Source: an uncultured Oscillospiraceae bacterium (GTDB lineage: Bacteria; Bacillota; Clostridia; Oscillospirales; Oscillospiraceae). Taken from it: a DNA stretch of 35,691 bases. The position numbers and the translations under genes are program-made. The notes beneath the pieces were generated by a model. That model saw only the letters and a list, made by a program, of their open reading frames with translations, ran no database searches and was not told where the DNA came from. Shown in pieces: positions 1 through 35,691 of the stretch. The stretch lies in contig CANQMO010000023.1 of NCBI GenBank assembly GCA_947624985.1, positions 1 through 35,691 on the forward strand, read 5' to 3'. The stretch's first letter is position 1. Each line of letters opens with the position of its first letter.

Positions 1-198
1 TATTTTGCCGCGTTCCCCGATGAAGCGAAACAGTACATGAAAGAAGTAAAAGAAGCTGAACGCGAGGAAGAAAAGCGTCAAGAAGAACACCTTGCAGAAA
101 TTCGCGCTTATGTAAAAAGTCTGTCCAAAAAGGAATTGCAGGACGAACTATTTGAATCACTGCTGCAGCTGGACGAGATATACCGTAGCAGATGGTAG
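1..198 (+). CDS. C-terminal fragment of an unrecognised ICE protein
   Basis: An open frame enters from the left edge and stops with TAG at 196-198, giving the last 65 residues of a protein. The visible part is highly charged, rich in Glu, Lys and Arg, and likely helical or coiled-coil (for example EAEREEEKRQEEHLAEI), ending in YRSRW. No family is recognised. It lies just upstream of the cell-wall hydrolase gene and is separated from it by the first copy of the recurrent palindrome. It is probably an accessory protein of the conjugation module, but function cannot be assigned from this fragment. Confidence 0.7.
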   Translation, partial: YFAAFPDEAKQYMKEVKEAEREEEKRQEEHLAEIRAYVKSLSKKELQDELFESLLQLDEIYRSRW

Positions 199-235
199 TA
201 TTCGTGGCTTTGATAAAGAATAATATCACGTCAAG

Positions 236-265
236 AAATGCGTCTCACCAGGAGACGCATTTTTT
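236..265 (+). repeat. Module-boundary palindrome, copy 1 (terminator-like)
   Basis: An 11-bp stem AAATGCGTCTC / GAGACGCATTT around a 5-nt loop (ACCAG), followed by a T run. It lies between the fragment ending at 198 and the next gene. It is the most diverged of four related copies in the ICE. It looks like an intrinsic terminator for the upstream gene. Confidence 0.85.
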
Positions 266-279
266 CGCGCTCATAGGAG

Positions 280-2328
280 GTGAGCATTATCGCAGAAACC
301 GAAAGCAAGAACATCCGCACCCGTAAAAAGGGCGATATAAAGACCAAAGACAGCGCCAGCCAGGACAAGTCCAGCGGGCCAAAGGGCAAGCCCATCATCG
401 AAAAAGCAGCCCGCGCCGCCGCTGTTGATCAAATCTATCAATCCATCAAGACCCGCCGCGCCGAGGATGGCAAGGCACCCGACGACGAGCAGCGCACCGC
501 CGCGCCCGTGGAAAAGGTGGAACGGGCCGCTGGCGTCACATCGGCGCAGACCGTCGCTGCCATCCAGAATGCCAAGCGCACGACCGCCGCAAAGAAACTC
601 TGGACGGAAAAGCAGACCCGCGCCGCAGAACAGGCAGCCGCCTCGCCGGAGGCCGCGCCCATAACGGCCCCCACGACCCCGCCAGCAGCAACCAACAGCG
701 CCGCGCCATCCGACGCCATTCAAAAAGCGCAACGTATGGCCGCCGCTAAAAAGCTCTGGAATGAGAAGCAGACCCGCGTCGCAGAGCAAGCAGCCGCCTC
801 ACGGGAGGCCGCGCCCACAGCCCCCATATCGTCCCCGGCACCGGGCGGCACCCTCTCCGGTCCCGTCGGGAGCGCGACCCCAGCCAACGTGACCGGGCAG
901 CCGGGCCAAACCACCGCCAGCCTCCCGGCCATCCGGGAGCGAGGAACCTGCGGCACCGCCCCGGCCATCAAGGAGAAACCCCGGCTCGGCCCCGCTGCTA
1001 TCAAGACCCGGCCAGAGACGCGCCGGACTGTCTTTTCCTCCCGGATCTCACCCACGACCCAGAGTGCGGGGAGACAGGCAGCCATCACCAGCGCCAAGAA
1101 ACGCCAGCGCAGGGCGCAGGAGGCCGGGCGACAGCTGCTTGTCCAGCAGACGAAAAAGGCGGCCCGCGCCGCCGCCGTTGCCTCCCGGAAGATCGTGGAG
1201 GCGTCGGCCAAGGCCACAAAAGCCCTTATCAGCGCCCTTGTCGCCCTCCTGGGCGGCAGCGTGTTCATCGCCGTGGTATGCCTCATTTTCCTTGTGGCCG
1301 CCATCGTGTCCTCGCCCTTTGGCATCCTGTTCACCGACGAGCCGGAGGCCCCGGACGCCGTTTCGCTCCCCACGGCCATGTCCCAGATCAACGAGGAATA
1401 CAACGCCCAGCTGGAGGCACTTCAAGCTGGGTATGATACGGTGAACATCCAGGGCAGGCCCCCAAGCTGGCGAAATGTGATAGCCGTCTTTGCGGCCAAG
1501 ACCGCTGCTGCCGACGACGGCATGGACGTTATCACACTGGACGCGGAGCGCGTGGAACGGCTCCGCGCCGTCTTTTGGGATATGACCACCATATCCACCT
1601 CCACGGAGAGCATCGAACACCCGGACACAGACCCGGACGACGGGATAGACGACAGCCATACGGAGAGCGTCTTGACCATCACCATCAACGGGGCCACCAC
1701 CTCGGATATGACGGTGCACTACGGCTTCACCCGCTATCAGGTGGAGGCGATGGAGGCCCTCATGGACGAACTGGAGGAATGGGGCCTGTTTATAGGCGAC
1801 CTTGAAATCTCCGACGCGACGGCCATTGAGGTATGGAACAACCTCCCGGCTGGCCTGTCCAACGAGCGCCGGACGGTGATCCAGTACGCCCTGTCCCTCG
1901 TCGGCAAGGTGCATTATTTTTGGGGCGGCAAATCCCTTGTCCTGGGATGGGACCCCCGCTGGGGAACGTCCACCCAGGTATGGGCCGCAGGCAGCCCCAC
2001 AACGGGAACATACCGGCCCTACGGCATGGACTGTTCCGGCTTTGTGGACTGGTGCTTTTACAATCAGAGCGGCGGCGAGTACATCATCGGTCACGGCGGC
2101 GGCTGTATCGCTCAGCACAACGCTTGCCGGGCCATCAGCTGGGGCGAGGCAATCCCCGGCGACCTTGTGTTTTACCCCGGCGACTCCCACATCGGGATCG
2201 TATGCGGCTGGGACGCCAACGGGAACATCCTCATTGTCCATTGTGCCAGCGGTTCCCTAAACGGCGTCGTTATCACGGGCAAGAGCGGCTTTGTCACCAT
2301 CGGCAGGCCCGTGTACTACGGGGAGTAA
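280..2328 (+). CDS. Membrane-anchored NlpC/P60 (C40) cell-wall hydrolase of the ICE
   Basis: This is probably the conjugation-associated peptidoglycan hydrolase that opens the wall for the transfer channel, in the position of Tn916 Orf14. The N-terminal 310 residues are Ala/Lys/Arg/Pro-rich, with two 33-residue repeats (95-127 and 147-179). A membrane segment follows at about 315-345, then an extracytoplasmic linker of about 190 residues. The C-terminal NlpC/P60 domain has the catalytic Cys585 in DCSGF, His637 in SHIGI and a third His654 in VHCASG. Unlike Tn916 Orf14, no second lysozyme domain is evident. The start is unclear: the GTG at 280 overlaps the Shine-Dalgarno AGGAGG at 275-280, so initiation at ATT 286 or ATC 289 in the same frame may be real. 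Palindrome copies flank the gene on both sides. Confidence 0.88.
   Translation: MSIIAETESKNIRTRKKGDIKTKDSASQDKSSGPKGKPIIEKAARAAAVDQIYQSIKTRRAEDGKAPDDEQRTAAPVEKVERAAGVTSAQTVAAIQNAKRTTAAKKLWTEKQTRAAEQAAASPEAAPITAPTTPPAATNSAAPSDAIQKAQRMAAAKKLWNEKQTRVAEQAAASREAAPTAPISSPAPGGTLSGPVGSATPANVTGQPGQTTASLPAIRERGTCGTAPAIKEKPRLGPAAIKTRPETRRTVFSSRISPTTQSAGRQAAITSAKKRQRRAQEAGRQLLVQQTKKAARAAAVASRKIVEASAKATKALISALVALLGGSVFIAVVCLIFLVAAIVSSPFGILFTDEPEAPDAVSLPTAMSQINEEYNAQLEALQAGYDTVNIQGRPPSWRNVIAVFAAKTAAADDGMDVITLDAERVERLRAVFWDMTTISTSTESIEHPDTDPDDGIDDSHTESVLTITINGATTSDMTVHYGFTRYQVEAMEALMDELEEWGLFIGDLEISDATAIEVWNNLPAGLSNERRTVIQYALSLVGKVHYFWGGKSLVLGWDPRWGTSTQVWAAGSPTTGTYRPYGMDCSGFVDWCFYNQSGGEYIIGHGGGCIAQHNACRAISWGEAIPGDLVFYPGDSHIGIVCGWDANGNILIVHCASGSLNGVVITGKSGFVTIGRPVYYGE
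562..816 (+). repeat. Two 99-bp direct repeats inside the hydrolase gene
   Basis: Bases 562-660 and 718-816 encode 33-residue units, both containing AAKKLW followed by EKQTR and AEQAAAS, with ends PEAAP or REAAP. The 57-bp spacer is Pro/Ala/Thr-rich. They form part of the basic cytoplasmic N-terminal tail before the membrane segment. Repeat-length variation by recombination is plausible. Confidence 0.8.
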
Positions 2329-2329
2329 G

Positions 2330-2360
2330 AAAAATGCGTCTCACCGTGAGACGCATTTTT
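2330..2360 (+). repeat. Module-boundary palindrome, copy 2 (terminator-like)
   Basis: A perfect 14-bp stem (AAAAATGCGTCTCA / TGAGACGCATTTTT) with a 3-nt loop CCG, directly after the hydrolase stop codon. It is likely an intrinsic terminator of the hydrolase transcript and the left boundary of the cargo segment. Confidence 0.88.
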
Positions 2361-2528
2361 CCCGTGGCCGCATTTCACGCGCTTGACAACACTTGCTTGA
2401 CGGTGTTTTCCCAAAACATGACAAATGCGTGAATATACCCTATAGTAATACAAGGGAGGTACAGTGAATTTAAACCATTTTGATTCTCATGACGATATAA
2501 TAAGTGTGCAGCACAAAGGAGGGTTACG

Positions 2529-3056
2529 ATGGTAGATCTACACAAGAAGAATAACGTCTGTCCGCATTTTCTGGTACGCGAATACGGTGACGAAATATAC
2601 AAATTCTGCCGCCGCATTACCTTCAGCAAGGAAGATGGTGAGGACCTCTTTCAAAACACCTTTCTTAAAATATTGGAAACAGGTAAAGAAACCACGGATC
2701 AATCCAACATCCGGCAATTTCTGTATCGGACTGCATTGACCTGTTGGAAGGATCAGAAGCGGAAATACGCTCGTCGAGAACGGATTGCGCCAAGTGTGCC
2801 TTTTGAGGAAAACACTGATGTTCAAAGCGGCAACATGGAAGAAGTGTTGCTCGACATGGAAGAAAAAATGCTTGTAAGGAGTATTGTAGCTTCTTTGCCG
2901 GAGAAATACCGTTTGCCCACTGCACTGTACTACGGCGCAGAAATGAAACTGAATGAAATAGCGGAAACTCTATCGTTGCCAGTCGGAACCGTAAAGAACC
3001 GACTTTTCACCGCCCGACAAATGGTGAAGGAGGAATTGATGAAATATGAAAGATAA
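2529..3056 (+). CDS. ECF-type RNA polymerase sigma factor (ICE cargo)
   Basis: This 175-residue protein has sigma region 2 at about residues 18-50 (GDEIYKF, EDGEDLFQNTFLKIL) and region 4 at about 121-170 (SLPEKYR, LNEIAETLSLPVGTVKNRL), with no region 3. The ATG at 2529 follows AAAGGAGGG with good spacing. The 3' end overlaps the next gene by 11 bp, the usual sigma/anti-sigma translational coupling. It should direct core polymerase to promoters responding to whatever the neighbouring membrane protein senses. Codon use is more AT-rich than in the chromosomal part of the window. The 168 bp upstream contain a TATAAT-like box at 2496-2501 but no convincing -35, so its own promoter is not assigned. 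Confidence 0.9.
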   Translation: MVDLHKKNNVCPHFLVREYGDEIYKFCRRITFSKEDGEDLFQNTFLKILETGKETTDQSNIRQFLYRTALTCWKDQKRKYARRERIAPSVPFEENTDVQSGNMEEVLLDMEEKMLVRSIVASLPEKYRLPTALYYGAEMKLNEIAETLSLPVGTVKNRLFTARQMVKEELMKYER

Positions 3057-4689
3057 GTACAACGACATCGAGCAGGTGCTTCGCAAATCCTATGATGATG
3101 ATTATCTTCCTACGGACTCTTTTTTAGAACACGTCGAAGCAGTTATGAGGGCAACAGCCGAAGCAACCAGTCTGCCGGAGAAGGATTCTCCCCATCATGC
3201 AGGTGCCCATGCCGCTCGCCGTCGGGTGCTGGGCGTAGCCATAGCAGCGACAGTGACCATGCTGCTGGGCGTAACAGCCTACGCTGTGTACCAGGCCCGG
3301 ATTCAGGACTATCAACTGCCAGAGAACACGACGACGGTCGATATCGTCAGCGGCGAGACCTCTATCGCAACCACTTCTCCCGCGTCCCGGGTGAGTCTGT
3401 CGCTGGTGGGCTACCAGGGCACGCCGGAGTATGAGGCATTTCTGGAGTGGGAAACGCTGCAGGAGAGATGGTGGGAAGAAAAAGCAACCATCCGGCAGGA
3501 GAACAACCAGGATGATTCATGGCATGAGACGCCGGACAATTATTGCTTCTATTACTCCGCCGTCACCCAATCCCAGGCGAGGGAACTGGACACCATCATG
3601 AAAAAATACGGCCTATCGCCGCATGAGCATAGGTCTACCCTGTTGCGCGAGGATAGGTATACCACCCTAGGCCTGGAGAGTCTGTGTCAGCTTCTGGATA
3701 TGGAACCCTTTATCTACGGGGAGTGGGACGCATATAGCGGCTATGTCTATGACGACGGCACGTTCAAGCTGCATGGGTCTAAAAACACGGAGGACTGGGA
3801 CGAGTATATGGCATCTGGTTTTACCATGTTTTTGAGTGTTAAGGGCTCCTTCACCACTATTTTCGCCCATCTGCCTGCGGACTATGACCAGTGGAACTAT
3901 ACAGTAGGCGGTCAGGAGTTGACGCTGGCCCTCTCTAATGAGGGCGGCATTATCTTGGCAGAGACGCCGGGGGCGTATATATACTTGTCAGATCATTCCC
4001 AAAGCCGGGAGGATCTGGAGGCATTCGCGGATGCCGTTGACTTCGATGCCTTGGCGGAGAAATTCGACGGCACACCTCTGGACCTGACCGAGGGTATGAA
4101 AGAGATGGATGAAAAATACGCCGCCTGGGAGGACGACTATATGACCCGGCACAATCCAGCGCCGGAAGATGCCGCAAGCCTTCCCTCTTTTGATAGTGAA
4201 GAGGAAGAAAAAACCTGGATTCTTGCCCAACTGGGGGACCTGGACTGGCCGGCAGAGGGGCCGGACGGCTATGGGTTCCTTTGGCAACAAACAATCTGCC
4301 AGCGTGACGGGTATCGGCAGCGGGACGGACAGGATGTGGCCGTGTACGCCTTGTACAGCAGCAGCTATTATTCCAGAGAAGCGGACAACAGCGGCTTGAG
4401 CCTTATCTACAAACGGGTGTTCTCCGACCCGGCGCTGACGAAGAGCGTCAATCAGTGGGAACTGGATAGCTGGCGTCAGATTTACCCAGAGAGCGTAGAG
4501 CTTGACCTCTGCGGTCATGAGGCACTGTATATACCGGAGGACATGAACGGCCCCCAGAGCACGCTTTGCTGGCTGGATCAGGAGCGCGATTTGTTTTTCC
4601 AACTGTGTGTCCCCGGCGAGAAAGAGCCTTTGGAGACGTTGCGGGGCTATGCAGAAGAGTTGATTTCAGTCATGGACGGAACTTCATAA
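3046..4689 (+). CDS. Receptor-like anti-sigma factor, single membrane span (ICE cargo)
   Basis: A 547-residue protein whose start lies inside the sigma gene. The short cytoplasmic N-terminus (about 1-60) would be the sigma-binding part. A single membrane helix lies at about 61-83 (VLGVAIAATVTMLLGVTAYA), followed by VYQ and an extracytoplasmic domain of about 460 residues rich in Trp, Tyr and acidic residues. The juxtamembrane VTAYAVYQ is shared with the chromosomal anti-sigma at 22,783, so the N-terminal architecture is the same. The large ectodomain is not one I recognise. No catalytic motif is visible. I infer ligand or envelope-stress sensing on the host surface. The TraX-like gene follows 12 bp later and is probably co-transcribed. 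Confidence 0.75.
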   Translation: MKDKYNDIEQVLRKSYDDDYLPTDSFLEHVEAVMRATAEATSLPEKDSPHHAGAHAARRRVLGVAIAATVTMLLGVTAYAVYQARIQDYQLPENTTTVDIVSGETSIATTSPASRVSLSLVGYQGTPEYEAFLEWETLQERWWEEKATIRQENNQDDSWHETPDNYCFYYSAVTQSQARELDTIMKKYGLSPHEHRSTLLREDRYTTLGLESLCQLLDMEPFIYGEWDAYSGYVYDDGTFKLHGSKNTEDWDEYMASGFTMFLSVKGSFTTIFAHLPADYDQWNYTVGGQELTLALSNEGGIILAETPGAYIYLSDHSQSREDLEAFADAVDFDALAEKFDGTPLDLTEGMKEMDEKYAAWEDDYMTRHNPAPEDAASLPSFDSEEEEKTWILAQLGDLDWPAEGPDGYGFLWQQTICQRDGYRQRDGQDVAVYALYSSSYYSREADNSGLSLIYKRVFSDPALTKSVNQWELDSWRQIYPESVELDLCGHEALYIPEDMNGPQSTLCWLDQERDLFFQLCVPGEKEPLETLRGYAEELISVMDGTS

Positions 4690-4701
4690 AGATATATCAT
4701 T

Positions 4702-5634
4702 ATGGAATATACAATTGAAAACTCAAATGGTGAAACGGTGCTGAAAAACTCTAAAGGGTTATCCGCCTTTCAACTGAAGGTTATTGCCCTTATCTTCATG
4801 ACCCTAGATCACATTGGCGCAATTGCCTTTGAGGTGCCTTTTGTGATGCAGTATCGGTCATATCTGCGTACCATCGGGCGGCTGGCTATGCCCATTTTCC
4901 TGTTTTTGCTGGTGCAGAGCATCCGCCACACCCGGAGCAAAAAGCGGTTCGTCCTGCGGTTGTACCTAGCAGGAATGGGGATAGGGCTTTTCGTCACCGC
5001 CATGAATCAGCTTTTCGGGGAGCGGTTCAATTACTTCACACCGGGCAACATCATCTTTTCGTTTTTCTACGTTGCCCTGTACGCCGTACTCATCGAGACG
5101 ATGATAAAAGCAGGCAGGGAAAAGAACTGGTGGACGGTGGGTATATGTGTATTAGGTCTGGCAATCTCGCTTATACCAACAGTAGTATACTTGCCGTTGC
5201 TGGAGATGACATACGCCCTCAACCTTGACGGGTCCAGTCGGGTGGGTTTTCTTTTGAGCGGCCTGCTGGAAAGTATTCTGCCGTCGTTCAGCTCGGTGGA
5301 TTACGGCATTGGTGTGATCATTTTAGGTGTGGCTATGTATTTTGCTGGGACGAAAAAGCGTCAGTGTGTGGTGTTCGCTGTTTTCTGTGCGGTATGCTAT
5401 GCGGGTGCCTTGGCCACGCAGGTCTGGGGTCTGTACGACCTAATGCAGATACAGACTTATGGCTTTGCCATGACCTTTTTAGATCGGAGCCAACTAAAAA
5501 TGTTCTGGGCACTGCCGTTCATGGTCCTCTACAATGGTCAACGCGGACATTCTGGCAAATGGTTCTTCTACATATACTATCCGTTGCATAGAGAACTAAT
5601 TTTCCTGCTTGCTGGAACCTTCTTATCAAATTAA
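4702..5634 (+). CDS. TraX family membrane protein (ICE cargo)
   Basis: A 310-residue polytopic membrane protein. The N-terminal motif LKVIALIFMTLDHIGAI, followed by LRTIGRLAMPIFLFLLVQ and a C-terminal YYPLHRE, is characteristic of the TraX family (named for F-plasmid TraX, which N-acetylates pilin) within the broader membrane acyltransferase fold. Eight or more hydrophobic segments are visible. In Gram-positive bacteria TraX homologues have no F-pilin to modify, so the acceptor is unknown; a surface polymer or protein is a reasonable inference. It lies immediately downstream of the sigma/anti-sigma pair and probably shares its transcript, making it a candidate output gene of that regulator. 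The ATG at 4702 has only a weak ribosome site. Confidence 0.82.
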   Translation: MEYTIENSNGETVLKNSKGLSAFQLKVIALIFMTLDHIGAIAFEVPFVMQYRSYLRTIGRLAMPIFLFLLVQSIRHTRSKKRFVLRLYLAGMGIGLFVTAMNQLFGERFNYFTPGNIIFSFFYVALYAVLIETMIKAGREKNWWTVGICVLGLAISLIPTVVYLPLLEMTYALNLDGSSRVGFLLSGLLESILPSFSSVDYGIGVIILGVAMYFAGTKKRQCVVFAVFCAVCYAGALATQVWGLYDLMQIQTYGFAMTFLDRSQLKMFWALPFMVLYNGQRGHSGKWFFYIYYPLHRELIFLLAGTFLSN

Positions 5635-5656
5635 GCAAATAGAACTCTTGCTTTTG

Positions 5657-5758
5657 ATGAAACCTCTAGCGAACTGGAGGCGTAATGCGTACTTCGGCAT
5701 CGTTGTACCGCAAGACTTTAGTGAACGGCCAAAAGACGGTTTAGAACAGTTCAAATAG
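5657..5758 (+). pseudogene. Short orphan reading frame, probable gene remnant
   Basis: A 33-codon frame from ATG 5657 to TAG 5756 begins MKPLANWRRNAYFGIVVPQD. Its composition is protein-like rather than random, but no ribosome site precedes it and I recognise no family. It lies 20 bp after traX in a stretch crowded with hairpins. It is best read as the end of a gene lost during cargo exchange, though a small real protein cannot be excluded. Confidence 0.35.
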
Positions 5759-5795
5759 TATACAAAACTAATTCGCAATAGGGCGGGCAACAAAA

Positions 5796-5835
5796 AATTA
5801 TGCTCCGTCCCCTTAACGGGGGACAGAGCATAATT
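5796..5835 (-). terminator. Strong hairpin terminator, minus-strand oriented
   Basis: The stem pairs AATTATGCTC and GTCCCC with GGGGAC and GAGCATAATT (one internal mismatch), with loop TTAACG. Read on the minus strand it is followed by six T. It would stop leftward transcription from the regulatory module. On the plus strand it could also stop traX read-through weakly. Confidence 0.75.
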
Positions 5836-5931
5836 CACCACCCGATAGTTACAAAAAGTTTCATTTATTGCTTTTTGTTTACAACTTCTTATACGACAAA
5901 CTGACATGGACAAGCCGCTGGCGACCCCATA

Positions 5932-5970
5932 GAAGTACCCGCCTGCGGCTCTGATGCAGGCGGGTACTTC
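5932..5970. terminator. Long perfect hairpin, probable bidirectional terminator
   Basis: A 15-bp perfect stem (GAAGTACCCGCCTGC and its complement) around a 9-nt loop. It is only 20 bp from palindrome copy 3. Its T tract is interrupted (TTCATT), so termination strength is uncertain. Confidence 0.6.
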
Positions 5971-5990
5971 TTCATTATCCAGACACCGCC

Positions 5991-6019
5991 AAAATGCGTC
6001 TCACCATGAGACGCATTTT
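5991..6019. repeat. Module-boundary palindrome, copy 3
   Basis: A perfect 13-bp stem AAAATGCGTCTCA / TGAGACGCATTTT with loop CCA. It sits 14 bp beyond the stop of the minus-strand XRE gene, yet its loop has the same orientation as the copies that follow plus-strand genes. It marks the right boundary of the cargo segment. Confidence 0.88.
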
Positions 6020-6033
6020 GACACGCAAAGGCG

Positions 6034-6429
6034 TTATTCGGCGGGCGTTTCTCTGGCCTTTATCAGCGCCTTGGTAGTAGCCTCAACGGAAGCCTCAACT
6101 ACCATACGCTCCTTCTTATCCAGCAAATGAATAAGTGTATCAATGTGCCTGCTGCAGTCATCATCTGGCTGGCCTTCCCTATGAAAAAACTGATCCACAG
6201 AAATATTGAACATCGTCACCAGTCGGACAAACGTATCAAAGCTAGGATTAGGTGCTTTGCTCTCCTCGTCCTTACTTTCGTTCCCATGATTCTCAAGGTT
6301 GATTATGGTCCGATCCCCACGGCAGACCAACTCCGCCAGATACGCTTGTGTCCAACCCCTTGCTTCTCTGGCCTGTTTGACAGCCTGGCCAAAGCCTTCG
6401 TAGTCAAACAAAAGGCTATTATCACTCAT
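6034..6429 (-). CDS. XRE/HTH_3 transcriptional regulator (Tn916 Orf9-like)
   Basis: A 131-residue protein with an N-terminal lambda-repressor-type helix-turn-helix at about residues 9-70 (FGQAVKQAREARGWTQAYLAEL, with recognition-helix region GDRTIINLE). A C-terminal tail of about 60 residues probably dimerises. The start MSDNSLLFDYEGFGQ (ATG at 6429) fits relatives I know better than the longer frame opening at 6468; MYGMSDN (6438) is an alternative with a GGGTG 4 nt upstream. Its divergent position before the Orf7/Orf8-like genes is that of Tn916 Orf9, a repressor of the downstream regulatory operon. A large inverted repeat just upstream (6471-6495) is a candidate operator. Confidence 0.85.
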   Translation of the reverse strand: MSDNSLLFDYEGFGQAVKQAREARGWTQAYLAELVCRGDRTIINLENHGNESKDEESKAPNPSFDTFVRLVTMFNISVDQFFHREGQPDDDCSRHIDTLIHLLDKKERMVVEASVEATTKALIKARETPAE

Positions 6430-6470
6430 ACCATACATCACCCGAAACCATTTTACAGGCCATGCCACGG

Positions 6471-6495
6471 CATGAAAATGTAATGAATTTTCATG
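6471..6495. promoter_or_regulatory. Inverted repeat, candidate operator of the XRE regulator
   Basis: Arms CATGAAAAT (6471-6479) and ATTTTCATG (6487-6495) are perfect 9-bp inverted repeats with a 7-bp spacer. A further partial half-site ATGAAATT follows at about 6500. It lies 42 bp upstream of the repressor start in the divergent control region, so autoregulation is likely. This is inference from position and symmetry. Confidence 0.55.
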
Positions 6496-6843
6496 TTATA
6501 TGAAATTTTATTACAGGTTCCTCCGTTTTATACTTCTCTAAAATCAAACGATCTGCCCGACGGCAGAAAAGAAAAAAACCGCCGTCGAGCAGTCAAGTTG
6601 TCATATCCTCATGCCAGAACACGGCGGTTTTGAGAAATCAAGCCGTCGTGTTCTGTTTTTCCGGGCCTTTGGCTGAAATCCTTTATTACGGCGGCTTGTG
6701 GAGGTAGCCGCCGTGATCCCAATATCATATCGGCAAGGGCATATTGAGGACTTCCCATCAAAAAAAGCCTGTGCGCCTCCCGGTGCGATTGCACCTTTGA
6801 ATATGAAACCAAAATTCACCCGGACGGCAATACAGTTTCACCT
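6496..6843. other. Noncoding control region with several hairpins
   Basis: No credible gene is present. Visible structures are CTGCC/GGCAG at 6553-6566, GACGGC/GCCGTC spanning about 6559-6586, the long hairpin at 6616-6654, and ACGGCGGC/GCCGCCGT around 6684-6711. Several arms share the CGGCGG/CCGCCG core and could pair in alternative ways. This suits a leader RNA with attenuation upstream of the Orf7/Orf8-like genes. Confidence 0.5.
6616..6660 (+). terminator. Hairpin with T tract, terminator in the ICE leader
   Basis: A 12-bp stem (AGAACACGGCGG / CCGTCGTGTTCT, one G-T wobble) with a 15-nt loop, followed by GTTTTT. It precedes the regulatory genes by about 330 bp, so it would attenuate transcription coming from the repressor side. 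Confidence 0.6.
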
Positions 6844-6878
6844 ACCCGTATAGTTTATCGCTGTACGGGTCTTTTTTT
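6844..6878 (+). terminator. Attenuator-type terminator before the Orf7-like gene
   Basis: The stem ACCCGTA / TACGGGT is followed by C and seven T (6872-6878). It sits 115 bp upstream of the Orf7-like start with no gene end on the plus strand nearby, which fits transcription attenuation in the leader. Confidence 0.7.
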
Positions 6879-6962
6879 GCCCTTTTTGCAAAAAAGGCCC
6901 CGGCAACTTCGGCACTTTGGCCTTTCCCATTGTAGAGGGGTTACGAAAGGGACAATCACCCG

Positions 6963-6986
6963 CTTTCGCGGCTGCGAAAGGAGGTG
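6963..6986 (+). promoter_or_regulatory. Hairpin overlapping the ribosome site of the Orf7-like gene
   Basis: CTTTCGC (6963-6969) pairs with GCGAAAG (6974-6980), whose last bases are the start of the Shine-Dalgarno AAAGGAGGTG at 6977-6986. Folding would hide the first half of the site and could dampen translation. Confidence 0.45.
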
Positions 6987-6993
6987 AGGAACC

Positions 6994-7422
6994 ATGAGTG
7001 ATCCTGTACGCGACCAATGGCAGAAACGCTGCGCCTTCAACGCCTTTTGTAAAAAGGTACTGAAAAACGAGGCGATCAACGCTCACCAGGGCATAAACCG
7101 GCAGCAGCTACGGGAGGTGTCGTTTTCCGACCTGTCACCCCAGGAGGAAAACCAGCTTGTCGCCTTTGACGAGTATTTCAAGGACGACGAGGACGAAAAG
7201 ACCTTCTCCGTAGCAGGAAAGGAGATCACAGCCAAGCAGCTTGCCGACGCCCTACACAGCTTGCCGGACGAAAAACGCAGCGCCGTCCTACTGTACTACT
7301 TTTTCGATATGAATGACACGGAGATCGCAAGACTCCAGGGTATTCCGAGAACAACGGTACAGAGCAGACGGACAAGCTCTCTGGAGCTTCTAAAACGCCA
7401 TTTGGAGGAAACGTGCCAATGA
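6994..7422 (+). CDS. Sigma-70 region-4-like regulator (Tn916 Orf7-like)
   Basis: A 142-residue protein ending in a sigma region-4 helix-turn-helix (about residues 88-135: HSLPDEKRSAVLLYYFFDMND, EIARLQGIPRTTVQSRRTSSL). The N-terminal half is charged and lacks a recognisable region 2. In Tn916-type elements the homologous Orf7 works with Orf8 to activate recombination and transfer gene expression. The ATG at 6994 has the strong ribosome site AAAGGAGGTG, partly enclosed in a hairpin. The stop overlaps the next ATG, so the two genes are translationally coupled. Confidence 0.87.
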   Translation: MSDPVRDQWQKRCAFNAFCKKVLKNEAINAHQGINRQQLREVSFSDLSPQEENQLVAFDEYFKDDEDEKTFSVAGKEITAKQLADALHSLPDEKRSAVLLYYFFDMNDTEIARLQGIPRTTVQSRRTSSLELLKRHLEETCQ

Positions 7423-7670
7423 ACACTCTGATCAATGACCCGGCGAATGAGGAGCGCGGATTGCTGCCCTACCCGGTGATCGTCGCGGCCACACGGGGCG
7501 ACCCGGAGGCCATGATGACGGTCGTGCAGCATTACGAAAGCTACATATCCAGCCTGTCCATGCGAAAGCTCCGTGACGAGCGCGGCAACTTCTATTATGG
7601 CATAGACATGGACATCCGGGACCGCCTGCGTGCCAAGCTCATGCGGGCCGTTCTCTCCTTTAACGTCTAG
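7419..7670 (+). CDS. Helix-turn-helix protein (Tn916 Orf8-like)
   Basis: An 83-residue protein starting MNTLINDPANEER at ATG 7419, which overlaps the TGA of the preceding gene (ATGA) and has GGAGGA upstream; the GTG at 7413 is less likely. The segment YPVIVAATRGDPEAMMTVVQHYESYI followed by DIRDRLRAKLMRAVLSFNV is typical of the small helix-turn-helix domain proteins encoded after Orf7 in Tn916-like ICEs, resembling a partial sigma region 2. It probably acts with the Orf7-like protein to turn on ICE genes. Confidence 0.87.
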   Translation: MNTLINDPANEERGLLPYPVIVAATRGDPEAMMTVVQHYESYISSLSMRKLRDERGNFYYGIDMDIRDRLRAKLMRAVLSFNV

Positions 7671-8024
7671 GTCACACCACCCACCTGTGCGCCCTTTCAG
7701 CAGGAGCCGAGCCTTCTGCGCTTGAAAAAGAAAGCGGCGTAGCGACTGACGGCGCAGTATAGGGCGAATCAGACACGTTCCATGTGCGTCGGAGCCATAC
7801 GGCGGGTGCGCCACAACGCCCCAGGAGGGCAGAGCGAGAAACACCGCGCCGCACACAGCTTTGGCAAAGCTGCCGGCCATGAGGCGTACATGGGTCAGAT
7901 ACTTGCGTCGGCTATGCGTCACAGCGTAGGACGCCCTGCCATGAGCATGGGGGGAGGCTCACAACCTATGGAGCGGCTTGCCAGCCGCCGCCTGATCTTG
8001 TCCTGAATATCAATCACCAAGCGG
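7671..8024. other. 354-bp noncoding, partly structured region
   Basis: No coding frame here has a ribosome site or convincing composition. Local hairpins include AGCTTTG/CAAAGCT at about 7858-7872 and GCGGCT/AGCCGC at about 7972-7987, plus GC-rich segments that could pair at longer range. It follows the Orf8-like stop and ends at palindrome copy 4. It could be a long 3' untranslated region, a small RNA or a DNA site. I recognise no known RNA family. Confidence 0.4.
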
Positions 8025-8054
8025 AAAATGCGTCTCACCATGAGACGCATTTTT
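8025..8054 (+). repeat. Module-boundary palindrome, copy 4 (terminator-like)
   Basis: A perfect 13-bp stem AAAATGCGTCTCA / TGAGACGCATTTT with loop CCA, followed by another T. It separates the regulatory module from the recombination module. Confidence 0.88.
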
Positions 8055-8062
8055 CTGCTCTT

Positions 8063-8086
8063 GGCCCGCTGAAAAGCGGGCCTTTG
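8063..8086 (+). terminator. Second hairpin terminator before the recombination module
   Basis: GGCCCGCT / AGCGGGCC with loop GAAA, followed by TTTG. It follows palindrome copy 4 by 8 bp, so the regulatory transcript is doubly insulated from the recombination genes. Confidence 0.65.
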
Positions 8087-8168
8087 TGTTGACATCCATT
8101 CGGGACAAACGGCCAAAACATAGTGGCCGAGCCATTATACATAGACTGGGGAGAGGAGGTGTCCTATT

Positions 8169-8438
8169 ATGATAGATCTGGCAGAACTAGAGCGAATGGA
8201 GAAAGCCAGCCGTGATTTATTTGAAAGCGGCAGCTTGACGGACATTTCAAGCATAACGATGATCGGTGGCGACACGCCTATGCAAAAGCTGGAAAGCCTG
8301 TCGGCACAGCTGAAGAATCTGTACTGTTTCCGCGTGGGCAACACCCCGGTCATGATCTCATTCAAAGAGAATGGGCCGACCCTGGAGGAATCTGTGACCC
8401 GGTATTTCACTGGGCTGAAACAAGGGGTACAAATTTGA
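8169..8438 (+). CDS. Small ICE protein upstream of the recombinase, possible directionality factor
   Basis: An 89-residue protein starting at ATG 8169 after AGGAGG (8154-8159). The first 45 residues are helical and polar. The C-terminal part (FRVGNTPVMISFKENGPTLE followed by ESVTRYFTGL) resembles the short TnpW-type proteins found beside serine recombinases of Clostridia elements. Its position corresponds to that of xis in Tn916, so a role as recombination directionality factor is plausible but unproven. Its stop codon overlaps the -35 box of the recombinase promoter. Confidence 0.65.
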   Translation: MIDLAELERMEKASRDLFESGSLTDISSITMIGGDTPMQKLESLSAQLKNLYCFRVGNTPVMISFKENGPTLEESVTRYFTGLKQGVQI

Positions 8439-8463
8439 CGCTGACGGCTCTTCCTGATACAAT
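8435..8463 (+). promoter_or_regulatory. Sigma-A type promoter of the serine recombinase gene
   Basis: TTGACG at 8435-8440, a 17-bp spacer and TACAAT at 8458-8463. The predicted transcript begins at about 8470, 32 nt before the TTG start. The -35 box includes the stop codon of the small upstream gene. Confidence 0.7.
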
Positions 8464-8501
8464 TAAGATGTATAAAGCGGGAAGAAAAGGAGGCTTCCCC
8501 G

Positions 8502-10199
8502 TTGGCAAGAGTTAGAAGGACAGAGCAGACCAGGGCGGCGGCCAAGCAGATCGTCTGGCGAGTGGGTAAGTATATCCGCCTTTCCCGCGAGGACGGCAAC
8601 GTAGTCTCTGAATCGGTTGTCAACCAAGACAAAATACTGAATGACGAGCTGCCTCGCTTTTTCGAGGACGGTCTGTATGAGGTCGTTGATACCTATATCG
8701 ATGACGGCACCAGCGGCACGACGGACATTGAACGTGAGGACTTTCAGCGCATGGTGCGCGATGTGAAGTCCGGCAGGATCAACTGTATCATCGTAAAAAA
8801 TCTCTCGCGGGCGTTTCGGAACAGTGCAAATCAGGGCTTTTTCCTGGAAGAATTTATCCCCCTATACAGCACACGTTTTATCTCCCTGTACCAGCCCTGC
8901 ATTGACACATACCTAAATCCAGAAGTGGTACACAGCCTAGAGGTCAGCATCACCGGCTTTATGAACGAGCAATATGCCTATAAGACCTCTGCTGACATAC
9001 GCAGGACATTCAAGCATAAAAGGGAGAACGGCGAGTTCATTGGGGCCTTTGCCCCCTATGGGTATCTGAAAGACCCGGAGGACAAAAACGCCCTCATCAT
9101 AGACGAGGACGCGGCACAAATCGTGCGGGATATTTTCACATGGTACGTTTCTGACGGCATGAGCAAGGGCGGGATCGTAAGAAAGCTCAATGAACTGGGC
9201 ATCCCGAACCCCACCGCCTATAAGCGATCAAAGGGCTTCCACTATGAAAACCCTCACGCCAAGCAAAATGATGGATTGTGGTCCATGCCCTCCGTCAGCC
9301 GTCTGCTGCAAAACCCGGTTTATATCGGGGTCATGCGTCAGGGTATGCAAAAGGTCATAAGCTACAAGGTACACAAGCGTACCGCAGTCCCGGAAGATGA
9401 ATGGTACATCGTTGAAAACGCTGTCCCGCCGATCATCAGCAAGGAAGTGTTTAAGGCTGCCCAGAGCTTGCACCAAAAAGATACCCGGACGCCTGCCGGG
9501 AAACAAGAGGTCTATATGTTTGCCGGACTGCTCCGCTGTGCCGATTGCAAAAAGGGTATGTACCGCCATACGTCCAAAAAGCAGGTGTATTACAAATGCA
9601 GAACGCACACGGAAAAGGGAAAGGGTTTTTGTTCCACCCACGCCATCCGAGTAAGCGTTTTGGAATCTGCGGTGCTTGCAGCTATCCAGGAGCAAATCGC
9701 CTTGGTAGAACGCCTAGCTGAAATCGTCGGAGAGATCAATGCGGCACCTGTGATTAAGACAGAATCCGTGAGGCTTAACGCCGCGCTGAAGCAGCGGACA
9801 AAGGAATTGGAGAAAGCTACCGCCCTTGCAGACGGCCTTTATATGGACTGGAAAAACGGTGACATCAGCCGGGACCAGTACCGCCGGATGAAGGTCAAGT
9901 GCGACGAGCAGATCGAACAGCTTGAACAGACGATAGCACAGATCAAGGACGAGTGCGAGACGTTGAGCCACGGCATATCGCCTGACAGCGACCCATACCT
10001 TACCGCCTTTCTCAAACACCGGAATATTACCGCCCTATCCCGTGGCATCGTCACGGAATTGATAGATACCATCTATGTCCATGAGGGTGGGGGACTGGAG
10101 ATCGAGTTTCGGTTTCAAGACCAGTATCGCCGAATCGTAGAGTTCATCGAGAACAATAAAAATGACCTCTACGTTGTCGGCGAAAAAAGTGTTTCGTGA
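8502..10199 (+). CDS. Large serine recombinase (ICE integrase/excisionase)
   Basis: A 565-residue site-specific recombinase that integrates and excises the ICE. The N-terminal resolvase domain (about 20-170) has the nucleophile Ser28 in YIRLSRED and the conserved VKNLSRAFRN region. A recombinase domain (about 190-310) follows, with GAFAPYGY and the NPVYIGV motif. A zinc ribbon uses Cys346, Cys349, Cys366 and Cys377, and a coiled coil lies at about 415-490. The start is TTG at 8502 after AAAGGAGG (8486-8493), spacing 8. The gene ends within about 15 bp of the ICE boundary, as with TndX of Tn5397. Full length, with all expected motifs. Confidence 0.95.
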   Translation: MARVRRTEQTRAAAKQIVWRVGKYIRLSREDGNVVSESVVNQDKILNDELPRFFEDGLYEVVDTYIDDGTSGTTDIEREDFQRMVRDVKSGRINCIIVKNLSRAFRNSANQGFFLEEFIPLYSTRFISLYQPCIDTYLNPEVVHSLEVSITGFMNEQYAYKTSADIRRTFKHKRENGEFIGAFAPYGYLKDPEDKNALIIDEDAAQIVRDIFTWYVSDGMSKGGIVRKLNELGIPNPTAYKRSKGFHYENPHAKQNDGLWSMPSVSRLLQNPVYIGVMRQGMQKVISYKVHKRTAVPEDEWYIVENAVPPIISKEVFKAAQSLHQKDTRTPAGKQEVYMFAGLLRCADCKKGMYRHTSKKQVYYKCRTHTEKGKGFCSTHAIRVSVLESAVLAAIQEQIALVERLAEIVGEINAAPVIKTESVRLNAALKQRTKELEKATALADGLYMDWKNGDISRDQYRRMKVKCDEQIEQLEQTIAQIKDECETLSHGISPDSDPYLTAFLKHRNITALSRGIVTELIDTIYVHEGGGLEIEFRFQDQYRRIVEFIENNKNDLYVVGEKSVS

Positions 10200-10213
10200 G
10201 GGGTTCATAAATA

Positions 10214-10693
10214 AATGCACCTACCGGTCCCACGGGTCCTGTGGCTACTACACCGACGGGTCTCGCGGCCTACGGCGGACGGTATAACGTCACCGGCTCT
10301 ACCCTGGACCTGGCCGCCGGCACGCCGACGCAGGTGCCTTTGGCGGCTACCATGCCGGCGCTTGGCGCGACGTATCCCACCGCCAATGAGATCACCATCG
10401 CGGACGCGGGTGACTATGAGATCAACTATTCCGCTCTGGTGAGCACCACCGGCGGACAGTCGCTGACGCTGGCCGTGCGTGTGAACGACACCGCCGACCC
10501 GTCCGCCACCCAGACTGTAGCGCTGACGGGCGGTGTGGAGACGCCGCTGAGCGGCTCCGTTATCGTGACGCTGGCCCCGGGCGACGTTATCGACCTCGCC
10601 CTGACGTCTCCCAGCGCCGCGGACGTGACGTTCGGCACCGGCCAGACCGCCGCTCTGACGGTAAAGAAGCTGGATGCCCCTGCCGCCGTGTAA
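10214..10693 (+). pseudogene. 5'-truncated collagen-like protein with BclA-type C-terminal domain
   Basis: The frame reads GPTGPTGPVATTPTG and then a domain of about 145 residues rich in Thr, Ala and Gly (starting about NVTGSTLDLAAGTPTQVPLA and ending VKKLDAPAAV). This is the layout of Clostridia collagen-like surface or exosporium proteins with a BclA C-terminal, TNF-like trimerisation domain. The upstream repeats and start are missing because the ICE has inserted within the repeat region. The in-frame stop TAA at 10,208 belongs to ICE sequence. GTG 10,241 could nominally start a 150-residue protein but has no ribosome site. The 5' part of the gene should lie beyond the left end of the ICE. 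Confidence 0.85.
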
Positions 10694-10710
10694 AAGAAAC
10701 GGCCGTCAAA

Positions 10711-10742
10711 AAAGGCCCCGCCGCATTCACGGCAGGGCCTTT
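10711..10742. terminator. Bidirectional terminator between collagen-like gene and ahcY
   Basis: A 13-bp stem AAAGGCCCCGCCG / CGGCAGGGCCTTT (one mismatch) with A/T runs on both sides, lying between two convergent genes. Confidence 0.8.
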
Positions 10743-10753
10743 ATCCTGTTTGC

Positions 10754-11989
10754 TCACACGCCCAGATAGTCCTTCTGCTCCTGGGTGAGCGTGTCGATGG
10801 CCACGCCCATGGCCGCCAGCTTCCGCCGGGCCACGTCCTCGTCGATGGCCCGGGGCACGGCGTACACGCCGGGGGCCAGCTTGCCCTTGTTCTCCGCAAG
10901 ATACCGGGCCGACAGGGCCTGGATGGCAAAGCTCATGTCCATGATCTCCGCCGGGTGCCCGTCGCCGGAGGCAAGATTCACCAGCCGCCCCTCGGCGATG
11001 GCGAAAACCGTCCGCCCGTTGGGGAGCGTGTAGCCCTCGATATTGTGGCGGGCCTCCTGGTGGGACACGGCGTACTTCTCCAGCGCCTCCATGTCCACCT
11101 CCACGTTGAAGTGGCCCGCGTTGGTGAGGATGGCCCCGTCCTTCAGCAGGGGGAAGTGCTCCTCGGTGATGACCCGCTCGCAGCCAGTGACGGTGCAGAA
11201 GATGTCGCCGATCTTGGCGGCCTCGGCCATGGGCAGCACGGTAAAGCCGTCCATCACCGCCTCGATAGCCCGGATGGGGTCCACCTCCGTGACGATGACC
11301 CGGGCGCCCAGGCCCTTGGCCCGCATGGCCACGCCCTTGCCGCACCAGCCGTAACCGGCCACTACCACGTCCTTGCCGGCGACGATCAGATTGGTGGTGC
11401 GCATGATACCGTCCCAGACGGACTGACCGGTGCCGTAGCGGTTGTCGAAAAGGTGCTTGCAGTCCGCGTCGTTGACGGTGACCGCCGGGAACCGGAGGGT
11501 CCCGGCCCGCTGCATCTGGTGCAGGCGGATGATACCGGTGGTGGTCTCCTCGCAGGAGCCGATCACGCCGGGCAGCAGGTCGGTGTAGACCGTGTGTATC
11601 CGGTGGACAAGATCGCCCCCGTCGTCGATGATGATGTTGGGGCCCACCGCCAGGACTTTGTCGATGTTGGCGTCATACTCCGCCCCCGTGCAGCCGTGCA
11701 CGGCGTGCACCTCCAGCCCGCCGGCCACCAGGGCCGCCGCCACGTCGTCCTGCGTGGACAGGGGGTTGGAGCCCGTGATGTGCATTTCGGCGCCGCCCCG
11801 GGCCATCACCCGGCACAGGTACGCCGTCTTTGCCTCCAGGTGCACGGACAGAGCCACCTTCAGCCCCGCGAAGGGCTTTTCCCGCTCAAATTCCTCGCCG
11901 ATGGCCCGGCACAGGGGCATGTTCCGCTCCACCCAGGCGATCTTCTTCTCCCCGGAGGGGGCTAACTCGATATCTCGGATCGTGCTCAT
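10754..11989 (-). CDS. ahcY: Adenosylhomocysteinase
   Basis: A 411-residue S-adenosylhomocysteine hydrolase, cytosolic and NAD-dependent, cleaving SAH to adenosine and homocysteine. Visible family motifs are SCEETTTGIIRLHQM, VNDADCKHLFDNRYGTGQS (catalytic Asp/Asn/Lys region), the NAD-binding GYGWCGKGVAMRAKGLGA and NAGHFNVEVD. It is of the shorter type that lacks the insertion found in longer bacterial enzymes. The start is the MSTIRD ATG at 11,989, with GGAAGGAAA upstream; the longer frame from 12,028 overlaps the metK end and is unlikely. It is the second gene of the metK operon, so the SAM riboswitch should control it too. Confidence 0.95.
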   Translation of the reverse strand: MSTIRDIELAPSGEKKIAWVERNMPLCRAIGEEFEREKPFAGLKVALSVHLEAKTAYLCRVMARGGAEMHITGSNPLSTQDDVAAALVAGGLEVHAVHGCTGAEYDANIDKVLAVGPNIIIDDGGDLVHRIHTVYTDLLPGVIGSCEETTTGIIRLHQMQRAGTLRFPAVTVNDADCKHLFDNRYGTGQSVWDGIMRTTNLIVAGKDVVVAGYGWCGKGVAMRAKGLGARVIVTEVDPIRAIEAVMDGFTVLPMAEAAKIGDIFCTVTGCERVITEEHFPLLKDGAILTNAGHFNVEVDMEALEKYAVSHQEARHNIEGYTLPNGRTVFAIAEGRLVNLASGDGHPAEIMDMSFAIQALSARYLAENKGKLAPGVYAVPRAIDEDVARRKLAAMGVAIDTLTQEQKDYLGV

Positions 11990-12011
11990 AGCTCGTTTTC
12001 CTTCCGCATAG

Positions 12012-13286
12012 TTATTTTTGAGGCTCATCCTTTAGCCCAGAACTTCCACCACGGTCTTTTTTTTTTACGCTTTCGGAGGAGGGCACCAGCGCCTCCTTGG
12101 GCTCGGGGATGGCGGCCTTCAGAGCGTCGACCTTATCGGTCCGCTCCCAGGGCACGTCCAGGTCCTCCCGGCCCATGTGGCCGTAAGCCGCCGTCTGCCG
12201 GTAGATGGGCCGGCGCAGGTCCAGGTCGCGGATGATGGCGGAGGGGCGCAGGTCGAACGTCTGGTTCACGGCGTTTTGCAGCAGCTCGTCGGACACCTTG
12301 CCGGTGCCGAAGGTGGTCACGTTCACGCTGACCGGGTTGGCCACGCCGATGGCGTAGGCGATCTGGACCTGGCAGCGGCGGGCAAAGCCGGCGGCCACGA
12401 TGTTCTTGGCCACCCAGCGGGCGGCATAGGCGGCGGACCGGTCCACCTTGGTGGGGTCCTTGCCGGAGAAGGAGCCGCCCCCGTGAGGCGCGCTGCCGCC
12501 GTATGTATCCACGATGATCTTCCGTCCGGTGAGCCCGGAGTCGCCCTGGGGCCCGCCCACCACGAAGCGGCCGGTGGGGTTGACGTAGCACTTCACGTCC
12601 CCGTGGTTGAGCCGCTCGGGCAATATGGGCGTGATGACCTCCCGGATGATGTCGTCCCGGATCTGCTCATTTTCCACATCCGGGGCGTGCTGGGTGGAGA
12701 CCACCACCGTGTCCACCCGGACAGGCTTGTCCTCCTCGTCATACTCCACGGTCACCTGGGTCTTGCCGTCGGGCCGCAGATAGGGAAGCGTTCCGTCCTT
12801 GCGGACCTGGGCCAGCCGCCGGGCCATCTTGTGGGCCAGGCTGATGGGCAGCGGCATGAGCTCCGGGGTCTCGTCGCAGGCGTAGCCGAACATCATGCCC
12901 TGGTCGCCGGCGCCGTTTTCAAGCTCCGCCGCGTCGCCGCCGGACTTCTGCTCCAGGCTGGCGTTCACGCCCATGGCGATGTCCGGGCTCTGCTCGTCGA
13001 TGGACGTGATCACCGCGCAGGTGTCGCAGTCCATGCCGTACTTGGCCCGGTCATAGCCGATCTCCCGCAGCACCTGGCGGGCCACCTTGGGGATGTCCAC
13101 ATAGCAGCTCGTGGTGATCTCGCCCATCACATACACCATGCCGGTGGTGGCCGTGCACTCGCAGGCTACATGGCCCTGGGGGTCCTTGGCCATGATCTCG
13201 TCCAGGATCGCGTCAGCGATCTGGTCGCATATCTTGTCGGGATGGCCTTCCGTGACCGATTCGGAGGTAAACAGATAGTGACTCAT
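12012..13286 (-). CDS. metK: S-adenosylmethionine synthetase
   Basis: Makes SAM from methionine and ATP. Signature segments are TEGHPDK near the N-terminus, [15 protein letters not shown], and [19 protein letters not shown]. The start MSHYLF at 13,286 follows AAGGAGAT; the longer frame from 13,316 runs into the leader. The protein as read (424 residues) ends in an odd hydrophilic tail ([17 protein letters not shown]) after a run of ten A on the coding strand (plus 12,057-12,066). With nine A it would end [10 protein letters not shown] at a TAA (12,032-12,034), which looks more natural. Slippage or a sequencing indel is therefore suspected. It is the first gene of an operon with ahcY. Confidence 0.95.
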
Positions 13287-13314
13287 AACAGATCTCCTTT
13301 GCAAAAATTTAGCC

Positions 13315-13343
13315 AAAAAAAGCTCGCCGGAGGTCGGCGGGCA
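13315..13343 (-). terminator. Riboswitch-controlled terminator of metK
   Basis: On the minus strand GCCCGCCG pairs with CGGCGAGC (one mismatch) and is followed by TTTTTTT. It lies 29 bp upstream of the metK ATG. Confidence 0.85.
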
Positions 13344-13456
13344 AGAACATAGCTGTTCCTTATCTTTCGATTTACACCGCCGGAATTGGCACCTTTTGCT
13401 CCTCGCACAGGTTGCCGGGCTTCACAGGGCCGGTCCCTCCGCCACTCTTGATAAGG
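13315..13456 (-). promoter_or_regulatory. SAM-I (S-box) riboswitch with terminator
   Basis: On the minus strand the aptamer (13,456 to 13,358) starts CCTTATCAAGAGTGGCGGAG and has the S-box core GAGGGACCGGCCC, TGAAGCCCGGCAACC and the kink-turn region. P1 closes as CCTTATC with GATAAGG. The expression platform ends with a GC-rich hairpin and seven T at 13,343-13,315, just before the metK ribosome site. SAM binding should stop transcription of metK-ahcY. Confidence 0.95.
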
Positions 13457-13476
13457 CTATGAAATTGTGCAGGTTT

Positions 13477-13504
13477 ATTGTAGCACAGTTTTGGATAAAG
13501 TCAA
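13477..13504 (-). promoter_or_regulatory. Promoter of the metK-ahcY operon
   Basis: Minus-strand TTGACT (plus 13,499-13,504), a 16-bp spacer and TACAAT (plus 13,477-13,482), about 20 bp ahead of the aptamer. Its -35 box is 7 bp from that of the divergent vanZ-like promoter. Confidence 0.8.
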
Positions 13505-13511
13505 TAGCGTC

Positions 13512-13540
13512 TTGACAAAAACCGGTTTCGGACGGACAAT
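13512..13540 (+). promoter_or_regulatory. Promoter of the vanZ-like gene, predicted leaderless start
   Basis: TTGACA at 13,512-13,517, a 17-bp spacer and GACAAT at 13,535-13,540. The expected transcription start, 6-7 nt downstream, coincides with the ATG at 13,547. Confidence 0.7.
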
Positions 13541-13546
13541 ACTGCC

Positions 13547-14116
13547 ATGAAAAAACTCTCTCAAAAGATCCTCGCCGCCTCCGTGCTCCTTACGCTGGCG
13601 TTCATCTGGATAAACTCCCTGCTCCCCGGAGACCTGTCCAGCCGGGAGAGCAACTGGATCCTGGCTCTGGTGGAGCCGGCGCTGGAGCATATCCGCTCCG
13701 GGCAGGTCCGCAGCGCCATGATCCGCCTGGCCCTGCGCCTGCCCGACGGGCTGAGCATGCCCGTCATCCACTTTGCCAGCGCCATCGAGGACCATATCCT
13801 CTCCCGGAGCGCGTCCTTCCTGGTGCGCAAGGCCGCCCACTTTTCCGAGTACGCCCTGCTGGGTTACCTGATGGGCCTTTTGTGCGTCAGCCGCGACGGA
13901 CGCAGCCGGTTTCTCCTGCCGGAGGCCGGGTGCCTGGCGGCCGCCGCCGTGGATGAGTGCATCCAGCTGTTCTCCGTCGGCCGGTCCGCCCAGCTCCGGG
14001 ACGTATGTATCGACCTGTCCGGCGCTACTCTGGGGCTGACCGTGGCGCTGGTGCTGCTGGCGGTGCTGCGGGTCTTTTACCGTCTCGCCACCCCAAAAAC
14101 TGGGAAATATTTATAA
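13547..14116 (+). CDS. VanZ-like family membrane protein
   Basis: A 189-residue membrane protein with the VanZ family pattern: an N-terminal helix ending FIWINSLLPG, then KAAHFSEYALLGYL, a conserved DECIQLF with SVGRSAQLRDVCIDLSGA, and a last hydrophobic helix. VanZ itself gives low-level teicoplanin resistance; most homologues are of unknown function, and this one has no resistance-gene context. No Shine-Dalgarno is visible before ATG 13,547 and the promoter -10 box ends only 6 bp upstream, so the message is probably leaderless. Confidence 0.85.
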   Translation: MKKLSQKILAASVLLTLAFIWINSLLPGDLSSRESNWILALVEPALEHIRSGQVRSAMIRLALRLPDGLSMPVIHFASAIEDHILSRSASFLVRKAAHFSEYALLGYLMGLLCVSRDGRSRFLLPEAGCLAAAAVDECIQLFSVGRSAQLRDVCIDLSGATLGLTVALVLLAVLRVFYRLATPKTGKYL

Positions 14117-14122
14117 AAACTA

Positions 14123-14151
14123 TTGCCCTCTTTGGAAACATGTGGTACAAT
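14123..14151 (+). promoter_or_regulatory. Promoter of hpf
   Basis: TTGCCC at 14,123-14,128, a 17-bp spacer and TACAAT at 14,146-14,151. The ribosome site AAAGGAGGT follows immediately at 14,158. Confidence 0.7.
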
Positions 14152-14174
14152 TTCCACAAAGGAGGTCGATTGCT

Positions 14175-14714
14175 ATGACATTCACATTCACCGGCAAAAA
14201 ATACGAGGTATCCGATGAGCTGAAGGCCTACGCGGAAAAGAAGATCGGCAAGATCGACAAGCTGTTCCGCACGGAGAGCGACGCGTCCGTCACCTTCAGC
14301 GCGGAGCGGGGCCGCTGCACGGCGGAGGTCACCATCCGCAACAACGGCATGTTCTATCGGGTCACCGAGACCACCAGCGACATGTTCGCCTCCATCGACT
14401 CCGCCTGCGCCGCTCTGTTCCGGCAGGTGCGCAAGAACAAGACCCGTCTGGAAAAGCGTCTGCGGGACGGCGCCTTCGAGCGCTCGTCCGCCCCCGTGTC
14501 CATCCCCGACGACGAGGAAGAGGCGGAGTACAGGATCATCCGCACCAAGCGTTTTTCCCTCAAGCCCATGAGCCCGGAGGAGGCGGTCATGCAGATGGAT
14601 CTGCTGGGCCACGCCTTTTTCGCCTTCCGCAACCAGGACGAGGACGGGGCGTTCTCCGTGGTCTACAAGCGCAACGACGGCGGTTACGGTATGATCTCCG
14701 ACGCGGCGGAATGA
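14175..14714 (+). CDS. hpf: Long-form ribosome hibernation promoting factor
   Basis: A 179-residue protein. The N-terminal RaiA/YfiA-like domain (1 to about 100: MTFTFTGKKYEVSDELKAYA, then KIGKIDKLF) binds the 30S decoding region. The C-terminal domain (about 122-175: IIRTKRFSLKPMSPEEAVMQ, MDLLGHAFFAFRN) dimerises two ribosomes into 100S particles in Gram-positive bacteria. The start is ATG 14,175 with AAAGGAGGT 8 nt upstream; the frame opening at 14,142 would include this ribosome site and is rejected. Single-gene transcription unit with its own promoter and terminator. Confidence 0.95.
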   Translation: MTFTFTGKKYEVSDELKAYAEKKIGKIDKLFRTESDASVTFSAERGRCTAEVTIRNNGMFYRVTETTSDMFASIDSACAALFRQVRKNKTRLEKRLRDGAFERSSAPVSIPDDEEEAEYRIIRTKRFSLKPMSPEEAVMQMDLLGHAFFAFRNQDEDGAFSVVYKRNDGGYGMISDAAE

Positions 14715-14726
14715 CCTTACAAAATC

Positions 14727-14758
14727 AAAGAAGCCGGCAACCGCCGGCTTCTTTTTTT
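14727..14758. terminator. Terminator between hpf and the ABC transporter operon
   Basis: AAGCCGGC / GCCGGCTT with loop AACC, extended by flanking A/T pairs and followed by seven T on the plus strand. It lies between convergent transcription units. Confidence 0.85.
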
Positions 14759-14781
14759 GTTGCTTTGCCGCGTTTAAACGA

Positions 14782-15813
14782 CTATCTCTGGCCCTTGTCG
14801 TAGGGGATGCCCTCGGCCTTGGGGGCCCGGGAGCTCTTGGAGGTGAACGCCAGCACGATCAGCGTGATCAGATAGGGCAGCAGCCGGTAGAAGTTGGCGT
14901 TCAGGCCGATGTTGGCCAGCAGAAAGACGCCGTCGCCGTTGATGTCGATACTGGCGTAGGCCGCGGCGATGCACTTGAAAAGGCCGAACAGCAGCGCCGC
15001 GCCGGCGATGTTCAGCGGCTTCCAGTTGCCGAAGATCATCACGGCCAGAGCCAGGAAGCCGAAGCCGGCCACGTCACCGGTGGAGGCACAGTTGGCGGTG
15101 GTCAGCGCGTACACGAACCCGCCCATGCCCGCCAGGGCGCCCGAGATGGTCACGCCGGCGTAACGCATTTTCACCACGTTGATACCCAGGGAGTCGGCCG
15201 CCTGGGGATTCTCGCCGCAGGAGCGCAGCCGCAGGCCGAACCGGGTCTTATAGAGGATGATGGACAGGACGATGAACACCAGGATACACACATATGTGGT
15301 GATGTACACCTTGTCCAGGAAGGTACTGGCCAAAAAGCCCAGCTTGGCTTTCTTGTCAAAGCCGAACATGGTCTTTTTGATCATGAACCAGCTGGCAGCG
15401 TCGCCGGTGGCCATTTGGAGCGTGTTCTGGTTGGCGATGAGCCGGATGAGGAACAGCACCAGAGCCGGGGCCATCAGGTTCAGGGCCGTGCCGCCGATGG
15501 TCTGATCGGCCTTCAGGTTGATGGCGGCGAAGGCCAGCAGCAGCGAGAATACCGCGCCCAGCACGGCGGACACCGCCATGGTCAGCAGTACGAAGCCCTG
15601 CAACGCCACCCAGTTGTCCATCTGCTTGGCCGCGTCGAACCAGCCCCATTGCTGGACCAGCCGCACGAACAGCACGCCGATGAACGCGCCGAAGATCATA
15701 ATGCCTTCCAGCGCCAAGTTGATGATACCGCTGCGCTCGGCGAACACGCCGGCCAGCGCCACGATCATCAGGGGCACGGCATAGATAAGCGTCTGACGGA
15801 TCAAAAATGACAT
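14782..15813 (-). CDS. ABC transporter permease, BMP/nucleoside type (second subunit)
   Basis: A 343-residue polytopic inner-membrane permease of the BPD_transp_2 family (RbsC/YufQ-like). The conserved segment ERSGIINLALEGIMIFGAFIG lies near the N-terminus, and GENPQAADSLGINVVKMRYA with the Gly-rich GALAGMGGF is the coupling-helix region. The start is MSFLIRQ at 15,813, where its ATG overlaps the TAA of the upstream permease by one base, with GGAGG upstream; the longer frame from 15,921 is an artefact inside that gene. Last gene of the operon. Confidence 0.92.
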   Translation of the reverse strand: MSFLIRQTLIYAVPLMIVALAGVFAERSGIINLALEGIMIFGAFIGVLFVRLVQQWGWFDAAKQMDNWVALQGFVLLTMAVSAVLGAVFSLLLAFAAINLKADQTIGGTALNLMAPALVLFLIRLIANQNTLQMATGDAASWFMIKKTMFGFDKKAKLGFLASTFLDKVYITTYVCILVFIVLSIILYKTRFGLRLRSCGENPQAADSLGINVVKMRYAGVTISGALAGMGGFVYALTTANCASTGDVAGFGFLALAVMIFGNWKPLNIAGAALLFGLFKCIAAAYASIDINGDGVFLLANIGLNANFYRLLPYLITLIVLAFTSKSSRAPKAEGIPYDKGQR

Positions 15814-17054
15814 TACTTCTGCGCCTCCTTTCCGGCGGCCGCTCCCACGGCGGGGGCGGGTCCCGTCTCCGCGTTGGCGTCCGGTCCGTCGCCGGTCTTT
15901 TTCGTCCTGCCGCCCAGCCACAGCTTGATGACCAGGGAGAAGGCGGACAGATACACGATCACGGAGATGATCACGTCGGTGATGTACTCGTTATAGGCCG
16001 TCAGGTTGGTCAGCTGCAATCCGGCGATGTCCAGCATGGACATGAACATGCCGGTGAAGATGACGGCGATGGGGTTGCACACCGCCAGCAACGCCACGGG
16101 TATGCCGTTGAAGCCGGTAGCGGGCAGGGACTGGTAGGTGGACCAGTAAAACTCTGTGTTGCCGGCCAGATAGTAGAGCGCTCCGGCGGCGCCGGACATG
16201 GCGCCGGCAATGGCCATAGAGAGGACGATGCTGCGCTTGTCCTTGATACCCGCGTACTTGGCCGCGTGGCGGTTGGCGCCGCAGGCCTTCAGCTCATAGC
16301 CGAAGGTGGTCTTGGTAAAGATGATGTACATGAGGATGGCCAGCGCGATGGCGATCAGGATACCGCCGTTGACCTGAGAGCCGGGGAAGATCTTGTCCAG
16401 GAACATCTTGGGGGTCTGCACCCCGTTGAAGCTGGTCTTGTAGATATAGGCGGTCTTGGTGTTCTCCACGGTGTTTTTCAGGTTCGACACGTCAAAGGCC
16501 CAGGTGACCAGGTTGGCGGATATCCAGTTGGTCATGATACAGGCCAGCACCTCGTTGATGTTCAGCAGCGCCTTCATCATGCCGGGGATGGCGCCCCACA
16601 GGGCCCCGGCGGCCATGCCGCCCAGAAAGGCCAGTATCCAGATGAGCCAGGCGGGGACCACGCTGGAGGGGATCTCCAGAGCGATGAACAGCGTCGCGGC
16701 GGTGCCGGCCAGATACTGGCCCGGCGCGCCGATGTTGAACAGGCCGGTCTTATAGGCCACGGCCACGGACAGGCCGGTGAGGATCAGGGGGGTGGCCCTG
16801 AAGAGCATATTGCCGAAGTTTACCGGGTTGAAGCCGAAGGTCAGCGCGCCCGCGGCGTTACGGCCCGTGCTGATGATACCCAGGAAGATGATCCGAATGC
16901 CCTCCCAGGCGGTCTTGAGGCTCATGCTCTTGTTGAACAGGCCCACCAGCAGGACCACCACCGCGCCGGCGGCCATGCCGATGATGATGGACAGCAGGGA
17001 CGCCAGCACCGAGCGGGTCCCGTCCCGCTGCATCAGGGGCGTTTTCTTCTTCAT
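15813..17054 (-). CDS. ABC transporter permease, BMP/nucleoside type (first subunit)
   Basis: A 413-residue membrane protein, BPD_transp_2 family, with a long N-terminal extension compared with its partner. Diagnostic segments are TGLFNIGAPGQYLAGTAAT and the coupling region KACGANRHAAKYAGIKDKR followed by GAMSGAAGALYYLAG. The start ATG at 17,054 overlaps the TGA of the ATPase gene (ATGA), so translation is coupled. The Ala/Gly-rich C-terminal tail (about the last 30 residues) is probably disordered. It forms the heterodimeric channel with the next gene product. Confidence 0.92.
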   Translation of the reverse strand: MKKKTPLMQRDGTRSVLASLLSIIIGMAAGAVVVLLVGLFNKSMSLKTAWEGIRIIFLGIISTGRNAAGALTFGFNPVNFGNMLFRATPLILTGLSVAVAYKTGLFNIGAPGQYLAGTAATLFIALEIPSSVVPAWLIWILAFLGGMAAGALWGAIPGMMKALLNINEVLACIMTNWISANLVTWAFDVSNLKNTVENTKTAYIYKTSFNGVQTPKMFLDKIFPGSQVNGGILIAIALAILMYIIFTKTTFGYELKACGANRHAAKYAGIKDKRSIVLSMAIAGAMSGAAGALYYLAGNTEFYWSTYQSLPATGFNGIPVALLAVCNPIAVIFTGMFMSMLDIAGLQLTNLTAYNEYITDVIISVIVYLSAFSLVIKLWLGGRTKKTGDGPDANAETGPAPAVGAAAGKEAQK

Positions 17055-18601
17055 GCCGTCTCACGCTCCTTTCCCTGGCGTTTGGCGCCGGCCATGTAAA
17101 GGCCCAGCTCCTCCACCGTGGTCTTTTTCGGGTCGAGCTCGCCCACGATCTCGCCCTCGTACATGACCAGGATCCGGTCGGACAGATTCATCACTTCGTC
17201 CAGCTCCAGGCTCACCAGCAGCACCGCCTTGCCCGCGTCCCGCTGGGCCACCAGCTGTCTGTGGATATACTCGATGGCGCCCACGTCCAGGCCCCGGGTG
17301 GGCTGCACCGCCACGATCAGCGGCAGGTTCCGGTCGATCTCCCGGGCCACGATGGCCTTCTGCTGGTTGCCGCCGGACATGCTCCGGGCAACGGTGACGG
17401 GCCCCTGGCCGGAGCGCACGTCGTACTGCTTGATCAGGCCCTCCGCGTAGGAGCGCACCGCGTCGAAGCGGATGAAGCCGTGGTTCTGGAACCGGGGCTC
17501 ATAGTAGCGCTGGAGCACCAGGTTCTGCTCCAGAGTGAAATCCAGCACCAGACCGTGCTTGTGCCGGTCCTCGGGGATATGGCTCATGCCGGTCTTGCTG
17601 CGGGCGCGGATGGACTGATGGGTGATGTCGTGGCCGCAGAGGGTGATCTTCCCGCCGCTGGTCTTCTCCAGCCCGGTCAGGGCCTGGACGAACTCCGTCT
17701 GGCCGTTGCCGTCGATACCCGCCACGCAGACGATCTCGCCCGCGTGGACGGTAAAGGACACGTCTTTCACCGCGTCGTGCTTATGTACCCGGGAGGGTAC
17801 GCACAGCCCCTCCACGGTGAGCACCGCCTCGCCGGGCCGGGCCTCGTCCTTGTCCACCACCAGCTGGACCGGACGGCCTACCATCATGCGGGAGAGCTCC
17901 TCCTTGGTGGTGCCGGCGGTGTCGATGGTGCCCACATACTTGCCCTTGCGCAGCACCGTCACCCGGTCAGAGACCTCCATGATCTCGTTGAGCTTGTGGG
18001 AGATGAACAGGATGCTCTTGCCCTCGGCGGCCAGGTTGCGCATGATCTGCATGAGCTCCTCTATCTCCTGGGGCGTCAGCACCGCGGTGGGCTCGTCGAA
18101 GATCAGGATCTCGTTGTCCCGGTAGAGCATTTTCAATATCTCTGTGCGCTGCTGCATGCCCACGGTGATGTCCTCCACCTTGGCGTCCAGATCCACATAC
18201 AGGCCGTACTGCTTGGACAGCGCCTCCACCTTGGCCCGGGCGTCCTTCTTCTGCAAAAAGCCCATCTTCGTGTCCTCGGCTCCCAGGATGATGTTGTCCA
18301 GGACCGTGAACACCTCGATCAGCTTGAAGTGCTGGTGGACCATGCCGATGTGCAGGGCGGTGGCGTCGTTGGGGCTCTCTATCTTCACCGGCTGGCCGTT
18401 CTTGCGAATCTCCCCCTGCTCCGGCTGATACAGGCCGAACAGCACGCTCATGAGCGTGCTCTTGCCCGCGCCGTTCTCGCCCAGCAGAGCGTGGATCTCG
18501 CCCTTGCGCAGCTGGAGAGTGATGTCGTCATTGGCCTTGATGCCGGGAAACTCCTTGGTGATGTGAAGCATCTCGATGACGTATTCCGGGGTCTGCTCCA
18601 T
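17051..18601 (-). CDS. ABC transporter ATP-binding protein with two nucleotide-binding domains
   Basis: A 516-residue cytoplasmic ATPase of the sugar/nucleoside (CUT2/BMP) type. NBD1 has Walker [10 protein letters not shown] (residues 41-49), signature TVGMQQR and Walker [16 protein letters not shown]2 starts at about residue 265 and has a degenerate Walker A ([10 protein letters not shown]), signature SMSGGNQQK and a Walker B region [12 protein letters not shown], where the usual Walker B Asp/Glu are replaced, as is usual in this family. The ATG at 18,601 has GGAGGAGGAAGC just upstream. It powers import through the two permeases encoded next. Confidence 0.95.
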
Positions 18602-18657
18602 GCTTCCTCCTCCTTTGTGTGGGTTTTGCCGGAAGTTTAACGATCAGTTTTAAGGAA

Positions 18658-18686
18658 GAAGGGGAAGAGTGGCGCTCTTCCCCTTC
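18658..18686 (-). terminator. Intercistronic hairpin after the substrate-binding protein gene
   Basis: A perfect 12-bp stem GAAGGGGAAGAG / CTCTTCCCCTTC with a 5-nt loop between the binding-protein gene and the ATPase gene. The T tract is poor, so it probably acts as a partial terminator or 3' stabiliser. This would give more binding protein than transporter, a common arrangement. Confidence 0.65.
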
Positions 18687-18704
18687 CGGTTGTGACCGTT
18701 CAGA

Positions 18705-19838
18705 TCACTCGATGTAGTTGACAGTGACGTAGTCGGTGGAAGCGTTGGCGATGTCGCCGCCCTCCAGGACGGTGTCGTCCACCACCAGGTCGCCGGCCTT
18801 CATGGAAGCCAGAAGCTCTTCGTACTCCTCAACGGTGAAGTTCTCCAGGCTCCAGGTCTCGGTGGGCAGGCCCACGGAATCGTCGTCCACGCCCAGGCTG
18901 GTGCCGGTGCCGCCGATCTCCTCCCAGGAACCGTCATACACCTTGCCCACAGCCCAGCTGGTGGCGGCGCTCAGGCCCTTCAGAGCGGAGGTGACGACCG
19001 TGTCGGACTCGAAGGACTGGTCCACGTCCACGCCGATGACGTCGCCGTCGTTCTCGGCGGCGGCGGCGGTGATGGACTGGAAGATGGAGCCGCCGCAGGA
19101 GAACACGACCTCGGTGCCGTTCTCATACCAGCCGTTGATCATGGTCTGCAGCTCAGGGGAAGCGGAGAAGGTGTCGCCGTAGTTCCAGGTGTAGTTGATG
19201 TTGACGTTCACGCCCATCTCCTCGGCAGCCGCCGCGGCGCCCTGGACGTAGCCATAGCCGTAACGGCAGCAGGCCGGGTTGGTGCCGCCGCCGCCGCCGG
19301 CGAAGCCGAGCTCGGTGTAGCCTTCCTTCACGGCGGCATAACCGGCAAAGTAGCCGCTCTGCTCTTCCTTGAAGGAGATGCCGGCCACGTTGGCCAGCGT
19401 GTTGCCGTCGTCGTCAGACAGAGGATAGCCGTCGATGAACACGAAATTCACGTCCGGGTTGGCGATAGCAGCCGTCCGCAGGGCAGTCTCCTGCAGGAAG
19501 CCGGCGCACACGACCACCTTCGCGCCGCCGTCCACAGCGGCCTGCATGGCGTCGATACGGTCGTCGTCAGTGGCCTGGTCGCCATTGGCGGGCTGATAGT
19601 ACTTGTAGGACAGGCCGTTGGCGCTGGCGTACAGCTTCACGCCGTCATAGGTGCCCTGGTTGAAGCTCTTGTCCTTCAACTGGCCCACGTCGGTGACGAA
19701 CGCGACTTCATAGGTGTTGTCCTCAGAAGTCATGTTGTCCTCGATGTCGTCAGGATTGACAGCCTCGTCCGCGAAAGCGACGGCGGACAGGGACAGGACC
19801 ATGACCAGAGCGAGGATGAGCGCAAGGATCTTCTTCAT
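18705..19838 (-). CDS. BMP family substrate-binding protein (nucleoside type), no lipobox
   Basis: A 377-residue extracytoplasmic binding protein of the BMP/PnrA family. Evidence includes VAFVTDVGQLKDKSFNQGTYDG, with the ligand-region DKSFNQ, and the FIDGYP and GVDVDQS segments. Relatives bind purine nucleosides. The signal sequence MKKILALILALVMVLSLSAVAFA|DEA is of signal peptidase I type with no cysteine near the cleavage site. This is unusual, since Gram-positive binding proteins are normally lipoproteins. First gene of the operon, with its own promoter and AAGGAGG. The substrate guess of nucleosides is strengthened by the divergent udk-tdk pair. Confidence 0.92.
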   Translation of the reverse strand: MKKILALILALVMVLSLSAVAFADEAVNPDDIEDNMTSEDNTYEVAFVTDVGQLKDKSFNQGTYDGVKLYASANGLSYKYYQPANGDQATDDDRIDAMQAAVDGGAKVVVCAGFLQETALRTAAIANPDVNFVFIDGYPLSDDDGNTLANVAGISFKEEQSGYFAGYAAVKEGYTELGFAGGGGGTNPACCRYGYGYVQGAAAAAEEMGVNVNINYTWNYGDTFSASPELQTMINGWYENGTEVVFSCGGSIFQSITAAAAENDGDVIGVDVDQSFESDTVVTSALKGLSAATSWAVGKVYDGSWEEIGGTGTSLGVDDDSVGLPTETWSLENFTVEEYEELLASMKAGDLVVDDTVLEGGDIANASTDYVTVNYIE

Positions 19839-19899
19839 GGGGTGCCTCCTTAAAAATAATATGTGATTTTCGGGCTGTTACCCTTTTCCATACGCCTTG

Positions 19900-19928
19900 A
19901 TTATAGCATGTCCCCTCGCTCCGCGCAA
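19900..19928 (-). promoter_or_regulatory. Promoter of the nucleoside ABC transporter operon
   Basis: On the minus strand TTGCGC (plus 19,923-19,928), a 17-bp spacer and a consensus TATAAT (plus 19,900-19,905). The leader is about 55 nt, with no riboswitch recognised. Confidence 0.75.
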
Positions 19929-20010
19929 CGGGCAAAGAAATAAAAAGACGGCTACGATATGTTGCAAAATAGTGTCAATTTTCCCATATTATTCCTGTTC
20001 ATCTTCTTCC

Positions 20011-20039
20011 TTGCGCAAGATGGTCATTTGTGATATCAT
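20011..20039 (+). promoter_or_regulatory. Promoter of udk-tdk
   Basis: TTGCGC at 20,011-20,016, a 17-bp spacer and TATCAT at 20,034-20,039. The -35 hexamer is identical to that of the divergent transporter promoter. Confidence 0.65.
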
Positions 20040-20073
20040 ACTTTACAATGTAAAAAAGAAAGGGGACCGTCTC

Positions 20074-20697
20074 ATGGGCAGCACGCTCGTCATCGGCATC
20101 GCCGGCGGCACCGGCAGCGGCAAGACCACCATCACCCGCCGGCTCCAGCGCCAGTTTGAAAACCGGGTCTGCACCCTGTATCACGACAACTACTACCACG
20201 CCCACGACGCGCTGACCATGGAGGAGCGCTCCCGGCTCAACTATGACGAGCCCGCCGCCTTCGAGACGGAACTGCTCATCCGCCATCTGGAGGCCCTGCG
20301 CCGGGGGGAGCCGGTGGACGAGCCCGTCTATGACTACACCGTCCACAACCGCTCCGACAAGGTCCAGCGTATCCTGCCCGCTCCGGTGGTGCTGGTGGAG
20401 GGTATCCTCATCCTGGAGAACGAGGCTCTCTGCAAAAGCATGGACATCAAGGTGTTCGTGGACGCGGACGCGGACGTGCGTATCCTGCGGCGGATCGTCC
20501 GGGACGTGCGGGAGCGGGGCCGAAGCCTGGAGTCGGTGGTGAACCAGTATCTGACCACGGTCAAGCCCATGCACGAGCTCTATGTGGAGCCATCCAAACG
20601 GCGGGCGGACATCATCATCCCCGAGGGCGGACACAACGAGGTGGCTATGGAGCTGCTCATCCGGCGTATCCAGGCCCATCTACAGGAGGTAGACTGA
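20074..20697 (+). CDS. udk: Uridine kinase
   Basis: A 207-residue cytosolic kinase that phosphorylates uridine (and usually cytidine) to the monophosphate for pyrimidine salvage. The P-loop GGTGSGKTT is at residues 11-19, followed by YHDNYY, the family segment NYDEPAAFETELLIRHL, and VEGILIL with DADADVRILRRIVRDVRERG. The start is ATG 20,074 with AAAGGGGA upstream; the frame open from 19,897 runs through the promoter and is rejected. It is followed after one base by tdk. Confidence 0.93.
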   Translation: MGSTLVIGIAGGTGSGKTTITRRLQRQFENRVCTLYHDNYYHAHDALTMEERSRLNYDEPAAFETELLIRHLEALRRGEPVDEPVYDYTVHNRSDKVQRILPAPVVLVEGILILENEALCKSMDIKVFVDADADVRILRRIVRDVRERGRSLESVVNQYLTTVKPMHELYVEPSKRRADIIIPEGGHNEVAMELLIRRIQAHLQEVD

Positions 20698-20698
20698 T

Positions 20699-21289
20699 AT
20701 GGCTAAGCTTTATTTCAAATACGGCGCCATGGGCTCGTCCAAATCGGCCCAGGCCCTCATCGCCAAGTTCAACTATGAGGAACAGGGCATGCGCTGCTGG
20801 CTCATCAAGCCCGCCACGGACACACGGGACGGCGTGACCACGGTCCGCTCCCGGATCGGCCTGACCGCCGAGGGCGACGTGATCTCCCCCGTGGACAACA
20901 TCGGCGACCTGTACCAGTCCGCCGGATGGTGCGACGTGATCATCGCCGACGAGGCCCAGTTTTTCACCCCCGCCCAGATCGACCAGCTCCGGGATATCGT
21001 GGACCAGGCGGACGTGCCGGTGATGTGCTTCGGCCTACGGACCGATTTCCAGACCCATCTGTTCCCCGGGGCCCGGCGGCTCATGGAGGTGGCCGATTCC
21101 ATCACGGAGATCAAGACCATCTGCACCTGCGGGCGCAAGGCCGTGGTCAACGCCCGGCTGGACGCCGCGGGCAATGTGGTCACCGAGGGCCAGCAGGTCC
21201 TGCTGGGCGGCAACGACACCTATACCGCCATGTGCCACCGCTGCTGGAAAAAGAAGATCCGGGAGCAGCAGGAAGCCGCACGAAAATGA
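20699..21289 (+). CDS. tdk: Thymidine kinase
   Basis: A 196-residue type II thymidine kinase making dTMP from thymidine. The P-loop GAMGSSKSA is at residues 9-17, Walker B with the catalytic Glu is VIIADEAQFF, and the lasso/zinc region has CTCG and CHRC, supplying four cysteines. YTAMCHRCW near the end is typical. It is co-transcribed with udk and faces away from the nucleoside-type transporter operon, giving an uptake-plus-salvage locus. Confidence 0.95.
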   Translation: MAKLYFKYGAMGSSKSAQALIAKFNYEEQGMRCWLIKPATDTRDGVTTVRSRIGLTAEGDVISPVDNIGDLYQSAGWCDVIIADEAQFFTPAQIDQLRDIVDQADVPVMCFGLRTDFQTHLFPGARRLMEVADSITEIKTICTCGRKAVVNARLDAAGNVVTEGQQVLLGGNDTYTAMCHRCWKKKIREQQEAARK

Positions 21290-21300
21290 CTTTATTTTGT

Positions 21301-21338
21301 AAAAGCGCGCCGGAAGCGTGTGTTTCCGGCGCGCTTTT
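21301..21338. terminator. Terminator after tdk
   Basis: A 15-bp perfect stem AAAAGCGCGCCGGAA / TTCCGGCGCGCTTTT with an 8-nt loop and A/T runs on both sides, between convergent genes. Confidence 0.9.
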
Positions 21339-21352
21339 GGTTTTCCGCGTGG

Positions 21353-22117
21353 TCATTTTCCGTTCTTGTGGCGGGCACGGGGGGCAAAGACCGGGTCCTC
21401 CCGGTCCCGGACCTGCTCCATCCGCTCCCGGAGGTGCTCCGCCAGGGCCCGGGGCGTGTGGAAGGGGCGGAAGAAGTGATACTTTTCCGTCTGCTCCTGG
21501 AGGCCGCGGATGTGGGCCTTCAGGTTCTCGTATTTGATGATGACGTCGTTCTCGTCCGCGAATTTTTTCAGCTTGGTCACCAGATTCACCGAGTGGGCCA
21601 GGTCCACAAAGAACACCCCGTAGAACATGCCGATCACGAAGGAGAACGCCAGGTTCTGGGCCAGCCAGTGGAGCGCCCCCAGAATGTGGGGGTGGATGAG
21701 GAAGTAGTAGGCCGCTCCCAGCACCGCCCAGAAAAAGGAGAATTTCGGGCAGATGATCCCCTGGATGTTCCCCCACTCGTTGGAGTAGTCCCACAGCCTC
21801 ACCTTGGCGATCTTAATGCTCATGATACCCGCTATGTACTCGATGACCGTCATGCACACCGCCATCCACGCGAACAGCACCACCTTTTCCCAGACGGGAT
21901 CCTGGATGGCGGTGGTGTCCTCCAGGCTGGCGATGAGAAACAGGATACACAGCCCGAAGCCGTACAGCGGCAGATAGGGCCCCGTGCAGAAGCCCGGGTT
22001 GATCCACTTCCGCTCCGGGTTGGCGGCGGAGATGAACCGCCGGAAGAAAAGCTCCAGCACCCAGCCGAACACGGAGCCGATGAAAAACAGGAACGCCAAT
22101 GTCAAAAAAAGGTTCAT
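21353..22117 (-). CDS. CmpB-like (PF06541) putative ABC-transporter membrane protein
   Basis: A 254-residue protein with five or six hydrophobic segments. Characteristic features are GSVFGWVLELFFRRF near the N-terminus, WINPGFCTGPYLPLYGFG, and RLWDYSNEWGNIQGIICPKFS followed by FFWAVLG. These define the widespread Firmicutes family annotated as putative ABC transporter permease/CmpB, whose function is not established. The charged C-terminal tail of about 80 residues is predicted cytoplasmic. It is a single gene, read divergently from the next sigma operon; AGGAGAG precedes the ATG. A TATAAT box lies at plus 22,139-22,144 on the minus strand. Confidence 0.8.
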   Translation of the reverse strand: MNLFLTLAFLFFIGSVFGWVLELFFRRFISAANPERKWINPGFCTGPYLPLYGFGLCILFLIASLEDTTAIQDPVWEKVVLFAWMAVCMTVIEYIAGIMSIKIAKVRLWDYSNEWGNIQGIICPKFSFFWAVLGAAYYFLIHPHILGALHWLAQNLAFSFVIGMFYGVFFVDLAHSVNLVTKLKKFADENDVIIKYENLKAHIRGLQEQTEKYHFFRPFHTPRALAEHLRERMEQVRDREDPVFAPRARHKNGK

Positions 22118-22244
22118 TTCTTCTCTCCTCCCGAGTCAATTATAATACAAGTACGCGAGCTTTTGAAGTGTCCGGCGAAATTTTTGTCACGCCGCCGGCC
22201 TGTTTGGGGTTTCTATAGACAGAACGCAAAGGAGGCGAGCGCCC

Positions 22245-22802
22245 TTGAATGAGAAACGCGCCCTGGCCCTGCTCCGGGAGGACAGGCCCGGGGGCCTGGA
22301 CTGGTTCATCGACAAGTATACGGCCTATGTGTCCGCCATCGCCTGGAACATCCTGGGCCGGACCATGACAGCCCAGGATGTGGAGGAGGTCACGGCGGAC
22401 GTGTTCGTGACCCTGTGGAGGAACCGGACCAAGCCCCGGTCCGGGCAGGTGAAGGGATACCTTGGTTCCCTGGCCCGCAGCCGGGCCATCAACAAGCTCC
22501 GGCAGGCGGGGGCGGATCTGGACCTGGAGGACGACGGGATCGCCCTGCCGGGCCCGGACCCGGAGACGCTGGTCACCGTCCGGGAACGGGACGAGACCGT
22601 CCGCCGGGCGGTGGGGGCTATGGCCGAGCCGGACCGGGAGATATTCGTTCGACACTACTATTACTGCCAGACAGCCGCCGAGATCGGCGATCTGCTGCAC
22701 ATGCCGGCGGCCACCGTGCGCCAGCGGCTGAAGCGGGGCCGGGACCGGCTGCGGAACATTCTTACGGAGGGAGACGAGAACTATGATCGCGCGTATCAGT
22801 GA
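22245..22802 (+). CDS. ECF-type RNA polymerase sigma factor (chromosomal, DUF4367-associated)
   Basis: A 185-residue sigma factor with region 2 at about 15-60 (WFIDKYTAYVSAIAWNIL, AQDVEEVTADVFVTLWRN) and region 4 at about 120-170 (AMAEPDREIFVRHYYY, TAAEIGDLLHMPAATVRQRL). The start is TTG 22,245, 9 nt after AAAGGAGG. The 3' end overlaps the anti-sigma gene by 20 bp. In the leader, TTTGTCACG (22,183-22,191) and TCTATAG (22,212-22,218) could be an ECF-type autoregulated promoter, but this is only suggestive. Confidence 0.9.
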   Translation: MNEKRALALLREDRPGGLDWFIDKYTAYVSAIAWNILGRTMTAQDVEEVTADVFVTLWRNRTKPRSGQVKGYLGSLARSRAINKLRQAGADLDLEDDGIALPGPDPETLVTVRERDETVRRAVGAMAEPDREIFVRHYYYCQTAAEIGDLLHMPAATVRQRLKRGRDRLRNILTEGDENYDRAYQ

Positions 22803-24063
22803 CCTTATGGAAAATTATCGGGACGACGTCTATGACCTGCCCGACCGGGCGCCGGCGGACCCGGGGCGGATCAGGGCCCGGGTGGCGGAGCGCATAGACG
22901 CCCTGCGGCTGACGGAGCCCGCCGCTTCCCGCACAAAGCTGCCCCGGCGGGCCCTGCGGATCGCGCTGCTGGCAGCGGCGCTGACCGCGCTGCTGTCCGT
23001 GACGGCCTACGCGGTATACCAGCGTATCGTGATCGTCGAGCGGCAGACCCAGGCCACCGACATGGATACCGGGGAGACGCAGCCGCTCATCGAGGTGGGT
23101 TTCGAGCCCACCGGGGACGACCCTGTCCCTGTGCTGCCGGGCGTCTGGGAGATGGGCGCTGTCCCAGAGGGCTTCACCATGACCGATTCCTTCTATTCAG
23201 CCGGGTTCTCCACCATGTGCTGGGAGCGGGACGGCGGCGGACGGCTGGACCTGACGTACACCAAGGGCGGAAACGAGCCCGGCTCCGAGACGCTGCTGCC
23301 GGATGACGTGGTGGAAAAAGAGGATATCACCGTCAACGGCGGCCCCGGCACACTGTACACCATCGGAGAGGACGGCAACTACCGGTCGCTGCTCTGGACC
23401 GACGAGGAGCGAGGCGTGGGCTTTGTGCTGACCGCCCAGGACGGCGCAGACGACGTGGATCTCATATCCCTTGCCGGGAGCGTGACCCTCACCGGCGAGA
23501 AGCCGGCCGTCAGCGAGAACACGCTGGCCGCCATCGCCGAGTTGGGAGACTGGGCCCCCGCCGATCTGCCGGAGGGATACGGCGCCTATTTCGATCAGGG
23601 CACCCCCGGTTCCCTCTACGGCGGCACTTACAGCTATGTGCGCCGGTTTTATACGGACGAGGCCGGCAATGCCATCGAACTGCGCTGTGAGACGGCGGTG
23701 AACGAGACCTATGCCGGCTATGTGGAAAACTACCGCAGCGGGCTCGAGCATCCAGCGGATCAGCCGGACGCAGTCTGCACCGTCACGGACACCACCGTCC
23801 AGGGTCAGCCCGCCGGGCTGATCGAGTACCCCGACGGAACGCCCCTGCGGTTGGTCTGGCTCACAGAGGACGGGACCGTCGCCTTTCTCCTGAGCGCCGA
23901 CGGCCTCACCAGCGAAGAGCTGCTGGGCCTGGCGGAGAGCGTCACGTGTCTGGCCCAGCCTGCGGCCACGGCGCCGGCCGCCCCGGCGGGCTCGGATGCC
24001 GCGCCGGCCGTCAAAGACGCCGAGGCCGTGGCCGTCACGCCCAAACCGACCGAAAGGCCCTGA
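22783..24063 (+). CDS. Anti-sigma factor with two DUF4367-like ectodomains
   Basis: A 426-residue single-pass membrane protein. The cytoplasmic N-terminus (1 to about 60) should bind the sigma factor. The membrane helix at about 62-82 ends in VTAYAVYQ, like the ICE-encoded anti-sigma at 3,046. Outside are two related domains at about 120-235 and 250-395, each with a 'P-x-G-[FY]' opening (VPEGFTM and LPEGYGA) and a closing LAGSVTL or LAESVTC, the DUF4367 pattern. The Ala/Pro-rich tail is disordered. Its start lies inside the sigma gene, so synthesis is coupled. Confidence 0.85.
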   Translation: MIARISDLMENYRDDVYDLPDRAPADPGRIRARVAERIDALRLTEPAASRTKLPRRALRIALLAAALTALLSVTAYAVYQRIVIVERQTQATDMDTGETQPLIEVGFEPTGDDPVPVLPGVWEMGAVPEGFTMTDSFYSAGFSTMCWERDGGGRLDLTYTKGGNEPGSETLLPDDVVEKEDITVNGGPGTLYTIGEDGNYRSLLWTDEERGVGFVLTAQDGADDVDLISLAGSVTLTGEKPAVSENTLAAIAELGDWAPADLPEGYGAYFDQGTPGSLYGGTYSYVRRFYTDEAGNAIELRCETAVNETYAGYVENYRSGLEHPADQPDAVCTVTDTTVQGQPAGLIEYPDGTPLRLVWLTEDGTVAFLLSADGLTSEELLGLAESVTCLAQPAATAPAAPAGSDAAPAVKDAEAVAVTPKPTERP

Positions 24064-24070
24064 GCCAAAA

Positions 24071-25630
24071 ATGCGTACGTTGGAAAAACATGTACCGGAT
24101 GCGGGCCCTGCCGGGCCCGCAGGGCTCGTCCGGCTGTTCTATTGCGTTTTCGCGCTGTGCTTCACCTGGCTTACGGCGCATATCATCGTCAACGGCGGCT
24201 GGTATTATTACGGCTATAAAGAGGTCCGGCTGCTGGTCTGCGTCTCGCTCGCCCTGGGGGTCCTGCTGTGTGTCGGACAGCTGGTAAAAAAATACGAGCC
24301 GGCGCTGAAGAAACACACCGGCGTTATAACAGCCGTCTTTCTGGCCGTGATGGCGGCGCTGCAAATGGCGCTGGGGGCGCAGCTCCGTTACCGGCCCGTA
24401 TTCGATCTCGACGCCGTTTACGGCGGCGCCGTCGAATGGGTGGAGACCGGCTCGTTTTCCTCCTATTACGATTATTACGCCCGGTTTTTCAACAACTTCG
24501 GCGTCCTGCGCTTCCTGTACCTGATCTTCCGGCTGGCGCGCGGGATGGGCATTCACGACTACTACCTGGCGGCAACGGCGGTCAACTGCCTGCTCTCCGT
24601 CGGCACGATGTTCGTGACCGGCCTGACGGCAAGAAAGCTGTTCGGCGTCTACGGTCAGATCATGGCCTATGCGCTGTTTGCCGTCAGTCCCCCATTCTAT
24701 TTTATCGCCCCTGCGTTTTATACGGACGCGCTGAGCATGCCCTTCCCGATCCTGACGTATTGGCTTTATCTGCTGGCAAAGGAACAGCCCCGGCTTCGGA
24801 CGCGTCTGCTGCTCTATGCTCTGATGGGCGGCGCGGTGGCGCTGGGCGCGCAGATCAAGGCAACGGTCATGATCGCGTTCATCGCCATCGCCATCGACAG
24901 CGTACTGACCCGGCCCTGGAGGCGGACGGCTGCCATGACGGTCGTGGTGGCGGCCGTTCTCCTGCTGGGCCAGGCCGGACTGGAGCATACAATCTACCAG
25001 CATCTGGACCGTGATCAGGTGGAGCAGGAGCGCACGCCGCTGCTCCACTGGGTGATGATGGGTCTGACGGGCACGGGTATGTACAATTCCGCCGATTACG
25101 CCTTCACCCGTTCGTTCGCGGACGCGGACGAACAGGACGCGGCGCTGAAAGCGGAGATAAAAGACCGGCTCCGGGATCTGGGCCCCGACGGCCTTGTGCG
25201 TCTGCTCACCGTAAAAGGAAATATCTGTTTTGGCGACGGCACCTACGGACTGTCAGACTGTTTGGGCGGGGAGCCGCTGAGCCAGACGGGCCAGCGGGAG
25301 TGGCTGCTGCCCGGCGGAGCGCACAACGGAGCGTACAGACATATTTGCACGGGCGTCCTTCTAGCGCTTTATGCGCTGATGATCCTATCCGCGGCGCAGG
25401 ACGCCTTTTCGCCCCGTAGCGGCGCGGTCCCCCTTCTGGTCCCACGGCTGGCCGTGTTTGGCCTGCTGCTGTTTTTGATCTGCTGGGAGGCCAGGTGGCG
25501 GTATTTCTCTAACTTCGTGCCGCTGATATTCATCTCCGCCCTGCCGGGGATAGACCGGGTCCTGGGCGGGCCCAGGTCCGCGCCACCCTCTCCGCCGGAC
25601 CATGCCCGCATGGAAGGCCGCGAAGCTTGA
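24071..25630 (+). CDS. GT39/PMT-like polytopic glycosyltransferase
   Basis: A 519-residue membrane protein with about ten hydrophobic helices. The first extracytoplasmic loop contains FDLDAVYGGAVEWVETGSF, in the position of the acidic motif of GT-C glycosyltransferases that use polyprenyl-phosphate sugars. The rest (YYLAATAVNCLLSVGTMFVT, APAFYTDALSMPFPILTYWL) fits the family 39 mannosyltransferase-like proteins of Clostridia. The start MRTLEKHVPD at 24,071 is 8 bp after the anti-sigma stop; the frame from 23,996 overlaps that gene and is rejected. The acceptor is unknown. Its position suggests it belongs to the sigma regulon and modifies a surface polymer. Confidence 0.75.
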   Translation: MRTLEKHVPDAGPAGPAGLVRLFYCVFALCFTWLTAHIIVNGGWYYYGYKEVRLLVCVSLALGVLLCVGQLVKKYEPALKKHTGVITAVFLAVMAALQMALGAQLRYRPVFDLDAVYGGAVEWVETGSFSSYYDYYARFFNNFGVLRFLYLIFRLARGMGIHDYYLAATAVNCLLSVGTMFVTGLTARKLFGVYGQIMAYALFAVSPPFYFIAPAFYTDALSMPFPILTYWLYLLAKEQPRLRTRLLLYALMGGAVALGAQIKATVMIAFIAIAIDSVLTRPWRRTAAMTVVVAAVLLLGQAGLEHTIYQHLDRDQVEQERTPLLHWVMMGLTGTGMYNSADYAFTRSFADADEQDAALKAEIKDRLRDLGPDGLVRLLTVKGNICFGDGTYGLSDCLGGEPLSQTGQREWLLPGGAHNGAYRHICTGVLLALYALMILSAAQDAFSPRSGAVPLLVPRLAVFGLLLFLICWEARWRYFSNFVPLIFISALPGIDRVLGGPRSAPPSPPDHARMEGREA

Positions 25631-25677
25631 CGGCCTCCCGCTTACCATGTAAAATATCCCCAGAAAGGCGTGATGGC

Positions 25678-26880
25678 ATGGAAAAGGGTATCGTCACCCT
25701 GAAAGAGGACGGAGGCCGGGCACTGAAAGCCGGCGGGCCCTGGGTATACGACAACGAGGCCGCCTCTCTGGAGGGCGACTTTGACGACGGCGACATCGTG
25801 ACCGTTCAGGACTGCAAAGGCCGGTTCCTCTGCAAGGGCTTCATCAACCGGAACAGCAGGCTCCTTGTCCGGGTCATGAGCCGGGACGAGGGGGCGGTCA
25901 TCGACCGGGACTTTCTGCGCATGCGGGTGCGCAATGCCTGGGAGTACCGGAAGCGTACCGTGGACACGTCCTGCTGCCGGGTGATCTTCGGGGAGGCGGA
26001 CTTTCTGCCGGGGCTGGTGGTGGACAAGTTCGCGGACGTGCTGGTGGTCCAGTCGCTGGCTCTGGGGATCGACCGGATGAAAACGGACATTCTGGACCTG
26101 CTGACCGAGACGCTGGCGGAGGACGGCATTGCCGTTCGCGGCATATACGAGCGCAGCGACGCCCCGGTCCGGGAGCGGGAGGGGCTGGCCCGCGCAAAGG
26201 GCTTCGTCGGCCCGGCCTTCGACACCAGGGTGGAGATCGTGGAAAACGGCGTCCGGTACATGGTGGACGTGGCCGAGGGGCAAAAGACCGGGTTTTTCCT
26301 TGACCAGAAATATAACCGCCGGGCCATCCGGCCCCTGTGCCGGGACGCGAAGGTGCTGGACTGCTTCACCCACACCGGCTCCTTCGCCCTGAACGCGGCC
26401 CTGGCGGGGGCGAAAAGCGTGCTGGGCGTGGACGCCTCGGAGCTTGCCGTGGCGCAGGCAAGGGAGAACGCGGCCCTGAACGGCCTGTCGGACCGGGTCG
26501 CGTTCCAGTGCGCGGACGTGTTCCAGTTCCTGCCCGACCTCATTAAAAAGAAGGAGAGATTCGACCTGGTGATCCTGGACCCGCCGGCCTTCGCCAAGAG
26601 CCGGGGTGCCGTGAAAAACGCGGTGAAGGGCTACAGGGAGATCAATCTGCGGGCTTTGCAGCTGGTGAAGGACGGGGGATATCTGGCCACCTGCTCCTGT
26701 TCCCGTTTCGTGGACGCGGCGCTGCTGGGCCAGACCGTCCGGCAGGCCGCCAATAACGTGCGCAGGCGGCTGCGGCAGGTGGAATTCCGCACCCAGGCCC
26801 CGGACCACCCCATCCTGTGGGGCGCGGAGGACTCAAATTACCTGAAATTCTTCATCTTCCAGGTGTGCGCTGAGAAATAA
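25678..26880 (+). CDS. Class I SAM-dependent rRNA methyltransferase, RlmI-like
   Basis: A 400-residue enzyme with an N-terminal PUA domain (1 to about 75: VTLKEDGGRALKAGGPWVYD), a central EEHEE-like domain and a C-terminal Rossmann methyltransferase. Motif I is LDCFTHTGSFALNAALAGA, followed by VLGVDAS, motif IV LVILDPPAFAKS and the CSCSRF segment. RlmI/RlmK relatives methylate a cytosine C5 in 23S rRNA; the exact site here is not predictable. The start is ATG 25,678 (GAAAGGCG upstream) rather than the earlier ATG 25,627. Confidence 0.9.
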   Translation: MEKGIVTLKEDGGRALKAGGPWVYDNEAASLEGDFDDGDIVTVQDCKGRFLCKGFINRNSRLLVRVMSRDEGAVIDRDFLRMRVRNAWEYRKRTVDTSCCRVIFGEADFLPGLVVDKFADVLVVQSLALGIDRMKTDILDLLTETLAEDGIAVRGIYERSDAPVREREGLARAKGFVGPAFDTRVEIVENGVRYMVDVAEGQKTGFFLDQKYNRRAIRPLCRDAKVLDCFTHTGSFALNAALAGAKSVLGVDASELAVAQARENAALNGLSDRVAFQCADVFQFLPDLIKKKERFDLVILDPPAFAKSRGAVKNAVKGYREINLRALQLVKDGGYLATCSCSRFVDAALLGQTVRQAANNVRRRLRQVEFRTQAPDHPILWGAEDSNYLKFFIFQVCAEK

Positions 26881-26895
26881 CGGGAGGCATGGACC

Positions 26896-27774
26896 ATGTA
26901 TGAACTGATCCCGGTCACGGACCGGACATATTACATCCAAAGCCCCGCCAAAATGGGGCTGGTGCGGCTGGAGGGGGACAGCGTGTGTCTCATCGACAGC
27001 GGCAACGACAAGGACGCGGGCCGGAAGGTCCGCCAGCTTCTGGACGCCAATGGGTGGCGTCTCGCGGCCATCTACAACACCCACTCCCACGCCGACCACA
27101 TCGGCGGCGACCGGTACCTGCAAGCCCAGACCGGCTGCAAAATATACGCGCCTGGGATCGAGTGCGCCTTCACCCGGCACCCCATTTTGGAGCCGTCGCT
27201 GTTGTACGGCGGCTGCCCGCCCAGGAACCTGCGCCACAAGTTCCTGCTGGCGCAGGACAGCGACGCGGCATACCTGACGGAGGCGGCGCTGCCGGAGGGC
27301 TTCTCCCTGATCCCCCTGCCGGGCCACAGCTTCGATATGGTGGGCCTTCGCACGGCGGACGACGTGGTGTTCCTGGCCGACTGCCTGTCCAGCCGAGAGA
27401 CGCTGGACAAGTACCGGGTGGGCTTTCTCTACGATGTGGGAGCCTATCTGGACACGCTGGAGAAGGTCAAGACCATGCGGGCTGCCCTGTTCGTGCCCGC
27501 CCACGCCCCCGCCGCGGAGGACATCTCCGGTCTGGCCCAGTACAACATCGACGTGACCCTCTCGGTGGCAGAGGACATTCTGGGCATATGCCGGGAGCCG
27601 GTCTGTTTTGAGACGGTGCTGCAAAGGCTGTTCACCGCCTACGGGCTGACCATGAATTTCGAGCAGTACGCCCTGGTGGGCAGCGCGGTCCGGTCCTATC
27701 TGGCGTGGCTGAAGGACACGGGCCGGCTCACCGCCCGGTTTGAAAACAACGCCCTGCTCTGGGAGCGGGCGTGA
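26896..27774 (+). CDS. MBL-fold metallo-hydrolase
   Basis: A 292-residue cytosolic metallo-beta-lactamase-fold protein. The metal motif THSHADHIGGD (His63, His65, Asp67, His68), a later PGHSFD, DCLSS and PAHAP supply the usual ligands for two metals. The last 80 residues (about 215-292) form a helical/winged-helix tail. This is the generic glyoxalase-II-like group, and the substrate cannot be read from the sequence. It starts 15 bp after the methyltransferase gene, with GGGAGG upstream, so it is probably co-transcribed. Confidence 0.9.
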   Translation: MYELIPVTDRTYYIQSPAKMGLVRLEGDSVCLIDSGNDKDAGRKVRQLLDANGWRLAAIYNTHSHADHIGGDRYLQAQTGCKIYAPGIECAFTRHPILEPSLLYGGCPPRNLRHKFLLAQDSDAAYLTEAALPEGFSLIPLPGHSFDMVGLRTADDVVFLADCLSSRETLDKYRVGFLYDVGAYLDTLEKVKTMRAALFVPAHAPAAEDISGLAQYNIDVTLSVAEDILGICREPVCFETVLQRLFTAYGLTMNFEQYALVGSAVRSYLAWLKDTGRLTARFENNALLWERA

Positions 27775-28188
27775 AGCGACGTCTTATTTTGCTCTGTTCG
27801 GACCAAAGGTATTCTATTTTTACTCTGTTAAGGCCAGTCCGGCAGTATCCGTCCCAGAACCCGCGGCTTGCGCCGCGAACGACCTGTGCCGGACACTGCC
27901 GGTCCTGGCCTGCCATGGTCTTTAGGGCGGCGCACCGAAAGCCCGAAGACCGGGCCGGAAGCGTTTCCGCCCGCGATTTTCGGACGCGTAAGCGGAACGC
28001 GAGCGGGTGCTAGGGTCCCCAAAAGGCACGCCTGCCTTTTTGGGAGAGGAGGAGCCGCGGGCCATTCGAGCTTTGCCGTTTCGCGGCAAAGGGAGACCTG
28101 GCCTGCGTGCGACGACGACGGACCGGTCCCGATACCAAAATAGACAGGCTTTGAACGTTGTTAGGGCCTGTGCCGGACGCGATCCGTC
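27775..28188. ncRNA. Unassigned hairpin-dense intergenic region, candidate structured RNA
   Basis: A 414-bp GC-rich gap between convergent genes. On the plus strand it folds by eye into successive helices: AGGCCAG and CCGGCAGT (about 27,832-27,848) pair with ACTGCCGG and CTGGCCT (about 27,895-27,913) around an inner CGCGGC/GCCGCG hairpin. GGTCTT pairs with AAGACC (about 27,918-27,952), CCCGC with GCGGG (about 27,974-28,007), CCCCAAAAGGCA with TGCCTTTTTGGG (about 28,017-28,043), and CTTTGCCG with CGGCAAAG (about 28,071-28,091). The 12-mer CCTGTGCCGGAC occurs twice (27,883 and 28,167). It does not match RNase P, tmRNA, SRP or 6S RNA as I know them. Strand and function are unknown. Confidence 0.4.
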
Positions 28189-29436
28189 TCACGCCGTCTC
28201 CACGGCGTGGCCGGGCTTGTCCTCGGTCCGGCGCTTGCGCAAAACGGCGTATCTCGGCGCCGGTACGGGCAGCTTCAGCCGCAGGACCATCTTCGGGTGG
28301 CTGGCGGCGGGCACCGGCTGGCCGGCCTCGTCCCGTATTTCCCCGGAAATGAACTGGATGGGCTTCTCTCCCCCGGGCATGAGAAGCTCCAGTTCGTCGC
28401 CGGGGGCAAATTTATTGCGCTGGGTGACGACGGCGTTGCCCTCGCTGTCGCAGCTTTCTACCACCGCCGCCACATCATATCTTGAAAAATACCGGGCGTC
28501 GTCGGTATACTGCCCCGGCTGGCCAAAGTAGAACCCGGTGGAATAGGGCCGGTGGCTGACGGACAGCACCTCCTCCCGCCAGACCGGGTCCAGCGCCGTT
28601 CCCGCCAGGGCCGCGTCCACCGCGTGCCGGTAGGCGTTGGTCACCACGGCGGCGTAATAGGCGGACTTGGTCCGGCCTTCGATCTTCAGGCTGGTCACCC
28701 CCGCCGCCAGAAGCTCCGGCACATGGTCGATCATGCACATGTCCCGGGAGTTGAAAAGGTAAGTGCCCCCGTCCTCGGTTATGTCCAGATACTCCCCCGG
28801 GCGCTTCTCCTCCTCCAGCCGGTACCGCCAGCGGCAGGGCTGGGCGCAGGTCCCCTGATTTGCCTCCCGGCCCGCCAGATAGTCGGAGAGCACACACCGC
28901 CCGGAGAAGGACACGCACATGGCCCCGTGGCAAAATGCCTCCAGCTCCAGCTCCGCCGGGACCCGGCGGCGTATCTCGGCTATCTGGTCAAGGCCCATCT
29001 CCCGGGCCAGCACCACCCGGCTGGCCCCCAGGTCGTAAAAGGCCCGGGCGGCCCCGGCGTTCATGACGCCGGCCTGGGTGCTGATGTGGACGGCGGCGCG
29101 GGGCGCGTATTTTTTCGCCAGGGCCAGCACCCCCAGGTCGGACACGATCAGCCCGTCCGCCCCGGCGGCGGCCAGGCTCTCCAGATACGCCGGCAGGGCG
29201 TCCATCTGCTCGTCCGTGGGGATGGTGTTCACCGTCACATAGACCTTTACGCCCCGGCTGTGGCACCAGTCCACGGCCCGGACCATGTCCCTGGGGCCGA
29301 AGGACCCCGCCGCCGCCCGCATGCCGTAGCCGGGCCCGGCCAGATACACCGCGTCCGCCCCGTAGGTCACCGCCATGACCAGCTTTTCCCGATCTCCCGC
29401 CGGGGACAGGACCTCCGGCCGTCTTGCTTGTTCCAT
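28189..29436 (-). CDS. U32 family peptidase / TrhP-like tRNA hydroxylation protein
   Basis: A 415-residue protein with the U32 signature ELEAFCHGAMCVSFSGRCVL followed by SDYL, preceded by a TIM-barrel-like N-terminal part starting RPEVLSPAGDREKLVMAVTY with GADAVYLAG. The Cys-rich segment CAQPCRWRYRL fits the iron-sulfur cluster region. A C-terminal beta-barrel domain starts at about 325. Although annotated as collagenase-like, the better-supported role of the E. coli YegQ and B. subtilis YrrN/YrrO branch is prephenate-dependent 5-hydroxylation of tRNA uridine 34. ATG 29,436 follows GGTGAGAC. A TATAAT-like box lies at plus 29,464-29,469 on the minus strand. Confidence 0.88.
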   Translation of the reverse strand: MEQARRPEVLSPAGDREKLVMAVTYGADAVYLAGPGYGMRAAAGSFGPRDMVRAVDWCHSRGVKVYVTVNTIPTDEQMDALPAYLESLAAAGADGLIVSDLGVLALAKKYAPRAAVHISTQAGVMNAGAARAFYDLGASRVVLAREMGLDQIAEIRRRVPAELELEAFCHGAMCVSFSGRCVLSDYLAGREANQGTCAQPCRWRYRLEEEKRPGEYLDITEDGGTYLFNSRDMCMIDHVPELLAAGVTSLKIEGRTKSAYYAAVVTNAYRHAVDAALAGTALDPVWREEVLSVSHRPYSTGFYFGQPGQYTDDARYFSRYDVAAVVESCDSEGNAVVTQRNKFAPGDELELLMPGGEKPIQFISGEIRDEAGQPVPAASHPKMVLRLKLPVPAPRYAVLRKRRTEDKPGHAVETA

Positions 29437-29484
29437 CGTCTCACCTCACCGCATTTTCTCTCATTATACCATAGAAGCGCGCAA

Positions 29485-29511
29485 AAAGCCCGGCTCACCG
29501 AGCCGGGCTTT
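29485..29511 (-). terminator. Native terminator of the minus-strand htrA gene, now displaced
   Basis: A 12-bp stem AAAGCCCGGCTC / GAGCCGGGCTTT with loop ACC; on the minus strand it ends in TTTTT. No other minus-strand gene end precedes it except htrA at 29,817, from which it is now separated by the palindrome-ended element. Confidence 0.75.
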
Positions 29512-29523
29512 CCCTTTTGTTAC

Positions 29524-29809
29524 AAAGAACCACGGGCTATGCCCGTGGGGCCAAAAAGGTTATACCTATGCACAGGAACAGGGAATGAGCAAGAGAGGAA
29601 ATAGGGAGACGTTATAGAAAACGTGGTTCCAAAAATTTGTAGAAGTTATGAGAGCTCGCAGAGCAAAGAAAGAAAACCCCACAGCCAATCAAATTGGCTG
29701 TAGGGCATGTGTGCGCAAGAAAGAGGTATCGTAGGCCTTTAGGCCAAGCCAGTAACACCCCTTATAGGGGTGGAGCAGGCCACCCGCTATGCGGGTGGTC
29801 CTGACTTAC
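29524..29809. mobile_element. IS200/IS605-like MITE (palindrome-ended, no transposase)
   Basis: A 286-bp element with a hairpin near each end: CCACGGGC-TAT-GCCCGTGG at 29,530-29,548 and CCACCCGC-TAT-GCGGGTGG at 29,780-29,798, both with loop TAT. The left hairpin is preceded by TTAC-AAAG-AA (29,520-29,529), the same target/guide arrangement known for IS608-type IS200/IS605 ends; TTAC recurs at 29,806-29,809. No target duplication is seen, as expected for this family. Inside are further hairpins (29,681-29,701; 29,733-29,744; 29,756-29,772) and GGAAC/GGTTCC pairing. No reading frame for TnpA or TnpB is present. The exact right end is uncertain. Confidence 0.65.
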
Positions 29810-29816
29810 TAAGTGG

Positions 29817-31175
29817 TCAAAATCCCCCGAAAAACTGGCGGAAGAAGTCCTCCATGTCCCCGTAATACTGCCGCTGCTCCTGCTGGGGAGGCGCGGTGGT
29901 CTCCACCGGGCGCTGGCTCTCCCCGAAGGTCACGGACAGCTTCAGCGTCTCGCCCGCGCGCCAGACGGTCAGCTCCGCCGTGTCGCCCACGTCGTAGCCC
30001 CGCACGATGGCGGTCAGCTCCGTGGACCCGGCCACGGTCTTGCCGTCCACGGCGGTGATCACGTCCCGCTCCTGTAGCCCGGCCTCCGCCGCGGGGCCGC
30101 CGGCCTGCACACTCGTCACATAGGCCCCCGGCACCAGGCCGTACCGGTCCGCCACGGAGTCGGGCAGGGTATAGCTGCTGATACCCATGCTGGCCCTGTC
30201 GGTCACATAGCCGTACTCGATAAGCTGCCGGGCGATGTGGGCCGCGTCCTCGATGGGGATGGCGAAGCCCAGACCCTCCACGCCGGTGGCGCTGGTCTTG
30301 GCCGTCACCACGCCGATGACCTCTCCGTCGCCGTCGTACACCGGCCCGCCGGAATTGCCCTCGTTCACCGCCGCGTCGATCTGGAACATGTTGATGGGAC
30401 CGTTGTCCTGGTCGGTGGTGATGGCCCGGTCCGTGGCGGAGATGATCCCGGTGGTCATGGTGAAGTTCAGTTCTCCCAGCGGGTTGCCCACCGGGTAGAT
30501 GGTCCGGCCCACCACGATGTCCCCGGCGTCGCCCATGGTCACGGGGGTCAGGCCGGTGGCGTCGATCTTCAGCACGGCGATGTCGTTGGCCGCGTCGTAG
30601 CCCACGATGTCGGCGGTGTACTCCGCGCCGTCGTAAGTCAGCACCGACACCTCATAGCCCCCCTGCCGGGCGTCGTCGATGACGTGGTTATTGGTCAGGA
30701 TATAGCCGTCGTCGCTGATGATGAAGCCCGTGCCGGACACGCTGGCGGCGCTGATCTGGCCGAAGAAGTTGGTATAGGTGATCTCGGTGGTCACGCCCAC
30801 CACCTGTCTGGTGGCCAGAGCGTACACCTCCTGCCCCGCGGCGGTATCCGCCGCCGCGGCGTCCGTCCCGCCGGACCCGGCCGCGGGCGCGGCAGCCGCC
30901 GGCTCCTCCGCGGGCAGCGGCGCGGGCGTGGCCTGGGCCAGCATATCCCGGCCCCCAAAGCCGCCCCGCAGGAAAAAGTACGTCCCGCCCGCGCCCAGCG
31001 CGCCCGCCAGAAGCGTGCAGACCAGGCACACGGCGATCACCGCCCCCGGGCCCATGCCCCGGCGCTTCTGCCGGCCGCCGGCCTCCGGCTGAGACGGCGC
31101 GCCGCCGCTGTATCCGGCCCCGTAATGGGCCGAGGCGTCGACGGGATCGTAGCTGTTGTTGTCATAGTCGTTCAT
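29817..31175 (-). CDS. HtrA/DegP-like membrane-anchored serine protease with PDZ domain
   Basis: A 452-residue protein with a cytoplasmic N-terminal tail rich in Tyr, Gly and Pro, a membrane helix at about 43-68, an Ala/Pro linker and an extracytoplasmic S1C protease domain. The catalytic triad is His164 (TNNHVID), Asp198 (ANDIAVLK) and Ser275 (GNSGGPVY). One PDZ domain lies at about 325-410, and the C-terminus ends in an aromatic tail (FFRQFFGGF). It probably degrades or senses misfolded exported proteins. It is divergent from a paralogous htrA gene, with 226 bp between them containing a GGACCGT/ACGGTCC hairpin at 31,199-31,215 in its leader. Confidence 0.93.
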   Translation of the reverse strand: MNDYDNNSYDPVDASAHYGAGYSGGAPSQPEAGGRQKRRGMGPGAVIAVCLVCTLLAGALGAGGTYFFLRGGFGGRDMLAQATPAPLPAEEPAAAAPAAGSGGTDAAAADTAAGQEVYALATRQVVGVTTEITYTNFFGQISAASVSGTGFIISDDGYILTNNHVIDDARQGGYEVSVLTYDGAEYTADIVGYDAANDIAVLKIDATGLTPVTMGDAGDIVVGRTIYPVGNPLGELNFTMTTGIISATDRAITTDQDNGPINMFQIDAAVNEGNSGGPVYDGDGEVIGVVTAKTSATGVEGLGFAIPIEDAAHIARQLIEYGYVTDRASMGISSYTLPDSVADRYGLVPGAYVTSVQAGGPAAEAGLQERDVITAVDGKTVAGSTELTAIVRGYDVGDTAELTVWRAGETLKLSVTFGESQRPVETTAPPQQEQRQYYGDMEDFFRQFFGGF

Positions 31176-31337
31176 TGTGTGTCCTCCTTCCGGGGAGCGG
31201 ACCGTTTCACGGTCCTTACCGAATATAATGTAGCCTGTTTCGGTCCATATTTCCAGAGAAATCTGTAAATAAATTATGGATTTTTTATGACCGGCCCCGA
31301 AGGCCCGCCCGGGGCGCCGTTCGCTTTTTTCAAACTG

Positions 31338-31366
31338 TTAACATTTCGTGCGGGAGAAAGTATTAT
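31338..31366 (+). promoter_or_regulatory. Promoter of the plus-strand htrA gene
   Basis: TTAACA at 31,338-31,343, a 17-bp spacer and TATTAT at 31,361-31,366, about 30 nt before the ribosome site GGGAGGT. Confidence 0.6.
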
Positions 31367-31401
31367 AGTACCCACAGAAACATCGATGTGGGAGGTCCAG
31401 G

Positions 31402-32721
31402 ATGGACAGGGACCGGGACGAACGGCCCGTTTCCGAACGGCAGCCGCAACAGGATATGGTCCCCCCGGCGGAGGAGCCCTCGGCGTACAGCGACGCCGCT
31501 TACCGCTCCGCCCCCCGGGAGGGCCGGACCCCGTATGGCTATAACCCGGCCCGGTACTATGCCCGGGAGGAGGACGCCGGCCACCGGGGGCAGATCGGCA
31601 TGAAGGCCCTGCTGGCCATCTGCCTGATCCTGGTGACGGCCGCCGCCGCCCTGGGCGTGGGCAGCCTTTACATCCTCAGCCGGGACCGGCGCCAGGACCA
31701 GACCGCCGCCCGGACCGCCTCCGCCGCCGACTTTTACGCCGAAGCCGTTCAGGAGCAGGACCCGGACGGGCCCCTCTCTCTGTGCGGGCCCGCCGACGCC
31801 GCCCCCATGGCCGGGGAGGATATCTACGTCATGGCCTGCGGCCAGGTGGTGGGCGTCACCGCCGGGACCGGGACCGGCTCCGGTATCGTCGTCAGCGACG
31901 ACGGCTACATCCTCACCAATTACCACGTTATCGAATCCGCCGTCCTCCGGGGCCAGACCGTCACCGCGGTCACCTTCTCCGGGGACCTGTACCCGGCCCG
32001 GGTGGTGGGGGCGGAGTCCGACAGCGACCTGGCGGTGCTGAAGATCGAGGCCAGCGGCCTCACCCCGGCGGCGCTGGGCGATTCCGAGGCCCTCACCGTG
32101 GGGGAGACGGTCTATGCCGTGGGCAACCCTATGGCCGACCTTCCCTATACCATGACCCGGGGCGTGGTGTCGGCCCGGGACCGGCGTATCGCCACCGGCG
32201 AGAACGTGTCAGCCAATATGTTCCAGTTCGACGCGGCCATGAACCGGGGCACCTCCGGGGGCCCGGTGTACAACGCCCGGGGCCAGGTGGTGGGCGTGGC
32301 CACGGCCAAGTATACCGCCAGCGGCGTGGAGGGTCTGGGCTTCGCCATCCCCAGCGCGGACGCCTGCCGTATCGCCAATGAGCTCATCACCAAGGGATAT
32401 GTCTCCGGCAAGGCCTATCTGGGCCTAGTGCTGGACGGCACCTACACCCCCGCCGTGGCCCGGTACTACCGGCAGCAGCCGGGGGCTTACATCCGCTCCG
32501 TCCAGCCCGACAGCGCCGCGGAGGCCGCGGGGCTTCTGGCGGGCGACGTGGTCACCGCCGTGGACGGGGCCGTCGTGTCCGACGCGGACGCTCTGGTGGC
32601 CCTCATCCGGGGCTACAAGGCCGGGGACACGGCGCAGCTGACCGTCTGGCGGAACGGGGACACGCTGGATGTGTCCGTCACCTTCGGGGAGGCGGTCCCC
32701 GCCGCCACACAACGGCCGTGA
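31402..32721 (+). CDS. HtrA/DegP-like membrane-anchored serine protease with PDZ domain (second copy)
   Basis: A 439-residue paralogue of the divergent neighbour, with the same plan: charged cytoplasmic tail, membrane helix at about 66-92, and a protease domain with triad His175 (TNYHVIE), Asp209 (DSDLAVLK) and Ser285 (GTSGGPVY). A single PDZ domain lies at about 335-430. It lacks the Phe-rich C-terminal tail of the other copy. A sigma/RsgI-type anti-sigma pair starts about 95 bp downstream on the same strand, so it may be functionally tied to that signalling module. ATG 31,402 has GGGAGGT upstream. Confidence 0.93.
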   Translation: MDRDRDERPVSERQPQQDMVPPAEEPSAYSDAAYRSAPREGRTPYGYNPARYYAREEDAGHRGQIGMKALLAICLILVTAAAALGVGSLYILSRDRRQDQTAARTASAADFYAEAVQEQDPDGPLSLCGPADAAPMAGEDIYVMACGQVVGVTAGTGTGSGIVVSDDGYILTNYHVIESAVLRGQTVTAVTFSGDLYPARVVGAESDSDLAVLKIEASGLTPAALGDSEALTVGETVYAVGNPMADLPYTMTRGVVSARDRRIATGENVSANMFQFDAAMNRGTSGGPVYNARGQVVGVATAKYTASGVEGLGFAIPSADACRIANELITKGYVSGKAYLGLVLDGTYTPAVARYYRQQPGAYIRSVQPDSAAEAAGLLAGDVVTAVDGAVVSDADALVALIRGYKAGDTAQLTVWRNGDTLDVSVTFGEAVPAATQRP

Positions 32722-32816
32722 TCTCGCCGGAGGCGCTCTCCTTCCGAAAAAATTTTTTCTTATGCAATAAAATCCTTTCCCCAGACATTACTTCTACGAC
32801 AGGAGATCGGGGCAAG

Positions 32817-33389
32817 ATGCAGGAAGCGGCAAAACCAATGGAAGCGCTCTCTCCGGACAGGGCCCGTCTGGAGGCGCTCATCACCGGCGTGGCGGCCGGC
32901 GACCGGGACGCGCTGGGTCAGCTTTACGGCGCGGCCAGGGGCGCGGTCTACGCCATGGCGGTGGGCCTTGTAAAAAATGCCCACGAAGCACAGGATGTGA
33001 CCCAGGACACGTTCGTCCGTATCTGGGACTGCGCCGGTCAGTACCGGCCCGGAGGCTCGCCTATGGGCTGGATACTTACCGTGGCCCGGAATCTGGCGCT
33101 CATGCGCCTGCGCCGGGACGCCCGGGTCCAGACCATGGACGAGGCCGCCTGGGACGCCATCCCCGCGGACGCCCCCGGCGTCACGGCCGAGGACCGGGCG
33201 GTCCTTCAGACCGCGCTGGAAAGCCTCACGGACCGGGAGCGGCAGATCGTGCTGCTCCACGCCGCCTCGGGACTGAAGCACCGGGAGATCGGACAGCTTC
33301 TGGACCTGCCCCTCGCCACCGTCCTGTCAAAATACCACCGCGCACTGAAAAAACTGCGCGTTCTGCTGGAAGGAGATGACGCCAAATGA
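32817..33389 (+). CDS. ECF-type sigma factor paired with RsgI-like anti-sigma
   Basis: A 190-residue sigma factor with region 2 at about 20-75 (DALGQLYGAARGAVYAMAVG, EAQDVTQDTFVRIWD) and region 4 at about 130-180 (SLTDRERQIVLLHAASGLKH, REIGQLLDLPLATVLSKYHR). I place the start at ATG 32,817, 11 nt after AGGAG; the open frame extends back to 32,718 inside the htrA stop region but has no ribosome site there, and ATG 32,838 is a further possibility. The ATGA overlap with the next gene shows coupling to its anti-sigma. Confidence 0.9.
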   Translation: MQEAAKPMEALSPDRARLEALITGVAAGDRDALGQLYGAARGAVYAMAVGLVKNAHEAQDVTQDTFVRIWDCAGQYRPGGSPMGWILTVARNLALMRLRRDARVQTMDEAAWDAIPADAPGVTAEDRAVLQTALESLTDRERQIVLLHAASGLKHREIGQLLDLPLATVLSKYHRALKKLRVLLEGDDAK

Positions 33390-34831
33390 CCGAACGGGAG
33401 CTGCAGGAGCGCCTGAAAAGCGCGCTGGATCACGCCGCCCCGGACGATCTGGACGCCGTCCTCTCCCGCTGTGGGGCGGAAAAGGGAAATGTGATCGACC
33501 TGAACGGGACAACGGCGGCCCGCCGCCGGAAACGGCCCCGGGCCCGGAGCCTGATCGCCGCGTGTCTGGCGCTGGCTCTGCTGGGCGGCGGCGGGGGCGC
33601 GTTCTATCAGCGGGCCTACGCCGTGGCCTCCGTGGTCAGTCTGGACGTAAACCCCAGTATCGAGCTGAAGGTGAACCGGAGCGAAAAGGTACTCTCCTGC
33701 GCCGGTCTGAACGCCGAGGCCGCCGCGGTGCTGGCGGATATGGACGGGGGCAGGGACCTGAAAGGCGCCAAGCTGGACGTGGCGGTCAACGCCATCGTGG
33801 GGGCTCTGGTCCGCAACGGCTATCTGGACCGGCTGGACAGCGCCATCCTCATCTCCGTGGAGGACCGGGACACCGCCCGGGGCGCCCGGCTCCAGCAGGA
33901 GCTGGTGGCCTCCGTGGACGGCGTGCTGCAAAGCGCCGAAAATACGGCCTCCGTGCTGAGCCAGAACGTGGCGGCGGACGCGGGCCTCAACTCCCGGGCA
34001 CAAAAAAACAACATCTCCACCGGCAAGGCCCATCTGATCGACCGGACCCTCGCGTTAAACGGGGACCTGTCCTTTGACGAGCTGGCCGCCCTGTCCGTGG
34101 AGGAACTGCGGGACCTGCTCCAGACCGGCGCGCCCGGCATGCCCATCGGCCAGGACGCCGCCCTGCGGGCGGCGCTGGACTTCGCGGGCCTGTCCGAGAC
34201 CGACTGTACCGCCTATGAGGTGGACCCGGAGCTTGACGAGCGCACGCCCTGTTATGAAGTGGAGCTGTTCGTAAACGGCCGGGAGACGGAGTACGGCGTG
34301 GACGCCTATACCAGTCAGGTCATCCGGGGCGAGCCCCTCCCCGCCGTGACGGCCCCGGCGCTGCCCCGGAGCGATACCCCCGCCGTGACCGAGGCGGACG
34401 CCGAGGCTCTGGCCCTGGCCGACGCGGGGCTCCAGGACGCCGACGCCATCACCACCCGCTCCGACTATGACGACGGGCGCCTGCGCTACGAGGTGACGTT
34501 TTTCGCCGGCGGCTGCGCATACGAGTATGAGATCGACGCTGCCACCGGGACCATCGTCGGCTCCGACCGGGACCGGGACCCCCGCGCCGCCCAGACCGTC
34601 TCCACCCCGGAACCTACCGGCGACGTGGGCGGGGACGCCGCCGTCGCGGCGGCCCTGGATCACGCGGGCCTCGCGGAGGGGCAGGTCAGCCGCCTCAAGT
34701 GTGAGCAGGACCGGGACGACGGCCGGATCGAGTACGAGATCGAGTTTACCTGCGACGGCTATGAGTACGAGTACACCATCGACGCCGCCACCGGGGCCAT
34801 ATTGGACCACGAGCGCGACTGGGATGACTGA
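33386..34831 (+). CDS. RsgI-like anti-sigma factor with autocleavage motif and PepSY-like repeats
   Basis: A 481-residue single-pass protein. Residues 1 to about 50 form the cytoplasmic sigma-binding part, with a membrane helix at about 54-72. The juxtamembrane VVSLDVNPSIELKVN contains Asn89-Pro90, the bond that RsgI proteins cleave autocatalytically. A periplasmic-type domain follows to about 220. Three PepSY-like repeats then occupy about 250-320, 330-395 and 410-475, each ending in a 'Y-x-[IV]-D-A-x-T-G/S' strand (for example EYEIDAATGTIVG). Known RsgI proteins sense polysaccharides with carbohydrate-binding ectodomains; here PepSY-like modules replace them, so the ligand is unknown. Confidence 0.88.
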   Translation: MTERELQERLKSALDHAAPDDLDAVLSRCGAEKGNVIDLNGTTAARRRKRPRARSLIAACLALALLGGGGGAFYQRAYAVASVVSLDVNPSIELKVNRSEKVLSCAGLNAEAAAVLADMDGGRDLKGAKLDVAVNAIVGALVRNGYLDRLDSAILISVEDRDTARGARLQQELVASVDGVLQSAENTASVLSQNVAADAGLNSRAQKNNISTGKAHLIDRTLALNGDLSFDELAALSVEELRDLLQTGAPGMPIGQDAALRAALDFAGLSETDCTAYEVDPELDERTPCYEVELFVNGRETEYGVDAYTSQVIRGEPLPAVTAPALPRSDTPAVTEADAEALALADAGLQDADAITTRSDYDDGRLRYEVTFFAGGCAYEYEIDAATGTIVGSDRDRDPRAAQTVSTPEPTGDVGGDAAVAAALDHAGLAEGQVSRLKCEQDRDDGRIEYEIEFTCDGYEYEYTIDAATGAILDHERDWDD

Positions 34832-34860
34832 ACCATGAAAAACGGAAAGGAGAATCTACT

Positions 34861-35565
34861 ATGAAAAACACACATATCACCGGTAAACACAGCCACTGGG
34901 GACGGGGCCTCGCGGCCATATGCCTGGCCCTGACGCTGCTGGCGGGGGCGGGGCTTTTCACCCTGCGGGCGGACGCCTTTGGCCGGACCGGCGGCAAGGC
35001 CGATCTGGTGGACCAGATCGTGGCCCTGAACGAGGATCTGGACCCGGCCGCCCTGACGCTGCTGTCCTACGAGGAGCTGGAGGATCTGTTCCGCTGCGGC
35101 GCGCCCGACATGCCCGTGGGCCAGAACGCCGCGCTGATGGCCGCGGTGGAGTACGCGGGCCTGTCCATGGACGATTATCTCACCGGCTGGTACTTTGAGG
35201 AAGTGGACCCGGAGATCGACGAGCGCACTCCCCACTACACAGTGGAGCTGATCATCGATGGTCAGGAGCGAGACTTCGGCGTGGACGCCTTCACCGGCGA
35301 CGTGATCGAGGGCCTGGGCGCCTCCATCGCCACGGCCCCCGGCCCGGCCCTGCCCGACGCGGACGCTTCCGCCGCCGAGACCGTCATCGGTCAGGAGACG
35401 GCCATACAGGTGGCGCTGGACCACGCGGGCCTGACCCAGGAGCAGGTGGACCGGGTGCGCACGGAGCTAAAATACAAGATCGAGTTCCGTCACGGCGGCC
35501 TGGAGTATGAGTACACCATCGACCCCTTCACCGGCGATATCCTGGAGGCGGACCGGGACGACTGA
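34861..35565 (+). CDS. Exported PepSY-domain protein, paralogue of the anti-sigma ectodomain
   Basis: A 234-residue protein with an N-terminal hydrophobic segment at about 17-37 that could be a signal peptide or anchor. Its next 100 residues align directly with the anti-sigma ectodomain: LSYEELEDLFRCGAPDMPVG versus LSVEELRDLLQTGAPGMPIG, and EVDPEIDERTPHYTVEL versus EVDPELDERTPCYEVEL. A second PepSY-like repeat ends EYEYTIDPFTGDILEAD. It lacks the sigma-binding tail and the Asn-Pro region. It starts 29 bp after the anti-sigma stop with AAAGGAG, so it shares the operon. It may bind the same ligand as the receptor. Confidence 0.85.
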   Translation: MKNTHITGKHSHWGRGLAAICLALTLLAGAGLFTLRADAFGRTGGKADLVDQIVALNEDLDPAALTLLSYEELEDLFRCGAPDMPVGQNAALMAAVEYAGLSMDDYLTGWYFEEVDPEIDERTPHYTVELIIDGQERDFGVDAFTGDVIEGLGASIATAPGPALPDADASAAETVIGQETAIQVALDHAGLTQEQVDRVRTELKYKIEFRHGGLEYEYTIDPFTGDILEADRDD

Positions 35566-35638
35566 ACCCCCTCCCGGTAACACAAAGAGCCTCTGTCCGA
35601 GTGCAGCGGCCCACAAAAAGTGGACAGTAGACAAGAAG

Positions 35639-35672
35639 CCCCCTGTTGTAGGAAAATGACTACGACAGGGGG
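35639..35672 (+). promoter_or_regulatory. Hairpin enclosing the ribosome site of the gene at the window edge
   Basis: CCCCCTGTTGTAG (35,639-35,651) pairs with CTACGACAGGGGG (35,660-35,672), one G-U wobble, loop of 8 nt. The AGGGGG at its 3' end is the only Shine-Dalgarno candidate for the ATG at 35,680. Such hairpins protect insertion sequences from translation of read-through transcripts. Confidence 0.5.
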
Positions 35673-35679
35673 TATAGTT

Positions 35680-35691
35680 ATGGGTAAACGG
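35680..35691 (+). CDS. Start of a gene cut by the window end, probably an IS transposase
   Basis: Only four codons (MGKR) are visible. The preceding 60 bp (a GTGGACAGTAGACAAG stretch and an inverted repeat over the ribosome site) have the look of an insertion sequence left end, and MGKR is a common beginning of IS3-family OrfA. Family assignment is tentative. Confidence 0.35.

What the first reader, a model, noticed from the sequence alone, without database searches (positions are those of the whole stretch)
236..8054. Four near-identical palindromes divide the ICE into modules
The palindrome AAATGCGTCTC-loop-GAGACGCATTT occurs at 236-265, 2330-2360, 5991-6019 and 8025-8054 and nowhere else that I can see. 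The copies fall exactly between cell-wall hydrolase, cargo, regulatory and recombination modules. All four have the same loop orientation (CTCACC on the plus strand), even the one at the 3' end of a minus-strand gene, so orientation follows the element, not the gene. They may simply be terminators, but repeated identical sequence at module borders would also let homologous recombination swap the segment between them, and could explain how the cargo slot is exchanged.
Basis: partly seen in the sequence, partly recalled or inferred. Interest (0 to 1): 0.75.

Follow-up and report, generated by a model that had tools for sequence, protein, structure and literature searches.

The report
Palindromes marking swapped mobile-element modules
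Four near-identical 27-letter palindromes in a gut bacterium's mobile element sit at the joints where related elements carry different gene blocks, so they look like shared seams at which the elements trade cargo and even integration enzymes.

Summary
Confirmed: four 27-bp odd palindromes (236-262, 2332-2358, 5992-6018, 8026-8052); no fifth found in the window. They belong to a repeat family of Oscillospiraceae mobile elements: 116 stretches in a scan stopped at its limit, 0 exact matches in viral contigs, 12 or more copies on one 34-kb contig of the same genus.

All four copies are breakpoints against relatives. Cargo between copies 2 and 3 is sigma/TraX (window, G571) or a binding-protein/permease/two-component set (G645). 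At copy 4 a 95-99% identical flank meets three different serine recombinases. 26 of 38 merged breakpoints have an end at a palindrome, which covers 1.7% of sequence. Over all loci, alignments of 95% identity or more stop at palindromes 34/68 times, at other hairpins 2/14, at intergenic midpoints 2/33.

Loop orientation is mostly one central base; it differs between homologous sites.

Likely reading: repeats doubling as bidirectional terminator hairpins, recombined through their shared sequence. Unexplained: copies are coherent within an element, and their class tracks an element-encoded ParB-like protein, an untested candidate reader weakened because related palindromes occur without it. Exchange is inferred from comparison; no mechanism was shown.

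The parts
236..262 (.). palindrome copy 1 (centre ACCAG), between the end of a SWIM-protein-like gene and the NlpC/P60 gene; breakpoint against G571, bin60 contig a and bin100
2332..2358 (.). palindrome copy 2 (centre ACCGT), just after the NlpC/P60 stop; breakpoint against G645 and both bin60 contigs
5992..6018 (.). palindrome copy 3 (centre ACCAT), in a convergent gap between cargo and the minus-strand HTH gene; breakpoint against G645
8026..8052 (.). palindrome copy 4 (centre ACCAT), between the regulatory block and the serine-recombinase block; breakpoint against bin25 and G645 (in G645 the last 15-16 bp before the palindrome also differ)
1..198 (+). 3' end of a gene that lies in a stretch 92% identical to the SWIM zinc-finger gene region of G645
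280..2328 (+). NlpC/P60 cell-wall hydrolase module, shared by the related elements
2529..5634 (+). exchangeable cargo: sigma factor (2529-3056), 547-aa protein without Pfam match (3046-4689), TraX-like protein (4702-5634)
6034..6468 (-). HTH regulator (start codon uncertain), conserved flank of copy 3
6994..7670 (+). sigma-70 region-4 protein (6994-7422) and HTH_16 protein (7413 or 7419 to 7670), in the conserved flank of copy 4
8169..10199 (+). DUF6870 protein and large serine recombinase; other, distantly related recombinases stand here in relatives

Best explanation
The palindromes are copies of a dispersed 27-bp repeat carried by integrative elements of Oscillospiraceae. SHOWN by comparison: they sit mostly in gaps between genes, more in tandem and convergent than in divergent gaps; their sequence class is uniform within most elements and differs between elements; and they mark many of the points where otherwise 90-99% identical elements change from one gene block to another. 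INFERRED: many copies work as bidirectional hairpin terminators that close a transcription block. INFERRED: because the repeat is often the only sequence that unrelated blocks share, recombination through it (ordinary homologous or short-homology recombination between a resident and an incoming element) swaps whole blocks and leaves one intact palindrome at each joint. INFERRED and least sure: something acting in trans and encoded by the element, of which a ParB-like clamp protein is the best candidate seen, keeps the sequence uniform within each element.
For: All four window copies are breakpoints against relatives. In nine sequences of this lineage 26 of 38 breakpoints (merged within 40 bp) have an end within 8 bp of a palindrome (29 of 44 before merging), while positions within 8 bp of a palindrome are 1.7% of the sequence (ends at sequence ends and inside the NlpC gene, 46 and 44, were set aside). 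Over all loci, homology stops at family copies in 34/68 (95% identity or more) and 98/186 (90% or more) encounters, against 2/14 and 7/22 at other intergenic hairpins and 2/33 and 9/83 at intergenic midpoints (both directions of each pair counted). Of 138 homology ends found near palindromes, 90 lie between the near edge and 7 bp past the far edge. 47 of 79 recurrent flank clusters are joined through a palindrome to 2 or more different partner flanks. Different cargo and recombinase sets lie beside the same repeats. Terminator signs: RNA folds of -20.6 to -27.3 kcal/mol, z from -5.3 to -7.4; 5 or more T of 8 on the sense side in 66 of 136 tandem copies against 32 on the antisense side, p=2.4e-5; copies in 167 of 366 tandem or convergent gaps against 17 of 92 divergent gaps, p=1.4e-6. 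Element coherence: 18 of 19 contigs with several listed copies hold one centre class (permuted mean 5.8); within genomes holding both classes, 9 of 10 (permuted mean 2.75) (labels typed, whose list was cut for G654).
Against: 12 of the 38 merged lineage breakpoints are not at a palindrome: four lie 35-36 bp beyond one, at another palindrome on the VirB4 side, one lies 52 bp away and seven about 740-1350 bp away. At copy 4 of G645 the 15-16 bp before the palindrome also differ. Most compared sequences are metagenome bins; the set that looks like isolates by record title is small (13 ended, 16 passed at 80% identity or more; 3 and 6 at 90% or more). Pairs are not independent. Breakpoints would also cluster at block ends if selection alone kept whole blocks intact; the hairpin control addresses this only partly. 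The terminator scan flagged none of the four copies (their T run pairs into the stem), 56 of 136 tandem copies lack a T-tract in either direction, 17 gaps that hold a copy are divergent, and there is no G-U over A-C preference on the transcribed strand (17 to 14, p=0.72). Ordinary terminators would not need a conserved sequence.
Confidence: 0.6

Rival explanations
1. The palindromes are operator or loading sites of an element-encoded ParB/KorB/Noc-like CTPase clamp (silencing, partition or insulation of the element); terminators and exchange are side effects.
For: Odd palindrome; positions 13/15, which cannot pair inside a three-base hairpin loop, are complementary in 200 of 248 copies. An element of the same genus encodes a protein with ParB_N and a ParB-type HTH right after two copies (L074); a profile of 17 homologues matches Noc/Spo0J/ParB structures, best E 1.2e-19. 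ParB identity is 43-100% within and 28-42% between palindrome classes (13 class-1 and 7 class-2 rows, some the same gene fetched twice; 4 rows without a palindrome nearby set aside). In a tree of 31 rows all 18 palindrome-labelled ParBs fall in one supported group of 22, apart from the 9 others. The HTH region differs between classes. CTCA...TGAG is shared while outer arm positions vary by element.
Against: The coupling protein separates the classes as fully as ParB does, so this may be element lineage. Class-2 ParBs are not one group in the tree: the G657 rows stand beside class 1. In 13 genomes holding mainly other arm variants, a close ParB (67% or more) was found in 2, on a palindrome contig in 1. 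The window genome has only two weak ParB-like matches; its element is cut at the contig edge. Copies are fewer in divergent (promoter) gaps, unlike KorB operators. Class 3 rests on one protein.
Confidence: 0.22
2. Dedicated site-specific recombination sites, like pdif modules or integron attC sites, acted on by a recombinase of the element or host.
For: Sharp, repeated joints at a short symmetric site with different modules between sites; pdif modules are a known analogue (PMC6449649, passages read).
Against: No 11-6-11 structure with unlike halves; the centre is one base and is inverted in 7 of 25 homologous pairs, while a strand-exchange spacer should be constrained. No adjacent HSPs in opposite orientation between loci were found, i.e. 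no sign of an inverted cassette in the held 8-kb pieces. No dedicated recombinase gene was shown to accompany the sites.
Confidence: 0.1
3. Ordinary intrinsic terminators inherited with their genes; breakpoints coincide only because blocks are exchanged as transcription units.
For: Same gap-type distribution as other hairpins (divergent share 17/181 vs 11/99, p=0.68), T-tract bias, and other terminator-like hairpins seen by eye at the NlpC gene end of diverged elements.
Against: Does not explain one conserved 27-bp sequence in unrelated gaps, nor element coherence, nor why other hairpins stop homology 2/14 against 34/68.
Confidence: 0.2
4. The palindrome itself is a mobile REP- or MITE-like insert that spreads into gaps.
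For: Sharp 27-bp limits, presence in many unrelated gaps.
Against: No flanking duplication directly beside the repeat (one weak excess of 4-mers at offset 1, 6 against 1.5 expected). I saw no clean empty site with both flanks intact in the output, which searched held loci only; the nearest case, L040 against L030/L072/L103, lacks the palindrome and some bases beside it and may be a deletion.
Confidence: 0.15

Closest known systems
pdif/dif modules of Acinetobacter plasmids (PMC6449649, passages read)
   Same: Short palindrome-like sites flank exchangeable gene modules in mobile DNA
   Different: dif sites are 28 bp, 11-bp XerC and XerD arms around a 6-bp centre; here 27 bp, symmetric arms, one central base, no known recombinase
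KorB operator OB of plasmid RK2 (PMC11790492, abstract, Main section and passages read)
   Same: Odd palindrome (within ATTTTAGCGGCTAAAAG) read by a ParB-family CTPase clamp on a conjugative element
   Different: OB lies 4-10 bp or 45 to over 1000 bp upstream of promoters; here mostly in tandem or convergent gaps; binding untested; no module exchange is described for OB in what was read
Terminators with antitermination in conjugation operons: conAn of pLS20 (PMC8955417, abstract and passages read) and Tn916 canT (PMC11658703, abstract and outline read)
   Same: Terminators within conjugative-element transcription units
   Different: What was read does not describe one conserved terminator sequence or module exchange at the terminators
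REP/BIME and MITE repeats (recalled)
   Same: Dispersed intergenic palindromes
   Different: No target-site duplication beside the repeat, concentrated in mobile elements, element-coherent sequence

Membership tests
Intrinsic terminator | Stable GC-containing hairpin in RNA | tested here: met
   -20.6 to -27.3 kcal/mol, 0 of 200 shuffles as good in each of five folds
Intrinsic terminator | T-tract directly after the stem | tested here: inconclusive
   Scan flags none of the four (their T run pairs into the stem); family-wide 66 of 136 tandem copies on the sense side, 32 antisense, 56 neither
Intrinsic terminator | Transcription ends there | not testable with these tools
   no transcript data
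dif/pdif module | Two 11-bp arms for XerC and XerD with a 6-bp centre | tested here: not met
   symmetric arms around one central base
dif/pdif module | Different modules between the same sites | tested here: met
dif/pdif module | Xer-dependent recombination | not testable with these tools
   needs experiment
ParB/KorB operator (parS, OB) | Element encodes a ParB-family protein with CTPase-type domain and HTH | tested here: inconclusive
   Met in relatives; only two weak matches in the window's genome
ParB/KorB operator (parS, OB) | Site class follows protein clade | tested here: inconclusive
   Met by identity for classes 1 and 2 and largely in the tree, but the coupling protein behaves alike and most genomes with other arm variants lack a close ParB
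ParB/KorB operator (parS, OB) | Protein binds the site | not testable with these tools
   needs experiment
REP/MITE mobile repeat | Target-site duplication | tested here: not met
   no excess of flanking direct repeats next to the 27 bp; one weak offset signal (4-mers at offset 1, 6 vs 1.5, largest of 300 shuffles 5)
REP/MITE mobile repeat | Precise empty sites | tested here: inconclusive
   one imprecise candidate, in loci chosen for carrying the repeat
REP (RAYT-linked) | Y1 transposase gene beside the repeats | tested here: inconclusive
   150 of 206 non-redundant adjacent proteins scanned; only the 25 commonest of 125 Pfam families are shown and none is Y1
DNA uptake sequence | Frequent single copies as well as inverted pairs | tested here: not met
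   373 of 379 exact arms in the held loci lie within palindromes; in the window 8 of 8

The most novel reading that the evidence does not exclude
Gut Oscillospiraceae elements share a modular code: element-specific 27-bp odd palindromes (AAAN5CTCAN3TGAGN5TTT) between gene blocks, read by an element-encoded clamp or other protein, act as common seams through which ICEs exchange cargo and integrase blocks in one step, so that the repeat class defines who can trade parts with whom.
Probability: 0.25. Interest if true: 0.82.

Novelty: new variant of a known kind. Interest (0 to 1): 0.62.

Why it matters
How conjugative elements of gut bacteria gain and swap cargo, and switch integration enzymes, is mostly described after the fact. 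A short recognisable seam would let one predict module limits, trace exchanges and test the mechanism directly.

Tried and rejected
RNA-level selection: no wobble bias in tandem copies. Target-site duplication: none beside the repeat. DNA-uptake-like single arms: 6 of 379. Inverted cassettes between loci: none seen. Rfam: 0 matches at gathering score in 1-10400. Viral contigs: 0 exact matches. Plasmids: no megablast match to 1-10200. Literature: searches and for the literal half-site (three papers, on TP53, bladder cancer and transcription factors by title) listed nothing that by title or abstract start describes this repeat; the library lacks most subscription papers. ParB as universal reader: weakened. 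Gene calls are from my own simple callers (the first was poor and put 125 of 256 copies in coding sequence; the second put 22 of 248 inside genes and 33 at locus edges, both left out of the gap counts), so gap counts are approximate. Counts include both directions of each pair. In one search some breakpoints were counted twice through binning and two overlapping pieces of G645; one search merges them (26 of 38).
Full report
OBSERVATION. The four palindromes are real and at the stated places. The core is 27 bp. Apart from the centre they are identical in both 11-bp arms. The exact arm occurs 8 times in the window and always in these pairs. The backward-read control pattern has no hit in the genome. 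One further exact copy is on another contig (C13:17275) and a variant on C6. The window is one whole contig, so the element is cut at base 1.

FAMILY. They hold, with the own genome, 147 distinct exact copies, and 248 distinct copies when up to three substitutions per arm are allowed. In the window's order 4 of 394 genomes have the exact pattern, the own one included, all in its own family. Viral contigs: 0; plasmids: no match to the element part of the window. Of five other same-genus genomes searched, two have 14 and 12 copies of the slightly loosened pattern and three have none; 12 of the 14 in G571 lie on one 34-kb contig, and a de novo search finds 14 family members in 26 kb of it. The repeat is thus concentrated in mobile elements. 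Genes on that contig include VirB4 (CD1110 type), a coupling protein, and ArdC-like and weakly TrbL-like proteins.

SHAPE. The repeat is an odd palindrome with one central base: the pair at positions 13 and 15 is complementary in 200 of 248 copies, and the central base is C or G in 186 and A or T in 62. So the 'loop orientation' is in essence one base. It differs in 7 of 25 pairs with both flanks homologous, although tandem copies show a skew on the transcribed strand (60 to 26). Two main centre classes exist, AC-n-GT and AA-n-TT. 18 of 19 contigs with several listed copies hold one class; within genomes that hold both, 9 of 10 contigs are pure against 2.75 when shuffled (labels typed). A de novo search found other elements with their own version, for instance AAAGTCCCCTCAATTTGAGGGGACTTT and near copies in G663; of the 12 further region groups in that call fetched around ParB-like proteins, 9 showed no repeated palindrome family. 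A loose pattern that fixes only AAA, CTCA, TGAG and TTT matches 36 of 300 family genomes, the reversed control 1. In held loci the five unfixed pairs are complementary in 202, 174, 179, 197 and 196 of 203 sites, a set dominated by the original arms.

EXCHANGE. Window and G571 are 99% then 97% identical from copy 1 rightwards to the end of the G571 contig, with no match to its left. Window and G645 share the NlpC block (92%) up to copy 2, differ between copies 2 and 3, and are 97% identical from copy 3 on. Between copies 2 and 3 lie sigma factor, 547-aa protein and TraX (window, G571), or a substrate-binding protein, permease, histidine kinase and response regulator among others (G645). In bin60 contig b the palindrome after NlpC is followed by GHKL kinase, LytTR regulator and SLH protein up to a palindrome at the contig edge, whose far side is not held. 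Between VirB4 and NlpC lie a TPR gene (G571) or KilA-N and SWIM genes separated by a palindrome (G645). At copy 4 the 95-99% identical flank continues into three different serine recombinases, those of the two relatives 23-25% identical to the window's; in G645 the 15-16 bp before the palindrome differ too. Across nine sequences of this lineage, 26 of 38 merged breakpoints have an end within 8 bp of a palindrome (29 of 44 unmerged), and such positions are 1.7% of the sequence. The other 12 are four ends 35-36 bp beyond a palindrome at the VirB4 side, where a second palindrome lies, one 52 bp away, and seven about 740-1350 bp away; ends at sequence ends and inside the NlpC gene were set aside (46 and 44).

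CONTROLS. Over all loci, alignments that reach a family copy end there in 34 of 68 cases at 95% identity and 98 of 186 at 90%; at other intergenic hairpins 2 of 14 and 7 of 22; at intergenic midpoints 2 of 33 and 9 of 83 (both directions counted). Ends of homology peak at the far edge: 80 of 138 in the 25-34 bp bins. 47 of 79 recurrent flanks have 2 or more partner flanks. The subset that looks like isolates by title is small but similar (13 ended, 16 passed at 80%; 3 and 6 at 90%). The same joints recur in separate assemblies (SWIM-side to NlpC in G000, G645 and bin60; NlpC to sigma in G000 and G571), which argues against assembly error.

TERMINATOR READING. The copies fold strongly and are rarer in divergent gaps (17 of 92 against 167 of 366), just as other hairpins are. 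In tandem gaps the sense side has a T-tract in 66 of 136 and the antisense side in 32. But 56 of 136 have none, the scan flags none of the window copies, and no wobble preference appears on the transcribed strand (17 to 14). I take the terminator role as likely for many copies, not as the reason for the conserved sequence.

A POSSIBLE READER. G571's element encodes a 563-aa protein with a ParB_N domain right after two copies. Profile search places it with Noc, Spo0J and ParB, and the alignment shows a ParB-type HTH. Identity is 43-100% within a palindrome class and 28-42% between (13 and 7 rows, some the same gene twice); palindrome-bearing ParBs group together in the tree, class 1 as a subgroup, class 2 not as one group. 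Against this, the coupling protein also separates the classes fully, VirB4 and NlpC less so. In 13 genomes with mainly other arm variants only two have a close ParB and one of these is on a palindrome contig. The protein is a candidate, no more.

VERDICT. The finding is real and its bolder half survives its own test: the repeats are seams of module exchange in this element lineage, including exchange of the integrase block. Analogues are Acinetobacter pdif modules and KorB operators, but a defining feature of dif sites was tested and not met, and KorB-type binding was not testable.

Noticed in passing
L074:544-638 and 673-2364: Two palindromes 41 bp apart directly upstream of a ParB-like gene in the G571 element.
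   Followed up: partly
L030 just after 2345; L072 just before 6285; L040 6579-6630: A second palindrome, close to GCCCGGCGGGATCTCCCGCCGGGC, stands beside the VirB4-side copy; breakpoints there fall about 36 bp from the 27-bp copy, and L040 lacks the 27-bp copy at this place.
   Followed up: partly
L181:7838, 10521, 11513, 16025: A different element in G663 has its own 27-bp odd palindrome family with other arms but a CTCAAnTTGAG-type centre.
   Followed up: partly
L217, L218, L222, L227: GCCTCAAnTTGAGGC-type or other related palindromes lie in stretches that also encode large serine recombinases but no match to the two ParB queries at E 1e-4.
   Followed up: partly
window 5795-5836: An unrelated 18-pair hairpin with T-tract on the minus strand at the end of the cargo block.
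   Followed up: no
window 10200-10693: The element's recombinase is followed at once by a BclA_C-type gene, possibly the integration target; attachment sites were not determined.
   Followed up: no
window 650-880: This part of the NlpC/P60 gene is a hotspot of alignment ends between relatives, apparently from repetitive coding sequence.
   Followed up: no
G000:C8:87739-88599 (L232): A second TraX-like gene (69% identical) elsewhere in the same genome.
   Followed up: no
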